A stretch of 64,000 bases of DNA from an uncultured Parabacteroides sp. (GTDB taxonomy: Bacteria > Bacteroidota > Bacteroidia > Bacteroidales > Tannerellaceae). Of the stretch, positions 1 through 64,000 are shown piece by piece. Below the pieces are notes generated by a model that was not told the DNA's origin, searched no databases, and saw only the letters and a list, made by a program, of their open reading frames with translations. How positions within the stretch are numbered: position 1 is the stretch's first letter; each line of letters begins with the position of its first letter. The position numbers and the translations under genes are program-made. Location of the stretch: NCBI GenBank assembly GCA_949296075.1, contig CASFNG010000003.1, positions 49,419 through 113,418 of the forward strand, in the 5' to 3' direction.

Positions 1-2058
<2,058 letters not shown>

Positions 2059-2080
2059 TTATGTTAACGGTTTAAAGTCA

Positions 2081-2088
2081 CAAAGCTA
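2081..2088 (-). promoter_or_regulatory. -7 box of the beta-galactosidase gene
   Basis: TAGCTTTG on the minus strand matches the Bacteroidota -7 consensus TAnnTTTG and lies about 35 bases upstream of the start codon. No convincing TTG is seen at the -33 position. Confidence 0.5.
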
Positions 2089-2289
2089 ACGATAAAATCC
2101 GGGATATACTTGGATTTTTATCGGATTTTGAGAAATAAGGCCTGAGGGGAGCTGCTGTCCCCGCCTATCGGTGATTCGTGGCGGGTTGGCCGAGAAATGG
2201 GAAAAGCGAGGGCGGGTTTTCGGGAAAACTTCAGCGAGCGTATGAATTTTCTTGGCGGGGTTTCTTAATGGAGATATATGATTATTTCG

Positions 2290-2297
2290 TACCTTTG
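2290..2297 (+). promoter_or_regulatory. -7 box of proS
   Basis: TACCTTTG fits TAnnTTTG. It sits 55 bases before the proS ATG, so a transcript beginning near 2303 would exclude the longer in-frame ATG at 2278 as the start. The rest of the 306-base gap 2047-2352 holds only this box and the beta-galactosidase promoter. Confidence 0.5.
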
Positions 2298-2352
2298 CCC
2301 CTCGGCATTCGCCCGATATGAAAGAAACAGTATAATTAAGAGATATAACGAG

Positions 2353-3834
2353 ATGGCAAAAGAGCTGAAAGAACTTACACCGAGGAGTGTAAATTATTCG
2401 CAGTGGTACCAGGATCTGGTTATCAAGGCAGACTTGGCGGAGAATTCCGCCGTGCGCGGCTGTATGGTGATCAAGCCTTACGGATACGCTATTTGGGAGA
2501 AGATGCAACGCATCTTGGACGATATGTTCAAGGAAACAGGTCACGTGAACGCCTATTTCCCGCTGTTGATCCCGAAGTCTTTCTTGAGCAAGGAGGCGGA
2601 GCATGTGGAAGGCTTCGCTAAAGAATGCGCCGTGGTGACGCATTATCGCCTGAAAACCAATCATGATGGTACGGGAGTGGTGGTAGATCCCGAGGCGAAG
2701 TTGGAGGAGGAGCTGATTATCCGCCCCACCTCGGAGACGATCATCTGGAATACCTACCGTAACTGGATCCAGTCGTATCGCGACCTGCCTATCCTGTGTA
2801 ACCAATGGGCCAACGTGATGCGTTGGGAGATGCGTACCCGCCTGTTCCTTCGTACGGCGGAGTTCTTGTGGCAGGAGGGCCATACCGCTCACGCTACCCG
2901 CGAGGAGGCTGAGATCGAGGCCAAGAAGATGCAGGAGGTGTATGCCAACTTCGCCGAGAATTATATGGCGATGCCTGTGATCAAGGGCGTGAAGTCGGAG
3001 AGCGAGCGTTTCGCCGGGGCGTTGGATACCTACACGATCGAGGCGATGATGCAAGACGGGAAGGCGCTGCAAGCCGGTACTTCCCACTTCTTGGGGCAGA
3101 ACTTCGGTAAGGCTTTCGATGTAACCTTCATCGACAAGAACGGGAAGAGCGATTACGCTTGGGCTACCTCATGGGGGGTATCGACCCGTTTGATCGGTGC
3201 CTTGATCATGTCTCACTCGGATGATAACGGATTGGTATTGCCGCCTCACTTGGCTCCGATACAGGTGGTGATCGTACCGATCTACCGGAGTGCGGAGCAA
3301 TTGGCGCAAATCAGCGAGAAGGTGGCCGGTATCGTGGCTCGGCTGAAGGCGTTGGGCATCTCCGTGAAATACGATGACGCGGACAACAAGAAGCCGGGTT
3401 GGAAGTTCGCCGAGTATGAGCTGAAGGGAATCCCCGTGCGCTTGGCGATGGGAGGCCGCGACTTGGAGAACGGCACGATCGAGGTGATGCGCCGCGATAC
3501 CTTGGAGAAAGAGACGGTAGCCTGCGAGGGCATAGAGGAATATGTGAAGAACCTCTTGGAGGAGATCCAGTCGAATATTTACAAGAAGGCTTACGATCAT
3601 CGCGCGGCTCATATCATCAACGTGGATACGTATGAGGAGTTCAAGGAGAAGATCGAGCAGGGTTACTTCATCATGGCGCACTGGGATGGTACGCCGGAGA
3701 CGGAGGAGCGCGTCAAGAACGAGACGAAGGCCACGATCCGTTGCATCCCGTTGGATGGAGATAAGACCCCGGGCAAATGTATGGTCACCGGGAAACCCTC
3801 CGCTTGCCGCGTCCTGTTCGCGAAGGCTTATTGA
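2353..3834 (+). CDS. proS: Prolyl-tRNA synthetase, archaeal/eukaryotic type
   Basis: Charges tRNA-Pro with proline in the cytoplasm. The 493-residue protein has class II aminoacyl-tRNA synthetase motifs: RPTSETIIW and [14 protein letters not shown] (motif 2), and [12 protein letters not shown] (motif 3). An anticodon-binding domain follows ([11 protein letters not shown]), then a C-terminal domain ending in KAY. The short length, absence of the bacterial INS editing insertion and terminal Tyr are typical of the archaeal/eukaryotic-like ProRS form found in Bacteroidota. The start was set at [11 protein letters not shown] because family conservation begins there; an in-frame ATG 75 bases upstream lies ahead of the predicted transcription start. 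It is followed by a hairpin terminator shared with the convergent fhs gene. Confidence 0.97.
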
Positions 3835-3858
3835 TAAGTTTCCCGCTGGATGGTATAA

Positions 3859-3892
3859 AAAAGGGAGCGCTGGTAAAGCGTTCCCTTTTTTT
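3859..3892 (+). terminator. Bidirectional terminator between proS and fhs
   Basis: The stem AAGGGAGCGC / GCGTTCCCTT has one G-T pair and a short loop. An A-run precedes it and a T-run follows it, so it can work on both strands between the convergent genes. Confidence 0.8.
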
Positions 3893-3912
3893 ATCGTTAA
3901 GCCTGTTATGAT

Positions 3913-5586
3913 TTAGCTCAACCCTTCGATCTCACCGTTCACGATGTCGATCTTGCGGGCTTGCGGTTCCTTGGGAAGTCCTGGCATACGCATGATCTCG
4001 CCCATCACCACGACAATCATCTCCGCCCCGTTATTAATGATCACGTCACGTACCTTCAGTTCGAAATCCTTGGCCACTCCGTACGCTTTCGGATCCGAGG
4101 AGAAGGAATATTGCGTCTTGGCGATACAGATCGGGTAGTGCGAGATTCCCAAACTTTCGATCTGGCGCAACTTCTTCTCGGCTAAGGTCGTATAAACGAT
4201 GGAAGAGGCTCCGTAAATCCGCGTCGCCACTTTCCGTACCTTCTCCCGGATCGGATCCTCTAAATCGTATGTATAGCGCAAGGGCTCTGAAGGATTCTTC
4301 TCGATGGTATCAACCACCAAGCGAGCGAGTTCCGCGCCTCCTTCGCCCCCCTGGGCGAATACGTTGTTCATGGCGAACCCTACGCCCTTTTCCTTGCAAT
4401 GCTCGGCCACCAACGCGATCTCCTCGTCCGTATCGGAGGCGAAACGGTTGAATGTCACGATCACCTGCTGGCCAAAGCTCCGCAAGTTGTCGATATGTTT
4501 ATCCAAGTTCTCGAAACCCTGTTTCAATCCCTCGATATTAGGCTCCTTGATCTGGCTTTCCGGTACGCCGCCGTGCAGTTTCAGGCTCTGCGCCGTAGCC
4601 ACGATCACGGTCAGCTTGGGGGATAAACCCGCCTTCCGGCATTTGATATTGAAGAACTTTTCCGCTCCTAAATCGGCGCCGAATCCGGCCTCCGTGATCG
4701 CGTAATCCCCATATGTCAAGGCCATTTTGGTGGCTAATACGGAGTTACATCCATGCGCGATATTGGCGAACGGTCCACCATGCACGAACGCCGGCGTATT
4801 TTCCGTGGTCTGTACTAAGTTAGGCAGCAAAGCATCTTTCAGCAATACGGTGATGGCCCCAGCGATCCCCAAGTCGTTTACCGTGAAAGGCTGGTCCTCG
4901 TAAGTGTAGCCTAACAGGATATTCCCGACACGACGCTTCAGGTCCTCTATATCCGTCGCCAGACATAAGATGGCCATGATCTCGGAAGCGGGGGTTATGT
5001 CGAATCCGGTCTCGGTAGGTACACCGTTGGCGGATCCCCCCAAACCGGAGATAATGTTGCGTAGGCTGCGATCATTGACATCGAGTACCCGTTTCCACTT
5101 GATCTCTTTCAATCCGTTGCACGTATGGCGGGTCTGGTAGATATAATTGTCTAACAAGGCGGTGATCATGTTGTGGGCGGAGGTTACCGCATGGAAGTCG
5201 CCCGTGAAGTGAAGGTTGATGTTCTCCATCGGGAGCACTTGCGCGTATCCGCCACCGGCGGCACCACCTTTCATGCCAAAGCAGGGACCTAACGAGGGCT
5301 CTCTCAAGGCGACGACAGCCTTCTTCCCGATCTTGTTCAATCCTAATGCCAACCCGATGGAAACGGTTGTCTTTCCTATTCCGGCCTTGGTGGGCGTAAT
5401 GGCGGTAACCAAGATAAGGTTATGCTGGTTCATACGCTGCTGATCGATCAGATGCAGCGGGATCTTAGCGATGTATTTGCCATAATTTTGCACTTCCTCC
5501 CGGGGAATTCCCAGCTCTGTCGCGATTTCCTTGATTTTCCGTAATTTGGTCTCTCTCGCGATCTCTATGTCAGATTTCATTTGCAT
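3913..5586 (-). CDS. fhs: Formate-tetrahydrofolate ligase
   Basis: ATP-dependent ligation of formate to tetrahydrofolate, giving 10-formyl-THF for purine and one-carbon metabolism in the cytosol. The 557-residue protein shows the N-terminal FTHFS signature, the P-loop [11 protein letters not shown] (residues 64-74), the glycine-rich segment [14 protein letters not shown] and the [15 protein letters not shown] motif, and covers the whole family length. The start could be the ATG at 5586 or the ATG two codons later (MKSD). A consensus promoter lies just upstream (TTG, 19 bases, TAACTTTG). It is monocistronic and convergent with proS. The identification is secure. Confidence 0.97.
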
Positions 5587-5611
5587 GGTGTAAGTTTTTT
5601 TGTTGATTGAA

Positions 5612-5641
5612 CAAAGTTAATTCGCATCGTTTTAATAACAA
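5612..5641 (-). promoter_or_regulatory. Bacteroidota-type promoter of fhs
   Basis: On the minus strand, TTG (5641-5639), a 19-base spacer and TAACTTTG (5619-5612) form a textbook -33/-7 pair for the Bacteroidota primary sigma factor. Confidence 0.7.
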
Positions 5642-5649
5642 AATGATAC

Positions 5650-6354
5650 TCAATAAGGTTGAACGATCAAAAGGGAAAAGTACGGGATTTTTTTATCCAA
5701 CCACTCTTCGGGGACGGAGGTGTGGAGCTCTTTGTCGGTACCTATATGCTCGAAATAGAGGAAGCGCGCCTGATCCCGATATTTCCGGACACATTCCTTA
5801 ACCGCCTCTCCACAAGCGGACAATTTCATGATGACGCATACCTGTTTTCGCTCGATCGCCGCTGAAAGGCTCGCTGACGAAGCTGTCCCCGGGATTACCC
5901 GTACTTCCTCTTCCTGTTTGGCTATATGGATACCGGCCAGTGCCCCCGCCGCGATGAACGCGGGTACCCCGGCAATACGCCGGACGGGGATCTTTGCTTC
6001 GGTCAGCCGGTCGTATATATATTGGATAGAAGAATAAAAACCGGCATCTCCCTCTGCCACGATCGCGACCTGTAATCCGGCTTGATATGCCCGTATGGCA
6101 TCGTTGAATAGCTTGTCGTAAACCTGCAAGGCCTCAGAGCGCTGCTTGCTCATCGGGAGGGCAAAGGGTGAGATGCGGGATTCGTCCAGATCGAGATCTT
6201 TCAGTATTTCCATCGCGCGAGACGTATGTCCTTGCTTGGTCAGTGTGGCCGGACAATAAATGAGGTCGGCTTGCCGCAGCGTACGGAGCCCTTTCAGCGT
6301 AATCAGCTCCGGATCACCCGGTCCTAAGGAGACAAAATGGATGGGGTTGCTCAT
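5650..6354 (-). CDS. cobI: Precorrin-2/cobalt-factor II C20-methyltransferase
   Basis: SAM-dependent methylation of C20 of the corrin ring precursor, an early step of cobalamin synthesis. The 234-residue protein is a typical tetrapyrrole methylase: LGPGDPELITLKG near the N-terminus, AEGDAGFYSS in the SAM site, and RIAGVPAFIAAGA. It is family length. The start is the ATG before SNPIHFVSLGPGDP; the longer frame would only add ten polar residues. The sequence does not show whether it acts on the metal-free substrate (cobI) or the cobalt-loaded one (cbiL). It is divergent from a cobalamin-riboswitch-led uptake operon, so salvage and synthesis lie side by side. No other cob/cbi genes are in the window. 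Confidence 0.88.
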   Translation of the reverse strand: MSNPIHFVSLGPGDPELITLKGLRTLRQADLIYCPATLTKQGHTSRAMEILKDLDLDESRISPFALPMSKQRSEALQVYDKLFNDAIRAYQAGLQVAIVAEGDAGFYSSIQYIYDRLTEAKIPVRRIAGVPAFIAAGALAGIHIAKQEEEVRVIPGTASSASLSAAIERKQVCVIMKLSACGEAVKECVRKYRDQARFLYFEHIGTDKELHTSVPEEWLDKKIPYFSLLIVQPY

Positions 6355-6444
6355 GTTTTCTTGTTTTTTTGATTTGGATCGCAAAAGTCTTCAAAAAAGT
6401 GGATGCGTACAAATATTCTTTCTATTTTCGCGCAAGAACAGGCT

Positions 6445-6625
6445 CTGCCGATCCCTTTTCTGGGCGGTGGATTAAAAGGGAACCGGGTGTAAATCCCGGA
6501 CAGACCACGCTGCTGTGAACTTCTTAACATTCGGATAAATACCTGGGCCACTGGTCTTTTTTTCTTGACCGGGAAGGCGTCTTGAATGGAAGTGAGTCAG
6601 AAGACCTGCCGGTTCGCTATTAAGT
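6445..6625 (+). promoter_or_regulatory. Cobalamin riboswitch
   Basis: The leader carries the conserved core in order: AAAAGGGAACCGGGTG, AAATCCCGG, GCTGCTGTGAACTT, GCCACTGG, GACCGGGAAGGCG and a B12-box-like segment GAGTCAGAAGACCTGCC (6594-6610). Its order and spacing match AdoCbl/MeCbl riboswitches. It precedes btuF by about 65 bases and should reduce expression of the uptake operon when corrinoid is abundant. No strong intrinsic terminator follows the B12 box, so control of translation is more likely than attenuation (inference). The 334-base space 6355-6688 between the two genes is filled mainly by this element. Confidence 0.93.
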
Positions 6626-6688
6626 TTCCGCTCCGTGGAGAGGGTGAGAACGAAACGGTTTTATAGTCATCAATACAGAAGATGTATC

Positions 6689-7858
6689 ATGAATAACGTG
6701 TTAGTAGGAGGATGCCTGCTCCTCGCGATGTGCTTAGGCTCGTGTAATGTCACGGGGGTGAAGGAGAAAGGGCATACCGATGATGCAGAGAACGTGGATC
6801 CTACCCGGTCCACGTACGAACAGGAGGTAATCCCCCGGTATGCGCAAGGTTTTGAATTGGCATATAAGGATCAATATATATTGGTGGATATTCGGGATCC
6901 GCAGAATGAGGAGAGCGCCTCTTTCCATTATGCTTTGGTGAAGAGAGGGACGAGACCGACCGGGATTCCGAAGGGGTATACCGTAATAGAACTGCCCGTG
7001 CGCAGTGTCATTTGCATGACCTCCTTGCAACTATCCAATTTCATTAAATTGGGAGCGTTGGATAAGGTCGTAGGTATCACCAGTACACGCCATCTGTTTA
7101 ATAAGGAGATGAACCGCCGATTGGAGGAGGGAAAGACCATGAGGATAGGGATTGAGGGGAATTTTGACAATGAGGTTGTCATGAGCATGAATCCGGACTT
7201 GATCCTTGTCTCACCTTTTAAGCGGGGAGGATATGAGAGCTTGAGAGATGTAGGGATCCCGTTGATCCCCCATTTGGGATATAAAGAGACAACGCCTTTA
7301 GGACAAGCCGAGTGGATCAAGTTTGTCGCCCTGTTATTGGGTATGGAAGAGGTTGGAAATGAACGTTTCGCCACGATCGAGAAACGATATGATGAGTTGA
7401 GATCGTTGCTGACAACAGATTCTGCCAAGAGACGGCCGGTCGTGTTTAGCGGGGAGCTACGAGGAGGCAATTGGTACGCTGTCGGAGGAAGGAGTTTTCT
7501 GGCTCAGCTGTTTAAGGATGCTGGCGCTGATTATTTCTTGAAAGATGACCAGCGGTCGGGTGGTGTCACCTTGGATTTTGAGACGGTTTATAACCGGGCT
7601 GACGAGGCTGATTTCTGGCGTATCGTGAATAGCTATCCGGGGGCATTCAGCTATGAGGCCTTAAAGGAGCAGGATCCCCGCTACGCGGATTTCCGGGCTT
7701 TCAAGAAGAGAGGGGTGATTTATTGCAATATGAGAGACACGCCGTTTTACGAGAGTATGCCAACTGAGCCGGAAGTTGTTCTTGCTGATCTGCTGCATAT
7801 TTTCCATCCTGAGTTGCTTCCGGACCACGAGCCGGTCTATTATACATTGTTAAAATAG
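6689..7858 (+). CDS. btuF: Cobalamin/corrinoid ABC transporter, substrate-binding lipoprotein
   Basis: Periplasmic binding protein that would deliver corrinoid to the BtuCD-like transporter downstream. The 389-residue product begins with a lipoprotein signal (GGCLLLAMCLGSC, lipobox Cys at residue 19), so it is membrane-anchored. The rest matches the class III (FecB/BtuF) binding-protein fold: GALDKVVGITS, MSMNPDLILV, a long central helix, and WYAVGGRSFLAQLFKDAGA. A GTG at 6635 is in frame but would bury the lipoprotein signal. Substrate assignment rests on the upstream cobalamin riboswitch; by sequence alone a siderophore or heme ligand is possible. First gene of a three-gene operon. Confidence 0.88.
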   Translation: MNNVLVGGCLLLAMCLGSCNVTGVKEKGHTDDAENVDPTRSTYEQEVIPRYAQGFELAYKDQYILVDIRDPQNEESASFHYALVKRGTRPTGIPKGYTVIELPVRSVICMTSLQLSNFIKLGALDKVVGITSTRHLFNKEMNRRLEEGKTMRIGIEGNFDNEVVMSMNPDLILVSPFKRGGYESLRDVGIPLIPHLGYKETTPLGQAEWIKFVALLLGMEEVGNERFATIEKRYDELRSLLTTDSAKRRPVVFSGELRGGNWYAVGGRSFLAQLFKDAGADYFLKDDQRSGGVTLDFETVYNRADEADFWRIVNSYPGAFSYEALKEQDPRYADFRAFKKRGVIYCNMRDTPFYESMPTEPEVVLADLLHIFHPELLPDHEPVYYTLLK

Positions 7859-7870
7859 GTAGGAAGCCGG

Positions 7871-8908
7871 ATGAGACATTCAACCCTTTTATGGATGTTA
7901 CTGATCTTGGTCTCGATTATGGCCTTGATCTTCCTGAATCTTTTGCTGGGATCGGTATCTATACCTTATTCATCGGTTTGGAATATCCTGTGGAATTTAG
8001 GGGAAGAGCCTGTCACTTGGCAGAATATCGTATGGAAATCCCGTTTCCCGCAAGCGATAACGGCTTTGGTTGCCGGGGCTGGATTGTCGATCAGTGGCTT
8101 GCAGATGCAGACCGTTTTCAGGAACCCCTTGGCCGGGCCATCCGTCTTAGGAATCAGTTCCGGGGCAAGTTTAGGAGTGGCTTTTGTGGTCTTGCTCAGT
8201 GGCAGTCTCGGAGGGGTGGCGCTTAGCAAACTGGGTTTTATGGGGGAAATGGCTTTGTCGGTGGCGGCTATCGTGGGAGCGCTTGCCGTGATGTCCCTGA
8301 TCGTATATGTTTCCCAAAAAGTGAAGGGAAACGTCACGTTACTGATTATCGGCGTGATGATCGGGTATGTGGCCAATGCCGTGATAGGAGTCTTGAAATT
8401 CTTTAGCGTAGAAGAGGATATTCGTGCGTATGTCATTTGGGGGTTGGGCAGCTTTTCACGGGTTTCGGGTAATCAGATGACCTTGTTCGTGTCGATCATG
8501 AGCCTCTTGCTCCCACTTTCTTTCTTGCTTGTGAAGACGATGAATCTGATGCTGCTGGGAGATAGTTACGCCCGCAACTTAGGATTGAATGTCAAGCGGG
8601 CACGTTTGTTGGTTATTACCTCAGCGGGTATACTTACCGCTATCGTGACGGCCTATTGCGGGCCGATCGTATTCCTCGGACTGGCGGTGCCTCATCTATG
8701 CCGTTCGATTTTCCAGACCTCGGATCATCGGGTATTGATGCCCGGAGTGTTGCTCGTTGGTGCGACTTTGGCCCTGATTTGCAACTTGATCGCTCGTATG
8801 CCGGGTTTCGAGGGGGCGTTGCCTGTCAATTCGGTGACCGCCTTGGTCGGGGCTCCCGTGGTAGCTTCTATCTTATTTAGAAAACGAAAGAACGAGTTAA
8901 GCGAATAA
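7871..8908 (+). CDS. btuC: Cobalamin ABC transporter permease (FecCD family)
   Basis: Inner-membrane permease of the corrinoid importer. The 345-residue protein is hydrophobic throughout, with about ten predicted membrane helices. FecCD/BtuC landmarks are present: FRNPLAGPSVLGISSGASLG, GPIVFLGLAVPHLCR and GALPVNSVTALVGAPV. It starts 12 bases after btuF and ends one base before btuD, as expected for a co-transcribed transporter. The substrate is inferred from the riboswitch. Confidence 0.92.
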   Translation: MRHSTLLWMLLILVSIMALIFLNLLLGSVSIPYSSVWNILWNLGEEPVTWQNIVWKSRFPQAITALVAGAGLSISGLQMQTVFRNPLAGPSVLGISSGASLGVAFVVLLSGSLGGVALSKLGFMGEMALSVAAIVGALAVMSLIVYVSQKVKGNVTLLIIGVMIGYVANAVIGVLKFFSVEEDIRAYVIWGLGSFSRVSGNQMTLFVSIMSLLLPLSFLLVKTMNLMLLGDSYARNLGLNVKRARLLVITSAGILTAIVTAYCGPIVFLGLAVPHLCRSIFQTSDHRVLMPGVLLVGATLALICNLIARMPGFEGALPVNSVTALVGAPVVASILFRKRKNELSE

Positions 8909-8909
8909 T

Positions 8910-9911
8910 ATGAAAAAGGCGACCATCCAATTACGCGCTCTTGCCATCGGTTATCTTACGAAAGGCGATACGAAACGGATCGCCGAGGGTATAAATGCGA
9001 CGATCTCCGGGGGAGAGCTGACGTGTTTATTGGGGACGAACGGAGTGGGTAAATCGACCTTGTTGCGTACTTTGTCGGCTTTCCAACCCAAGTTAGGAGG
9101 GGAAATCTGGCTGTTGGGAAGAGAGATCGGCTCGTACTCCGACAAGGAACTCAGTACCCGCATCGGGGTTGTGCTGACGGATAAGTGCGAATTACGGAAT
9201 ATGCGGGTACGTGAGCTGGTGGGGATGGGACGTAGCCCATATACCGGCTTCTGGGGTACATTGAGCCGGGAGGACGAACGGATCGTGGATACCTCTATCG
9301 AGCTGGTTCATATCACGGATTTGTCGGATAGGATGGTGCATACCTTATCGGATGGTGAACGTCAAAAAGTAATGATAGCTAAGGCTTTGTCTCAGGAGAC
9401 ACCGATCATTTTCTTGGATGAGCCGACCGCTTTCCTCGACTTTCCCAGCAAGGTGGAGATCATGCGGCTGCTTCATAAGCTTACCCGAGAGACGGGTAAG
9501 ACAATCTTCATGTCGACTCACGACTTGGAGCTGGCGCTTCAAATAGCGGATAAGATTTGGTTGATGGACAAGACGAACGGTATTTCCGTAGGTGTGCCCG
9601 AGGATTTGGCCTTAGAGGGGCACCTCAGCCGTTTTTTCGCCCGCGAGGGGATCTTGTTTGACAAGGAGACCGGGCTGTTCCGGGTAGATAATCTCTATTC
9701 CCGGCAAATTCGTTTGGTAGGGCATGGACAGAGATACGCGATGGCGCGCAAGGCGCTTCAGCGGAATGGTGTCTTGGCGAACCGGGAGGTGGAGTCGGAT
9801 ACTTGGGTGGAGTGCGGGACGCTCTCGACACCGGGCTTCGTCGTGCATAAACCTTCCGGCGTTTCCTCCACGGGCCGGACGATCGAAGAGCTTCTCGACC
9901 TGCTTTTGTAA
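8910..9911 (+). CDS. btuD: Cobalamin ABC transporter ATPase with C-terminal extension
   Basis: ATP-hydrolysing subunit of the importer, cytoplasmic and membrane-associated. Walker A is GTNGVGKST (residues 42-50), the ABC signature LSDGE (146-150), Walker B FLDEP (168-172), and the switch His lies in MSTHDLEL. The usual BtuD/FecE ATPase is about 255 residues, but this one has 333. The last roughly 80 residues contain the segments GHGQRYAMARKALQRNG and TPGFVVHKPSG, and I do not recognise them as a named domain. Last gene of the riboswitch operon. Confidence 0.92.
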   Translation: MKKATIQLRALAIGYLTKGDTKRIAEGINATISGGELTCLLGTNGVGKSTLLRTLSAFQPKLGGEIWLLGREIGSYSDKELSTRIGVVLTDKCELRNMRVRELVGMGRSPYTGFWGTLSREDERIVDTSIELVHITDLSDRMVHTLSDGERQKVMIAKALSQETPIIFLDEPTAFLDFPSKVEIMRLLHKLTRETGKTIFMSTHDLELALQIADKIWLMDKTNGISVGVPEDLALEGHLSRFFAREGILFDKETGLFRVDNLYSRQIRLVGHGQRYAMARKALQRNGVLANREVESDTWVECGTLSTPGFVVHKPSGVSSTGRTIEELLDLLL

Positions 9912-10337
9912 AATATCCCTATGGTAAAGGATGGGAAAGGCGCAGGTCGCCTCATGCTTTTTCCCATAATATATTATCATTTATCTTGGCGAAATAAAAA
10001 AATCCGCATCTAACTTCACAGCTATATGCGGATCTAACAAATAACAAACTCTACTTATATGAAAAAACAAATACTACCAAACCTAAAATGGTGACCAATC
10101 TAATTTTATTCATATAACAAAATGCCCTGAGGAAAGTTCATCACTGTCCCTTATTTTTTTCGAGAATTCTTCATCCATACCTCAGGGTAGGAGCTGTTAT
10201 AGCGGTCATTCTCAAGTTTTTTTTGGATAAAGATGTGAAACATGAGGATGTTTTTTCTGGAATCCTTGCTTTTCCCTTAAAATTTATTTTTATTTGCGAA
10301 AGATCTATAGCCAATGAATTTCAATATCTCAACTCTT
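9912..10337 (+). other. Structured intergenic region
   Basis: This 426-base space has no convincing gene. It holds an 8-base inverted repeat (ATCCGCAT 10002-10009 / ATGCGGAT 10025-10032). On the minus strand that repeat is followed by a T-run, like an intrinsic terminator. An 11-codon mini-ORF at 10060 (MKKQILPNLKW) follows. Then comes a second inverted repeat (CCCTGAGG 10125-10132 / CCTCAGGG 10180-10187) and a run of eight T at 10217-10224. A minus-strand TAGGTTTG box occurs at 10078-10085. The pieces fit small-RNA or attenuator-like elements but prove nothing. Confidence 0.4.
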
Positions 10338-11477
10338 ATGAAACAAATACTGGTCGTTTTATTTGGTACGCTTTTGTCGGCGCTTCCGTTTCCTGCCGGA
10401 TCGCAAAGCGTAGAATTCCACAAACAATGGATCGAGCACGGTGTCGTACAGAATGGGGTGAAAGGGATGATGCTGCATTTCGACTTCACCACGCATGGGT
10501 TGCTGAATAAGAAATGTAATCTCGCTGTTTATGTCGAGTCGCCTAAAGGAACTCCTGTTAAAGATATGAACGGGAAGTATAGGGACACGGGAGGAAATGT
10601 TGCCACCTCTGAAGAACTGACACCAATCTATGAACATTCTCATTATAGCGACTTCAAGATCTTTATGCCCAATGACGAGGTACATATGAAATCCGGGAAA
10701 CATACCTACTATGTTAAAGCGAGGCTCTATCACGATGACGAGTTCTTGGATGGAAGGGTGTATCTCTCTTTTGTCGGCACAAACGGTTCCAACTCTGGGG
10801 CGAACCATAACCACTATGCCAACCAGCAAAGTAAGAAAGCGAGCAACGTGAGCCGGGCCGACCTGCCCGGAGGTGGATACTCTGAGTATATACGTAATGA
10901 GGATGGATCGATCACGTCGAACCAGTTTATGGTTTGCTCGGTGTGTTGTGGATCTGGGACCTGCATAGGTTGTGGCGGAGCTGGAGGACGTTTCCTCTAT
11001 GGCGTTTACTACCCTTGCACGATGTGCATGGGTAATGTGGGTAAATGCCGGGCCTGCCAAGGCAGGGGAGGCGTGTATAGTACGATGGTCATCGGGAAGG
11101 ATGGCTCCGTGTCGGGAAGTGACTCGTATGGTACGCGCTACACCAAGATGAACGGCCAGGTGGTTGGTATTGGCGCCAACGGACAGATCTTTACCGGTGA
11201 TATGGGAAATGGAAACGACAATGGGAGCGGGAGCGGAAGCGGTACGAGAGGTTCCTCAAGCGGATCGCCGAGCAATAGCGACCGCTACGGCAATATCACC
11301 TGCCACATCTGTCATGGGACGGGCGTATGCCCCACCTGCGGGGGCGATAAAATCGTGGATAATCCGTATGGAGGCTCTTATATATGTACCAGTTGCGACA
11401 AAGGGAGATGCCGGCGTTGTGGCGGAACGGGTAAGGTATATGGCCTGAAGAGCATCGAGGGTAAAGGATGGAAATAA
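10338..11477 (+). CDS. Exported protein with DnaJ-type Cys-rich repeats
   Basis: Function unknown. The 379-residue protein starts with a signal peptide (MKQILVVLFGTLLSALPFPAGSQS). A beta-rich region follows to about residue 160. Two cysteine-rich zones resemble the zinc-finger of DnaJ (CxxCxGxG type): CSVCCGSGTC...CIGCGGAGG...CTMC...CRACQGRGG (residues 200-244) and CHICHGTGVCPTCGG...CTSC...CRRCGGTG (322-365). A Ser/Gly-rich low-complexity linker separates the zones (about 288-312). There is no J-domain. The start at MKQ gives a clean signal peptide; an ATG eight codons upstream is possible. Zinc binding outside the cytoplasm, or a protein-interaction role, is inference. It is followed by a strong terminator. 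Confidence 0.75.
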   Translation: MKQILVVLFGTLLSALPFPAGSQSVEFHKQWIEHGVVQNGVKGMMLHFDFTTHGLLNKKCNLAVYVESPKGTPVKDMNGKYRDTGGNVATSEELTPIYEHSHYSDFKIFMPNDEVHMKSGKHTYYVKARLYHDDEFLDGRVYLSFVGTNGSNSGANHNHYANQQSKKASNVSRADLPGGGYSEYIRNEDGSITSNQFMVCSVCCGSGTCIGCGGAGGRFLYGVYYPCTMCMGNVGKCRACQGRGGVYSTMVIGKDGSVSGSDSYGTRYTKMNGQVVGIGANGQIFTGDMGNGNDNGSGSGSGTRGSSSGSPSNSDRYGNITCHICHGTGVCPTCGGDKIVDNPYGGSYICTSCDKGRCRRCGGTGKVYGLKSIEGKGWK

Positions 11478-11481
11478 GGAA

Positions 11482-11506
11482 GGGCGCGGGATCCGCGCCT
11501 TTTTTA
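11482..11506 (+). terminator. Terminator after the Cys-rich protein gene
   Basis: The GGCGCGG / CCGCGCC stem is followed by six T. It touches the stop codon of the convergent acetyltransferase gene. Confidence 0.85.
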
Positions 11507-12010
11507 TGGGTTCTCCACCTCGATGGCCATGATGTAATCGTTCATGAAGTAACCGTTCCCGATCGGATAGTCGCGGGTACCCACCTCTTTCAGTCCCATA
11601 TGTTTATAAAAACCTACGGCAGGGTTTTGCCGATTCACGAACAACTCTACCGTAAAACTTCCCGGATGTATTTTTTTAAGGTACTCGATGCCCTGCTCAA
11701 TGATGAACCGGCCTATGCCGGAACCGTGCGCCTCGGGAAGAGAGTATATCTTCTGGAAGTTGTACGTGTTGTCGCCCGTCTTCTCGATGGAAAGGTACCC
11801 TTTCGGGATTCCCCCCTCAGATATGATGAAATACTGGTGATGAAGCTCGGTCATCTGCTTGATGATATTCCCGGGAGCGTACATCATCTCGAACATATAC
11901 TCTATTTGCTCCTTCGTGAGGATCTTCCCGTACGTGTCACTCCAGGTACGGGAGGCGAGATCGTTTATCAGGAAACGATCGTCGATTGTCGCTTTTCTAA
12001 TCTCGAACAT
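11504..12010 (-). CDS. GNAT family N-acetyltransferase
   Basis: Acetyl-CoA-dependent acetyltransferase of unknown substrate, cytoplasmic. The 168 residues show the GNAT core: an N-terminal strand FEIRKATIDD, the acetyl-CoA pyrophosphate loop in SLPEAHGSGIGRFII, and the late motif NPAVGFYKHMGLKEVG. The start was placed at MFEIRKAT because the longer open frame (to 12106) has no family similarity and runs through the TATTTTTG promoter box at 12033-12040. Small-molecule or amine acetylation is typical of this subfamily, but nothing in the context narrows it. Confidence 0.85.
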   Translation of the reverse strand: MFEIRKATIDDRFLINDLASRTWSDTYGKILTKEQIEYMFEMMYAPGNIIKQMTELHHQYFIISEGGIPKGYLSIEKTGDNTYNFQKIYSLPEAHGSGIGRFIIEQGIEYLKKIHPGSFTVELFVNRQNPAVGFYKHMGLKEVGTRDYPIGNGYFMNDYIMAIEVENP

Positions 12011-12032
12011 GTTGAATTTCTTATTTCGCGCC

Positions 12033-12040
12033 CAAAAATA
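12033..12040 (-). promoter_or_regulatory. -7 box of the GNAT gene
   Basis: TATTTTTG on the minus strand, 22 bases before the ATG, fits TAnnTTTG and supports the short start. Confidence 0.5.
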
Positions 12041-12153
12041 CAAAAGGATAGCCGGAATCGCAATACGGCGAATGTGAATAGATGTTTCCGCTGTCATGGA
12101 TTTCATTTTGATTAAAATTTACCTTTATTTTAAGGTTAATTCGCGAAAAACAA

Positions 12154-12161
12154 TATCTTTG
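12154..12161 (+). promoter_or_regulatory. -7 box of the V-ATPase operon
   Basis: TATCTTTG fits TAnnTTTG and lies about 43 bases ahead of the atpE ATG. It is the only good promoter box upstream of the seven tightly spaced genes. Confidence 0.55.
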
Positions 12162-12204
12162 TAGGCGTTTACTATTGAAGAACACAAATCAAATATATAA
12201 GGAA

Positions 12205-12795
12205 ATGGACACAAAAATTCAGGAACTGACGGATAAGATCTACAAGGAAGGCGTAGAGAAGGGCAACGAGGAGGCGAGACGAATAGTGGCCGCCGCCAAC
12301 ACCCAGAAGGATACGATCTTGAGAGACGCGGAAGCGGAGGCCAAGCGTATCATCGCCGCCGCGGAGAAACAGGCGGCCGAGTTGAAAAAAAACACGGAAG
12401 CCGAGTTGAGACTTTTCGCCACCCAATCCGTGGAGGCCTTGAAGAGCGAGGTCACCAACCTGATTAACGGGGAGATCGTCGGCTCTAACGTGAAAGCCGC
12501 CTTGACGGATCCGGAGTATATGCGGAAAGTGATCCTTGAGCTGGTGAAGAGTTGGCCCGCCAACGAGTTCCTGACCATCCAGGCGGAGGATGCCGAGGGG
12601 CTGGGAGCCTATTTCGAGGCGAACGCCAAGAACCTGTTGGATAAAGGTATCAAGATCGAGAAAGTGAACGGGAGGAAGGCCTCTTTCGCCGTAATCCCGG
12701 CTGATGGCTCGTATAAGGTATCATTCGGGGAAGAGGAGTTCATCGAGTTCTTCAAGGAATTCTTGCGTCCGCGATTGGTAGAAATGCTGTTCTGA
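12205..12795 (+). CDS. atpE: V-type ATPase subunit E
   Basis: Peripheral stalk subunit that holds the catalytic head against the membrane stator. The 196-residue protein is a charged coiled coil for its first half (EARRIVAAANTQKDTIL, AEAEAKRIIAAAEKQAAELKK) with a compact C-terminal domain ending in FKEFLRPRLVEMLF, the usual E-subunit layout. The start was taken as the ATG of MDTKIQELTDKI, just after AAGGAA; a TTG at 12175 is in frame. No separate G/H partner, normally a second coiled-coil stalk subunit, is found in the operon. Confidence 0.88.
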   Translation: MDTKIQELTDKIYKEGVEKGNEEARRIVAAANTQKDTILRDAEAEAKRIIAAAEKQAAELKKNTEAELRLFATQSVEALKSEVTNLINGEIVGSNVKAALTDPEYMRKVILELVKSWPANEFLTIQAEDAEGLGAYFEANAKNLLDKGIKIEKVNGRKASFAVIPADGSYKVSFGEEEFIEFFKEFLRPRLVEMLF

Positions 12796-12797
12796 TT

Positions 12798-13679
12798 ATG
12801 GGGAAGTATTACTATTTGGTCTCCGGGCTTCCAGGTCTGGCGCTGGATGATAGTAAGCTGACCTACTCGGTCGAGTCTTTCCGGTCGGAGATAGAGGCTA
12901 TGTTGTCTGCCAAGGACCGGAAATTGGTCGATCTCTTCTACCTGAGATATGACAACCGGAATTTGCTCTCGTTCATGAGGGATCCGGACGCAGTGCCTGA
13001 TCCTCGGGGAAGAATCACCTATGACGAGATACACGCCATCCTAAAGGCGCTGAGAGAGGAGGAGAAGATACCCGCCAATGACCGGATCCCTCCTTATTTC
13101 ACGGAGTTCTTGAGAGCGTATTTGGCCGAGGAAGGGAAGGACAGCAAACCCGAGAGAGAATGTATATTGTGGGAAGACCGCTTGGCGGCGTTGTATTACG
13201 CGTATGCCATGAGGTGCGGCAACAAGTTCGTGGCGGATTGGTTTGAGCTCAACCTGAACGTGAACAACCTCCTTACCGCCATTACCTGCCGAAAGTACGA
13301 CCTCGACAAATCCGGATATATCGTGGGAGACAATGAGGTGGCGGAGCGTGTCCGCCAGTCGAACGCCCGCGATTTCGGATTGGATAATGATTCCGTGGAA
13401 TATCTTCCCGAGTTGCAACGTATAGCCGAGGAGACGGATCTGATCGCCCGGGAGGAGAAAATCGACTTGCTTAAGTGGAAATGGCTCGACGAGAACACCT
13501 TCTTCAAGACATTCGACATCGAGAGCGTATTCGCCTACCTGCTGAAGATAGAGATGATCGAGCGATGGGTGACGCTCGACAAGGCCGCCGGGGAGAAAAC
13601 CTTCCGCGAGCTGGTAGGCGCCATGAAGAAAGGGAGCGAGAATGTATTGGCTGAATTTAAAAGAAACAATATAAAATAG
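12798..13679 (+). CDS. DUF2764 protein of the V-ATPase operon
   Basis: The 293-residue cytoplasmic protein is of the DUF2764 type, which is known to sit between subunits E and A in chlamydial, spirochaetal and Bacteroidota V-ATPase operons. It is mostly helical and charged, with short conserved patches YYYLVSGLPGL near the N-terminus, FYLRYDNRNLL (about 48-58) and LNVNNLLTAITCRKYDL (about 152-168). No recognisable subunit C or F gene is present. The position and the YDxxNLL patch suggest it stands in for subunit C, the socket between rotor and stalk; this is inference. It begins two bases after the atpE stop and ends two bases before atpA. Confidence 0.85.
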   Translation: MGKYYYLVSGLPGLALDDSKLTYSVESFRSEIEAMLSAKDRKLVDLFYLRYDNRNLLSFMRDPDAVPDPRGRITYDEIHAILKALREEEKIPANDRIPPYFTEFLRAYLAEEGKDSKPERECILWEDRLAALYYAYAMRCGNKFVADWFELNLNVNNLLTAITCRKYDLDKSGYIVGDNEVAERVRQSNARDFGLDNDSVEYLPELQRIAEETDLIAREEKIDLLKWKWLDENTFFKTFDIESVFAYLLKIEMIERWVTLDKAAGEKTFRELVGAMKKGSENVLAEFKRNNIK

Positions 13680-13681
13680 TT

Positions 13682-15439
13682 ATGGCTACGAAAGGAATTG
13701 TAAAAGGAATCGTATCCAATCTGGTAACCGTAGAGGTGGATGGTCCGGTTTCTCAGAATGAGATCTGTTACATCTCGGTCGGAGGCGTCAAGCTGATGTC
13801 GGAGGTAATCAAGGTAATAGGCAAGAACGCTTTTGTGCAGGTCTTCGAGAGCACGCGCGGTATGCGCGTCGGAGACGAGGCGGAATTCCAGGGACATATG
13901 CTGGAGGTGACGCTGGGGCCGGGTATGCTGTCGCGCAATTATGATGGGTTACAGAATGATCTGGACAAGATGGAAGGCGTATTCCTGAAGCGTGGCGACT
14001 ACACTTTCGCGCTGGATAACGAGCGGAAGTGGGACTTCAAGCCATTGGCCAAGGCGGGCGACCAAGTGCGCGCCGGCGATTGGTTAGGGGAGGTGGAAGA
14101 GAATCTCCAGCCTCATAAGATCATGGTTCCCTTCGTTTTCGAGGGTATCTATACCGTCAAGTCGGTAGCCGAGGCAGGGCAATATACGATCAACGACACG
14201 ATGGCTGTCCTCGTGGATGAGAACGGGGCTGAGCGAAGCGTCACGATGGTGCAGAAATGGCCGGTAAAGAAAGCGATCACTTGCTATAAGGAGAAACCGC
14301 GCCCCTATAAATTATTGGAGACCGGCGTGCGTACGATCGATACGGTCAACCCGATCGTGGAGGGCGGTACGGGATTTATCCCTGGCCCGTTCGGTACGGG
14401 AAAGACCGTGCTGCAACATGCCATCTCCAAGCAGGCGGAGGCTGACATCGTGATTATCGCGGCTTGCGGTGAGCGTGCGAACGAGGTGGTGGAGATCTTT
14501 ACCGAGTTCCCTGAGTTGGTGGATCCCCATACGGGACGTAAGCTGATGGAACGGACGATCATTATCGCGAACACCTCGAATATGCCGGTGGCGGCTCGTG
14601 AGGCATCCGTATATACGGCCATGACGATCGCCGAATATTACCGGAGCATGGGACTGAAAGTGCTGTTGATGGCGGACTCTACCTCCCGTTGGGCACAAGC
14701 CTTGCGTGAGATGTCGAACCGTTTGGAGGAGCTCCCGGGACCTGACGCGTTCCCGATGGACCTCTCGGCGATAGTGGCCAACTTCTATGCCCGGGCAGGG
14801 TTTGTTCATTTGAACAATGGAGCGACGGGATCTGTTACCTTTATCGGAACCGTGTCTCCAGCCGGTGGAAACTTGAAGGAGCCGGTGACGGAGAACACGA
14901 AGAAGGTGGCTCGCTGTTTCTATGCCTTGGAGCAAGAGCGTGCGGATCGTAAGCGTTATCCTGCCGTGAACCCGATCGACAGCTATTCGAAATATTTAGA
15001 GTACCCGGAGTTTCAGGAGTACATCGCGGAGCATATCGCCCCGGACTGGATCGATAAGGTTAACGAGATCAAGACCCGTATGTTGCGTGGAAAAGAGATC
15101 TCGGAGCAGATCAATATCTTGGGTGATGATGGGGTTCCGGTAGAGTATCATGTTACGTTCTGGAAGTCGGAGCTGATCGATTTCGTGATCTTGCAGCAAG
15201 ATGCCTTCGACGCGATCGACGCGGTGACTCCTTTGTCTCGCCAAGAGTTCATGCTGGACCGTGTCGTAAACGTGTGCCGGTCTGAGTTTAAGTTCGATAG
15301 CTTCCTTGAAGTGATGGATTACTTCAAGAAGATGATCAATATCTTCAAGCAGATGAACTATTCGGAGTACGAGAGTGAGCAGTTTAAGAAGTTTAACGCG
15401 GATTTGGATGAGCTGTTGAAGGATAGAATCGTAAAATAA
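13682..15439 (+). CDS. atpA: V-type ATPase catalytic subunit A
   Basis: Catalytic nucleotide-binding subunit of the V1/A1 head. The 585-residue protein contains the family-specific non-homologous insert after the N-terminal barrel (about residues 110-190), the P-loop GPFGTGKT (235-242), the catalytic CGERANEVVE segment and DSTSRWAQALREMSNRLEELP. Full length with good conservation. It can run as an ATP-driven ion pump or as a synthase; sequence does not decide the direction. Confidence 0.97.
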   Translation: MATKGIVKGIVSNLVTVEVDGPVSQNEICYISVGGVKLMSEVIKVIGKNAFVQVFESTRGMRVGDEAEFQGHMLEVTLGPGMLSRNYDGLQNDLDKMEGVFLKRGDYTFALDNERKWDFKPLAKAGDQVRAGDWLGEVEENLQPHKIMVPFVFEGIYTVKSVAEAGQYTINDTMAVLVDENGAERSVTMVQKWPVKKAITCYKEKPRPYKLLETGVRTIDTVNPIVEGGTGFIPGPFGTGKTVLQHAISKQAEADIVIIAACGERANEVVEIFTEFPELVDPHTGRKLMERTIIIANTSNMPVAAREASVYTAMTIAEYYRSMGLKVLLMADSTSRWAQALREMSNRLEELPGPDAFPMDLSAIVANFYARAGFVHLNNGATGSVTFIGTVSPAGGNLKEPVTENTKKVARCFYALEQERADRKRYPAVNPIDSYSKYLEYPEFQEYIAEHIAPDWIDKVNEIKTRMLRGKEISEQINILGDDGVPVEYHVTFWKSELIDFVILQQDAFDAIDAVTPLSRQEFMLDRVVNVCRSEFKFDSFLEVMDYFKKMINIFKQMNYSEYESEQFKKFNADLDELLKDRIVK

Positions 15440-15446
15440 AAGAGTT

Positions 15447-16778
15447 ATGGCGACAAAAGCATTTCAGAAAATATATACGAAAATTACCCAGATCACGAAA
15501 GCGACCTGTTCGCTCAAGGCGACAGGTGTAGGGTATGATGAGCTTGCGTCCGTAGACGGGAAGCTGGCTCAGGTAGTAAAGATCATCGGCGATGAGGTGA
15601 CATTGCAGGTGTTCTCCGGGACGGAAGGCATCCGTACGAACGCCGAGGTGGTGTTCATGGGGAAAGCGCCGTCCTTGAAAGTAGGAGACCAGCTCGCCGG
15701 GCGTTTCTTCAATGCCTATGGAGAGCCGATCGACGGTGGCCCTGTCCCGGAAGGTAAGGAAGTCGAGATCGGAGGCCCCTCGGTGAACCCGGTAAGGCGT
15801 AAGCAGCCCTCGGAGTTGATCGCTACGGGTATAGCGGGTATCGACTTGAACAACACGTTGGTGACAGGCCAGAAAATTCCATTCTTCGCCGATCCGGATC
15901 AACCTTTCAACCAAGTTATGGCTATGGTGGCCTTGCGTGCGCAGTCAGACAAGATCATCTTGGGTGGTATGGGTATGACGAATGATGACTATCTCTTCTT
16001 CAAGAATACGTTTAGTAACGCGGGGGCGCTGGATCGTATCGTCAGTTTCATCAATACGACCGAGGATCCGTCCGTGGAACGTATCCTGATCCCGGATATG
16101 GCTCTGTGCGCCGCCGAGTATTTCGCCGTGGAAAAGAACGAGAAGGTCTTGGTGTTGCTTACGGACATGACCAACTACGCAGATGCGTTGGCGATCGTCT
16201 CGAACCGTATGGACCAGATTCCGTCAAAAGACTCCATGCCCGGCTCATTATATTCGGACTTGGCGAAAATTTATGAGAAAGCGGTTCAATTCCCCGCGGG
16301 AGGTTCCATCACGATCATCGCCGTGACGACCCTGTCGGGAGGGGACATCACCCATGCCGTGCCTGATAATACGGGATATATCACGGAGGGTCAGCTCTAT
16401 CTGCGCCGAGACAGTGACGTGGGCAAGGTCATCGTGGATCCGTTCCGTAGCTTGTCTCGCTTGAAACAATTGGTCACCGGAAAGAAGACTCGAGAGGATC
16501 ATCCGCAAGTCATGAACGCCGCCGTTCGTTTGTACGCTGATGCGGCTAACGCGAAGACCAAGTTGGAAAATGGATTCGACCTGACGGATTATGATAATCG
16601 TGCGCTGGCTTTCGCGAAAGATTACTCATCAAAATTATTGGCGATCGACGTCAATTTGGACACCACGGAGATGCTGGATGTGGCATGGGGGCTGTTCGCC
16701 CGCTATTTCAGTCCGGAGGAGGTGAATATCAAGCAGACGTTAGTCGATAAATACTGGGAAAAAGAGGCGGACGCTTGA
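15447..16778 (+). CDS. atpB: V-type ATPase subunit B
   Basis: Non-catalytic head subunit alternating with A. The 443-residue protein keeps the B-type core (VNPVRRKQPSELIATGIAGID, DMTNYADALAIVSNRMDQIP) and lacks an intact Walker A, as expected. It starts seven bases after atpA. The length is slightly below the roughly 460 residues of many homologues, but nothing essential appears missing. Confidence 0.96.
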   Translation: MATKAFQKIYTKITQITKATCSLKATGVGYDELASVDGKLAQVVKIIGDEVTLQVFSGTEGIRTNAEVVFMGKAPSLKVGDQLAGRFFNAYGEPIDGGPVPEGKEVEIGGPSVNPVRRKQPSELIATGIAGIDLNNTLVTGQKIPFFADPDQPFNQVMAMVALRAQSDKIILGGMGMTNDDYLFFKNTFSNAGALDRIVSFINTTEDPSVERILIPDMALCAAEYFAVEKNEKVLVLLTDMTNYADALAIVSNRMDQIPSKDSMPGSLYSDLAKIYEKAVQFPAGGSITIIAVTTLSGGDITHAVPDNTGYITEGQLYLRRDSDVGKVIVDPFRSLSRLKQLVTGKKTREDHPQVMNAAVRLYADAANAKTKLENGFDLTDYDNRALAFAKDYSSKLLAIDVNLDTTEMLDVAWGLFARYFSPEEVNIKQTLVDKYWEKEADA

Positions 16779-16816
16779 TCCGCTAAATTTTCCATGACGC
16801 TAAAAGATAAACAATT

Positions 16817-17437
16817 ATGGCGATAAAGTTTCAATATAACAAGACCTCTCTTCAGCAATTGGAGAAACAACTGAAGATGCGTGAACGCTCGCTGCCTACG
16901 ATCAAGAGCAAGGAGAGCGCATTGCGTATCGAGGTGAAACGGACAAAAGATGAGGTGACGAGATTGGAACTTCAGCTGGAACAAGAGATCCAAGGCTATG
17001 CCTATATGGTGGCTCTGTGGAATGAGTTCAATCCGGAGCTGATCTCCGTGAAAGACGTCACGCTCTCCACGAAAAAGATCGCTGGAGTCGTGGTGCCTGT
17101 CTTGGACGAGATCCGTTTCGAGATAGGGCATTATAGCCTGTTCAACGCCCCCGCTTGGTATGCGGATGGCATAGAATTGCTGAAAAAATTGGCTCGTACG
17201 GGTATAGAGGCGGAGTTCTCGGGCATGAAGCTGGAGTTATTGGAGCATTCCCGGAAGAAGACCACTCAAAAGGTGAACCTGTTTGAGAAGGTGCAGATCC
17301 CGGGATACAAGGACGCGATCCGGAAAGTGAAACGATTCATGGAAGATGAGGAGAGCCTCTCTAAATCGTCACAGAAGATCATGAGAGCGAATCAGGAAAA
17401 ACGTAAGATAAAAGAGACAGAGGAGGCTGACGTATGA
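16817..17437 (+). CDS. atpD: V-type ATPase subunit D
   Basis: Central shaft subunit linking the catalytic head to the membrane rotor. The 206-residue protein is nearly all helix, with the N-terminal motif FQYNKTSLQQLEKQLKMRERSLPTIK shortened but recognisable, a middle globular part, and a C-terminal helix (QKIMRANQEKRKIKETEE) that pairs with the first. The stop codon overlaps the start of atpI by four bases (ATGA), which implies translational coupling. Confidence 0.92.
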   Translation: MAIKFQYNKTSLQQLEKQLKMRERSLPTIKSKESALRIEVKRTKDEVTRLELQLEQEIQGYAYMVALWNEFNPELISVKDVTLSTKKIAGVVVPVLDEIRFEIGHYSLFNAPAWYADGIELLKKLARTGIEAEFSGMKLELLEHSRKKTTQKVNLFEKVQIPGYKDAIRKVKRFMEDEESLSKSSQKIMRANQEKRKIKETEEADV

Positions 17438-19299
17438 TCGCGAAGATGGATAAACTCTCTTGCCTTATTTACCATAAGGAATATGAGTCCTTCCTGGAAA
17501 AGCTCCGGGAACTGGGCGTCGTGCATGTGGAGATCCGTCAAGGAGGAGAGATGGACGAGAGACTCCATGCGTTATTGAGCCGGTATAAGGATTACCAGGC
17601 GCTGCTGAAAGAGATGTCGTCCACCTCTGTCGTGAATGGAGGCGAGGAGGGATCGTGTAGCGAGGCCTCAGCGGATTCCATTGAGCAGACCTCCGCGGGG
17701 CACGAAGACCTCTTGAATCAAGAGCAAGCGCTCAATCAACGGCTCCAGGCTGTGGATCGAGAAATTGCCCAGTTGGAGATCTGGGGAGAGTTCAGCTGGG
17801 AAAAATTGGGTAAGATAGAGGAGAATGACTGGAAAGTGCGCTTCTTTACCTGCCAGGAGAAAGCTTTCGACGAGGAATGGGGGGAGCGATATTACGCGAC
17901 CGTGATAGCGAAGGTCTCGGGTACCTGCTACTTTATCACGGTATCGCCCGATCCCGTGGAGATTGAGGCCGAGGAACTGCGATTGCCTCCTCATAGCTTG
18001 TCGGAATGCTTAGCCAATCGTTCGAGATTGCTTGAGGAGATCGAGGATAACAAGAAAAGGCTGGCGGCATTCAACGTCTCACATCTTCCGGTCGTGAGAG
18101 ACGCTATGCGCGACTTACGGGGAAAGATTGACCTGCTGAAGGTAAAATTGGGCGGCGAGCGGATGGCAGAAGGAGCCGTTATCTTGTTGAACGGATGGAT
18201 CCCCGCTGAGAATGAGGAGCAAGTACGCTCCCTGTTGGAGGCGAACGGTGTTTATTATGAGCTCCGTCCGGCCGAGAAAGAGGATAACGCTCCGATTAAA
18301 TTGCGGAATAATAAGGTCACCGGTTTCTTCGAGATGCTGACGCGTATGTACGGATTACCCGATTATGGGGAGTTCGATCCGACTCCATTGCTCGCGCCTT
18401 TCTATGCGTTGTTCTTCGGTTATTGCGTGGGCGACGCCGGTTATGGCTTGTTCTTGATCGCTCTTGGGTTCTACCTGAGAAGCAAGGCTGGTAAGTCGAT
18501 GCGTGGGATCCTGAACCTTTTGATTACCCTTGGGGCTGCTACCACGATCGTTGGGGCGCTGGTAGGGACATTCTTTGGCGTGGAATTGGTCAAGCTGGAT
18601 CTTCCGGAATGGTTGAAGCAGTGCATGATCACCGGAAAGTTCGGGGATACCGCTTTCGACAAGACCATGATCGCCGCTTTGATTATCGGTATGGTTCATA
18701 TTTGCTTCGCCATGTTCGTGAAGGCTATCTGCTCGACGGCCCGTTATGGCTTCACCCAATCACTTTCCGCTTGGGGATGGTTGCTGTTCGTGGGAGGTTC
18801 CGTGACGATCGGTACCTTGAATTACTTGCAACTCCTTCCGTTTGAGACGGCCAAGATCGCGTTTCTCGCGATCGCCGGGGTATCCGCTATCGGTATCTAC
18901 CTGCTGAATAACATACGTCGGAACGTGTTCTTGAATGTGGGAGCAGGTCTTTGGGATACCTACAACATGGCTACCGGACTGATGGGCGACTTGCTTTCCT
19001 ACCTCCGTCTGTATGCTTTGGGATTGGCCGGAGGTATGCTGGGAGGCGTGTTCAATACCTTAGGTATGCAACTGCGCGATAGCATGGATGGCCTGCTTTG
19101 GGGAATACCGGGATGGATCTGTTTCGGGATTATCTTCGTGGCGGGACATGGCTTGAATATCGCCCTTTCCTGCTTGAGTGGCTATGTACACTCCATCCGT
19201 CTGACATTCGTCGAGTATTTCAAGAACTCAGGTTATGATGGCAGGGGTGTTCCTTATACGCCTTTCTCCGCGGTCACGAAGGAGGAGGATGACAAATAA
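17434..19299 (+). CDS. atpI: V-type ATPase subunit I (membrane a-subunit)
   Basis: Membrane stator that forms the two ion half-channels beside the K ring. The 621-residue protein has a cytoplasmic N-terminal half rich in helices. The membrane half starts near residue 310 (FDPTPLLAPFYALFFGYCVGDAGYG) with about seven or eight segments. The conserved channel helix reads SYLRLYALGLAGGMLGG; its Arg is the expected essential residue. Residues 65-95 form an Asn/Ser/Glu-rich loop that is poorly conserved. The start overlaps atpD by four bases. Confidence 0.95.
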   Translation: MIAKMDKLSCLIYHKEYESFLEKLRELGVVHVEIRQGGEMDERLHALLSRYKDYQALLKEMSSTSVVNGGEEGSCSEASADSIEQTSAGHEDLLNQEQALNQRLQAVDREIAQLEIWGEFSWEKLGKIEENDWKVRFFTCQEKAFDEEWGERYYATVIAKVSGTCYFITVSPDPVEIEAEELRLPPHSLSECLANRSRLLEEIEDNKKRLAAFNVSHLPVVRDAMRDLRGKIDLLKVKLGGERMAEGAVILLNGWIPAENEEQVRSLLEANGVYYELRPAEKEDNAPIKLRNNKVTGFFEMLTRMYGLPDYGEFDPTPLLAPFYALFFGYCVGDAGYGLFLIALGFYLRSKAGKSMRGILNLLITLGAATTIVGALVGTFFGVELVKLDLPEWLKQCMITGKFGDTAFDKTMIAALIIGMVHICFAMFVKAICSTARYGFTQSLSAWGWLLFVGGSVTIGTLNYLQLLPFETAKIAFLAIAGVSAIGIYLLNNIRRNVFLNVGAGLWDTYNMATGLMGDLLSYLRLYALGLAGGMLGGVFNTLGMQLRDSMDGLLWGIPGWICFGIIFVAGHGLNIALSCLSGYVHSIRLTFVEYFKNSGYDGRGVPYTPFSAVTKEEDDK

Positions 19300-19317
19300 A
19301 ATAATTCAATAAAATAA

Positions 19318-19761
<444 letters not shown>

Positions 19762-19770
19762 AAAAGATTT

Positions 19771-19880
19771 ATCGCATGGATGAAGGCCTTTATGGGGCTT
19801 TCATCCGTCATATAGATAAAAAGAGAGATCCCTCTTGATTCCGCTTTACGAAGCAGGAGAATCAAGAGGGATCTTTTTAT
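19771..19880 (+). terminator. Double-hairpin terminator of the V-ATPase operon
   Basis: A first stem GATGAAGGCC / GGCTTTCATC is followed by a perfect 16-base inverted repeat (19826-19841 with 19859-19874, AGATCCCTCTTGATTC) and TTTTTAT. The A-run on the left lets it also stop the convergent minus-strand operon. Confidence 0.9.
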
Positions 19881-19882
19881 GC

Positions 19883-21487
19883 TTATAACGCGAAGAGAAG
19901 AACCCGGTTGTTGGGGTTCGTCCATTCTTGTATCAAGGAACGCGCCTCCTTATATTCATTCGGGGTAAACTGCTGTTTGTTTAGCTCGATACGACGTACG
20001 ACCTCGATCCCACCTTCTGCCTGACGGATCGTACGGCTTACCTTCCCGAAAGGCTTCTCGATGGTCTCATCGCCAAGAGCGGTCTTCAAAACCATCCCAT
20101 CTTTCGGATAAACCTTGTAGATGATCTCCTCGGAAATTGGCGAAGGAATCTCGAAAACTCCCTCACGTTGGCTATTTAAGCTTCCCATCCCCCAACTGTC
20201 AATTCCTTTCGATAGCGCGGGGAGAGTACAGACAACATAGCCATCCTTTGCTTGCTCCTTGGAAAGGTTTATCTCCTTTTCTTCCTTAATAACCAAGGGC
20301 TCGGATGCCACATGGACGGCTATCCCCTTCAAGGAGATCACCTTATCCAGCTCACCGCGGGCGGTAATGGAGGAGGGGACGAGGCTCGTGGCGGAGAGAT
20401 ACCGCTCCTTGCCGCCAATTGTTGCCTTGACGGCGAATGTCTTGACCGCATTCAGTCCGCAAGCGTCCGGGTTGACATTCCCGGGGAATACGGCTACCAC
20501 CTCCGATTGGATACCGGCCGCGTTCAGCAATACATTCAGCAGATAGGTCTTTTCCGCCAATGTCCCGTAAGCGGAACGTAAGGCCAAATCCACATCCCGG
20601 ATCGCGAAGCCGGTATATCTTAGGGGTATATTGACATATCCCATCTGGTTGACCACGTAGTCGTGCAGGATCTTCAGTTTTTCTTCCGCGTCAGAGGCTT
20701 TCTCGGTGAGATAGGGACCGAAAGTCTTGCTCTCGTAATCCAATGAAGCCCCGAACCGTTTCCCGAGTTCCAGCAAGGCGATCGCGTTGGAGGGATACGT
20801 GGACGCGAGAATCCGGGGCACTCCATCCAGGTTTTGGGGTAGGAAAGGTTCCCGGGAGGCGGCCGGCAGGTTACGCAACTTCCAGCTCACGTCCTTCATG
20901 CCGTCATGAGAAGTCTCCGTGGCCGCGGTGTTGGATCCCGCCAATTCCCAAGTAAGAGGCGTGTTCTCCGGCACGGAGATCGTTACCTCACACTCCTTGA
21001 CCGGAGAGCTTTCCTGCAAGCGCTCGCATATATCCAAGGCGGGAGAATATCCTGCCTTCGTCAGGATGGAATAATCCAGATAGATCGTAGCGCCCAACTC
21101 CAATCCGGTATGTACGACAACCATCTCCTTGAGTTGATTATAGGCCGGGGCATTCGCCGCGAAACGAGGCAGTACCTCCACGAACGCGTTGTCAGGTGTC
21201 CGGATGATCGTACCGTCTTTTTGCTTGGTATATGAGGCGTTAATCTTCAAACTTTGGAACGTCGGGTCGTAAACGATGAAACTTTCCCCGTAGGTACTGT
21301 TCATCGCCGTGTGGGTAAACAGGGTCAATTCCATATAGTGCCGGTATTCCTGGCTGCCATCGTCATGTAAGATCCATGTTTTCGATACCTTCTTATACTC
21401 CGCTTCAGGAGAGGCGGACGCATAAGTCGCTATCCCGATAAGACAGAGGAGGAGAAAAAGTTTATGAATAGTTTTCATCATTGTCAT
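19883..21487 (-). CDS. Exported DUF3857 protein, degenerate transglutaminase-like fold
   Basis: Function unknown. The 534-residue protein has a signal peptide (HKLFLLLCLIGIATYASAS) and a DUF3857 domain (about 30-210). A transglutaminase-like region follows (about 265-390), where the catalytic triad seems lost. The segment aligning with the usual GDCKDK reads GTLAEK (308-313), so Cys is replaced by Leu310. The His strand reads KTFAVKA and the Asp strand YLSATS instead of LDPTW. A C-terminal beta-rich domain completes it. It lies eight bases after a paralogue that keeps the triad, and both follow the men genes. A non-enzymatic partner or inhibitor role is possible. Start codons at 21487, 21481 and 21478 are all usable. 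Confidence 0.8.
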   Translation of the reverse strand: MTMMKTIHKLFLLLCLIGIATYASASPEAEYKKVSKTWILHDDGSQEYRHYMELTLFTHTAMNSTYGESFIVYDPTFQSLKINASYTKQKDGTIIRTPDNAFVEVLPRFAANAPAYNQLKEMVVVHTGLELGATIYLDYSILTKAGYSPALDICERLQESSPVKECEVTISVPENTPLTWELAGSNTAATETSHDGMKDVSWKLRNLPAASREPFLPQNLDGVPRILASTYPSNAIALLELGKRFGASLDYESKTFGPYLTEKASDAEEKLKILHDYVVNQMGYVNIPLRYTGFAIRDVDLALRSAYGTLAEKTYLLNVLLNAAGIQSEVVAVFPGNVNPDACGLNAVKTFAVKATIGGKERYLSATSLVPSSITARGELDKVISLKGIAVHVASEPLVIKEEKEINLSKEQAKDGYVVCTLPALSKGIDSWGMGSLNSQREGVFEIPSPISEEIIYKVYPKDGMVLKTALGDETIEKPFGKVSRTIRQAEGGIEVVRRIELNKQQFTPNEYKEARSLIQEWTNPNNRVLLFAL

Positions 21488-21495
21488 AATTGTCG

Positions 21496-23418
21496 TTATT
21501 TTTTGATAATCAAGTAATCACCATAACTCTTAAAGGCATTCACCGCCGCCCGGAAACCAGCCCAGTCAGAGGCTTCATAGACCCGCTTTTTCAAGGATAG
21601 CTTTTGGCGCAGCACGATATTTCCCCCATTTTCTTGTGAGAGGGAGCCTTCGAAATCGGCGGCCCCGCTTTGTTTGGCGTCATTCTTGGGAGCATTCACC
21701 AACGTATAGCCCTTGGGCAGGCGGATTGTCTCTTCCTGCTCCACCAACCGCGAGCATCTGTCCTTGAATCCATATTCCCGATTCTCCAGATCGGTGTCGA
21801 TCTGCATGAAACTCTTGACTTGGTTGTAGAGATTGTTCATCACAAGCGGCTTGAGGATCATCCGGTCTTCGGCGATAACCGCATAATCGGGAATCTCATA
21901 ATCGAAGGTGATCCGGATGGGAGCTGCCTGATAATCCTTGGGATCATGACCATAGTCCACACGGATCAACTTGGCGTTGGGGGAGACGTTCAGCAACTGT
22001 TTTTCCAGCGTATTCCTCCAATCAGATTGCCATCCGGTAGTAAATATCCGGCGGATGCTGCTGTCTGACTGCCCTTCTGCCGTAATGGTAAATCTTCCTT
22101 TCAGCGTTCCCCTCTCATCTAAGCGGTTATTGGCCCAAATACGTACGTAGTGGTTTTCCGGAGCGGATACAGGAGTGACGCAAAGATCAGATCCTTCGGG
22201 TACGCCCGGGAGATAATTCTGCTGTTGCTCTGCGCTGCTCCAAAGTTCCCTGCAGAACGGTACCCAAGTAGGATCCAGCGGCATATAAGTTCCGTTGGAA
22301 AGTTTTACTACCGCTACGCAATGGTTAAAATGATCGGCCGGGATGCTCTCCACACGACTGCCCGCCATTGTCATCGCCGGATAGGCCTCAAACCCGGCCA
22401 TACGCAGGAAAGCGATCAAGGTGCCGGCTATATCCTTGCAAACGCCACAACGGTCGGTATAGTTCATTTTCAGGTTATGGAGCGTGAATCCTTCCCCTTT
22501 GCCCATCGTAAGGCCAGAATAGCGGATATTGTCGGCTACCCAATGTGTCAAGACCGCTATCTTTTCCATCTCGCCCTGCTTCCCTTTGATGAGTTCGTCC
22601 ACCTTTTCCTGAGCTTCCGGGATCGCGTCGAAACTGCCATAGTCTTCGTTTACCTTATTGAACCAAAGAGATTTCTCTTTCCATGAAGGTGTGCTTGACA
22701 TCATGAGCTTGGGAGCGGCGTCAAACAGGTCAACCATGTTCGGCTCCCTCTTGAAGGGTTGGATATTGTCTGACGCGAAGGTATAAACCTTTCGCCCATC
22801 TACGTAACGAACCGATGAGGAACAGGCTCCTTGGTAGAACTGGAATTGCAATTCCTTCTCCATTGGCATGGACACTTGGTACACCTTACGAACGGTCGGC
22901 TCGGATACCCAGAAGGGAACGATGTCATAAAATTGCCCTCGCATGGGAGGGATGAAACGCTCGTCGCCCTCGTCACCGGATAGCAAGGCATAGGTGAAGC
23001 CTTTCTTCGCGATCTCGTATTCCACGATGTCGCCCGGTTGCAGCCGTCCGATCTCCAGCATGATCTGTCGGGCTCCCCAATAAATGGCACGGGCGGGAGC
23101 GACGTAATCGCGAGCCTCGGTCACGTCTAAATTAAGCACATCGCCATTTGCCCGATGAATCGTGGCATAACGAAACTCCGCGAAGGCCGTCAACGGGTCG
23201 TAATCGTACTTGATTACCCGGTTGGCTACGCCACCCTTAGGCGACAGAACCTTGAACTTCTTGTGAATGGTGAAGGCTCCCGAGCCGGTTGGCTGCACCG
23301 TTACGGAGGTACTGTCTAATAAAGTGACGCAATCGTACCCCGCATACGGATCTTCCTGCCCCCAGGCGAACGATAGGGCCAAGGATGAAAGAGCCATGAT
23401 TGTCAGTTGTTTTCTCAT
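21496..23418 (-). CDS. Exported DUF3857 / transglutaminase-like protein
   Basis: The 640-residue protein has a signal peptide ending near ALSFAWG-Q and an N-terminal DUF3857 domain (about 40-230). Its transglutaminase-like core keeps the Cys-His-Asp triad: C327 in CGVCKDIAGTL, H366 in FNHCVAV, D382 in LDPTW. A C-terminal domain of about 200 residues follows (DUF2569-like placement, no motif I can name). Such proteins are widespread in Bacteroidota and are thought to be periplasmic peptidases or transglutaminase-fold enzymes; the substrate is unknown. It starts two bases after the menE stop, so it is probably co-transcribed with the menaquinone genes. Confidence 0.85.
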   Translation of the reverse strand: MRKQLTIMALSSLALSFAWGQEDPYAGYDCVTLLDSTSVTVQPTGSGAFTIHKKFKVLSPKGGVANRVIKYDYDPLTAFAEFRYATIHRANGDVLNLDVTEARDYVAPARAIYWGARQIMLEIGRLQPGDIVEYEIAKKGFTYALLSGDEGDERFIPPMRGQFYDIVPFWVSEPTVRKVYQVSMPMEKELQFQFYQGACSSSVRYVDGRKVYTFASDNIQPFKREPNMVDLFDAAPKLMMSSTPSWKEKSLWFNKVNEDYGSFDAIPEAQEKVDELIKGKQGEMEKIAVLTHWVADNIRYSGLTMGKGEGFTLHNLKMNYTDRCGVCKDIAGTLIAFLRMAGFEAYPAMTMAGSRVESIPADHFNHCVAVVKLSNGTYMPLDPTWVPFCRELWSSAEQQQNYLPGVPEGSDLCVTPVSAPENHYVRIWANNRLDERGTLKGRFTITAEGQSDSSIRRIFTTGWQSDWRNTLEKQLLNVSPNAKLIRVDYGHDPKDYQAAPIRITFDYEIPDYAVIAEDRMILKPLVMNNLYNQVKSFMQIDTDLENREYGFKDRCSRLVEQEETIRLPKGYTLVNAPKNDAKQSGAADFEGSLSQENGGNIVLRQKLSLKKRVYEASDWAGFRAAVNAFKSYGDYLIIKK

Positions 23419-23420
23419 TT

Positions 23421-24530
23421 CTATTCGTGTTTTAATAAAATTTGTCTCGCTAATCGCTTACATTCCGCCCGATCAATCTTGCCGCTACCGGTCTGGGGAA
23501 TCTTATCCACCTCGATGATCTTTTTGGGGCGTCCGTATTTAGGAAGATGTTCGGTCGACTTCGCCGGAAGTTCCTGCCTTGGTTCTCCCTGTACCAATAA
23601 GACAACAGCCTCACCTAATCGGGGATCGGGAACGGAGGTCACCGCGAACGGGGATGAGAGATAAGGTAGTAATGCCTTCTCCATCTCCTCGATCTGGATT
23701 TTTATTCCTCCGCTGTTGATGATGTTATCTTTCCTTCCGATGATAACGAAGCTGCCATCCGGTAAGATACGGGCTATATCATTCGTAACCAATCGCTCCT
23801 CGCAAACCAAGGGGGCATCGATAATCAAGGTACCCTCGGGAGACAAGGATAGCTTCACGGAGTTGAACGGATGGTAATAGGGAGAGGCTTCCGGACCGTT
23901 CAGCCGACGAAGGGCTATGTGGGAAAGCGTCTCTGTCATCCCGTACGTCGAGTAAACGGTATTGGGAAGCGAGCGGATCTCTTCCTCCAACGAAGGGTCT
24001 ATGGCGCCTCCCCCGATAATCAATATCCTTGTCTGTGCCAATATCTTTCGTTCCTCCGGGATTCGCAAGCTATTATAGACCTGCAACGGGATCATGGCCG
24101 CGAAATGAGGTGCAGGCCCATCCCAATCTGCGAAGGGATGCCCTGAGGGAACGCGAAGCGTCAGATCCAGTCCGCCGACCAATGCCCGTACGACAACCAT
24201 CTTCCCCGCGATGTACTTTAGGGGCATACATAGGAGCGCTTTATCGCCTTCACGCAGACGCAAGAACTCACAGGTGAGGCGTGCGCTTTGCGTCATCCTT
24301 GATTTTTGTACGGTTAGTTCCTTGGGTTTTCCCGTTGAGCCGGAGGTATGTACGATAAGCGTTTCCGATTCGCTAAACCAATCCCGCAGGAAATGATATA
24401 ACTCCTCCAAGAATTCCGAGGAACATCGTCTCGCTTTTTCCAAAAGCCGGTCAAGCTCTTGGGGAGAGTAGGTGATCCCCTCCACGGTCAGGCGCTGTTC
24501 CTCACGGTTTATACGGTAGGTCGCATTCAT
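23421..24530 (-). CDS. menE: o-Succinylbenzoate-CoA ligase
   Basis: Activates o-succinylbenzoate with ATP and CoA in menaquinone synthesis. The 369-residue ANL-family enzyme has the P-loop-like VHTSGSTGKPKELTV, YGMTETLSHIA, and GRKDNIINSGGIKI with the downstream catalytic Lys region TGSGKIDR. It is shorter than the roughly 450-residue E. coli enzyme, mainly through a reduced N-terminal domain, a common Bacteroidota form. The start MNATYRINREEQ overlaps the menC stop by the ATGA arrangement; the longer open frame lies inside menC. Confidence 0.93.
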   Translation of the reverse strand: MNATYRINREEQRLTVEGITYSPQELDRLLEKARRCSSEFLEELYHFLRDWFSESETLIVHTSGSTGKPKELTVQKSRMTQSARLTCEFLRLREGDKALLCMPLKYIAGKMVVVRALVGGLDLTLRVPSGHPFADWDGPAPHFAAMIPLQVYNSLRIPEERKILAQTRILIIGGGAIDPSLEEEIRSLPNTVYSTYGMTETLSHIALRRLNGPEASPYYHPFNSVKLSLSPEGTLIIDAPLVCEERLVTNDIARILPDGSFVIIGRKDNIINSGGIKIQIEEMEKALLPYLSSPFAVTSVPDPRLGEAVVLLVQGEPRQELPAKSTEHLPKYGRPKKIIEVDKIPQTGSGKIDRAECKRLARQILLKHE

Positions 24531-25609
24531 GGCATGATCTGTGTTTTCTCGGGGAATGGACGATCCTTCCGTATCCAAAGGCAATCTTTCCGGATCTCCA
24601 AGGGCATTTCCACGTTGTCCGTGAACAACATCCCGGTCCCCAGTCCTTGGGGAAGCGGATTCCCGAACGTGGCGCACCATTGGGCGATAGCGTTCAATCC
24701 GATATTGGATTCGAGCGCGGAGGTAATCCACCATTTGGGATGCTCTTTTGTGCCGCCTAAGATCTGCTCAGACAGGCGCATCCATTCCAGGCACCCTTGC
24801 ATACCGCCATGCAAGGACGGCTTCAATATTAAATAATGTGGATGAATCGTCTCGATCAGCTTTCGTTTCTCTTCCGGCTGATTACAGCCGATCAACTCCT
24901 CATCGAGAGCGACCGGTAGGGGAGATTCGGCCACTATGCGCGCCATCTCTTCCCACTGCCCGGCCCGGATAGGCTGCTCGATGGAATGGAGATCCAGTTC
25001 CGCCAGCCGGGACAAGCGCTCTAACGCCTCGGAAGGGGAGAAGGCACCGTTCGCGTCGACCCGCAGCTCGATCTCGTTCGCGGAGAAATGATGGCGGATA
25101 TGCCTCAATAGCGCCAATTCTTCCTCAAAATGAATCGCCCCGATTTTCAGTTTGACACAACGGAAACCCGTACGCATCTTCACCTCTATTTGGTCCAGCA
25201 TTTCCCGGTAATCGCCCATCCATATAAGTCCGTTGATGGGGATCCCTGCCTCTCCTCGGGCGAATGCTGTATCCCACAGCCTCCAACTTCCCGTCCCTAC
25301 CTGCCTGAGAGCGGTCTCCAAACCGAACAAGATGGAAGGATAGGGGCGTAAGCCCTCTTTATCCAACACGCTTTTTGCCGATAAATCGGAACAGGCCTTT
25401 CGCAAGATCGATTCATAATCCGGAAGATCGTCGCAACTGAGCGCGGGGAGAGGGGCACATTCCCCTACACCCCATACCTCCGGATTATCCGTCGTTCGCA
25501 CGACAACATACCAAAGTCGCCGGGTTGTATAAACACCACGGGAAGTCCCTGCGGGTTGTTTGAAATGCAAGAGCCGGGGGATGATCTGTATGGAATAAAA
25601 GTCGCCCAT
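24527..25609 (-). CDS. menC: o-Succinylbenzoate synthase
   Basis: Dehydrates SHCHC to o-succinylbenzoate. The 360-residue enolase-superfamily protein shows the KxK motif in CVKLKIG and the three metal-binding acids in RVDANGAFS, SIEQPI and ALDEELIG. The second catalytic Lys lies in LILKPSLHGG. It starts six bases after menB ends and overlaps menE by four bases. Confidence 0.93.
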   Translation of the reverse strand: MGDFYSIQIIPRLLHFKQPAGTSRGVYTTRRLWYVVVRTTDNPEVWGVGECAPLPALSCDDLPDYESILRKACSDLSAKSVLDKEGLRPYPSILFGLETALRQVGTGSWRLWDTAFARGEAGIPINGLIWMGDYREMLDQIEVKMRTGFRCVKLKIGAIHFEEELALLRHIRHHFSANEIELRVDANGAFSPSEALERLSRLAELDLHSIEQPIRAGQWEEMARIVAESPLPVALDEELIGCNQPEEKRKLIETIHPHYLILKPSLHGGMQGCLEWMRLSEQILGGTKEHPKWWITSALESNIGLNAIAQWCATFGNPLPQGLGTGMLFTDNVEMPLEIRKDCLWIRKDRPFPEKTQIMP

Positions 25610-25615
25610 CCTCTT

Positions 25616-26434
25616 TTACGGGAATTTAGGATAATCCTCGAAGCGCGGCCGACGTTTCTCCAAGAACGCCTTGCCACCTTCCTGAGCCTCGTCCGTCATG
25701 TAATACAGCATCGTAGCGTCGCCCGCCAATTCCTGTATACCCGCTTGCCCGTCCAGCTCGGCGTTCAAGCCAGCCTTGATCATGCGGAGCGCTAACGGGC
25801 TCAGCAGCATCATCTCCTCTGCCCATTGGACGTATTCATCCTCCAAACGATCCAAGGGGACAACCTTGTTGACCAATCCCATATCCAGCGCCTCCTGCGC
25901 ATTATATTTACGGCATAAGAACCAGATCTCTCGCGCTTTTTTCTGTCCGACGATACGGGCTAAGTAAGAAGAGCCGAACCCTGCGTCGAAACTGCCCACC
26001 CGCGGGCCGGTCTGCCCGAAGATCGCGTTCTCCGACGCGATAGTAAGGTCACAAACCACGTGCAACACGTGTCCGCCCCCGATCGCGAAACCGTTTACCG
26101 CGGCGATCACCGGCTTGGGAAGCGAGCGGATCTGTTTTTGCACATCCAGCACGTTCAGGCGAGGCACGCCGTCCTTACCCACATAACCGCCCCGTCCTTT
26201 CACGTGCATATCGCCCCCGGAGCAGAAAGCGATCTTGCCGGCGCCCGTAAGCACCACTACATTAATATCCGGACGTTCCCGGCATATATACAAAGCGTCG
26301 CTCATCTCCGTGGTCGTGGTAGGGGTGAAAGCGTTCCTGTACCGCTCGCGGTTGATCGTGATACGGGCGATACCGTTATAGAAATCAAACAGAATATCCT
26401 CGTATTCCTTGATGGTAGTCCATTCTCTCTGCAT
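25616..26434 (-). CDS. menB: 1,4-Dihydroxy-2-naphthoyl-CoA synthase
   Basis: Crotonase-fold ring-closing enzyme acting on o-succinylbenzoyl-CoA. The 272-residue protein matches MenB across its length: [21 protein letters not shown] near residue 65, [37 protein letters not shown] and the C-terminal [16 protein letters not shown]. It begins five bases after menD. Confidence 0.96.
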
Positions 26435-26439
26435 GATGA

Positions 26440-28128
26440 TTATGAATTATGTTCGTTGTTCTTGGATTTTAAGTCGTGGTAATAGGCCTTGAGTAGGCGT
26501 ACATCCTCCGTTTTATCGGTGAAAACCTCCATCAACATTGGATGTTCGTTCTCACGGTCCGTCTGTGTGAACACCTGCATCGCTGACGTTAGCTCCTTCT
26601 CGTCGCGGACAGACAGATAAACGAAGCCTCGCTCTTTCGCCCACCCCTCGGCCGAAGTTTGATGAGTCGCCGTCACGTAACGATGGGTACGCTCGCTCAT
26701 CTTGAATCCCGGCAGAGCTTGGAAGATCTCTCCTCCACCGTTGTTGAGAAGCAATATGCGTATGTTATTCCGGATATGCCCGTTCCAGAGCGCATTCATG
26801 TCATAAAAAAAGCTCAAGTCGCCCATGACGATGAAATTCATCTTCTGGGAGGAGCAGGCATATCCGAGGGCCGTGGACAACGAACCTTCGATTCCGCTTG
26901 TTCCCCGATTGCAACACACCTCCACTGTCTCCGGTAAGGTATATAATTGTGCGTAACGTACGGTAGAACTGTTCCCCAAGTGAAGGGCAGCCTCCGCCGG
27001 AAGGGAGTGGATCAACGCGCCGATAGCCGCCATCTCGGAATAAGGAAACTCCGGCTCCGGCACGTTCCGGGATTTATATTCCCATGCCTTGGGATACTCC
27101 ACGGGCTTATTCTCTAACAGGTACGCTATCTTCTCCAAGAACTCGAACGGATCCATCTCGATCACCGTTGTCAGGCAACCAAACAGGTCCGCAACCTCAC
27201 CGCTCGGCGTGACGTGCCAATGCTCTTTAGGCGGGTGTGTCCGCAGGAACGTTTTCAAGCGTTTGGATACGACATGACCGCCATAGGTGATCACGATCTC
27301 AGGAGCCAGCTTTTCTTTCTCCTCCTCGGAAGCCATATACAGGATCGTGTCGAAATTCTTGATTGGAAGTCCCGGTACGATCCTGTTACCGATATGTTCG
27401 CTCAGCCAAGTGAAATGCTTATACAGCAGCTTGCAGATTTTTTTCTCGAACAGGTAGATCAGGCTCATCTGTCCGGCGATCATCATCCGTTTGCTGTATT
27501 TATTAAGCCGTTCAATCAAGTCGTCATATTTCCGGTCATACACGTTTAGCCCTTGATAACGGGTAATAACCCGCACTTTGGGCAGTTCAGGTGTCGTAAA
27601 CTGGAAGAGGGGTTCCGATAGAGGGACGTTGATATGTACCGGCCCTTTCCCATGATGGTGCAATTCGAGGAGCGCCTCATTGATCAACCGGTTACAGAAC
27701 CACTCGTCCTGCTCCGTATGGATTTCCGGAAGCGCGACTGACTTTTTCACCAACGAGCCAAATACGCCCGGTTGCGGCAAGGTCTGCCCGTCCATCTGAC
27801 CTATCCATGCCGCCGGTCGGTCCGCTGAGATCACCACGAGCGGGACTTGCTGGTAAAAAGCCTCCGCCACGGCTGGATAAATATTGAGTAGAGCAGAGCC
27901 CGAGGTACAGCATATCGCCGCGGGTTTCCCCCCATGTAACGCTAAACCCAACGCGAAAAAGCCCGCACTTCGCTCGTCGGTCACCGAATGGCATTGGAAA
28001 AACGAGTGATTCGCCAGCGTATGGACAATCGGGGCGTTACGGCTCCCCGGGCATAGCACGACGTTACTAACCCCATGCTCTATCAAGAGAGCGACCAATT
28101 GAAGGATGTTTTTCTTATCGCTATACAT
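26440..28128 (-). CDS. menD: SEPHCHC synthase (2-succinyl-5-enolpyruvyl-6-hydroxy-3-cyclohexene-1-carboxylate synthase)
   Basis: Thiamine-diphosphate enzyme joining 2-oxoglutarate to isochorismate. Motifs include [30 protein letters not shown] with the ThDP Glu, [18 protein letters not shown], and the C-terminal ThDP/Mg segment [14 protein letters not shown]. The length from [10 protein letters not shown] is 562 residues. A further ATG at 28179 is in frame, overlaps the menF stop by four bases and has a GAGGA in front, so a 17-residue longer form is possible. The shorter start was chosen because it matches the usual distance to the CPGSR motif. Confidence 0.92.
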
Positions 28129-28175
28129 AAAATAGACGTATGAATTGTCATGAAATAAACCGATAGGCGATACGC

Positions 28176-29285
28176 TCATACATGATCCTCATGCCGAAGC
28201 AGTCGCCGCATCGTATCTAATTTGTACTCCGTTTCCTGCCATTCCTCTTCCAACCGGGAGGCCGCTAATAATCCGCCACCGGCATACAGGGTAAATGTGC
28301 CCGGATGGATGTTCATGCAGCGCAGGTTGACGTACAGGTCTGTTCGCCCGTTTGGATCCAACCAGCCGATAAATCCGGAGTAATAACCCCTGTCGTATCC
28401 CTCGTGCTCAAGGATGAAGCGATACGCCTCCTCCTTCGGCAAGCCGCAAACCGCCGGTGTCGGGTGTAAAAGCTGTAAAATATCCCCCAACTTGTCGGTG
28501 TCCGGAAGCGGGAAATAGAAATCGCTTTTCAGGTGGGATACCTCACCTGCCCGGGCGGAATAGGGACCTTTCTCTTCCGGGAGGATGCCCCGTGTAGCCA
28601 ATTGGCGACGGATATAAGCCGCCACTAACTGTTGTTCCCGCCAATTCTTGTGATCCCATTGGCGGGGCAACTCCCCGTTCCGCAGCGATTGTGTCCCGGC
28701 CAAGGCCACCGTGTGCCAAGAGCCATGCTCGCCCGCGAGAAGGATTTCCGGCGTGCCACCCATCCATGTCCCCGTCTCTCGGGTATGGCAAAGATACACA
28801 TACGAACGGATATAACGTGCTTCCGCCGCGACGAATGCCTTCCCGGGAGAGAACGCGGGGTCTTTTCGGATCGTTTTAGGCCGCGACAAGACCAATTTAT
28901 CCAAGCTCCCTTTCAGTAAGGGCTGGATAAACCGCTCGAAATGGGCTTCGTACAGTCTCCGTTCCTCTTCCTCTGGAATTATCCCGGCCTCTTCAGCTTG
29001 AGGAGATCCTTCTTTCGGGTGGGAGCTTGCCACCTGGATACCCTCGGGCAGCTCGAAGCGATCCGGCTCGATCACGACAATCGGGCGTTTGTCCGTTATT
29101 TGAAACGGAGCGATCACGAAACCGCTCCGTTGATTCAGCTCTTCTATTTTATAAAGTAAACGAGGAGAACCGGAACGCTGCATCCGGAAGTGGAGCCTGT
29201 CCTCTCCCGGGATCCGCCAGATGGCGAAGTTCCGGTCTTCCTCGATAAACGCATCTATAAGCTCGTGCAAATTTTCTGGAGTCAT
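28176..29285 (-). CDS. menF: Isochorismate synthase
   Basis: Converts chorismate to isochorismate, the committed step to menaquinone. The 369-residue protein has the chorismate-binding-enzyme core: [40 protein letters not shown] and [10 protein letters not shown], followed by the helix [20 protein letters not shown] with the metal-binding Glu. It begins with a four-base overlap to the upstream HAD/thioesterase gene. Confidence 0.93.
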
Positions 29286-30514
29286 TTCTTCTTTAGTATG
29301 CTATTGATTACCCGCACCGAGGAGACCAGTTTGTCGGTAGAGGTGAATACATCCACGTTCCATACGTGCGATGAGCGTCCCTTATGGATGATCGTGCCTA
29401 CCGCGCGTACCGTATCCCCTTCATGCGCCGAGGACACATGGCTGCCGCTCACCTGCATACCCACCACGATCTCGTCGGGCTTGGCGAGGATCATCGAGCC
29501 CAATCCCGCCACGGTCTCAGCCAGCGCCAATGTCGCTCCGCCATGCAGGATACCGAATGGCTGCCGGGTGCGCTCGTCTACCGGCATGGTAGCCTCCACC
29601 CGGTTCTCGGAAGCGTAAGTATATTGGATGCCTAAGTTGCCCATCAGGGCGTGTTTCGCTCGGGCGTTCAGCTGATCCAACGGGATCTCGGTCGGTTTGA
29701 TCGCCGCGAGGATCGCTTTCTCCACCGCGATGGCCACTCCGTCCATATCGTTGGTCATGGTCGTGAAATCGGCGCAAGCCTTCACGGAGTCGCGTGCGTT
29801 CCCCATCGCTATACCTAAGCCGGCCAATTGGATCATGGATACATCCGCCACGCCATCGCCGATGGCGATCACCTCCTCGGTCGTGATGTGCAGCATCTCC
29901 ATCAATACCGCCAGCGTATTTCCCTTGTTGATGAAATGGGGGGCCACCTCCAGGAAATAATCCTCGGACCGGAATGCCTCCAATACGCCGTTCAAGCGTT
30001 TTTTCCAATGATTTTCCAAGCCGACCAGCTCCTCCTCGTCATCGCTGGTGAGGATACATTTGCAAGGCGAGAAATCCACCGCTTCCGGGAAATTGTCCAC
30101 GCCGATGATCCTCATCTTGTTCAGCTCGGCCTCCTCCTTGACGTGCGGGTTATCCGAGTTGTTCGTCAAGATGAAATCCTTATGATAGGTGAAAATCGTG
30201 AAGCCGTTCTCTCGCGCCTTCCGGTCGAGATAGGGGATCATGGCAGGGTCGATCCGCTTCTCGAACATCAGCTCGCCTGTCTGGGCGTTGATGATCTGGC
30301 CGCCATTATAAGACAATATGAAACCACCGTAATGATTCAACTCAAGAGCCTCCGCCAACGGTTGCACGCCGTTGGTCGGCCGTCCGGATGCCAATACTAC
30401 ATGAACTCCCATCTGCTGAGCCTTCAGCAAGGCGGAATGGGTGTGGGGAGTTATCTCCTTCTTGTCGTTAAGCAACGTCCCATCTACGTCTAAGACCAAT
30501 AATTTGTACTTCAT
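29282..30514 (-). CDS. HAD phosphatase fused to hotdog (DHNA-CoA) thioesterase
   Basis: Two-domain protein at the head of the men operon. Residues 1-270 form a Cof-type HAD phosphatase (nucleophile motif DVDGTLL with D9/D11, SGRPTNG, GDGVADVSM). Residues 285-410 form a hotdog thioesterase with LHGGATLALAETVAGLGS (H324-G325-G326, catalytic E333) and a tail that resembles E. coli MenI/YdiI (VGMQVSGSHVSSAHEGD). In context, the C-terminal half most likely hydrolyses 1,4-dihydroxy-2-naphthoyl-CoA, the step after MenB. The HAD substrate is unknown. It overlaps menF by ATGA and has its own TATATTTG promoter. Confidence 0.9.
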   Translation of the reverse strand: MKYKLLVLDVDGTLLNDKKEITPHTHSALLKAQQMGVHVVLASGRPTNGVQPLAEALELNHYGGFILSYNGGQIINAQTGELMFEKRIDPAMIPYLDRKARENGFTIFTYHKDFILTNNSDNPHVKEEAELNKMRIIGVDNFPEAVDFSPCKCILTSDDEEELVGLENHWKKRLNGVLEAFRSEDYFLEVAPHFINKGNTLAVLMEMLHITTEEVIAIGDGVADVSMIQLAGLGIAMGNARDSVKACADFTTMTNDMDGVAIAVEKAILAAIKPTEIPLDQLNARAKHALMGNLGIQYTYASENRVEATMPVDERTRQPFGILHGGATLALAETVAGLGSMILAKPDEIVVGMQVSGSHVSSAHEGDTVRAVGTIIHKGRSSHVWNVDVFTSTDKLVSSVRVINSILKKK

Positions 30515-30541
30515 GGCGTCGTGTTTTATGAATTATAGACA

Positions 30542-30549
30542 CAAATATA
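30542..30549 (-). promoter_or_regulatory. -7 box of the men operon
   Basis: TATATTTG on the minus strand, 27 bases before the ATG of the HAD/thioesterase gene. The -33 position falls inside the hairpin of the upstream terminator. Confidence 0.55.
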
Positions 30550-30550
30550 C

Positions 30551-30579
30551 GAAAAAGGGGGCTCTCGTCCCCCTTTTTC
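30551..30579 (-). terminator. Terminator of the helicase gene
   Basis: The GAAAAAGGGGG / CCCCCTTTTTC stem has a seven-base loop. In the minus direction the T-rich arm ends transcription arriving from the helicase gene just before the men promoter. Confidence 0.8.
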
Positions 30580-30634
30580 TCCCATCATTCTTGAAAAATC
30601 AGGGGAAGTTTCCGGAAAAACTTGACGAACATCC

Positions 30635-32563
30635 TCACGATACATCCTCGGGTTTCGCCGGGATCTCTATCACTTTCCCTTTCTCGGATATGTACGTATA
30701 GAGCGCCTTGTAGAAGGAATGCCGGGTGAGGGTGGAGGCTTCGCCCAAGATCATCAGTTTCATCCGGGCGCGCGTCATGGCGACGTTCATGCGCCTGAGG
30801 TCGCTTAAGAAACCGATTTTCCCCTCCTCGTTAGCCCGTACCAAGCTGATCATGATCACGTCGCGTTCCTGCCCTTGGAAGCCATCCACCGTATGTACCG
30901 TGATCTGCTTGCGCAGGGGCTTTAGGAAATCCGACTGCTTGATAAGTCGGCGTATGTACCGTACCTGTGCCTTGTAGGGAGAGATCAGCCCGAAGTCGAT
31001 CCGCTCGTCGATCACCCTTTCCCGGGAGATTTCCTGTATATAGGCGCATAGCCGCTCTACCAACAGCTCCGCTTCCCGGGGATTGACCCGGCTCATGGTC
31101 TCCTCGCGCAAATCCTCCTTGAAGTCGCAAGCCGAGGTATCGAACCATACGATTGGGGTGTCTAAGCGCAGGATGCCCCGTTGTCCCACCTCGGGGGCAG
31201 ACTCGATCGCGTCGTGATAGAACCAGCGGGAAGAGAAGCGCATGATGTCCTCATGCATCCGGTATTGTACCTTCAAGAGCGAAACCGTCTCCGGCTTGTT
31301 TTGGGCGATCTTCTGCATCAAGGTACGACCCAATCCGCCTCGTTCCGCCTCTACGCATTTGATGGTAGGGGGAAGCTGGTGGTGATCCCCCGCCAAGATC
31401 ACCCGATCCGCCTTGGAGATGGCGATCCAGCACGCTGCCTCCAACGCTTGGGCGGCCTCGTCGATAAAGAGGGAGGTGAAGTGGCGGTTCGTCATGACCC
31501 GCCCGGCTGATCCGACTAACGTGCAAGCCACGACGCGCGCCTCGTCAAATAGCTCGGTGTCGATCTTGATCTCTAACTCGGTAGCCCGGAACCGCAGGCG
31601 CGACAGGCGGTTACGTATGGTGTCGCGTTCGCTCCGGCTTTTCTTTCCCATCGAGGCGTGAATCTCCCGGATTGCCTTGCGGATGCTCCATAGCTCGGTG
31701 TAGTCCGGATGAGCCTCGAAACGTCGCTCATAGGTAAACGATAGCATCTTGTCGTTCACCCGGGTCGGGTTCCCCACCCGGAGTACCCGGATTCCCCGGT
31801 CTACCAGTTTCTCGGAGATCCAGTCCACCGCCGTATTGCTTTGCGCGCATACCAAGACTTGGTTCTCTCGATGCAAGGTCTCGTAAATGGCCTCGACGAG
31901 CGTGGTCGTTTTCCCCGTTCCAGGCGGGCCATGCACGATGGATACCTGCTTGGCGGCGAGCACCTTGTTTACCGCCTCTTCCTGGGATTGGTTCAACCAG
32001 GGGAAACGGATGGGGTATAGCGTCCGTTGTTGGGGCTTGATCGATCCTAAGAGCGTGTCACGCAAGAGGGCGAGTTGGTTATTCTTTGCCCTCGTCACCT
32101 CGTCGAGCGCGGCGAACATGGTCTTGTAGCTGGTCTCGTCAAAATAAAGCTGTACCCCGATCGGCTCGCTTTTCCCTTGCAGGTCCAACAAGGCCGCCGG
32201 GGAGGGCAAGACAGCCACCATCCGGTCTTCCTGCACATAACTGATGGTGGAGGAGAAGTTCAGGTACGTGAACTTGCCCCGTATGTCGATCGTGAAAAAG
32301 CAGACCGGGCGGCCGTATTCAAAGTTATGCTCGATCTCCTTGTCGCCCGTTCGCTCTATCTCGACCACCAGTTGGTTCAAGGAGTTATAATAACTCCTGC
32401 CTACATGGATCGGATACCAGCAAATGCCTTGATCCACACGTTTACGCAAGCCCGCCCGCTCGGATTGCTGCCGGTACATCTCTTTCTCGTATTCATATTC
32501 CTCACGGAGCAGGGCCTGCTGCCGGAGCAAATCTGTCAAGGGGGATGAGATTGTATTTTGCAT
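30635..32563 (-). CDS. SF1 DNA/RNA helicase (IGHMBP2/UPF1-like)
   Basis: The 642-residue superfamily 1B helicase acts on nucleic acid in the cytoplasm. An N-terminal beta-barrel (about 40-190) precedes the motor. The motor has Walker A GPPGTGKTTTLVEA, motif Ia ALVCAQSNTAVD-like (VLVCAQSNTAVDW), DEAAQ box (FIDEAAQALEAACW), motif III AGDHHQLPP, VDGFQGQERDVIMISLVR and MTRARMKLMILG. It lies alone between two promoters. Similar Bacteroidota proteins are annotated AAA-domain helicases; a role in repair or RNA metabolism is not determined by context. Confidence 0.92.
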   Translation of the reverse strand: MQNTISSPLTDLLRQQALLREEYEYEKEMYRQQSERAGLRKRVDQGICWYPIHVGRSYYNSLNQLVVEIERTGDKEIEHNFEYGRPVCFFTIDIRGKFTYLNFSSTISYVQEDRMVAVLPSPAALLDLQGKSEPIGVQLYFDETSYKTMFAALDEVTRAKNNQLALLRDTLLGSIKPQQRTLYPIRFPWLNQSQEEAVNKVLAAKQVSIVHGPPGTGKTTTLVEAIYETLHRENQVLVCAQSNTAVDWISEKLVDRGIRVLRVGNPTRVNDKMLSFTYERRFEAHPDYTELWSIRKAIREIHASMGKKSRSERDTIRNRLSRLRFRATELEIKIDTELFDEARVVACTLVGSAGRVMTNRHFTSLFIDEAAQALEAACWIAISKADRVILAGDHHQLPPTIKCVEAERGGLGRTLMQKIAQNKPETVSLLKVQYRMHEDIMRFSSRWFYHDAIESAPEVGQRGILRLDTPIVWFDTSACDFKEDLREETMSRVNPREAELLVERLCAYIQEISRERVIDERIDFGLISPYKAQVRYIRRLIKQSDFLKPLRKQITVHTVDGFQGQERDVIMISLVRANEEGKIGFLSDLRRMNVAMTRARMKLMILGEASTLTRHSFYKALYTYISEKGKVIEIPAKPEDVS

Positions 32564-32586
32564 TTAGTTTATTTTCTTTCGGTCGG

Positions 32587-32594
32587 CAAACATA
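32587..32594 (-). promoter_or_regulatory. -7 box of the helicase gene
   Basis: TATGTTTG on the minus strand, 23 bases before the helicase ATG. Confidence 0.5.
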
Positions 32595-32775
32595 CGTAAA
32601 AAGCTTCAGATTCATCTTTTTGGTGCGTGAATTAATGTTTTTTGCTCGGTTTTGTGAGGGATTCATGACGGGATCGCTCTTTGAGGAGACAAGGACGGGA
32701 TGACTATTCCTTTGGCGGCTGGATGATAAATGCACAAAAAAGCCCGAATATATCTCGGGTATGGACAAATTTTAA

Positions 32776-32783
32776 TATGTTTG
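32776..32783 (+). promoter_or_regulatory. -7 box of the cysteine desulfidase gene
   Basis: TATGTTTG, 22 bases ahead of the ATG. A short CCCGA / TCGGG hairpin lies just upstream (about 32744-32760). The remaining 242 bases between the divergent genes show no ORF. Confidence 0.55.
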
Positions 32784-32805
32784 CACACAAAAAACAGCTA
32801 TTATC

Positions 32806-34098
32806 ATGGAAGCCATACTGAAAGAGCAAATACTTGATTTGATCCATCGGGAGGTAATCCCGGCTATTGGATGCACGGAGCCTATCGCCGTGGCGTTGGC
32901 TTCGGCAAAAGCCGCTGAGACATTGGGGCATAGGCCGGAAAAGGTGGAGGTATTCTTGAGCGCGAATATATTGAAGAACGCGATGGGCGTAGGGATCCCG
33001 GGCACCGGGATGGTCGGTTTGCCGATTGCGATCGCCTTGGGTTCCATCATCGGGAAATCGGCTTATGAGCTGGAGGTGTTGAAGGACATGACACCTGACG
33101 GACTTGTCGAGGCGAAGGAGATGGTGGACAAGAGGTGCATCGGGATTCACCTGAAAGAGAATGTAGATAAATTGTATATAGAGGTGATCTGTTCCGCCGG
33201 GACAGATAGCTCGCGCGTGATCATCTGTCATGAGCATACCCGGATCGTCTATGTGGAAAGGAACGGGAAGGTGTTGGAGGATCTGCGCTCGAAAGAGTCG
33301 TCGAGCGAGGAGAGCCGTGAGGATACGGATCTGCGTTTGTCTTTCTCGTTAGTGTATGATTTCGCTACGGGAATGCCGTTGGATGAGATCCGGTTTATCC
33401 TGAGAACCGCTGAATTGAATAAACAGGCGGCACTTGCTTCCGCGAAAGCTAATTATGGACATACCGTCAGTAAGACGATCTCGGGGGAATTGGGGCGGAA
33501 GTTCCTGGGTACCTCCACATATACCCATATGTTAGCTATGACTTCCGCCGCTTGTGACGCACGTATGGATGGGGCCATGATCCCGGTGATGAGCAATTCC
33601 GGAAGTGGAAATCAAGGCATCGCAGCGACCTTGCCCGTGCTTTCTTTCGCGGAAGACATCAAATGTTCGGAGGAACAGTTGATCCGTGCGCTTATGTTGA
33701 GCCACCTGATGGTGATTTATATCAAACAGAGCCTGGGGCGTCTTTCCGCCCTCTGCGGATGTGTCGTCGCCGCGACCGGGGCGAGCTGCGGTATCACTTA
33801 TTTAATGGGGGGCAACAAGACACAGATCTCGTACGCGATCAAGAACATGATCGGAAACATTACCGGAATGATCTGTGACGGAGCCAAGCCCAGTTGCGCC
33901 ATGAAGGTCGCCAGTGGCGTATCGACAGCCATGCTTTCAGCCTTGATGGCGATGGAGGATAAGGTGGTCACCTCGGTGGAAGGCATTATCGACGAAGATG
34001 TGGATCGGTCGATCTCTAACCTGACCTCCATAGGCTCGAAGGGGATGGAGAACACGGATCGGTTGGTACTGGATATTATGACTGCTAAGTCCTGCTAA
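32806..34098 (+). CDS. cyuA: L-cysteine desulfidase family (UPF0597/CyuA)
   Basis: Probable Fe-S enzyme that breaks cysteine down to pyruvate, ammonia and sulfide in the cytosol. The 430-residue protein matches the serine dehydratase alpha-like/CyuA family: AIGCTEPIAVALA with C23, GVGIPGTGMVGLPIA, SGSGNQGIAATLPV. The remaining likely cluster Cys are in GASCGITYLMGG and ICDGAKPSCAMKV. Four Cys in these places are expected for the [4Fe-4S] cluster. The stop codon directly abuts an alternative GTG start for the CDF transporter downstream. Confidence 0.88.
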   Translation: MEAILKEQILDLIHREVIPAIGCTEPIAVALASAKAAETLGHRPEKVEVFLSANILKNAMGVGIPGTGMVGLPIAIALGSIIGKSAYELEVLKDMTPDGLVEAKEMVDKRCIGIHLKENVDKLYIEVICSAGTDSSRVIICHEHTRIVYVERNGKVLEDLRSKESSSEESREDTDLRLSFSLVYDFATGMPLDEIRFILRTAELNKQAALASAKANYGHTVSKTISGELGRKFLGTSTYTHMLAMTSAACDARMDGAMIPVMSNSGSGNQGIAATLPVLSFAEDIKCSEEQLIRALMLSHLMVIYIKQSLGRLSALCGCVVAATGASCGITYLMGGNKTQISYAIKNMIGNITGMICDGAKPSCAMKVASGVSTAMLSALMAMEDKVVTSVEGIIDEDVDRSISNLTSIGSKGMENTDRLVLDIMTAKSC

Positions 34099-34113
34099 GT
34101 GAACGAAAGATAT

Positions 34114-35016
34114 ATGGAACATACGCCTGATGCCCGGAAAAAAAGAATTATGCGAGTGACCCTTTGGGGATCATTCGCTAATTTTGTATTGTTGGTATTT
34201 AAGTTGATCGCGGGAATCGTGGGGCAGAGTAGCGCCATGATCGCGGATGCGATACACTCGTTGTCGGATTTCATGACGGACATCGTGGTGCTGTTGTTCG
34301 TGAATATCTCCTCCAAGCCGAAGGATGATAGCCATGAATACGGGCATGGTAAGTATGAGACCTTGGCTACCTCCTTGATCGGATTGGTCTTGGTTGGGGT
34401 GGGGTTTGTTCTTTTTTGGGAAGGAGCTAACAAGATTTATGGGTTCTTTTTCTTGTCTATCCCTTTAGACAGCCCCAAGACGATCGCTTTAATAGCCGCG
34501 CTCCTGTCTATCGTTGTCAAGGAGGTCCTGTACCAAATGACCGTTTGGGTCGGTCGAAAGGAAAATAGCGCTGTTGTTGTCGCGAACGCATGGCATCATA
34601 GGTCGGATGCGTTGTCGTCCATCGGGACGGCGATTGGTATCGGAGGGGCGATCCTATTGGGAGAAAACTGGAGGGTGCTGGATCCTTTGGCGGCGGTTAT
34701 CGTCAGTTTATTTATCGTGAAGGTGGCCTTGCGGTTGGTTGTCCCGGCTGTCAACGAGCTCTTGGAGAAATCGCTACCCAAAGAGATGGAGAAAGAGATC
34801 TTGGACATTATCAGCGAATCTCCGGAAGTGAGGAACCCGCATAATTTACGTACCCGCAGAATCGGGAATAATATCGCTATTGAGGCGCATATCCGGGTTG
34901 ACGGACAAATCTCCGTGACGCAAGCTCATAACATAACCCGGGAGATCGAGCGGAAACTGCGTGATAAGTTTGGAGAGGCTACCCATATTGCCCTGCACGT
35001 AGAGCCGATCCAATAA
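34114..35016 (+). CDS. Cation diffusion facilitator transporter
   Basis: Inner-membrane exporter of divalent metal ions, usually Zn2+, Fe2+ or Mn2+. The 300-residue protein has six membrane segments, metal-site motifs in ADAIHSLSDF (helix 2) and HHRSDALSS (helix 5), and a C-terminal cytoplasmic domain (residues about 215-300, ending HIALHVEPIQ). The ATG at 34114 follows GAAAGA; a GTG at 34099 abuts the cyuA stop. It is probably co-transcribed with cyuA and the downstream deaminase. Confidence 0.9.
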   Translation: MEHTPDARKKRIMRVTLWGSFANFVLLVFKLIAGIVGQSSAMIADAIHSLSDFMTDIVVLLFVNISSKPKDDSHEYGHGKYETLATSLIGLVLVGVGFVLFWEGANKIYGFFFLSIPLDSPKTIALIAALLSIVVKEVLYQMTVWVGRKENSAVVVANAWHHRSDALSSIGTAIGIGGAILLGENWRVLDPLAAVIVSLFIVKVALRLVVPAVNELLEKSLPKEMEKEILDIISESPEVRNPHNLRTRRIGNNIAIEAHIRVDGQISVTQAHNITREIERKLRDKFGEATHIALHVEPIQ

Positions 35017-35028
35017 AGCATTCTTGGT

Positions 35029-36414
35029 ATGGAGGGAAATATCTATCGGGGAGAACTGTTCTTTTTCATCGACTCCCCATTGGCTAAATCAGAGGCGTTT
35101 TACCAACATCATTTGGATGGAGGATTATTTGTAATGAACGGAAAAGTGGTGGAGACCGGCCCTTTTGAGGATATTCACGCCCGTTATCCAGACATCCCCG
35201 TGACCGATTATTCCGGGAAATTGATCCTTCCGGGATTAATCGATACCCATTTACATTATCCCCAGTCCGAGATTATCGGGATGTATGGCAAGCAATTGTT
35301 GGATTGGTTAGACGAATATACCTTTCCTGCCGAGGAAAGTTTCTCTTCCGCGGAATACGCTTTAAGTATCGCCCGCTCTTTCGTGACCGAATTGCTTCGT
35401 AACGGGACAACTTCCTGCGCTGCCTATGCCACGGTTCACCCCGTATCCGTGGATGCTTTGTTCACGGTCGCATCGGAATATGGAATGTGTATGCTGACCG
35501 GGAAGGTGTTGATGGATCGGAACGCTCCGGAGGGTTTGCGAGACTCCTCATTAGAAGGTGAGGCCGATAGCCGGGCCTTGATCGAGGAATGGCACGGCAA
35601 AGGGCGGAATCATTACGTGATCACGCCGCGTTTCGCGATCACCAGCACACCGGAACAATTAGAGCGAGCCGGACGGTTGCACCAAGAATATCCTACGACA
35701 TACATACAAACACATCTCTCCGAGAACCAAGGTGAGATCGAGTCCGTGCGTTCTCTTTTCCCCGATAGCGTGGATTATTTGGAGGTGTATGAGCAAGCCG
35801 GATTATTAACTGACCGGACTATTTTCGGCCACTGCGTCCATTTGACAGAAAGGGCTTACAAGCGTTTGGGTGAGAGTGGGGCTATCATCGCCCATTGCCC
35901 GACCTCGAACCTTTTCCTCGGTAGCGGACTGTTTGATATGCGTAAGGCTAACTCGTACGGACTTCGCACGACCTTGGCGACTGACGTTGGGGCAGGAACC
36001 TCTTTCTCAATGTGGAGGACGATGGGAGAGTCGTACAAGGTGCAACAATTACTCGGGTACTCGCAGACGGCTTTCGAGGCGCTTTATAAATGCACGTTAG
36101 GAGCGGCGTACGCCTTATCCTTGGCGGATCGGATCGGGAGCCTCATGCCCGGGAGGGACGCTGACTTCATCGTCGTGGATGCCGCGGCGACTCCCGTCCA
36201 GCGATTAAGGCGCGATTATTTGAGGGCACGGGGAAAATGGGACATTGAGCATAAGCTGTTCGGGTTGCAAACCTTGGGCGACGACCGGAACACGGTGGCA
36301 ACCTATCTCATGGGTCGGAAAGCCTATGCCTCAGATACGCGCGATCATCAGGAAACAGGTGTGCAACACGACCGTGACCACAATCCACAACCGCTCGGAC
36401 CGCACGGGCGATAA
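35029..36414 (+). CDS. guaD: Guanine deaminase
   Basis: Hydrolyses guanine to xanthine in purine salvage. The 461-residue amidohydrolase has the Zn ligands in GLIDTHLHYPQSE, THLSENQGE and IFGHCVHL, plus ATDVGAGTSFS with the catalytic Asp. HCPTSNLFLGSG is the guanine-deaminase signature. The last residues after VATYLMGRKAYA (about 30) overlap the convergent 4Fe-4S gene by 84 bases and look non-conserved. It starts 12 bases after the CDF transporter. Confidence 0.9.
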   Translation: MEGNIYRGELFFFIDSPLAKSEAFYQHHLDGGLFVMNGKVVETGPFEDIHARYPDIPVTDYSGKLILPGLIDTHLHYPQSEIIGMYGKQLLDWLDEYTFPAEESFSSAEYALSIARSFVTELLRNGTTSCAAYATVHPVSVDALFTVASEYGMCMLTGKVLMDRNAPEGLRDSSLEGEADSRALIEEWHGKGRNHYVITPRFAITSTPEQLERAGRLHQEYPTTYIQTHLSENQGEIESVRSLFPDSVDYLEVYEQAGLLTDRTIFGHCVHLTERAYKRLGESGAIIAHCPTSNLFLGSGLFDMRKANSYGLRTTLATDVGAGTSFSMWRTMGESYKVQQLLGYSQTAFEALYKCTLGAAYALSLADRIGSLMPGRDADFIVVDAAATPVQRLRRDYLRARGKWDIEHKLFGLQTLGDDRNTVATYLMGRKAYASDTRDHQETGVQHDRDHNPQPLGPHGR

Positions 36415-37293
36415 TCCCGGAAAATGATACTCCAATGCCCCATGCTTGCAAGCGGACAGGCAATCCCCGCAATAGGTACACGTATAACCTATCTTTCCCC
36501 GTTCCACATCCTCCTTGTTCAATGCGTCGTATGGGCAGGCTTTCACGCAAGCCATGCAATGACAGCAATTATTCGTGAGCCTTACGCGGAAGGGGGAGAG
36601 GCGTTTCAGGAATGAGACCAGCGTCCCGATGGGGCAAAAGCTACTGCAATGGATCATCTTGCCCAGGCGTTTGGAGAAAAGGATCATGACAAGGATCCCG
36701 ATTACCCCGAACGCGATCCCGAATGCCGTGGCTGTCTGCCCGTCCACCCCGAATACACGTAGCAGGATCGCCGTCGCCACGACCAAGAAAAAGGCGCTAT
36801 ACCGCATCCGCTTATGGTAGGGGAATCGCCCTTTCTCCATCTTGCCCCGGGCTGACCAAGCGTCGAACGCCCCGAAATAGCACAATTGACTGCACCAAGC
36901 CGGGCCGGATAACAGTAATGTGCTGATGAACAGGATCGGCATGAACAGTCCCTCGAAGCGGTAAATAGGGCCGGCCAGCATGATCGCGGGGATCGGCAAG
37001 TGTAACTTTCCCGTCATCAAGAACCGGGGATCGGCGAGAAGCCCCACGAGAAACTGCCCGAAGAAGACGATAGAGAACAGCAGCCACGCCCGCTTTCTCC
37101 ACTTGGGCCGTTCTTTCCGGTCAAGCATCTTATGGCAAAGCAGCCCTCCATACAACATCCCTATCAATACTTGCGCCCATCCCCCGCAAGGGAAAAGTCG
37201 CTCCCCCAGTAACAAAGGCTTATCCGGAACGGCCTGGACGACCGACAACAATCCTCCTATCAGCAAACAGGTCGCTATCACGGATTTTCTCAT
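36331..37293 (-). CDS. Membrane 4Fe-4S protein (NapH/NosR-like)
   Basis: The 320-residue inner-membrane protein has about five transmembrane segments. Two cysteine motifs follow membrane segments (GPAWCSQLCYFGAF and HCSSFCPIGTL), and two ferredoxin-type 4Fe-4S binding sites come near the C-terminus (CCHCMACVKACPYDAL and CTYCGDCLSACKHGAL). This is the layout of NapH/CcoG/NosR-type electron-transfer proteins. The start is the ATG of MRKSVIATCL; TTG at 37299 is in frame. The redox partner is unknown. The 3' end overlaps guaD. Confidence 0.85.
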   Translation of the reverse strand: MRKSVIATCLLIGGLLSVVQAVPDKPLLLGERLFPCGGWAQVLIGMLYGGLLCHKMLDRKERPKWRKRAWLLFSIVFFGQFLVGLLADPRFLMTGKLHLPIPAIMLAGPIYRFEGLFMPILFISTLLLSGPAWCSQLCYFGAFDAWSARGKMEKGRFPYHKRMRYSAFFLVVATAILLRVFGVDGQTATAFGIAFGVIGILVMILFSKRLGKMIHCSSFCPIGTLVSFLKRLSPFRVRLTNNCCHCMACVKACPYDALNKEDVERGKIGYTCTYCGDCLSACKHGALEYHFPGLSPVRSERLWIVVTVVLHTCFLMIARI

Positions 37294-37372
37294 GCTCAAC
37301 TTTTTTTAGATGCTTCCGGGAGTTTCTCCGGAAAGCTGGCGTTCGTTTTATAAAAATCTGCGGATCCTTTTC

Positions 37373-38641
37373 TCACAATACCGGCATCGTGTTCTTGACG
37401 CAGGCGAGGCCGATCAGCCGATCGTACCGGGCTCCCATCGGACGATAGAACACAAAGATACTATACTCGTTCTCCGTCTGGAAGAAATTCCCCTCGATCG
37501 GGGTCGTCTCGCCCCGCGTCTGCCCGTCCGGGACAAAGAGATATTGGTAATTGTAGTGACCTTGCTTCAGCAAGATCGATTTCTCGTATCGGTTGGCTTC
37601 CGGGTTATATCCCATACGGCTTCTCTCATCCAGCACATTGTTGAATAAATCACCGCTTAGGTAGACGTTCCCGCCGGGAATCCAGTCCGCGTCGAGCGTG
37701 AAGTGTACGATGTGGTAATCCGCCTCCGTGTCCGGATCGTCGCAATTGCCGCAGTTGATGTAGAAACGGCCGTCTTGATCCTGGTCATATTGGTAGGAGA
37801 GTGGCGCGCGCGACCGGTCGGCCATGAGCTCCACGTGGTAATAAGGATTATGGAAGGAGATGTTCTCCACCCGCATCCCATTGTACTTATCGCTCAAGAA
37901 CTCCATACGGCGATACTCATTGCCGGCGTCGAAGATCAAGTCGCGGTTGTTCGAGTAGATGATCTCGTCTCTCAAGATGCTCATGGGCTGGATATTGGAG
38001 ACGGCATTGTCCCGGCGGTTGTTCTGATATACCCAGATCCGCAAGTCGGATTGCGGGTACGGGATAGGGAAGTTCTTGTGGTTGATCGCGAAGCTGACCT
38101 GCTGATGCGAGCTGTTCGTGTCGATGTCCGTGTTCCCGCTCACCGTGGCCGCCACGCCCACCTTCTGTTCGAATACGGAGAAGCAGGCGGTGAACACGAT
38201 GTGGGAGGGATCATCCTCATTATAGACCTCCAAGGCATAATTACCCGATACCTTAGGCCGCATATCCTCGTTTGGGAAAAGCAGCCGGTAGTTGGTATAC
38301 TGCACCGTGGTACTCATCGCGTTAGCGAAATCCTCGATCGTACTTCCCTGGAAACCATCCATGTATTCGATCGGGGAAAGGTCGGATTGGGTCCAGTCGG
38401 CGTTGCAATGGATCAGGTTGTAGGCGTATCGGCCGAAACCCGGGTTCAAGGCATCGAAATTGATCTCGATCCGGCTCTCGCTATCCAACCCGATGAAGGG
38501 ATGGGAAAGCGCTTCGCCTGCCACCCGCACCTGGAGCGTCTTTATCTGCTTGTCGCTGATGTTCGTAAAATATGTTTTTTGGGCGCTGAGCGGCATGAGC
38601 CACGTAAATAGAGCGCCGATGAAAAGGCTATAAACTTTCAT
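37373..38641 (-). CDS. DUF5103 protein, type IX secretion plug homologue
   Basis: The 422-residue exported protein opens with a signal peptide (MKVYSLFIGALFTWLMPLSAQ). It matches the DUF5103 family, which includes the Plug protein that closes the SprA translocon of the type IX secretion system in Flavobacterium. Visible features are an N-terminal beta domain with NLIHCNADWTQSDLSPIEYMDGF, a central IINNHxNxxxRP-like turn region (RLLFPNEDMRP), and a C-terminal domain with VYLSGDLFNN and YNYQYLFVPDG. No other T9SS gene is in the window. It runs divergently from nqrA. Confidence 0.82.
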   Translation of the reverse strand: MKVYSLFIGALFTWLMPLSAQKTYFTNISDKQIKTLQVRVAGEALSHPFIGLDSESRIEINFDALNPGFGRYAYNLIHCNADWTQSDLSPIEYMDGFQGSTIEDFANAMSTTVQYTNYRLLFPNEDMRPKVSGNYALEVYNEDDPSHIVFTACFSVFEQKVGVAATVSGNTDIDTNSSHQQVSFAINHKNFPIPYPQSDLRIWVYQNNRRDNAVSNIQPMSILRDEIIYSNNRDLIFDAGNEYRRMEFLSDKYNGMRVENISFHNPYYHVELMADRSRAPLSYQYDQDQDGRFYINCGNCDDPDTEADYHIVHFTLDADWIPGGNVYLSGDLFNNVLDERSRMGYNPEANRYEKSILLKQGHYNYQYLFVPDGQTRGETTPIEGNFFQTENEYSIFVFYRPMGARYDRLIGLACVKNTMPVL

Positions 38642-38730
38642 TTTCCTCAGGCTTTTTATGATAACGCGAAATTATGGAATTATTTCTCTAATTATTTACG
38701 TTTATCTGTTCTAAAGCATAAAAATTTATT

Positions 38731-38738
38731 TACTTTTG
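38731..38738 (+). promoter_or_regulatory. -7 box of the nqr operon
   Basis: TACTTTTG fits TAnnTTTG, 34 bases ahead of nqrA. A TTC 19 bases upstream is a weak -33 match. Confidence 0.55.
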
Positions 38739-38772
38739 CAGGAAAATTACGTATAAACAATTTAGTTATATC

Positions 38773-40119
38773 ATGGCAAATGTGATTACGATTAAAAAGG
38801 GTTTAGACATTAATCTGAAGGGCAAGGCTCCGGAAGTGATGCTAAATGGCGGAAAGAGCGCGACTTACGCGATCGTTCCGGACTATTTTGACGGCATCGT
38901 ACCGAAGGTGGTCGTGCGTCCGGGGGATAAGGTCAAAGCTGGTTCCGCGTTGATGATCGACAAGAACCGCCCTGAGATCAAGTTCGTCTCGCCGGTGAGC
39001 GGTGAGGTCTTGGCCGTCAACCGCGGCGAGAAGCGTAAGGTGTTGAGCATCGTGGTGACCCCGGATGCCCAGATCGAGTACGAGGATTTCGGGAAGAAAA
39101 GCGTCTCTTCCCTGAAAGCGGAGGAGGTGAAGGCAGAATTGCTGAATGCCGGCATGTGGCCGTTCATCAAGCAGCGCCCGTACGACATCGTGGCTTCCCC
39201 GTCGGATACCCCGCGCGATATTTTCGTGACGGCGTTTAACTCGGCTCCCTTGGCTCCCGACTTCGATTTCTTGGTGAAGGGTCAGGAGGCTGATTTGCAG
39301 GCAGGTCTCGATGCGTTGTCCAAATTGACGGAAGGAAAGGTCTATGTAGGCGTGAAGAGAGGGTCGGCCGTGAAAGTGAGCGGCGTAGAGGTAGTAGAGT
39401 TCGAGGGACCGCATCCCGCGGGGAACGTGGGCGTGCAGATCAACCACATCAAGCCCGTGAACAAGGGTGAGGTGGTCTGGACCGTGAGCGCCTCTGACGT
39501 CATCTTGATGGGCCGTCTTTTTAATAAAGGTATAGCGGACTTCACCCGCCTGGTGGCCGTTACCGGTTCCGAGGCTACGGAGCGAGGCTACGTGAAGGCG
39601 ATCTCGGGCTGCACGATCGAGAGCATCTTAGGCGGGAAAGTGCTCGACAACGGGCATATCCGCATGATCAGCGGCAACGTGCTGACCGGCACCAAGGTCG
39701 GCATGGATAGCTACTTAGGCGCTTACGATTGCCAGGTGACGGTGATCCCCGAAGGCGACGACGTACATGAGTTCCTTGGTTGGGGCGTACCCGGCTTCGG
39801 AAAATATAGCGTCAGCCACTCTTACCTGACTTGGCTGATCGGCAAGGGCAAGGAGTACGTGATCGATGCCCGTATCAAGGGAGGCAAGCGCGCCATGATC
39901 ATGTCGAACGAGTACGACAAGGTGTTCCCGATGGACATTATGCCCGAATACCTGCTGAAAGCAATCATCGCCTTTGATATTGACAAGATGGAGAACTTAG
40001 GTATCTATGAGGTGGCACCCGAGGATTTCGCCTTGTGCGAGTTCGTGGATACCTCGAAGATCGAGTTGCAGCGTATCGTCCGTGATGGCCTGAACCTGCT
40101 GTATAAGGAAATGAATTAA
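38773..40119 (+). CDS. nqrA: Na+-translocating NADH:quinone reductase subunit A
   Basis: Cytoplasmic-face subunit of Na+-NQR, implicated in quinone binding with NqrB. The 448 residues match the whole NqrA family: ITIKKGLDINLKGKAP at the start, VVRPGDKVKAGSAL, FVSPVSGEVLAVNRGEKRKVLS (lipoyl-like domain), GPHPAGNVGVQINHIKP and GWGVPGFGKYSVSHSYL. First gene of the six-gene operon. Confidence 0.97.
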   Translation: MANVITIKKGLDINLKGKAPEVMLNGGKSATYAIVPDYFDGIVPKVVVRPGDKVKAGSALMIDKNRPEIKFVSPVSGEVLAVNRGEKRKVLSIVVTPDAQIEYEDFGKKSVSSLKAEEVKAELLNAGMWPFIKQRPYDIVASPSDTPRDIFVTAFNSAPLAPDFDFLVKGQEADLQAGLDALSKLTEGKVYVGVKRGSAVKVSGVEVVEFEGPHPAGNVGVQINHIKPVNKGEVVWTVSASDVILMGRLFNKGIADFTRLVAVTGSEATERGYVKAISGCTIESILGGKVLDNGHIRMISGNVLTGTKVGMDSYLGAYDCQVTVIPEGDDVHEFLGWGVPGFGKYSVSHSYLTWLIGKGKEYVIDARIKGGKRAMIMSNEYDKVFPMDIMPEYLLKAIIAFDIDKMENLGIYEVAPEDFALCEFVDTSKIELQRIVRDGLNLLYKEMN

Positions 40120-40141
40120 TAACATATAAAATTATAATACA

Positions 40142-41326
40142 TTGAAAGCGTTAAGGAATTATCTCGACAAGATTAAGCCTAACTTCGAGAAAGGTGGAAA
40201 GCTGGCGATGTTCCGTTCGGTGTTTGATGGGTTCGAGACCTTCTTGTTCGTCCCGAATTCCACGTCAAAGACGGGCGTTCACATTCATGACAGTATCGAC
40301 TCAAAGCGTACGATGATCGTGGTCGTATTGGCTTTGTTGCCGGCTTTGCTTTTTGGTATGTACAATGTCGGTTACCAGCATAATCTGGCCGTTGGCGCGG
40401 ATCCGGGATTCTGGATGACGTTCATTTTCGGCTTCTTGGCCGTATTGCCCAAGATCGTGGTCGCTTATGTGGTAGGTCTGGGTATCGAGTTCGCCGTGGC
40501 CCAATGGAAAGGAGAGGAGATCCAGGAAGGTTTCTTGGTTTCCGGTATCTTGATCCCGATGATCGTCCCCGTGGACACTCCGCTGTGGATGATCGCCGTG
40601 GCTACCGCGTTCGCCGTGATCTTCGCGAAAGAGGTATTCGGTGGAACCGGATACAACGTGTTCAACGTGGCGTTGGTTACGCGCGCGTTCTTGTTCTTCG
40701 CTTACCCGACAGCGATGTCCGGTGACCAGGTATGGGTACGCACGGCTGATACGTTCGGTATCGGTGGCGGACAGGTGGTGGATGGCTTCTCGGCCGCTAC
40801 GCCGCTTGGAATCGCAAAGGTGGCTACGACCACGACTCCCGAGTACCCGTGGAGCTTCTGTGATATGGTGACCGGATTTATCCCCGGCTCGATCGGTGAG
40901 ACAAGCGTGATCGCTATCCTGATTGGTGCGGTGATTTTGCTGGTAACGAACATAGCGAGCTGGAAAACGATGCTCTCCGTATTCGTGGGTGGTGCCTTTA
41001 TGGCTCTCGTATTCAACTTAGTTGGCCCGGATACGGCGACAGCCCAAATGCCTTGGTACATGCACTTGGCTTTAGGAGGGTTCGCCTTTGGAGCCGTGTT
41101 CATGGCGACCGATCCGGTAACTTCCGCCCGTACGGAAAAAGGTAAGTATATTTACGGTTTATTGGTCGGCGCGATGGCCATCATCATCCGAGTGCTGAAC
41201 CCCGGTTATCCCGAGGGTATGATGCTGGCGATCCTGTTGATGAACGTGTTTGCCCCGCTGATCGACTATTATGTGGTGGAGGCGAATATCAATCGTCGTT
41301 TGAACCGTGTTAAACTGAATAAATAA
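40142..41326 (+). CDS. nqrB: Na+-NQR subunit B
   Basis: Main membrane subunit with a covalently linked FMN and the Na+ path. The 394-residue protein has about ten membrane segments. The flavin-attachment Thr is T220 in DGFSAATPLGIAK, matching the S(T)GAT-type motif. Family similarity begins right at MKALRNYLDKIKPNF, so TTG is the start codon; no nearby ATG would keep the conserved N-terminal helix. Confidence 0.95.
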   Translation: MKALRNYLDKIKPNFEKGGKLAMFRSVFDGFETFLFVPNSTSKTGVHIHDSIDSKRTMIVVVLALLPALLFGMYNVGYQHNLAVGADPGFWMTFIFGFLAVLPKIVVAYVVGLGIEFAVAQWKGEEIQEGFLVSGILIPMIVPVDTPLWMIAVATAFAVIFAKEVFGGTGYNVFNVALVTRAFLFFAYPTAMSGDQVWVRTADTFGIGGGQVVDGFSAATPLGIAKVATTTTPEYPWSFCDMVTGFIPGSIGETSVIAILIGAVILLVTNIASWKTMLSVFVGGAFMALVFNLVGPDTATAQMPWYMHLALGGFAFGAVFMATDPVTSARTEKGKYIYGLLVGAMAIIIRVLNPGYPEGMMLAILLMNVFAPLIDYYVVEANINRRLNRVKLNK

Positions 41327-41333
41327 AAGGAAT

Positions 41334-42140
41334 ATGGCTACAAAGAAATTTAAGTGCAAAGTATGTGGCTATGTCCACGAAGGTGATAAAGCGCCGGCGA
41401 ATTGCCCGGTATGCCAAGCTCCGGCATCGGAGTTCGAGGAAATAAAGGAGGAGGGTTCCGCCAAGAAAGGAATCGACCGGAACAGCAATACCTATACGGT
41501 CGTTTACGCCGCTGTCATGGTTCTTCTGGTTGCGGTCGCCTTGGCGTTTACTTCTCAGTCGCTGAAACCTTTCCAGAAACAGAATGAGGACAACGACAAA
41601 CGTCAGCAGATACTCCGTTCCATCAACGTGAACGTACCGGCGAATGAGGCCGAGGCTAAATATAATGAGTTGATTAAGGATGCCTACTTGCTGAACGAGA
41701 ATGGCGAGAAGATCGGTGACGCAGCCGAGGCGTTTGCCGGCGAGAAGGACGGATTCCCCGTCTTCGTGGCAACCGTGGATGGCCAGACCAAATATATCAT
41801 GGCTCTGCATGGTGCCGGTCTGTGGGGACCGCTTTGGGGTTATCTGTCCGTGAATGATGACAAGAATACGGTGTTTGGAGCGGACTTCAGCCATCAGGGT
41901 GAGACCCCGGGTCTGGGTGCGGAAATCTCTAAGCCGGTTTTCAGTCAGCAATTTGCGGGGAAACAGATTTTCAAGGACGGCACGTTCAAGTCTATCGCGA
42001 TCGTGAAGCCCGGTAAATCGGTTGATGGCCAGGATTACGTGGATGGTATCTCCGGAGGTACGATAACCAGTCAAGGTGTTAGCTCCATGATTTTTGACAG
42101 CTTGAAGAGTTATGAGAAATTTTTAACTTCAAATCAGTAA
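41334..42140 (+). CDS. nqrC: Na+-NQR subunit C with N-terminal rubredoxin-like domain
   Basis: FMN-carrying NQR subunit with an unusual extra domain. Residues 4-35 form a rubrerythrin-type rubredoxin site: C8-x2-C11, GYxHEG, twelve residues, then C24-x2-C27 (NCPVC), which would bind one iron. A short acidic linker (about 36-48) leads to the ordinary NqrC transmembrane helix (YTVVYAAVMVLLVAVALAF, about 54-72). The periplasmic FMN domain has flavin Thr T243 in DGISGGTITSQGV. The frame is uninterrupted from the ATG 7 bases after nqrB. The extra domain would face the cytoplasm, on the side of NqrF. Its role is unknown. Confidence 0.95.
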   Translation: MATKKFKCKVCGYVHEGDKAPANCPVCQAPASEFEEIKEEGSAKKGIDRNSNTYTVVYAAVMVLLVAVALAFTSQSLKPFQKQNEDNDKRQQILRSINVNVPANEAEAKYNELIKDAYLLNENGEKIGDAAEAFAGEKDGFPVFVATVDGQTKYIMALHGAGLWGPLWGYLSVNDDKNTVFGADFSHQGETPGLGAEISKPVFSQQFAGKQIFKDGTFKSIAIVKPGKSVDGQDYVDGISGGTITSQGVSSMIFDSLKSYEKFLTSNQ

Positions 42141-42144
42141 GAAA

Positions 42145-42774
42145 ATGGGATTATTATCTAAGAAAAATAAAGAGATATTGGTTGGCCCGCTGAACGTCAA
42201 CAACCCGGTTATTATCCAGATGCTGGGTATCTGTTCCGCGTTGGGTGTCACATCCAAGCTGGAGCCGGCCTTGGTTATGGGTATTTCCGTGACAGCCGTT
42301 GTCGCTTTCGCCAACGTGATCATTTCATTGCTGCGTAATACGATCCCTAACCGTATCCGTATTATCGTGCAGTTGGTGGTCGTGGCAGCCTTGGTTACAA
42401 TCGCCAGCGAGGTCTTGAAGGCGTTCGCGTACGATGTCAACAAGCAACTGTCGGTGTTCGTGGGCTTGATTATCACGAACTGTATCCTGATGGGTCGCTT
42501 GGAGGCCTTCGCGTTAGGTAACGGCCCGTGGGAATCGTTCCTCGACGGTATCGGAAACGGGCTTGGTTACGCGATCATCTTGGTGATCGTCGGTTTCTTC
42601 CGCGAGTTGTTTGGATCCGGGACCTTGTTCGGTATCCAGATCATCCCGCAAGCCTTCTACGATTTTGGCTATGTAAACAACGGCTTGGTGATCTTGCCTC
42701 CGATGGCGTTGTTCGTTATCGCGGTGATTATTTGGGTTCATCGTTCTCGCAACAAGGAACTCCAGGAAAACTAA
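42145..42774 (+). CDS. nqrD: Na+-NQR subunit D
   Basis: Integral membrane subunit of six helices, 209 residues. Together with NqrE it holds an iron centre in the membrane; the expected Cys are C30 (QMLGICSALG) and C113 (IITNCILMGRLEAF). It starts four bases after nqrC. Confidence 0.96.
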   Translation: MGLLSKKNKEILVGPLNVNNPVIIQMLGICSALGVTSKLEPALVMGISVTAVVAFANVIISLLRNTIPNRIRIIVQLVVVAALVTIASEVLKAFAYDVNKQLSVFVGLIITNCILMGRLEAFALGNGPWESFLDGIGNGLGYAIILVIVGFFRELFGSGTLFGIQIIPQAFYDFGYVNNGLVILPPMALFVIAVIIWVHRSRNKELQEN

Positions 42775-42798
42775 TTAACCATTAAAAAGTAAAAAAGA

Positions 42799-43416
42799 AT
42801 GGAAGAATTATTAAGTACGTTTGTCCGCTCTATCTTTGTTGACAACATGATTTTCGCATACTATTTAGGTATGTGCTCTTTCCTGGCTGTTTCAAAGAAC
42901 GTAAAGACGGCGATGGGTCTGGGTCTTGCGGTGACATTCATCTTGGTTTGCACGCTGCCCATCAACTATATGCTTGAGAATTATGTATTGAAGGAGGGGG
43001 CTCTCTCTTGGTTGGGGCCGCAATTCGCGGACGTGAACCTGAGTTTCTTGGCATTCATCCTGTTTATCGCCATCATCGCCTCGTTCACGCAGTTGGTTGA
43101 GATGGTCGTGGAGAAATTCGCCCCGTCGTTGTATGCCTCTTTGGGTATCTTCTTGCCCTTGATCGCCGTTAACTGCGCCATCCTGGGAGGTTCCTTGTTC
43201 ATGCAGCAGAAGGACTTCTCCAACGTGGGAGTGGCTACGGTCTATGGTCTTGGCTCCGGTCTCGGCTGGATGTTGGCGATCGTCGGAATGGCGGCTATTC
43301 GCGAGAAGCTGGCTTACTCGGACGTTCCTAAGCCTTTGAAGGGTCTGGGTATCACGTTCATCATCACGGGTCTGATGGGTATGGCCTTCATGTGCTTCTC
43401 TGGTTTGAAGATTTAA
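42799..43416 (+). CDS. nqrE: Na+-NQR subunit E
   Basis: Membrane subunit homologous to NqrD, 205 residues and six helices. The Cys pair for the shared iron centre is C26 (YYLGMCSFLAVSK) and C126 (AVNCAILGG). It matches the family from start to end (PLKGLGITFIITGLMGMAFM). Confidence 0.96.
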   Translation: MEELLSTFVRSIFVDNMIFAYYLGMCSFLAVSKNVKTAMGLGLAVTFILVCTLPINYMLENYVLKEGALSWLGPQFADVNLSFLAFILFIAIIASFTQLVEMVVEKFAPSLYASLGIFLPLIAVNCAILGGSLFMQQKDFSNVGVATVYGLGSGLGWMLAIVGMAAIREKLAYSDVPKPLKGLGITFIITGLMGMAFMCFSGLKI

Positions 43417-43446
43417 GTATTAACGCATTAAAAGATTAGCAGAAAT

Positions 43447-44733
43447 ATGACTTTATTAATGTCGGGCGGACTTACGATCATCGCCAGTGCCGTTGTATTC
43501 CTTGTCGTTACGATGATACTGGTTGGTGCGTTGTTGTACGCCAAAGCAAAATTGGTTCCGTCAGGCAACGTGAAACTGACGGTGAACGGAGAGAGAGAGA
43601 TTGAGACTCCGATGGGAGGCACGTTGCTGGGCGCCTTGCAGAGTGGAGGCGTTTTCCTGTCGTCGGCTTGTGGCGGTGGCGGTAAATGTGGCCAATGCCG
43701 TGCGCAAGTGATGGAGGGTGGCGGTGAGATCCTGCCCACCGAGAAGGTATTCTTCTCTCGCAAGCAACAGAAAGATCACTGGCGTCTGGCTTGCCAAACG
43801 AAGGTGAAAGAGGATATGCAGGTGAAAGTGCCGGAAGAGGTGCTGGGCGTAAAGGAATGGGAGTGCGAGGTCATCTCCAACAAGAACGTGGCTACCTTCA
43901 TCAAGGAGTTTATCGTGCAGCTGCCTAAGGGCGAGCATATGGACTTCATCCCGGGCTCGTACGCTCAGATCAAGATCCCCAAGTTCTCTATGGATTATGA
44001 CAAGGACATCGATAAGAGCCTGATCGGCGACACTTATCTGCCGGCATGGGAGAAATTCGGCCTGTTCGGGTTGAAATGTAAGAACGACGAGCCTACGATC
44101 CGTGCCTATTCAATGGCCAACTATCCTGCCGAGGGAGATCGTTTCATGCTGACCGTGCGTATCGCCACGCCGCCGTTCAAGCCGAAACCCCAGGTAGGCT
44201 TCATGGACGTGATGCCGGGTATCGCCTCCTCGTATATCTTCACGCTGAAACCGGGTGATAAGGTGACGATGAGCGGTCCTTACGGTGATTTCCACCCGAT
44301 CTTCGACTCTAAGCGCGAGATGATGTGGATCGGTGGTGGTGCCGGTATGGCTCCGCTGCGTGCCCAGATCATGCACATGACGAAGACGCTGCATACGACG
44401 GATCGCAAGATGTCGTACTTCTATGGCGCCCGTGCGTTGAACGAGGTATTCTACCTGCAAGACTTCCTGCAATTGGAGAAGGAATTCCCGAACTTCACGT
44501 TCCATCTGGCGCTCGACCGCCCGGATCCCGCTGCCGACGCGGCAGGCGTGAAATATACGGCCGGCTTCGTTCATCAGGTGATTTACAACACGTACCTGAA
44601 GGATCACGAGGCTCCGGAGGATATTGAGTACTATATGTGTGGTCCCGGACCGATGTCGAAAGCAGTCGAAGGTATGCTTGACAGCTTAGGCGTCCCGATG
44701 GAGATGTTACACTACGATAATTTCGGCGGTTAA
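43447..44733 (+). CDS. nqrF: Na+-NQR subunit F, NADH-oxidising
   Basis: Entry point of the complex, taking electrons from NADH. The 428-residue protein has one N-terminal membrane anchor (about 8-32). A [2Fe-2S] ferredoxin domain follows with C75, C81, C84 and C116 (SSACGGGGKCGQC and RLACQTK). Then come the FAD site RAYSMANYP, the NADH site GGGAGMAPLRAQI and a C-terminal MCGPGPM with LDSLGVPMEMLHYDNFGG. Last gene, followed by a strong terminator. Confidence 0.97.
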   Translation: MTLLMSGGLTIIASAVVFLVVTMILVGALLYAKAKLVPSGNVKLTVNGEREIETPMGGTLLGALQSGGVFLSSACGGGGKCGQCRAQVMEGGGEILPTEKVFFSRKQQKDHWRLACQTKVKEDMQVKVPEEVLGVKEWECEVISNKNVATFIKEFIVQLPKGEHMDFIPGSYAQIKIPKFSMDYDKDIDKSLIGDTYLPAWEKFGLFGLKCKNDEPTIRAYSMANYPAEGDRFMLTVRIATPPFKPKPQVGFMDVMPGIASSYIFTLKPGDKVTMSGPYGDFHPIFDSKREMMWIGGGAGMAPLRAQIMHMTKTLHTTDRKMSYFYGARALNEVFYLQDFLQLEKEFPNFTFHLALDRPDPAADAAGVKYTAGFVHQVIYNTYLKDHEAPEDIEYYMCGPGPMSKAVEGMLDSLGVPMEMLHYDNFGG

Positions 44734-44754
44734 TCATACCATTCCGCCATTTTT

Positions 44755-44790
44755 TAGAGAGGCGCCTACGACAAGGCGCCTCTTTTGTTT
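44755..44790 (+). terminator. Terminator of the nqr operon
   Basis: A perfect GAGGCGCC / GGCGCCTC stem (44759-44766 with 44775-44782) is followed by TTTTGTTTT. Confidence 0.9.
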
Positions 44791-44812
44791 TAAACCTAAA
44801 TCTTTTTCCTGT

Positions 44813-46459
44813 ATGCGAAACAAAATCAAGTCTTTATCCATTCTTCTCTGTAACGCCGCGGCTGCTGTTCCCGCGTTAGCGTATGCCGGGGATGGGGCAC
44901 GTTCGAACATCATCCTTATCTTGGTGGATGACATGGGATATTCCGACTTAGGCATCTACGGCTCTGAGATAGAGACTCCTAATTTAGACAAGCTGGCGCG
45001 CGAGGGCATACGCTTCCGCGAGTTCTACAACAACTCGATCAGTGCCCCGACAAGGGCTTCCCTTATCACGGGGCAATACTCGCACTGTGCGGGCATCGGT
45101 TATTTCAACGTGAATCTGGGACTTCCCGGTTATCAAGGCTTCCTGAACCGGGAGTCGATGACATTCGGGGAGGTATTGCGCGAGTCGGGGTATAACACCT
45201 TTATCAGCGGGAAATGGCACGTGGGCAACGACAGCATCTGCTGGCCTGCCCAGCGGGGCTTCGATCGCTCCTATGGCTTCATTGATGGGGCGAGCAATTA
45301 TTACGACGCCGGTGAGTATGCCTCCGGGAACCAATCGGGGTATGGCGATGCCGTGCGGCTCGTCAAGGACAACCACCGCACGACCTTGGAGCCGGGGCGC
45401 TACCTCACCGATGCCATTACCGATAACGCCTTAGAGTTTATCGACCAGCGGAAAAAGGAGTCTCCTTTCTTCCTTTATTTGGCTTTCAACGCCCCGCATT
45501 GGCCGCTCCAAGCCCCCGAGGAGGTTATCGAGAAATATCGCGGACGTTTCGCGAAAGGTTGGGACGTTTTACACGAGGAGAGACTGGCTCGGCAAAAGGA
45601 GATGGGGATCTTACCTCCCGGGCAGACTGTGGCGGAACGCGACAAGGACGTGCCGCTTTGGGAAAACCTGACCTATGAGCAAAAACAGCTATGGCAGAGG
45701 AAGATGGAAGTCTACGCCGCCATGATAGACCGGGTGGATCAAAGCGTGGGGAGGCTGATCGACAAACTGAAAGAAACGGGCGAATATGATAATACCTTGA
45801 TCCTCTTCCTCTCTGACAACGGTGCCGAGGGTCGATATACATCGATATTCCGGAAACGCCCGCGCGTCGGGGGACCGATCGGATCCGCCGGCTCATGGGA
45901 ATATCAGGAGCAACCCTGGGCCTATCTTTCGGTGACGCCGCTCCGCCAGTACAAGGACGATCTGCATGAGGGCGGTTGCTGTACCTCCTTTATCGCTTGG
46001 TATCCCAGCCGTATCCCGAAGGGGCAGTTGGTACAAGGTACCGGACATATCATCGACATAGCGCCGACATTGTATGAAATAGCGGAGGCCTCTTATCCAG
46101 AAAGTTATCAAGGGCATGATATACAGCCCCTCCCGGGCGTATCGCTTTGGCCGGTACTTGAGGGGAAGGCGGCTGTTGTCGCCCGTGAGGAGCCCTTGTT
46201 CTGGGAACGTGCCGGAAATCGGGCTGTCCGCTCGGGTAAATGGAAATTAGTCTCATCCTATCCGGATTTGCGGTGGGAGCTGTATGATATGGAAAAGGAT
46301 CGGGGAGAGACACAGGATCTCGCCTCTCAATACCCTGCTATCGTGGATCGTCTTTCAGCCCTGTATTTTGAATGGGCCAAGACACATCAGGTAGTAGATT
46401 ACGATCGGATCAAACCCGAGCGGGAAATACGGGTGTCCGCCCGTAAACCGGCGCTATGA
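44813..46459 (+). CDS. Exported arylsulfatase, Ser-type
   Basis: Secreted sulfatase that probably removes sulfate from host or diet glycans. The 548-residue protein has a signal peptide ending near ALAYA-GDG. Metal-binding residues are in ILILVDDMGYSDLG, and ISGKWHVG is present. The formylglycine site reads S77-A-P-T-R81 (SISAPTRASLITG), with Ser where most homologues have Cys. Such Ser-type enzymes need the anaerobic maturase anSME. C-terminal motifs include FLSDNGAEGR and LFWERAGNRAVRSGKWKLV. Family S1_4 is likely. It is monocistronic. Confidence 0.93.
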   Translation: MRNKIKSLSILLCNAAAAVPALAYAGDGARSNIILILVDDMGYSDLGIYGSEIETPNLDKLAREGIRFREFYNNSISAPTRASLITGQYSHCAGIGYFNVNLGLPGYQGFLNRESMTFGEVLRESGYNTFISGKWHVGNDSICWPAQRGFDRSYGFIDGASNYYDAGEYASGNQSGYGDAVRLVKDNHRTTLEPGRYLTDAITDNALEFIDQRKKESPFFLYLAFNAPHWPLQAPEEVIEKYRGRFAKGWDVLHEERLARQKEMGILPPGQTVAERDKDVPLWENLTYEQKQLWQRKMEVYAAMIDRVDQSVGRLIDKLKETGEYDNTLILFLSDNGAEGRYTSIFRKRPRVGGPIGSAGSWEYQEQPWAYLSVTPLRQYKDDLHEGGCCTSFIAWYPSRIPKGQLVQGTGHIIDIAPTLYEIAEASYPESYQGHDIQPLPGVSLWPVLEGKAAVVAREEPLFWERAGNRAVRSGKWKLVSSYPDLRWELYDMEKDRGETQDLASQYPAIVDRLSALYFEWAKTHQVVDYDRIKPEREIRVSARKPAL

Positions 46460-46675
46460 TCCATTTGATAATTAAGCATATAAATAATCTTTCTTGATTC
46501 TTTAAGGAAAATACGGGAGGGATGCCTCAAGATAGAGCCGATGATCTTGATGGCCTCCCTTCTATCTGTTTTTTTCCTCGTAAAAGAGATTAAATTTTAA
46601 TTCTTTTGAAATATTATGCAGCGTTTCCCGTTATAAATACATCTAACAGATAAACACTTTAAAATTGAGTCAGAC

Positions 46676-46903
46676 ATGAAGCCTTTGATTTTATCTTTCT
46701 TCGCTGTTTTGTTAGGTTATTCTTTATGGTTCGATAAAGAAGACGAGGCTAAATTACCTGCCATGAACCAAGCCACGTCGAGCATCTTGCCAGACGCAAC
46801 AGAGGAAAATGACTCCGTGTCCTTGTACGCCGAGAAAAGTTTTTTAGTCCCTATGCTTGATCTAAAGGGTGTAGAGGAGGGATATTACCTGTTTTTGAAA
46901 TAA
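46676..46903 (+). CDS. Small hypothetical protein
   Basis: Not recognised. The 75-residue product has a hydrophobic N-terminus (PLILSFFAVLLGYSLWF) that could anchor or export it. An acidic, Ser/Thr-rich tail follows. Its promoter is not obvious and the leading 216-base gap after the sulfatase shows nothing else. It may be a real small membrane protein or a chance ORF. Confidence 0.4.
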   Translation: MKPLILSFFAVLLGYSLWFDKEDEAKLPAMNQATSSILPDATEENDSVSLYAEKSFLVPMLDLKGVEEGYYLFLK

Positions 46904-46940
46904 AAAACGTTAAAATATTCGCGTTTCTCAAAAAAAATGC

Positions 46941-46948
46941 TATGTTTG
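46941..46948 (+). promoter_or_regulatory. -7 box upstream of small ORF 46977
   Basis: TATGTTTG, 28 bases before the ATG. It raises the odds that the next small ORF is transcribed. Confidence 0.45.
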
Positions 46949-46976
46949 CAGGCATATAACCATCTAATACAGAGAA

Positions 46977-47225
46977 ATGCGGCTCAAATTCATTCCATAT
47001 ATTTATCTACGAAGAGGTATTTCAAGCATTTTCCTCTTCATTTTCCATTTTTTCTCCGGCTTATTAGGGGAAGAATCGCTTCATGCAGAACGCGAGGAAA
47101 GCATGGATAAAGGCGGGATCCCATGCTTCCTATTCCCCGGGAAAGTGCTTGATATTCAATTTGCGAGGTCTTTATCCCCACTCAACAAGCTCTTGAGGAT
47201 CCCTGTTGCCGTCCGGTTGGGCTGA
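46977..47225 (+). CDS. Small hypothetical protein
   Basis: Not recognised. 82 residues with a hydrophobic segment (FLFIFHFFSGLLG) near residue 20 and no known motif. It has a TATGTTTG box and AGAGAAA before the ATG, but low-complexity content and no homologue I recall. It lies at the 3' side of the HsdR-N-like gene, convergent to it. Confidence 0.35.
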   Translation: MRLKFIPYIYLRRGISSIFLFIFHFFSGLLGEESLHAEREESMDKGGIPCFLFPGKVLDIQFARSLSPLNKLLRIPVAVRLG

Positions 47226-47294
47226 GTTGTCCCTGTCCGTTTCGTGCGAGAGGCATGGAAGGATAAGGGAATTAGCGGATAGGGCAAGAGATCG

Positions 47295-47744
47295 TCACAA
47301 CATCTGGTAAGGAGGTATATCCTCAAGGAAATCGTAAGTGCGCTCCTCATAATTGACCTTACAGCAAAAATGGCGTAACCCGTTGCTGACAATCAAGTAT
47401 CTCACGTGCAAGGCCATGTTGTAGCGTACGATCTGGTCAAATACGTTGTGGGTTATCTCTATGTGAGGTGCCTTATATTCCACGATCGCCAAGGGAGACA
47501 GGTAGCGATCGTAGACAACCGTATCACAACGTTTAGAGGTGCCGTTCAGTTTTACCGTAACCTCGTTGGCAAGTAATCCGGCGGGATAGCCTTTGCCCGT
47601 CATGAGATAATTCACGAAATGCTGGCGCACCCATTCCTCAGGGGTGAGCGCCACGAACTTCTTCCGTATAGGATCCCAAATGAAAGGTTTGCCCTCTCTC
47701 CTTATGACTTTGGCGGCATATTTTGGCAGATTTAACGGGAGCAT
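47295..47744 (-). CDS. HsdR N-terminal-domain-like (HSDR_N_2) protein
   Basis: The 149-residue protein resembles the nuclease-like N-terminal domain of type I restriction subunits. It keeps a PD-(D/E)xK-like core: an Asp in TSKRCDTVVYDR, then IVEYKAPH (E-x-K), and DQIVRYNMAL. No helicase, HsdM or HsdS gene is near, so it is probably not a restriction enzyme. It is divergent from AMP nucleosidase, and -7 boxes for both genes face each other across 31 bases. The function is unknown; a housekeeping DNA role is conjecture. Confidence 0.8.
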   Translation of the reverse strand: MLPLNLPKYAAKVIRREGKPFIWDPIRKKFVALTPEEWVRQHFVNYLMTGKGYPAGLLANEVTVKLNGTSKRCDTVVYDRYLSPLAIVEYKAPHIEITHNVFDQIVRYNMALHVRYLIVSNGLRHFCCKVNYEERTYDFLEDIPPYQML

Positions 47745-47748
47745 TGTC

Positions 47749-47756
47749 TATATTTG
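47749..47756 (+). promoter_or_regulatory. -7 box of the AMP nucleosidase gene
   Basis: TATATTTG, 31 bases ahead of the ATG; overlaps the 5' leader of the divergent gene. Confidence 0.5.
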
Positions 47757-47772
47757 CTAAAAATTATATGCC

Positions 47773-47780
47773 CAAAGGTA
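47773..47780 (-). promoter_or_regulatory. -7 box of the HsdR-N-like gene
   Basis: TACCTTTG on the minus strand, 28 bases before the ATG. The two opposed boxes are 16 bases apart, so polymerases at the two promoters should compete. Confidence 0.5.
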
Positions 47781-47787
47781 ACTATTT

Positions 47788-48564
47788 ATGAGAACAAAGC
47801 AAGAAATCGTTGAGAATTGGTTGCCACGTTACACGGAACGGCGGCTTGAGGATTTCACCAAGTATATATTGCTTACGAATTTCACGAAATATGTCGAATT
47901 ATTCGCCGAACATTTCAAGGTACCTATCCTTGGCCTGAAAAGTTCCATGCCGAATGCCGCGGCGGGAGACATCACGATTATTAATTTCGGGATGGGAAGC
48001 GCCAACGCGGCCACGATCATGGATCTGCTGTCCGCTATCATGCCTAAGGCGGTCCTTTTCCTTGGTAAGTGCGGAGGCTTGAAAAAGGCGAACTCACTGG
48101 GGGATTATCTCCTGCCGATCGCCGCTATCCGGGGCGAGGGAACCTCTGATGAGTATCTGCCACCGGAAGTGCCGTCGCTACCGGCGTTCTCCATGCTTCG
48201 GGCCATATCCTCGGCTATCCGCGACCACGGGAGGGATTACTGGACAGGGACGGTATACACCACGAACCGCCGGGTCTGGGAATACGACCCGACCTTTAAG
48301 GAATATCTGCGTGCCACCCACGCAACAGGGGTTGATATGGAGACGGCGACCCTGTTTACGGCAGGCTTCGCCAACCAGATCCCGACGGGAGCCCTGCTCA
48401 TGATCTCCGACAAGCCGATGGAAGAGGATGGCGTGAAAACGGAGGAGAGCGACCGGCAGGTCACCCAGCGATTCGTGGGAGAACACGTGCTGTTGGGGAT
48501 CGAGGCTCTACAACAGATCGTGGAAGGTAAGAAAACGATTCGCCATATCCGTTTTAGTTGGTAA
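47788..48564 (+). CDS. amn: AMP nucleosidase
   Basis: Splits AMP into adenine and ribose 5-phosphate in purine balance. The 258-residue PNP/UDP-phosphorylase-fold protein has FGMGSANAATIMDLLSAI, LGKCGGLK and GVDMETATLFTAGF (the nucleoside-binding Glu), followed by LMISDKPM. It is the short Bacteroidota form and lacks the N-terminal regulatory domain of E. coli Amn. The stop is 23 bases before the holA start. Confidence 0.9.
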   Translation: MRTKQEIVENWLPRYTERRLEDFTKYILLTNFTKYVELFAEHFKVPILGLKSSMPNAAAGDITIINFGMGSANAATIMDLLSAIMPKAVLFLGKCGGLKKANSLGDYLLPIAAIRGEGTSDEYLPPEVPSLPAFSMLRAISSAIRDHGRDYWTGTVYTTNRRVWEYDPTFKEYLRATHATGVDMETATLFTAGFANQIPTGALLMISDKPMEEDGVKTEESDRQVTQRFVGEHVLLGIEALQQIVEGKKTIRHIRFSW

Positions 48565-48569
48565 CTTTG
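48562..48569 (+). promoter_or_regulatory. -7 box of holA
   Basis: TAACTTTG fits TAnnTTTG and overlaps the amn stop codon. A transcript from here starts after the in-frame TTG at 48558, supporting the ATG at 48588. Confidence 0.5.
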
Positions 48570-48587
48570 TCGAAAATTCCTGCATTT

Positions 48588-49610
48588 ATGCCTAAAAAAG
48601 AACTCTCATTCGAGGAAATTTATCGCGATATAACAGCTCGCAAATTCCAGCCTGTTTATGTATTAATGGGGGAAGAACCCTTTTTCATCGACCAACTGAC
48701 AGAGCTATTCTTGGGCACTGTCTTGCAAGAATCAGAGAAAGATTTCAATCAGATAATCCTATATGGGGCGGATACGGACGCGATCTCTATCATCAATGCC
48801 GCCCGGCGATTCCCCATGATGTCAGAGTACCAGTTGGTGGTTGTCAAGGAGGCGCAATTAGTGCGGGATATAGAAGTCCTAAGTAACTACGTAAAGCATC
48901 CATTAGCGTCAACAATATTGGTGATAGCCTACAAGTATAAGACGCTGGATCGCCGTCGCGCCTTGGCCGCGGCGACCGAGAAAAACGGTGTCTTATTCGA
49001 GTCGAAAAAGATCCCAGACTATAAAATGCCGGGATTTATCACCTCCTTTCTGGGGCGTTATTCATTAGGGATCGATCCAAAGGCCGCTCAAATGCTCTCA
49101 GACTTCCTTGGAAACGATTTAAACCGTCTCAGCAAGGACATGGACAAGCTGCGGATAATAATGGCTGAGAAGGGCTCAAAACGCGTCACGGCGGAGCTTG
49201 TCGAGCAAAATATAGGGATCAGTAAAGAATACAATAACTTTGAGCTCATAAAAGCGCTTGCCGTTAAAGATGTGCTGAAGGCTAACCGTATCGCCCAATA
49301 CTTCGGGAAAAATCCTAAAAGCAACCCGATACAGATGACCCTTCCTGTATTATTTAACTATTTCTCAAACCTGCTGATTTGTTATTATGCGAAAGACCGC
49401 TCCGAGTCGGGCCTGATGACAGAGCTTGGCTTGAGAGGAACCTATCAAGTGAAGGACTATCTCTTGGGAATGCGGAACTACTCAGCGATGAAAGTTTTCA
49501 ACTTGATAAGTGATATCCGGACGACTGATGCCAAGTCAAAGGGGGTAGAAAATACATCGGCGAGTGACGCAGACTTATTGAAAGAACTCCTTTACAAAAT
49601 TTTACATTAA
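48588..49610 (+). CDS. holA: DNA polymerase III subunit delta
   Basis: Clamp-loader subunit that opens the sliding clamp. The 340-residue protein matches HolA: QPVYVLMGEEPFFIDQL near the start, RRFPMMSEYQLVVVKEAQ, SDFLGNDLNRLSKDMDKL and a C-terminal collar region ending LLKELLYKILH. Start at MPKKELSFEE. It is followed by a hairpin with a T-run. Confidence 0.9.
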   Translation: MPKKELSFEEIYRDITARKFQPVYVLMGEEPFFIDQLTELFLGTVLQESEKDFNQIILYGADTDAISIINAARRFPMMSEYQLVVVKEAQLVRDIEVLSNYVKHPLASTILVIAYKYKTLDRRRALAAATEKNGVLFESKKIPDYKMPGFITSFLGRYSLGIDPKAAQMLSDFLGNDLNRLSKDMDKLRIIMAEKGSKRVTAELVEQNIGISKEYNNFELIKALAVKDVLKANRIAQYFGKNPKSNPIQMTLPVLFNYFSNLLICYYAKDRSESGLMTELGLRGTYQVKDYLLGMRNYSAMKVFNLISDIRTTDAKSKGVENTSASDADLLKELLYKILH

Positions 49611-49666
49611 ACCATTTTTCTTTTCCATTAGGCAAATCAAATATCTTCCACCAATCTGTTTCCCAT

Positions 49667-49700
49667 CAAAAAGGGAACAGGAAAATATCCCTTTTCTGTT
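49667..49700 (+). terminator. Terminator after holA
   Basis: The AAAAGGGA (49669-49676) / TCCCTTTT (49688-49695) stem is followed by CTGTTTATTTTT. Confidence 0.7.
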
Positions 49701-50345
49701 TATTTTTCAGTGTTTTAAATACATTTTCAGCTTCTGAGAATTAAAAAATGGATCACATCTGTGGCAGGGTGCGCAAAATTCGCGAGGAAATCATGGTTCA
49801 GCCCCAATGGGGCAGATATTCCAGATGGAGCTTTGCTGATGTATCTCAAATAACAGACAAATTGACAGTGTTTGCATAGAGGCCAACTCCGATGATTTAC
49901 GTATGTAACGGGATAGGGGAGTTACACAAATGTACTTCTCCTATTTAGATGAATATCGCCCTACCTACAAAATAGATTTGTATACTTAACAAATGTATCT
50001 AATATATTTCTAAACTCAAATTATCAATGTGAACAACCATTCAAGCACGTCATTGGTCGCATTCGTTAAGCCTTGTTATAAGGTTGGAAAAGCCAGTCGA
50101 TTAATTAGGCTTTTTTGATGGCTTACATCAGAATAATCGGGCTATAGTGTGTACAAGAGTGAAATTTATCCTCAAATCACCTCTTTTTTATGAATGTATA
50201 TGTATATAAGTCAGGCTCATATAAATATTTATTAAAGTAACAGTATTATGAGAATAAACGATGGTTTGCATCATGGAAAACTTTAGTGATTACATAAATA
50301 AATTGCTGAGTTACATTTGTATCTGTTTATTTTTATAATAATAAA
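49701..50345. other. AT-rich gene-poor island
   Basis: No gene of normal size lies in the stretch between the holA terminator and the HTH promoter. By eye it is much richer in A and T than the flanks. It includes a 43-codon ORF (49748-49879, MDHICGRVRK...), the palindrome GCCCCAATGGGGC (49801-49813) and a likely small-RNA unit (about 49987-50117). Nothing else is recognised. Confidence 0.5.
49973..50116 (+). ncRNA. Candidate small RNA with promoter and terminator
   Basis: A TAGATTTG box (49973-49980) is followed about 107 bases on by a terminator-like hairpin, AAAAGCC (50088-50094) / GGCTTTTTT (50108-50116). Between them is a CCTT/AAGG stem (50071-50083). There is no ORF of note. The predicted transcript is about 130 nt. 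Only signal order and spacing support this. Confidence 0.3.
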
Positions 50346-50376
50346 TTGACAAAAGAGGATTTTATGTTTATATTTG
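50346..50376 (+). promoter_or_regulatory. Promoter of the HTH regulator gene
   Basis: TTG (50346-50348), 20 bases and TATATTTG (50369-50376) are a full match to the Bacteroidota -33/-7 pattern. Transcription from about 50382 rules out the frame start at 50374. Confidence 0.65.
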
Positions 50377-50457
50377 TATTGGATATGCGGGATGGGTACA
50401 ATGCCGCATATCCAGTCAGAATGTCATGATTTCCTCATTGTTATTGGAAAAAACGCT

Positions 50458-50919
50458 ATGGAATTTGGAATCAAGGAACGCATTATAGAGATTATGGGGC
50501 ACGAGGATCTTGCCTCTTCTAAATTTGCAGACACGATAGGTATACAACGTTCGGCGATGTCGCATATCATGTCTGGCAGGAACAAGCCGAGCTTAGATGT
50601 GGTGCAGAAGATCCTGGAGCGATTCACGTATGTCGATTCAGATTGGTTGCTCACGGGCAAAGGCGAGATGGTGAGGGCGAATGTCGGTGGAGAGCCTCCA
50701 ATCCCCCTGAAAACAGGCGAAAATCAGGTACAAGTACAGACCGTTCCGGAAAATCGCGAGGATTTTGGGGTTAACATGGCGGTAAACAAGGTTAAATCTC
50801 CTGTTATCGAGCAATTTACATCTGTAGATAAGCCTGCTAAGACTATCAGCAAAATCATGGTATTTTACACCGATAACACGTTTGATACGTTTATTCTTGA
50901 GAAAGGGAAAAAAGAGTAA
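50458..50919 (+). CDS. XRE-like helix-turn-helix regulator
   Basis: DNA-binding protein of 153 residues, first half an XRE-type HTH: KFADTIGIQRSAMSHIMSGRNKPSLDVVQKIL (shown here as two parts, with the recognition helix in IQRSAMSHIMSG), followed by FTYVDSDWLLTGKGEM. The second half is a Gln/Glu-rich tail with TISKIMVFYTDNTFDTFIL, possibly for oligomerisation. Start at MEFGIKERIIEIMG, after GGAAAAAA; upstream ATGs at 50392 and 50401 are also on the transcript. Its targets are unknown. The 847-base leader gap upstream could hold sites it controls. Confidence 0.82.
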   Translation: MEFGIKERIIEIMGHEDLASSKFADTIGIQRSAMSHIMSGRNKPSLDVVQKILERFTYVDSDWLLTGKGEMVRANVGGEPPIPLKTGENQVQVQTVPENREDFGVNMAVNKVKSPVIEQFTSVDKPAKTISKIMVFYTDNTFDTFILEKGKKE

Positions 50920-50958
50920 AAAGAAAAGTCCAGTTTTTATTATATGCTTATATTCACC

Positions 50959-50966
50959 TATCTTTG
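50959..50966 (+). promoter_or_regulatory. -7 box of pyrKD
   Basis: TATCTTTG, 22 bases ahead of the pyrK ATG, with T-rich sequence near the -33 position. Confidence 0.55.
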
Positions 50967-50988
50967 CTCAACATTTGAGCATTGATAT

Positions 50989-51771
50989 ATGAAGAAGTAC
51001 ATCTTAGACATGAAGGTCACCGAAAACTCTCGCCTTCATAAGAATTATTGTCTGCTAAAGTTAACCTCGGCGGATGATCTCCCGGAGATGCTTCCCGGAC
51101 AGTTCGTGGAGGTGCGTGTCGAAAATTCCCCCACAACCTTCTTGCGGCGCCCAATCTCTATCAATTTCGTGGATCAAGCCAAGAATGAGTTGTGGCTACT
51201 GATTCAGTTGGTTGGTGACGGAACCCGGAAAATGGCGGAATTCCGCCCGGGAGATCTCGTGAATATCATCTTGCCGCTGGGCAATGGATTCACGATCCCT
51301 TCTAAAGGGATGGATAAAAAACTGCTTTTGATCGGAGGAGGGGTCGGTACCGCTCCGATGTTATATTTAGGCGCTTGCCTGAAAGAAGCTGGTTTTGAGC
51401 CTGTTTTCCTGTTGGGCGCTCGCTCAAGGGAAGATGTGTTGCAATTGGATGAGTTCCGGAAATATGGACAGGTTTATGTCACGACGGAAGATGGATCCTT
51501 GGGAGAGAAAGGATATGTGACCAACCATTCTATCTTGGAGAATACTCGTTTTGAGCAAATCTACACTTGTGGTCCCAAGCCTATGATGATGGCGGTAGCC
51601 AAATATGCGGGATCAAAAGGTATATCCTGCGAGGTATCCCTCGAAAATACGATGGCTTGCGGGATCGGTGCCTGCCTTTGTTGCGTAGAGAAGAACAAGG
51701 AAGGTCATCATGTATGTGTATGTACGGAGGGTCCAGTGTTTAATATAGAGAATTTGTCATGGCTGAATTAA
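50989..51771 (+). CDS. pyrK: Dihydroorotate dehydrogenase electron-transfer subunit
   Basis: Flavin/[2Fe-2S] subunit that passes electrons from PyrD to NAD+. The 260-residue protein has FAD-binding [11 protein letters not shown], the NAD site [16 protein letters not shown], and the C-terminal Cys cluster CGIGACLCC with a downstream [11 protein letters not shown]. Its 3' end overlaps pyrD by 13 bases, as usual in the PyrK-PyrD (class 1B) pair. Confidence 0.95.
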
Positions 51772-52673
51772 AAGTAAATATAGGAAATTTGCCCTTAAAG
51801 AACCCGGTAATGACAGCTTCCGGGACGTTTGGATATGGCATTGAGTATGCGGATCTGATGGACATCAGCCGTTTAGGTGGAATTTTCGTGAAAGGTACCA
51901 CGATCCAGCCCCGTGAAGGAAACAATTACCCGAGAATGGCGGAGACTCCTTCTGGAATGTTGAACGCGGTTGGGCTGCAAAACAAGGGCGCCCTCTATTT
52001 CGCGGAGCACATTTATCCGGAAATAAAGGATATAGATACACATATGATCGTCAACGTCAGCGGATCTTCGGTAGAGACCTACGTGGAGTGCGCGGAGAAG
52101 ATCGCCGAGTTGGATAAGATTCCCGCTATCGAGTTGAACATTTCGTGCCCGAACGTGAAGCAAGGAGGGATGGCTTTCGGGGTGTCTTGTCAAGGAGCGG
52201 CCGAGGTCGTGCGGGCTGTTCGTAGGGTTTACCCGAAGACCCTTATTGTAAAACTTTCACCCAATGTGATGGACATTACCGAGATAGCGAGAGCGGTCGA
52301 GGCGGAAGGCGCGGATTCCGTTTCCCTGATTAATACCATGCTCGGGATGGCGATTGACGTGGAGAAGCGTAAACCGATATTATCTACAATAACAGGAGGA
52401 CTTTCCGGCCCTTGCGTGAAGCCTGTCGCACTGCGTATGGTATGGCAAACTTATCATGCGGTGAAGATTCCGATCATCGGACTTGGAGGAATATCGAGCT
52501 GGAAGGACGCCGTCGAGTTCATGTTGGCGGGCGCTACCGCTATCCAGATCGGGACTTATAACTTCGTGGATCCGACCGTGTCGATCAAGGTTATTGACGG
52601 ATTGAATGCGTATTGCGACCGTCATGGGTTTAAATCCGTAAAAGAGTTGATCGGAGCGTTGGATATTGGATAA
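51759..52673 (+). CDS. pyrD: Dihydroorotate dehydrogenase, catalytic subunit (class 1B)
   Basis: Oxidises dihydroorotate to orotate in pyrimidine synthesis. The 304-residue FMN barrel has [25 protein letters not shown], the catalytic Cys in [11 protein letters not shown], and [24 protein letters not shown]. It pairs with PyrK, which is found immediately upstream and overlapping. Confidence 0.97.
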
Positions 52674-52714
52674 ATAAAAGATTTTATATCGCTTTTATTC
52701 CTATAAGAAATAGA

Positions 52715-52769
52715 AGAAAAAAGACGAGGCATTTCCTGAGAAAAAGCAGGAATATGCCTCGTCTTTTTT
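52715..52769 (+). terminator. Bidirectional terminator after pyrD
   Basis: AAAAAAGACGAGGCAT pairs with ATGCCTCGTCTTTTTT, with an inner TTCCTG/CAGGAA stem. The A-run and T-run allow use by the convergent exonuclease gene as well. Confidence 0.9.
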
Positions 52770-52864
52770 ATGTCTCCTTATTTCCGGGATCAGCGTGTTT
52801 TTCCCGTTTTTTCCTATATATAATAGGGTACTTCATCTATGCCCGAAATGAAAGGAGATGATAT

Positions 52865-53629
52865 TTATTTATCTATCTCCAAGACGGCCGGACAATGGTC
52901 AGAATGGACGGCATCATTCAATATATATGCCGACTTTATTCTTGGCCGCAGGTTATCCGTTACCATGCAATAATCAATGCGCCAGCCTTTGTTTTTCGCC
53001 CTCGCGTTAAAACGATAGCTCCACCAGGTATATTCTTGCCTGTCCGGATTCATGAACCGGAACGTATCCGTGAAACCGGCCGCAAGGAAACGTGTCATCC
53101 ATTCCCTCTCCTCGGGAAGGAATCCACTATTCTTGGCGTTTCTTATAGGATCGTGGATGTCGATAGGCTCATGGCAGATATTATAATCTCCGCACAGGAT
53201 AAGATTCGGCCTTGTCTCCCGCAGCTTCACCACATAATCCTGGAAATCTTCCAGCCAAACCATCTTGAAGTCTTGGCGCTCATCTCCGCTCGTGCCTGAC
53301 GGGTGATAGACACTGACCACCGACAAGTCCCCGAAATCCGCGCGGATAAAACGTCCCTCATCATCATATTGGGGCATTCCCATGCCATATTCCACATGAT
53401 CCGGCTCCTCACGGCTCAGGATCGCCACGCCGCTATAACCTTTCTTCTTGGCGGAATAGAGATATGATCTGTAGCCTAATGCCTCGAAGATCTCGGCAGG
53501 AAACTGTTCCGGTTGCAATTTCGTCTCCTGGATGCAAAGCACATCCGGTTTCTCTCGCTCTATCCACTCAGGCAGCCCTTTACCAATAGCGGCTCTCAGT
53601 CCGTTCGTATTATACGTTATGATCTTCAT
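52865..53629 (-). CDS. xth: Exodeoxyribonuclease III
   Basis: AP endonuclease/3'-5' exonuclease of base-excision repair. The 254-residue EEP-fold protein keeps YNTNGLRAA, CIQETKLQPEQFP (metal Glu), CGDYNICHEPID, YTWWSYR and a terminal SDHCPAVLEI with the catalytic Asp-His. Full family length; stands alone. Confidence 0.95.
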   Translation of the reverse strand: MKIITYNTNGLRAAIGKGLPEWIEREKPDVLCIQETKLQPEQFPAEIFEALGYRSYLYSAKKKGYSGVAILSREEPDHVEYGMGMPQYDDEGRFIRADFGDLSVVSVYHPSGTSGDERQDFKMVWLEDFQDYVVKLRETRPNLILCGDYNICHEPIDIHDPIRNAKNSGFLPEEREWMTRFLAAGFTDTFRFMNPDRQEYTWWSYRFNARAKNKGWRIDYCMVTDNLRPRIKSAYILNDAVHSDHCPAVLEIDK

Positions 53630-53819
53630 TTGTCCTATTTTTTTAGTTACCTATGATTTTTTATCGGGATGGGGTTGAAGTCCCATCCCAAAGTCTCAAA
53701 GATAGTAAAAATACGATAACAGGCATCATGCCCGACTTTTTTCGGGATTTTGCCCTACATTTTAGGGAAAGTAGGGAATGACTTACGCAAACGGGATGCG
53801 TGTATTCTAGGATTTTCCC

Positions 53820-53827
53820 TATTTTTG
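53820..53827 (+). promoter_or_regulatory. -7 box of the MgtC-like gene
   Basis: TATTTTTG, 38 bases before the ATG. The same 236-base gap holds a GGGATGGG / CCCATCCC hairpin (53666-53689) without a T-run. Confidence 0.5.
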
Positions 53828-53865
53828 TATTTATCCTGTATGAATGAAAAAGAGGAGGATGTACG

Positions 53866-54570
53866 ATGATCGAGTATTTGAAGGAGATTTTGGATAGCAC
53901 GGAGATCACGGTATCGACCGCGGTTTTTCGCTTGTTTGTCAGCCTATTGCTTGGAGCCGTGGTTGGAGTGGAGAGACAACTTCGCAGGCAAGACGCCGGA
54001 ATGCGCACTTTTACCCTTATCTGCATGGGCTCTACCGCGGCGATGCTGATCTCGATATGGATTCCGCAGACTTACCCGAATTTCTTAAATGGGGACCCCG
54101 GCCGTATAGCGGCGCAAGTCTTGACAGGTATCGGTTTCTTAGGAGCGGGAGCCATCATACGGAGCCAAGGCAGCATACATGGGCTCACGACGGCCGCCTG
54201 CATCTGGATGATGGCTGTCGTTGGACTTGCGACGGGAGCCGGGATGCTCCGTACCGCCTTGATAGCGACTGGGCTTACGCTATTCGTGCTGGCCTCGTTG
54301 GATCTGCTGGAGCGGCGGATGTTTCTCAATGGCGTCAATAAGATACTGACGATCAATTGCTCCACTTCCGCACCGGATGTCAATCGCATCCAAAAGATCT
54401 TGGAAGAGAAGAAAATATTCATCGTCAGTGTCTCTTATGAACATGATTATGAGGCGAATCTCTCCGTTATCACTTACAAGGTGAACGTGAAATCGATCTC
54501 CTTATATAATGGCCTGTTTTCCGCCCTGCGGGAACTGGGTTACGTCTCTAAAATACAGATGTTCGCATGA
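53866..54570 (+). CDS. MgtC/SapB family membrane protein
   Basis: The 234-residue inner-membrane protein of the MgtC family has RLFVSLLLGAVVGVERQLRRQDAGMRT, GIGFLGAGAIIR and LTTAACIWMMAVVGLATGAGM in the first four or five membrane segments. A soluble C-terminal ACT-like domain follows (about 150-234). Members are linked to Mg2+ homeostasis and acid tolerance; the role in this organism is not shown. Adjacent genes give no clue. Confidence 0.88.
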   Translation: MIEYLKEILDSTEITVSTAVFRLFVSLLLGAVVGVERQLRRQDAGMRTFTLICMGSTAAMLISIWIPQTYPNFLNGDPGRIAAQVLTGIGFLGAGAIIRSQGSIHGLTTAACIWMMAVVGLATGAGMLRTALIATGLTLFVLASLDLLERRMFLNGVNKILTINCSTSAPDVNRIQKILEEKKIFIVSVSYEHDYEANLSVITYKVNVKSISLYNGLFSALRELGYVSKIQMFA

Positions 54571-54578
54571 GTGACCAT

Positions 54579-55049
54579 CTATTCTAACTCGCCCTTGAGC
54601 ATCTTGCCGGCGATCCTTGCCGCTTCCGCCACATATTTGCCGCAAGGCCGCTTCGCGTAATACTGCGGTGTCCGTGCCGAGGGAGCCGGAGTGGTAGAAC
54701 TTTCTTCCGGAGGAAGCAGGTTACGGCAGATGATTGTCCCATGCTTTTCCTTGAAAAGATTCGCCATTTTTTGCACCATCCCATAATTACGGGCACGTGC
54801 CTCTTGGTCATGAGGGTCGATGACCGGATACTTGAAGCCTGCCAGCATGGCCATAGCGCTCACGGTCCCGCAGATCTCTCGCATACGACCGACTCCTCCT
54901 CCAAAAGAGACAGACATTTGCTTGGCCAACTCTATGTCCAACTCAAACACATCAGCGTAGGCAAGAAATACGGATTGCGCGCAATTGTAGCCCGACTCGA
55001 AATTCTCTACCGCTAAGTTTACTCGCTCTTCTATATCAAAAGACTTCAT
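54579..55049 (-). CDS. C_GCAxxG_C_C family redox protein
   Basis: The 156-residue protein fits the C_GCAxxG_C_C family, putative redox-active proteins with spaced Cys: SGYNCAQSVFLAYADVF, GGGVGRMREICGTVSAMAMLAG, HGTIICRNLLPP and KRPCGKYVAEAARIA. Start at MKSFDIEERV; the GTG nine bases upstream is also open. The start codon region overlaps the end of the Dabb gene by 14 bases, so the two are co-transcribed. The biochemical activity is unknown. Confidence 0.8.
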   Translation of the reverse strand: MKSFDIEERVNLAVENFESGYNCAQSVFLAYADVFELDIELAKQMSVSFGGGVGRMREICGTVSAMAMLAGFKYPVIDPHDQEARARNYGMVQKMANLFKEKHGTIICRNLLPPEESSTTPAPSARTPQYYAKRPCGKYVAEAARIAGKMLKGELE

Positions 55050-55341
55050 AATCCACACAAGCTCTATCTACTTTTACCGGACCAATGATCCCTTTTGCCA
55101 CCGCCACGTGCTCCGGATGATTGGCATACGTGCTCACGTCCTCAAGGGTAGCGAGCTCGGTCGTGAGCAGGATGTCCCAACTCTCGTCCGGATTGCAGTT
55201 GAAGTCTACCCGTATCATCTTCAACACCTCGATCTTTTCGATCAAGGCCTCCAGTCGCTCCTTGATTTCCTGCATCTTCTTCTGCTTTTCCGCAGCCGAG
55301 GGAAACTCCTTCAGCTTAAACATTACCATGTGTCTGATCAT
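55036..55341 (-). CDS. Dabb (stress-responsive A/B barrel) protein
   Basis: 101-residue ferredoxin-like-fold barrel protein: MIRHMVMFKLKEF at the start, LLTTELATLEDVSTYANHPEH in the middle. These form dimers; the substrate is unknown. It starts 28 bases after serB ends and overlaps the next gene at its 3' end. Confidence 0.88.
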   Translation of the reverse strand: MIRHMVMFKLKEFPSAAEKQKKMQEIKERLEALIEKIEVLKMIRVDFNCNPDESWDILLTTELATLEDVSTYANHPEHVAVAKGIIGPVKVDRACVDYEVF

Positions 55342-55368
55342 AGTTGTTATCTGTTTATCCGTTATATA

Positions 55369-56607
55369 CTATTCCATTTGTTCATTCAGGTATGAGTCCT
55401 TGTAGCCAAGGAAATATAAGATCCCGTCCAATCCGGTGGTCGAGATCGACTGCTTCGCGGTGGCTTTCACCTTCGGTTTCGCATGGAAGGCGATACCTAA
55501 TCCCGCGATGCTGATCATCGGCAAGTCGTTGGCCCCGTCGCCAACAGCCACGGTCTGGCGAATATCAACGTTCTCTACCTGCGCTATCAGGCGCAAGAGT
55601 TCCGCCTTTCGCTTGCCGTCCACAATGTCGCCCACGTAATTGCCTGTCAGTTTTCCGTTCTCGATCTCAAGCTCGTTGGCATATACGTAGTCGATATTAT
55701 ACTTCTGCTTCAGGTAATTCCCGAAATAGGTGAATCCTCCGGAGAGGATGGCGATCTTGAATCCCACCTTTTTCAATACACGCATCAGCCGATCCACGCC
55801 TTCGGTTATCGGAAGGTCGCGCGCTATCTCTTGCATCACCGATACATCGAGCCCTTTCAGCAAGGAGCAACGCTGGCGGAAGCTTTCGCGGAAATCGATC
55901 TCCCCGCGCATGGCCGCTTCCGTGATCGCCTTCACTTGGTCGCCCACTCCGGCACGTATCGCCAGCTCGTCGATGACCTCTGTCTCGATCAGGGTCGAGT
56001 CCATATCAAAGCAGATCAGCCGACGCATCCGGCGATACATACTATCTTCCTGGAACGATATGTCCATCTCCAGCTCGTTGGAGAGCTTCATGAATTCCGC
56101 CTGCATCGCCTCCTTGTCGCGCGGCGTGCCACGCACGGAGAACTCCACGCTGGCTTTCGGGGTCCGGGCGTTCTCGTCGAGCGGGATACGTCCGGTAAGC
56201 CGCTTGATGTCGTCGATATTCATGCCTTGACCCGCCACGATACGAGATACTCCGGCGATCTGCTTGGCCGTGAGCTTGCGTCCGAGTATAGTGATGATAT
56301 ACCGGTTCTTGCCTTGCATGCTGACCCATTTGCTATATTCCTGCTCCGTGATGGGCGTGAACCGGATATTCACGTCAAGCTCGTAGCTCTTGAAGAGAAG
56401 CTCCTTGAGGATGTCTCCGGAATTTCCCTCCGTGCTTTGGAACAAAATGCCTAACGATAGGTGATTATGGATGTCGGCCTGTCCGATGTCGAGGATCACG
56501 GCGTTGTTCTTCGCCAGGATCTCGGTTAAGGTCGCTGTGACACCGGGTTGGTCCGCCCCGTTGATATTAATGAGTATGATCTCGTCTTTCCGCGTCATAG
56601 TTGTCAT
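55369..56607 (-). CDS. serB: Phosphoserine phosphatase with ACT domains
   Basis: Last step of serine synthesis. The 412-residue protein has two N-terminal ACT-type domains (NGADQPGVTATLTEIL; NRYIITILGRKLTAKQIAGVS). The HAD phosphatase part contains CFDMDSTLIETEVIDELA, AILSGGFTYFGNYLKQKY, and AVGDGANDLPMISIAGLGIAFHAKPKVK. The two ATGs at 56607 and 56598 are equally possible. It leads the three-gene unit serB-Dabb-C_GCAxxG. Confidence 0.95.
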   Translation of the reverse strand: MTTMTRKDEIILININGADQPGVTATLTEILAKNNAVILDIGQADIHNHLSLGILFQSTEGNSGDILKELLFKSYELDVNIRFTPITEQEYSKWVSMQGKNRYIITILGRKLTAKQIAGVSRIVAGQGMNIDDIKRLTGRIPLDENARTPKASVEFSVRGTPRDKEAMQAEFMKLSNELEMDISFQEDSMYRRMRRLICFDMDSTLIETEVIDELAIRAGVGDQVKAITEAAMRGEIDFRESFRQRCSLLKGLDVSVMQEIARDLPITEGVDRLMRVLKKVGFKIAILSGGFTYFGNYLKQKYNIDYVYANELEIENGKLTGNYVGDIVDGKRKAELLRLIAQVENVDIRQTVAVGDGANDLPMISIAGLGIAFHAKPKVKATAKQSISTTGLDGILYFLGYKDSYLNEQME

Positions 56608-56614
56608 TCTACCG

Positions 56615-56622
56615 GCAAAAGT
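56615..56622 (-). promoter_or_regulatory. -7 box of serB
   Basis: TACTTTTG on the minus strand, 7 bases ahead of the ATG at 56607, leaving almost no leader; if correct, the ATG at 56598 is favoured. Confidence 0.5.
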
Positions 56623-56667
56623 ACATAAGAAATATGTAAAACAAGGCCCTTGTCGCCAATTTTTCCC

Positions 56668-56675
56668 TATATTTG
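56668..56675 (+). promoter_or_regulatory. -7 box of gene 56749
   Basis: TATATTTG fits TAnnTTTG, 73 bases before the ATG. Confidence 0.5.
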
Positions 56676-56748
56676 TTATATCCTTTAGTAAAGAAATGTC
56701 TAACAGAACCTGGCGACCTTAAAAAGTCCTGACTGGCAGGCAAAAGAA

Positions 56749-57285
56749 ATGAGAATCCAATTTGAGATTAAAGAGAAGTTGTCCGACATTATCGCCGAGA
56801 TCCTTCATTCGGACAAGTGGCTTACTTTAGTGAAAGACGAGAATCACGGGTTACGGCGCGTGACGATCAAGGATCCTTACTTCGACTCGGAGGCTTCTAT
56901 CGACATCTGGGAGCATGAGATCCATGTGACGACGGCTTGGTCTAACTACACCTACCGGATTTACCAGCAAGGGGAGTCCGTATGGTGCGAGTATATAGGC
57001 GCGTACCGCGGCTTGCTGGAGCAAAATCTGCTGCCCACGATCACGCCTAAGGAGAATATCCTGGACTCGGAGGTGCTGGATAGCTCATTGTTTGGCGAAA
57101 AGAAGGAAAAGTTGCGGAATTATAGCGTGGAGAACCTGAAACTGAAGAAGTTCAGGCGAGACAATTTCGTGGCGGAATATCAGCTTACCTCTCCGCAAGA
57201 CCATCCGAAGGTGGTATATGACGAGTTTATAAAAGAGGGCGTTCCCATCCCGCCCCCTGACAGTGATGATCCTCAAAGAGGATAA
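56749..57285 (+). CDS. Conserved hypothetical protein
   Basis: Not recognised. The 178-residue cytoplasmic-looking protein has an acidic/aromatic first half (YFDSEASIDIWEHEIHVTTAWSNYT) and a Lys-rich middle (KKFRRDNFVAEYQL). Its Pro-rich end is VPIPPPDSDDPQRG. No signal, membrane segment or catalytic motif is seen. It has its own promoter box and a terminator, so it is probably real. Confidence 0.7.
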   Translation: MRIQFEIKEKLSDIIAEILHSDKWLTLVKDENHGLRRVTIKDPYFDSEASIDIWEHEIHVTTAWSNYTYRIYQQGESVWCEYIGAYRGLLEQNLLPTITPKENILDSEVLDSSLFGEKKEKLRNYSVENLKLKKFRRDNFVAEYQLTSPQDHPKVVYDEFIKEGVPIPPPDSDDPQRG

Positions 57286-57297
57286 GATAACGAAGAT

Positions 57298-57335
57298 ACG
57301 CCCTCTGGGACTGATGTTTCCAGGGGGCGTGTTGT
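57298..57335 (+). terminator. Terminator after gene 56749
   Basis: The ACGCCCTCTGG / CCAGGGGGCGT stem (57298-57308 with 57320-57330) is followed by GTTGTTT. Farther on, ATCAAAAACA / TGTTTTTGAT (57397-57440) is another 10-base inverted repeat in the otherwise empty 330-base gap. Confidence 0.75.
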
Positions 57336-57459
57336 TTATTGTCCCCATGATTGGCAGGATAATCGGCTGATTTATGTTTTAAAATAGTTGATTTTTATCA
57401 AAAACAGGCTATAAAACATATAAAAAAACTTGTTTTTGATCCGAAAAGTGTTATTTCTT

Positions 57460-57491
57460 TTGGCGAAAAGAAAGGTTTCATTTTATATTCG
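57460..57491 (+). promoter_or_regulatory. Promoter of the thioredoxin-like gene
   Basis: TTG (57460-57462), 21 bases and TATATTCG (57484-57491), close to the Bacteroidota pattern. It leaves a leader of about 120 bases. Confidence 0.4.
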
Positions 57492-57615
57492 CGGTATCGA
57501 AAAAGGTGGATCTCATCCCTTTAGCGAAAGGAATGCATTCGCCTATATCCTGAAAATCAGGAGTCGGGGCCTCTTCCATGAGGCATGGAGGATCCTCGAT
57601 TAAGTTGAACGTAAA

Positions 57616-58125
57616 ATGGAAATTATGAAAGTAAGCGCTTATGTTCTCATCGCGTCGGTCGCGTTGCTTGAGATGTCGGCCGGCTCGAAAAAGGCGAGAC
57701 TCATCGAGGGTGCGAATCCCGGTGACTTAGCCCCGAGAATAGAGTTTCTGGAAAACGGCGGGAATGCCGGATTCCACAACCCGTCAGGACGTTACACCCT
57801 GCTCAATTTCTGGGCGGCTTACGATGCGGAATCGCGGGCCCGTAACGTCCGGTTAGCGAATGAGATCAGTAAATTTGCCCCCGGCAAGATCGCGTTTCGC
57901 TCAATCTCACTCGACGAGAAAGAATCCATTTTCTCCGAGACGGTGAAGATCGACAAGCTGGATCGCTCCACGCAGTACCAAGAGCGGGCAGGCAAGAAGT
58001 CCGCCTTGTACGAGAAGTATGGCTTAGAGAAGGGCTTCAAGAGCTTCCTGATCGATGACAAGGGAGTGATTATTGCGGCGGATGTCACACCTGAGAGACT
58101 GACGGAAATCATGGAAAGGAATTAA
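57616..58125 (+). CDS. Thioredoxin-fold protein lacking CxxC
   Basis: The 169-residue exported or anchored protein starts with a hydrophobic segment (VLIASVALLEMSAGS). The fold resembles TlpA/AhpC: GDLAPRIEFLENGG, YTLLNFWAAYDAESRARN, then GLEKGFKSFLIDDKGVIIAADV. The active-site position usually WCxxC here reads YDAES, so both Cys are missing (D70 and S73 in their places). It cannot act as a disulfide enzyme, so a binding or structural role is more likely. ATGs at 57616 and 57625 both fit. Confidence 0.8.
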   Translation: MEIMKVSAYVLIASVALLEMSAGSKKARLIEGANPGDLAPRIEFLENGGNAGFHNPSGRYTLLNFWAAYDAESRARNVRLANEISKFAPGKIAFRSISLDEKESIFSETVKIDKLDRSTQYQERAGKKSALYEKYGLEKGFKSFLIDDKGVIIAADVTPERLTEIMERN

Positions 58126-58140
58126 TCCGTAATTACAAGC

Positions 58141-58183
58141 AAAGAGAGCTGCCTCGCTGAAAAGCGAAGCAGCTCTCTTTTTG
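58141..58183 (+). terminator. Bidirectional terminator before pepP
   Basis: Stem AAAGAGAGCTGC..TCGCT / AGCGA..GCAGCTCTCTTT, with T-run at the right and A-run at the left. Confidence 0.9.
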
Positions 58184-58211
58184 TCCTTCCGTATTCCTTC
58201 GGGCGAGCGGT

Positions 58212-59585
58212 TTATCTGACTGCCTCTACCTCCTCGGTATGAAGCGGGATCTTTTTTCCTAACAGGCGCGCGCCGTTCTCGGTGATCAGATAGTCTTCCT
58301 CGTTCCGTATGCCGCTGAAATCCTTATAAGTGAACAATTTCTCATAGTTGATGAATTCCGTGAACTTATTCTGGCTTCTCCAGAGATCCATCAGCTCGGG
58401 GATGAAATAGACGCCCGGCTCGATGGTCAGCACGAAGCCCGGCTCCAATTCGCGGCCTAACCGTAACGACTTGCGCCCGAACTGGGTGCTCTTGGGCTTC
58501 CCGTCGTAGCCTACGTACGTCTCCCCGAGATTCTCCATGTCGTGCACGTCGAGCCCCATCATGTGGCCTAACCCGCAGGGCATGAACATGGCATGGGCCC
58601 CGGCTTGTACCGCCTCCGCAGGATCTCCCTTCACGAACCCAAGTTGCTTCAGCCCGTCCATGATGACGGTGCAGGCCTGCTCATATACCTTCACGAAGGG
58701 GATGCCCGGGCGCAAAGCGGCCACGGCTGCCTCGTGGGCGGCTACCTGGATGTCATAGATCTCTTTCTGCCGGGTGGTGAAGGTCGGGTCGGCCGGGATG
58801 GTCGACGACATATCGCCCGCGTATCCCATCTCGGTCTCCGCTCCAGCGTCGAGCAGCAACATATCGCCGCTCTTGATCAAGTTGCTATGGTCGTGGTTGT
58901 GCAAGGTCTGGCCGTTGATCGTCGCGATGATGGGGAAGGAGAGCCCGTAATTATGCGCGTAAGCCACTTCCGCTACGGCTGCCGCCACGTCAGACTCCCG
59001 TATTCCCGGGCGTACGGTGCGCATCGCCGTCAGGTGCATATCAGCCGTCACGATACAAGCTTTCTCGATCTCCGCGATCTCCTCGTCGCTCTTGTAATTG
59101 CGCTGGTTCACCACGCCCATGATAAAGGGGACGGATGGGGTCTCGGCACCCGGATGGATACCTAACCATTGCAGTAGTTTCAGTTGATGCTCAGGGCGAT
59201 AGGTGGGTAGGTAATGGATCTTTTGCCCCTTCGCCTGGGCGTTCTTCAGGTAGGTCTCTATCTCCTTGAACGGGCGTACCTCCTGTATCCCGGCCGCTTC
59301 GCTCTTCTCCCTCAAGGTGGGTTGCGTGCCCATCCATACGATGGCGTCGATCGTCAGCTCATCGCCGAAGATGATCTCCCGGTCGTTGTCAATATCGATC
59401 ACGGCGGATAGGCCGGCGTATGGTAAACCGAAGAAATAGAGGAAGGTGGAGTCTTGCCGGAAAGGATATGTGTTGTCGGCGTAATTCATTCCACTCTCGT
59501 CGTTCCCGAGGAACAACAGCAAACCGGAGCCGATGGTTTGTTTCAATTTAGCCCGGCGGGCCATGTACGTTTGTTTACTGAACAT
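58212..59585 (-). CDS. pepP: Aminopeptidase P (Xaa-Pro aminopeptidase)
   Basis: The 457-residue M24B metallopeptidase cleaves X-Pro at the N-terminus. The creatinase N-domain (FLYFFGLPYAGLSAVIDIDND) is followed by a pita-bread fold with metal ligands in LLLDAGAETEMGYAGDMSST, FMPCGLGHMMGLDVHD, FVLTIEPGVYF and IRNEEDYLITENG. Cytoplasmic. It is a single gene with promoter box TATATTTG at 59629-59636. Confidence 0.95.
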   Translation of the reverse strand: MFSKQTYMARRAKLKQTIGSGLLLFLGNDESGMNYADNTYPFRQDSTFLYFFGLPYAGLSAVIDIDNDREIIFGDELTIDAIVWMGTQPTLREKSEAAGIQEVRPFKEIETYLKNAQAKGQKIHYLPTYRPEHQLKLLQWLGIHPGAETPSVPFIMGVVNQRNYKSDEEIAEIEKACIVTADMHLTAMRTVRPGIRESDVAAAVAEVAYAHNYGLSFPIIATINGQTLHNHDHSNLIKSGDMLLLDAGAETEMGYAGDMSSTIPADPTFTTRQKEIYDIQVAAHEAAVAALRPGIPFVKVYEQACTVIMDGLKQLGFVKGDPAEAVQAGAHAMFMPCGLGHMMGLDVHDMENLGETYVGYDGKPKSTQFGRKSLRLGRELEPGFVLTIEPGVYFIPELMDLWRSQNKFTEFINYEKLFTYKDFSGIRNEEDYLITENGARLLGKKIPLHTEEVEAVR

Positions 59586-59628
59586 AAGAAAAATGTTTTT
59601 TTGGTTGTCTGCGACTTGAATTAATTCC

Positions 59629-59636
59629 CAAATATA
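59629..59636 (-). promoter_or_regulatory. -7 box of pepP
   Basis: TATATTTG on the minus strand, 43 bases before the ATG. The 362-base gap 59586-59947 holds this box and the TPR gene terminator, and otherwise nothing convincing. Confidence 0.55.
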
Positions 59637-59872
59637 GCAAATTAATGCGATACGCGAATCGCTTTACGGTTTGACCCCGAAAAATAGCGTGTCGCCGTGT
59701 CAAAAAAACTTTTCCATGATTTTCTGGATAGATGGCACTGTTTCCCGGAAGATCTCCAAGGGATTTCGTGAAGCTACGCATAGCCTTCTTTTTTCTTTCC
59801 GGTGAATTTCTATAATTACCATTATGTTTAATAATAAAATGGGGAATTCTCGATATGCCTTCACGGCGGCCA

Positions 59873-59918
59873 TAAAAAAAGCCCGGGAACAAGAGTTCTC
59901 CAACTCCTATTCCCGGGC
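59873..59918 (-). terminator. Terminator after the TPR gene
   Basis: GCCCGGGAA (59881-59889) pairs with TTCCCGGGC (59910-59918), with a GAGTT/AACTC inner stem. In the minus direction a T-run follows. Confidence 0.85.
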
Positions 59919-59947
59919 AAAACCTATTTTTTAAGATAAAGGGATCC

Positions 59948-61165
59948 TTACTTGTTCAACTCGGCCTCGATAGCGTCGAACTTGTCGCCCATGTTCAGGT
60001 TATAATAGATACCTCTCAAGGCGATCATGTACTCTCTCTCGTCCGGCTTCATTTGATGTGCCTTCTCGAAGTACGGCATAGCTTGCTTGAAGAATTCCTT
60101 GGCCTTGCCAAGCTCCTCTTGATACTGCTTAGCGTCGTTGATCATGTTGGCCTCGCCTTGCTTGTTGACACCTTGGTTGAAATAAACGCGACCCAAGTTC
60201 GAGATGGACTCGATATACTCCGGGTTCAACTCCAAGGCTTTCTTGTAATACTCCTCGGCTTTCGCGTAATCCTTCAGCCCTGTCTCGTAAACACGGCCCA
60301 TCACGTCGTAAAGCTGCGCGTTATTAGCGTCCTTGGAGATAGCGGTATTCAGGTACTCGATGGCTTTCTCGTTCCGGTTCGAGTAGATGTAATTGTTGAT
60401 CAGGCTCAACAGGTAATACGGCTCATCCGGGAACTTCTGCATACCCTCTTCCAAGGTCTTCTCCAAATTCACGGTGTCTTTAGCCTGCTCGTACTCGTAG
60501 CACAGATATTGGTAAATATCGTTCGCGCGGTAATCCGTGTTCTTGGCGCGCTCCAGTGCCTTGACAGCTACCTCATGATCGTTCAATTGAGTAGCAGCCA
60601 CAGCGGCGTAGAACTGAACCGTCATGAAGTTCGAGTCTCTCTCCGCTACCTGCTCTCCCTCGAACATCGGCATATCGGATATTTTCAGGTATTGCTCGAA
60701 GAAATCGTAGGCCTTCTTATAATCCTTTTGATCGAAATAATAAGCGCCTCCATTGATGTAATATACGTGGTTCGCGCCCAGGATACTCTTTATGTCTTTC
60801 GTATATTTGGGCTTAACCTTTCCCTTTGCGTTCGGACGTTGATCCAACTCATAGGCTTTCTCGAAATAAGGAAGGATACTTCCCAGCGCCTCATACATGA
60901 CAGGCTCGTTGGGCTGTTGGCCTAATACCTGCTTCGTTCTCTCGGTGCTGAACTGCTGATCCTCGATAAAGCCGGCGACGTACCAGGTTTTCGCGTCGTC
61001 CTTTGTCTCCGGATTTTCCAATGCTCCCTTGATGAGCGTACGGGCTTCAGCGAAGTCCGCGTTCGATCCTTTAGCGATGCTCTGTGCCTCACTCACGGCT
61101 TTCTTTTGAGCGAAGGAGGCAGATGCTGCGACACATAGTGCCATTGTTAATAATACTCGTTTCAT
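59948..61165 (-). CDS. Exported tetratricopeptide-repeat protein
   Basis: The 405-residue periplasmic protein has a signal peptide (MKRVLLTMALCVAASASFA-Q). At least four TPR-like helical repeats follow, including AYDFFEQYLKI, AIEYLNTAISKDANNAQLYD, AEEYYKKALELNPEYIESIS and AMPYFEKAHQMKPDE. TPR proteins scaffold complexes; the partner is unknown. It ends 46 bases downstream of gyrA and may share its transcript. Confidence 0.9.
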   Translation of the reverse strand: MKRVLLTMALCVAASASFAQKKAVSEAQSIAKGSNADFAEARTLIKGALENPETKDDAKTWYVAGFIEDQQFSTERTKQVLGQQPNEPVMYEALGSILPYFEKAYELDQRPNAKGKVKPKYTKDIKSILGANHVYYINGGAYYFDQKDYKKAYDFFEQYLKISDMPMFEGEQVAERDSNFMTVQFYAAVAATQLNDHEVAVKALERAKNTDYRANDIYQYLCYEYEQAKDTVNLEKTLEEGMQKFPDEPYYLLSLINNYIYSNRNEKAIEYLNTAISKDANNAQLYDVMGRVYETGLKDYAKAEEYYKKALELNPEYIESISNLGRVYFNQGVNKQGEANMINDAKQYQEELGKAKEFFKQAMPYFEKAHQMKPDEREYMIALRGIYYNLNMGDKFDAIEAELNK

Positions 61166-61211
61166 TGCGATTGTAATTTTGAAATTAAAGATTTCTATTT
61201 GTTTAAAATTC

Positions 61212-63818
61212 TCAGTTATTTGACTCGTTAGACTCCTCGTCCCCTAAAGAACTTGAGTCGTCCATATCGGTTTTTAGACTATCTTGATCGGTACTATGCA
61301 GCTCCTCGTTTCTTGCGTTCTCTCTTGCGTCTCGCTCCGCTTTTTGCTCGGCGATCTGTTCCTCGCTCTCCGACAAGACCTTACATACAGAGGCTATCTC
61401 GTCATTCCGCTTTTCCAGGTTAATCAGACGGACACCTTGTGTCGCACGTCCGATGATGTTCAGGTCGGCTACCTTCATACGGATCGCTATACCTGATTTG
61501 TTGATAATCATCAGATCATTCTCGTTCGTCACGTTCTTGATGGCGACTAACTTTCCGGTTTTCTCGGTGATATTGATGGTCTTCACGCCCTTTCCACCAC
61601 GGTTTGTGATACGATAATCGTCTATGAGCGAACGTTTCCCATATCCTTGCTCAGAAACGACCAAAACCGTCTCCTGTTCTTTGTCCTTGATGCAGATCAT
61701 GCCGACAACCTCGTCCATGCCGTCGTCATCCAACGTCATACCTTTCACGCCAGATGCCGTACGTCCCATCTCTCGAACCGCACTCTCATGGAAGCGGATG
61801 GCGCGTCCGTTCCGGTTCGCGATGATGACCTCATTATTTCCATTCGTCATGCAGACCTGGATCAGGCCGTCATCTTCCCGAAGCGTGATCGCGTTCACAC
61901 CATTCTGGCGAGGACGGGAATAAGCCTCCAGCAAGGTTTTCTTGATCACGCCCTTCTTGGTGCAGAACAACAAGTAATGCGAATTGATAAAGTCCATATC
62001 GGTTGTCAATTTCTTGACACGGATGAAGGCTTGTATCTTGTCGTCCGGCTCGATGTTCAGCAGGTTCTGGATCGCCCTTCCTTTCGCGTTCTTGGCTCCT
62101 TCAGGGATCTCGAACACTTTCAGCCAATAGCATTTACCTTTTGCCGTAAAGAATAATAAGGTAGCATGCATGGAAGCCGGATAGATGTACTCAACGAAAT
62201 CCTCGTCGCGGGTCTCGGAACCTTTCGCTCCTACCCCACCTCTACCTTGAGCCCGGAACTCGCTAAGCGGTGTCCGCTTGATGTATCCTAAGTGAGATAC
62301 GGTGATAATCATCTCATCATCGGCGTAGAAATCCTCCGGGTTCAGCTCCTCGGAAGCGTATACGATATCCGTTTTGCGCTCATCCCCGTATTTCTCCTTG
62401 ATTTCCAATAGCTCGTCCTTGATCACTTTCATACAAAGATCCTCGTTTTCCAAGATCTCTTTCAGATAAGCGATCAGCTTCTCTATCTCCTCGTATTCCG
62501 CACGTAGCTTATCTTGCTCTAAGCCGGTCAGCTGGCGCAAGCGCATCTCTACGATCGCACGCGCCTGTACATCTGATAAAGAGAACCGCTCCATCAAGCG
62601 CTCGATGGCCTCTTGCGGGCTCTTCGACGCCCGGATGATCGCGACTACCTCGTCTATATTGTCGGAGGCGATAATCAAGCCTTCCAATATATGTGCCCTC
62701 TCCTCCGCTTTCTTCAGGTCATATCTCGTGCGACGGATAACCACCTCATGGCGGTGATCCACGAACGCCTTGATCAGATCCTTCAGGTTCAGCAGTTGCG
62801 GTCGACCATTCACCAGCGCGATATTATTGACGCTGAACGAGGATTGCAACGCGGTGAGCTTATACAATTTATTAAGCACCACACTGGAATTGGCATCACG
62901 TTTCACGTCCACGACGATACGCATTCCCTGGCGGTCGGACTCGTCGTTCACGTTGGAGATGCCGTCGATCCGTTTCTCGTTGACCAGATCGGCGATCGAC
63001 TTGATCAATTCCGCCTTGTTGACAGCGTAAGGGATCTCCGTGATGATGATCTTCTCGTGATTGCTCTCCGTCTCGATCTCGGCCTTGCCGCGAAGAATGA
63101 TACGTCCCCTACCCGTCTCGAAAGCGTCCTTGACGCCGGCATACCCATAAATGGTAGCTCCGGTAGGAAAGTCAGGGGCCTTGATATATTGCATCAGCTC
63201 CTCGATCTCGATATTTCCACGGGCGTCGATATAGGCGATACAGCCATCGAGCACCTCGCTCAGGTTATGGGTCGGCATATTGGTCGCCATACCGACAGCG
63301 ATACCGGATCCCCCATTCACCAAAAGGTTCGGGATACGGGTCGGCAATACGGTCGGCTCCTTCAGCGTATCATCGAAATTCAGCTGGAAATCAACCGTGT
63401 CCTTGTCAATGTCTCGCAGCATCTCTTCCGCGAGCTTACTTAACCTTGCCTCTGTATAACGCATGGCGGCCGGGCTATCCCCATCCACGGAGCCAAAGTT
63501 ACCTTGCCCGTCGACCAACGGGTAGCGCATCGACCATGTCTGTGCCATACGAACCATGGCGAAATACACGGAAGAGTCGCCATGAGGATGATATTTACCT
63601 AAAACTTCACCAACAATTCTCGCAGATTTCTTATAAGGTTTGTCGGATGTATTCCCCATGTCGTTCATCCCGAACAGGATACGACGATGAACCGGCTTGA
63701 AGCCATCCCTTACATCCGGAAGAGCACGTGAAACGATCACCGACATTGAATAATCAATGTAGGCCGATTTCATTTCCTCTTCTATGTTAATCTTAATAAT
63801 TCTGTCTTGATCAACCAT
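61212..63818 (-). CDS. gyrA: DNA gyrase subunit A
   Basis: Type II topoisomerase subunit that cuts DNA for negative supercoiling. The 868-residue protein has [20 protein letters not shown] at the start, the quinolone region [19 protein letters not shown], and the catalytic Tyr at about 121 in MRYTEARL. The C-terminal GyrA box reads TNRGGKG, and the end is Ser/Asp-rich. Residue S82 (Ser83 in E. coli) is wild type; position 86 (Asp87) is Phe. The start ATG at 63818 is the only sensible one. Confidence 0.98.
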
Positions 63819-63989
63819 TTAGTTTTATATTAATTACACTCTACACCTCTTTTGCGAAAAGGTGCACTAAGGTACGGTTTTTCCGCTTACCACGAAAGAA
63901 AACGGATTGAAATTTTAGTTCCCGGGGCTTTTTGATACTTATTAAAAAACTATGGCATGAATTTTGATAAGGTATAGGAACGAATTGTA

Positions 63990-63997
63990 TAACTTTG
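63990..63997 (+). promoter_or_regulatory. -7 box of a gene beyond the window
   Basis: TAACTTTG at the very right edge, on the strand opposite to gyrA, suggests a plus-strand gene starting just after base 64000. Confidence 0.4.
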
Positions 63998-64000
63998 CGC

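Follow-up and report, generated by a model that had tools for sequence, protein, structure and literature searches.

The window, meaning the whole stretch of 64,000 nucleotides of Parabacteroides DNA analysed here, carries a tight nqrABCDEF operon with intergenic gaps of 4 to 30 bases, in which nqrC is the third gene (Table 1). The cluster ligands of NqrD, NqrE and NqrF were assigned by position with respect to the V. cholerae and P. bryantii residue numbers in the accessible text of PMC10739449. With these cysteines in place and flavinylation motifs in both NqrB and NqrC, the core of the pump is complete as judged from its residues, and the rubredoxin domain at the N-terminus of NqrC is an addition to it. 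Directly upstream of nqrA and divergent from it, positions 37373-38641 (-) encode a type 9 secretion plug-domain protein. Also near the operon, positions 36331-37299 (-) encode a membrane-type protein with Fer4_5 and further 4Fe-4S motifs, a possible extra electron-transfer protein. Among the five nqr neighbours scanned, no gene for a soluble electron donor was obvious, the upstream 4Fe-4S protein being of the membrane type.

Table 1. Positions in the window of the nqr genes and of the parts of the fused NqrC protein, with the basis of each assignment
Feature	Positions	Strand	Basis
nqrA	38773..40119	+	NCBIfam
nqrB, DGFSAAT motif at residue 214	40142..41326	+	NCBIfam, motif
nqrC with N-terminal rubredoxin domain, 268 amino acids	41334..42140	+	Open reading frame, Pfam and TIGR01938
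Short (rubrerythrin-type) rubredoxin domain, residues 1-39	41334..41450	+	RUBY_RBDX 6-35; model pLDDT 81-93 per ten-residue block, residues 1-40
First metal knuckle C8-x2-C11 (putative)	41355..41366; codons 41355-41357, 41364-41366	+	Sequence
Second metal knuckle C24-x2-C27 (putative)	41403..41414; codons 41403-41405, 41412-41414	+	Sequence
Flexible linker, residues 40-51, length variable among relatives	41451..41486	+	Residues 40-46 with pLDDT <50
Single membrane helix, residues 52-76	41487..41561	+	Hydropathy peak 55-73; helix 52-96 in model
FMN_bind domain, residues 162-257, DGISGGT flavinylation motif (T243)	41817..42104	+	Pfam and motif
nqrD, Cys30 and Cys113	42145..42774	+	NCBIfam, cysteines
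nqrE, Cys26 and Cys126 (among others)	42799..43416	+	NCBIfam, cysteines
nqrF, NADH/FAD and 2Fe-2S subunit, Cys75/81/84/116 (among others)	43447..44733	+	Pfam, NCBIfam, cysteines

The nqrC frame opens with an ATG, and its product scored 202.2 bits against the nqrC family TIGR01938 (cut-off 144). It has one N-terminal membrane helix and an FMN_bind domain (E 9.8e-16 in hmmscan against Pfam, above the cut-off) with the motif D-x2-[ST]-G-[AG]-T, from which covalent binding of FMN is predicted. Ahead of the helix, RUBY_RBDX (PF21349) was matched with an E-value of 2.1e-14 and 53.1 bits, compared to a gathering cut-off of 26.5. The only cysteines of the protein, at positions 8, 11, 24 and 27, form the pattern C8-x2-C11-x12-C24-x2-C27. 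A sequence-only reading of this DNA had described rubrerythrin-type C-x2-C pairs in frame with a normal NqrC, and the agreement of Pfam, TIGR01938 and cysteine positions bears this out. In phmmer searches residues 4-36 matched the rubrerythrins 1ryt and 1b71 (E about 8e-6), and approximately residues 5-40 matched rubredoxins (best E 8e-5). The profile for classical rubredoxin, PF00301, reached only 10.9 bits with a cut-off of 23, Zn_ribbon_8 reached 12.5 bits (cut-off 34.4), and a diiron domain was absent from the chain in that neither Rubrerythrin nor Ferritin matched up to an E-value of 1. A CCP_MauG match of 22.7 bits (cut-off 25.6) and other extra Pfam matches, likewise below their cut-offs, were set aside. 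A chance arrangement of cysteines was rejected, as CxxC-x12-CxxC occurred in none of 200,000 random 40-mers with the composition of NqrC and RUBY_RBDX matched above its cut-off. By these sequence comparisons the N-terminus is confirmed as a short (rubrerythrin-type) rubredoxin fused to an otherwise normal NqrC.

The structure predicted for NqrC from 49 aligned sequences had a mean pLDDT of 87.3. It comprises a confident N-terminal domain with strands at residues 4-8, 14-17 and 34-37, a linker with pLDDT below 50 at residues 40-46, and a helix that starts at residue 52. The domain limits of 4-35 given in the sequence-only reading were about right, but the predicted fold extends to approximately residues 37-39. 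In Foldseek the best matches of the model were NqrC structures, namely 3lwx (E 5e-27) and V. cholerae chains (E about 1e-12). Later matches comprised the rubredoxin part of 4tpu, with 0.7 A over 37 columns (E 0.02, probability 1.00), and the rubredoxin parts of the rubrerythrins 1b71, 1ryt and 9fj2 (E 0.04-0.3, probability 1.00). The N-terminal domain of NqrC is thus predicted to adopt the rubredoxin fold. The first codon is the sole in-frame ATG, GTG or TTG before residue 62, and this residue already lies inside the membrane helix, so the membrane anchor cannot be made without the rubredoxin domain. A frame error or an artefact of gene calling is ruled out by the absence of another start codon together with the conservation of the fusion across genera.

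A survey of homologues, as suggested in the sequence-only reading, showed that the fusion recurs in several Bacteroidales genera and in many MAGs. Within the genus (35 genomes, own included), 29 of the 34 genomes with NqrC carry the fused and five the unfused form; the genome G007 gave rubrerythrin-level matches only. In the own family, where 118 genomes were searched and 100 gave a match, start positions indicate a fused NqrC in 32. The corresponding figure is at least 69 of 220 in the family of Paraprevotella xylaniphila, G426 (251 searched). On the level of the order 318 of 393 genomes gave a match, with eight fused proteins from three family codes among the matches listed. A draw of 395 Bacteroidota genomes yielded 26 with a listed match to the N-terminal profile at E <= 1e-12; a listed match spanning domain and helix was confined to two of them, members of the own genus. 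Related genomes retain unfused NqrC as well.

From a scan of the whole collection, the best 80 of 385 relatives were compiled as a set of named loci. Both cysteine pairs occur in NqrC of 80/80 members of this set, in which conservation is biased because its members were selected by N-terminal alignment and by patterns containing the first pair of cysteines, and all six nqr genes lie on 74 of the 80 contigs. Members from Parabacteroides are P. distasonis, P. chinchillae, P. faecalis, P. acidifaciens, P. massiliensis and P. bouchesdurhonensis. Other sources are records of Paraprevotella, Segatella, Prevotella and Phocaeicola, MAGs of Tannerella and Paludibacter and many Bacteroidales MAGs without a genus; one record labelled Clostridium is probably a mislabelled MAG. 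At one locus (L220; G528:C18:14400-16600) a frame of 385 residues harbors three tandem short rubredoxins ahead of the helix, the first two of which are nearly identical. Protein databases probably list the rubredoxin and NqrC domains together.

Purifying selection acts on the rubredoxin domain with no less strength than on the FMN domain. In 81 fused proteins, a selection-biased set, the rubredoxin columns were the most conserved (mean top frequency 0.885, compared to 0.74 for the helix and 0.645 for the FMN domain), and the segment equivalent to residues 37-49 varied between 9 and 21 residues in length. Values of pN/pS were 0.029 for the rubredoxin domain and 0.066 for the FMN domain in six Parabacteroides pairs, and 0.086 and 0.185 in 148 other pairs; these are uncorrected proportions from non-independent pairs, and synonymous change is also lower in the rubredoxin domain. 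The gap between the cysteine pairs is 12 residues in all 77 fused proteins of a wider set, where the definition of fused as two CxxC pairs 8-16 apart makes gap length, and not the presence of cysteines, the tested property. Tyr13 is kept in 68 of these 77 proteins, and the other nine have a diverged domain. Such a domain, with the pattern CSQCGQ...CPIC, is found at L153, L154, L155, L156 and L159, where the cysteines are kept and Tyr13 and His15 are lost; its metal or function may differ.

None of the 77 unfused NqrC proteins has two cysteines ahead of the helix, and no cysteine-less version of the domain was seen among them. The majority (66/77) start with Met-Asn-x-x-[SG]-Asn. As this start aligns just past the linker of the fused forms, an old NqrC start seems to have been extended upstream by the rubredoxin domain. 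In a quick NqrC tree of 132 rows, calculated with the N-terminal columns left out, the fusion label needs 14 changes, at least nine of which are forced by well-supported branches; this tree cannot separate gain from loss. In some unfused proteins (for example L053, L190, L172, L201 and L193) the first residues resemble remains of a linker, which suggests that these starts are scars of past domain loss.

The fusion evolves together with reverse rubrerythrin, in which the rubredoxin domain precedes the diiron domain, and not with free rubredoxin. This was assessed in a balanced selection of 154 genomes from the listed matches, 77 with fused and 77 with unfused NqrC, using the reverse rubrerythrin of the own genome (L001) as query with a threshold of E <= 1e-15; a partial match of 46 residues in G437 was scored as lacking. 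Reverse rubrerythrin was present in 73/77 fused but only 39/77 unfused genomes (Fisher 3.5e-10, uncorrected for descent). A Pagel-type comparison on the NqrC tree of the 154 genomes favoured dependent evolution (LR 24.1, 4 df, p 7.5e-5), and none of 400 simulations of the rubrerythrin trait attained the observed correlation, with the reservation that the NqrC tree substitutes for a species tree and that few events can drive tests of this type. The result persisted after removal of the own genus (122 genomes; LR 20.9, p 3.3e-4; 1/300 simulations) and after removal of 18 genomes listed as less than 90% complete (136 left; p 2e-4; completeness figures are absent for the G426 family). In the first 80 genomes alone, dependence on reverse rubrerythrin had a p-value of 0.0073, whereas classical (free) rubredoxin as a control trait gave 0.58. 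An independent-pairs test with few informative pairs pointed in the right direction but was non-significant (nine pairs, on average 2.8 the same way versus 0.1 opposite). Among these first 80 genomes the contrast was 20/20 fused versus 6/20 unfused in the own family, and weak in the family of Paraprevotella (19/20 versus 15/20, raw p 0.18). Rubrerythrin, which the sequence-only reading had named as a possible partner, has gained support by this co-evolution.

Classical rubredoxin was found in 22/40 fused and 27/40 unfused genomes, which does not support a replacement of free rubredoxin by the fused domain. In the own genus free rubredoxin was missing in 14/17 fused and in 3/3 unfused genomes tested, so that the fused domain does not just stand in for it. 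A flavodiiron-type protein (PF19583) was matched in 79 of the first 80 genomes at E <= 0.001, with weak best matches in G435, G507 and G438 and none in G726; being nearly universal, it does not discriminate between fused and unfused genomes. The own genome encodes a reverse rubrerythrin, a classical rubredoxin and a flavodiiron-type protein. The module of its NqrC shares 61% identity over 31 positions with the rubredoxin of its own reverse rubrerythrin, while the modules of 76 other genomes share a median of 81% identity with it. As 62 of the 76 exceed 61% and are closer than the own reverse rubrerythrin, an origin of the modules by recurrent copying of the resident enzyme's rubredoxin is disfavoured on the sequence data. 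Two further arrangements were noticed: a 67-residue frame with a short rubredoxin, which immediately precedes the rubredoxin of a reverse rubrerythrin (G075/G433, C7:72322-72598), and a 241-residue frame on the reverse strand (L221, G458:C23) that resembles a rubrerythrin with a rubredoxin motif at both ends.

The NqrC of V. cholerae lies in the periplasm, anchored by one helix, and touches TMH1 of NqrF and TMH3 of NqrD, according to the available part of PMC9325719. An addition at its N-terminus should thus be positioned in the cytoplasm beside NqrF, and the placement at the cytoplasmic face near NqrF in the sequence-only reading is what this topology and these contacts lead one to expect. 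The linker would tether the domain to the cytoplasmic end of the anchor helix; its variable length is easier to reconcile with a tether than with a rigid wire. We propose, at somewhat less than an even chance, that the domain is a genuine, selected rubredoxin on a flexible tether that most likely holds one iron (iron being preferred to zinc) and acts as a one-electron carrier from NqrF to reverse rubrerythrin in the first place, and to other peroxide and oxygen reductases. Electrons derived from NADH would pass from NqrF to the rubredoxin domain, which would hand them to these rubredoxin-using enzymes, and the pump would double as a membrane-anchored NADH:rubredoxin reductase. With NADH as electron source and with a reductase plus a short rubredoxin domain from E. 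coli, the reverse rubrerythrins of C. difficile reduce both H2O2 and O2 (accessible text of PMC7482061); by analogy this relay is chemically the same as the one proposed here. A B. thetaiotaomicron preprint of 2026 positions rubredoxin ahead of Oxe, and perhaps ahead of rubrerythrins too; its available part names no reductase for rubredoxin (PMC13252398). Against this partnership, reverse rubrerythrin is lacking in 4/77 fused genomes, and its presence in 39/77 unfused genomes means that the enzyme can be reduced otherwise. The association could also have a common cause in oxygen exposure, or reflect derivation of the module from reverse rubrerythrin.

Several other roles were weighed against the proposed carrier. 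The rubredoxin might bridge the 2Fe-2S cluster of NqrF and the cluster of NqrD/E as a relay within the normal pumping path. In V. cholerae, NqrF shows high mobility and a long distance separates its cluster from that of NqrD/E, and the contacts of the NqrC helix described above would suit such a bridge (PMC9325719, available part). However, the V. cholerae pump works without the domain, the P. bryantii NqrC of 210 amino acids has no room for it (accessible text of PMC6560451), and many Bacteroidales keep an unfused NqrC. A variable linker also fits poorly with a fixed internal step. Rubredoxin potentials are near 0 mV or higher and that of NqrF is about -270 mV. With such potentials a step through rubredoxin would waste driving force, and we regard an internal relay as rather improbable. 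The same potentials would make rubredoxin a poor donor to the NqrD/E cluster, which counts against an electron inlet from a cytosolic donor through rubredoxin to the pump and menaquinone. The expected geometry permits such an inlet, but the scanned neighbours, apart from the membrane-type 4Fe-4S protein, offer no obvious donor, and this direction of flow is very unlikely.

The place beside NqrF and the association with a peroxide-handling gene would also agree with a sensor or safety valve, in which O2 or peroxide would oxidise the rubredoxin iron and thereby slow NqrF or drain its flavin, so limiting reactive oxygen. No signalling feature is present, however, and the three tandem copies suit carriage or storage of electrons better, which makes a sensor unlikely. 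A docking or structural module, whose metal (iron or zinc) serves the fold only and which brings reverse rubrerythrin or another partner to the membrane or makes the complex more rigid, is an equally unlikely alternative. Its resemblance to the module of the own reverse rubrerythrin and the diverged forms that retain the cysteines but lose Tyr13 speak for it, whereas the domain scores as a rubrerythrin-type rubredoxin and not as Zn_ribbon_8. Its patchy presence, with the many changes forced on the tree and the starts that resemble scars of loss, might be expected of a neutral passenger retained by descent, but purifying selection and correlated evolution leave this with very little probability.

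More tentatively than the carrier role itself, the NQR of many Bacteroidales may be a dual-output enzyme that combines reduction of menaquinone with an NADH:rubredoxin reductase activity powering reverse rubrerythrin and other oxygen and peroxide reductases. Respiration and oxygen defence would then share an entry point, and the port of one genome would have been widened to three tandem rubredoxins. A widespread Bacteroidales form of NQR seems to carry an unexamined metal site, since the complete V. cholerae NQR structures matched here are without the domain and the P. bryantii NqrC lacks room for it. If the domain does feed reverse rubrerythrin, this would hint at how such enzymes receive their electrons in Bacteroidales, and the pump may have a second role as a supplier of electrons for oxygen defence. 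No description of a rubredoxin-NqrC fusion was found in the openly licensed literature as represented by titles and abstract openings. The accessible parts of two papers on the P. bryantii NQR (PMC6560451, PMC10739449) and of a flavinylation paper (PMC11334425) do not mention rubredoxin, and the available text of a paper on B. fragilis respiration (PMC7002350) contains no word beginning with rubr.

Among the closest known systems is the Na+-NQR of V. cholerae, whose NqrC shares the membrane helix, the periplasmic FMN domain and the flavinylation motif, in a pump with the same cluster cysteines in NqrD, NqrE and NqrF. It differs in having no N-terminal rubredoxin, as the sequence-only reading had stated: residue 11 of chain 7xk3_C aligns to residue 53 of the protein described here. 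The periplasmic domain of P. distasonis NqrC (3lwx) is 75% identical to that of the present protein, but its chain starts near the end of the helix and cannot show a rubredoxin domain; in another P. distasonis record (L071) an NqrC 94% identical to 3lwx over 197 residues carries it. Reverse rubrerythrin shares the N-terminal short rubredoxin with a gap of 12 residues, whereas NqrC is without the diiron domain. With NADH:rubredoxin oxidoreductase (NROR) only the proposed function is shared, i.e. transfer of NADH electrons through a short rubredoxin to peroxide and O2 reductases. FdpF of C. difficile combines flavodiiron, short rubredoxin and NROR-like domains in one protein, according to the available text of PMC7482061. 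In contrast to both, the NqrC chain has no NROR domain, and the flavoprotein proposed here would be NqrF. RseC of the SoxR-reducing Rsx system, a system of the Rnf type, likewise has a cytoplasmic four-cysteine domain on membrane helices, but in the accessible part of PMC11729352 it is a separate protein with another cysteine pattern and a role in the reduction of SoxR.
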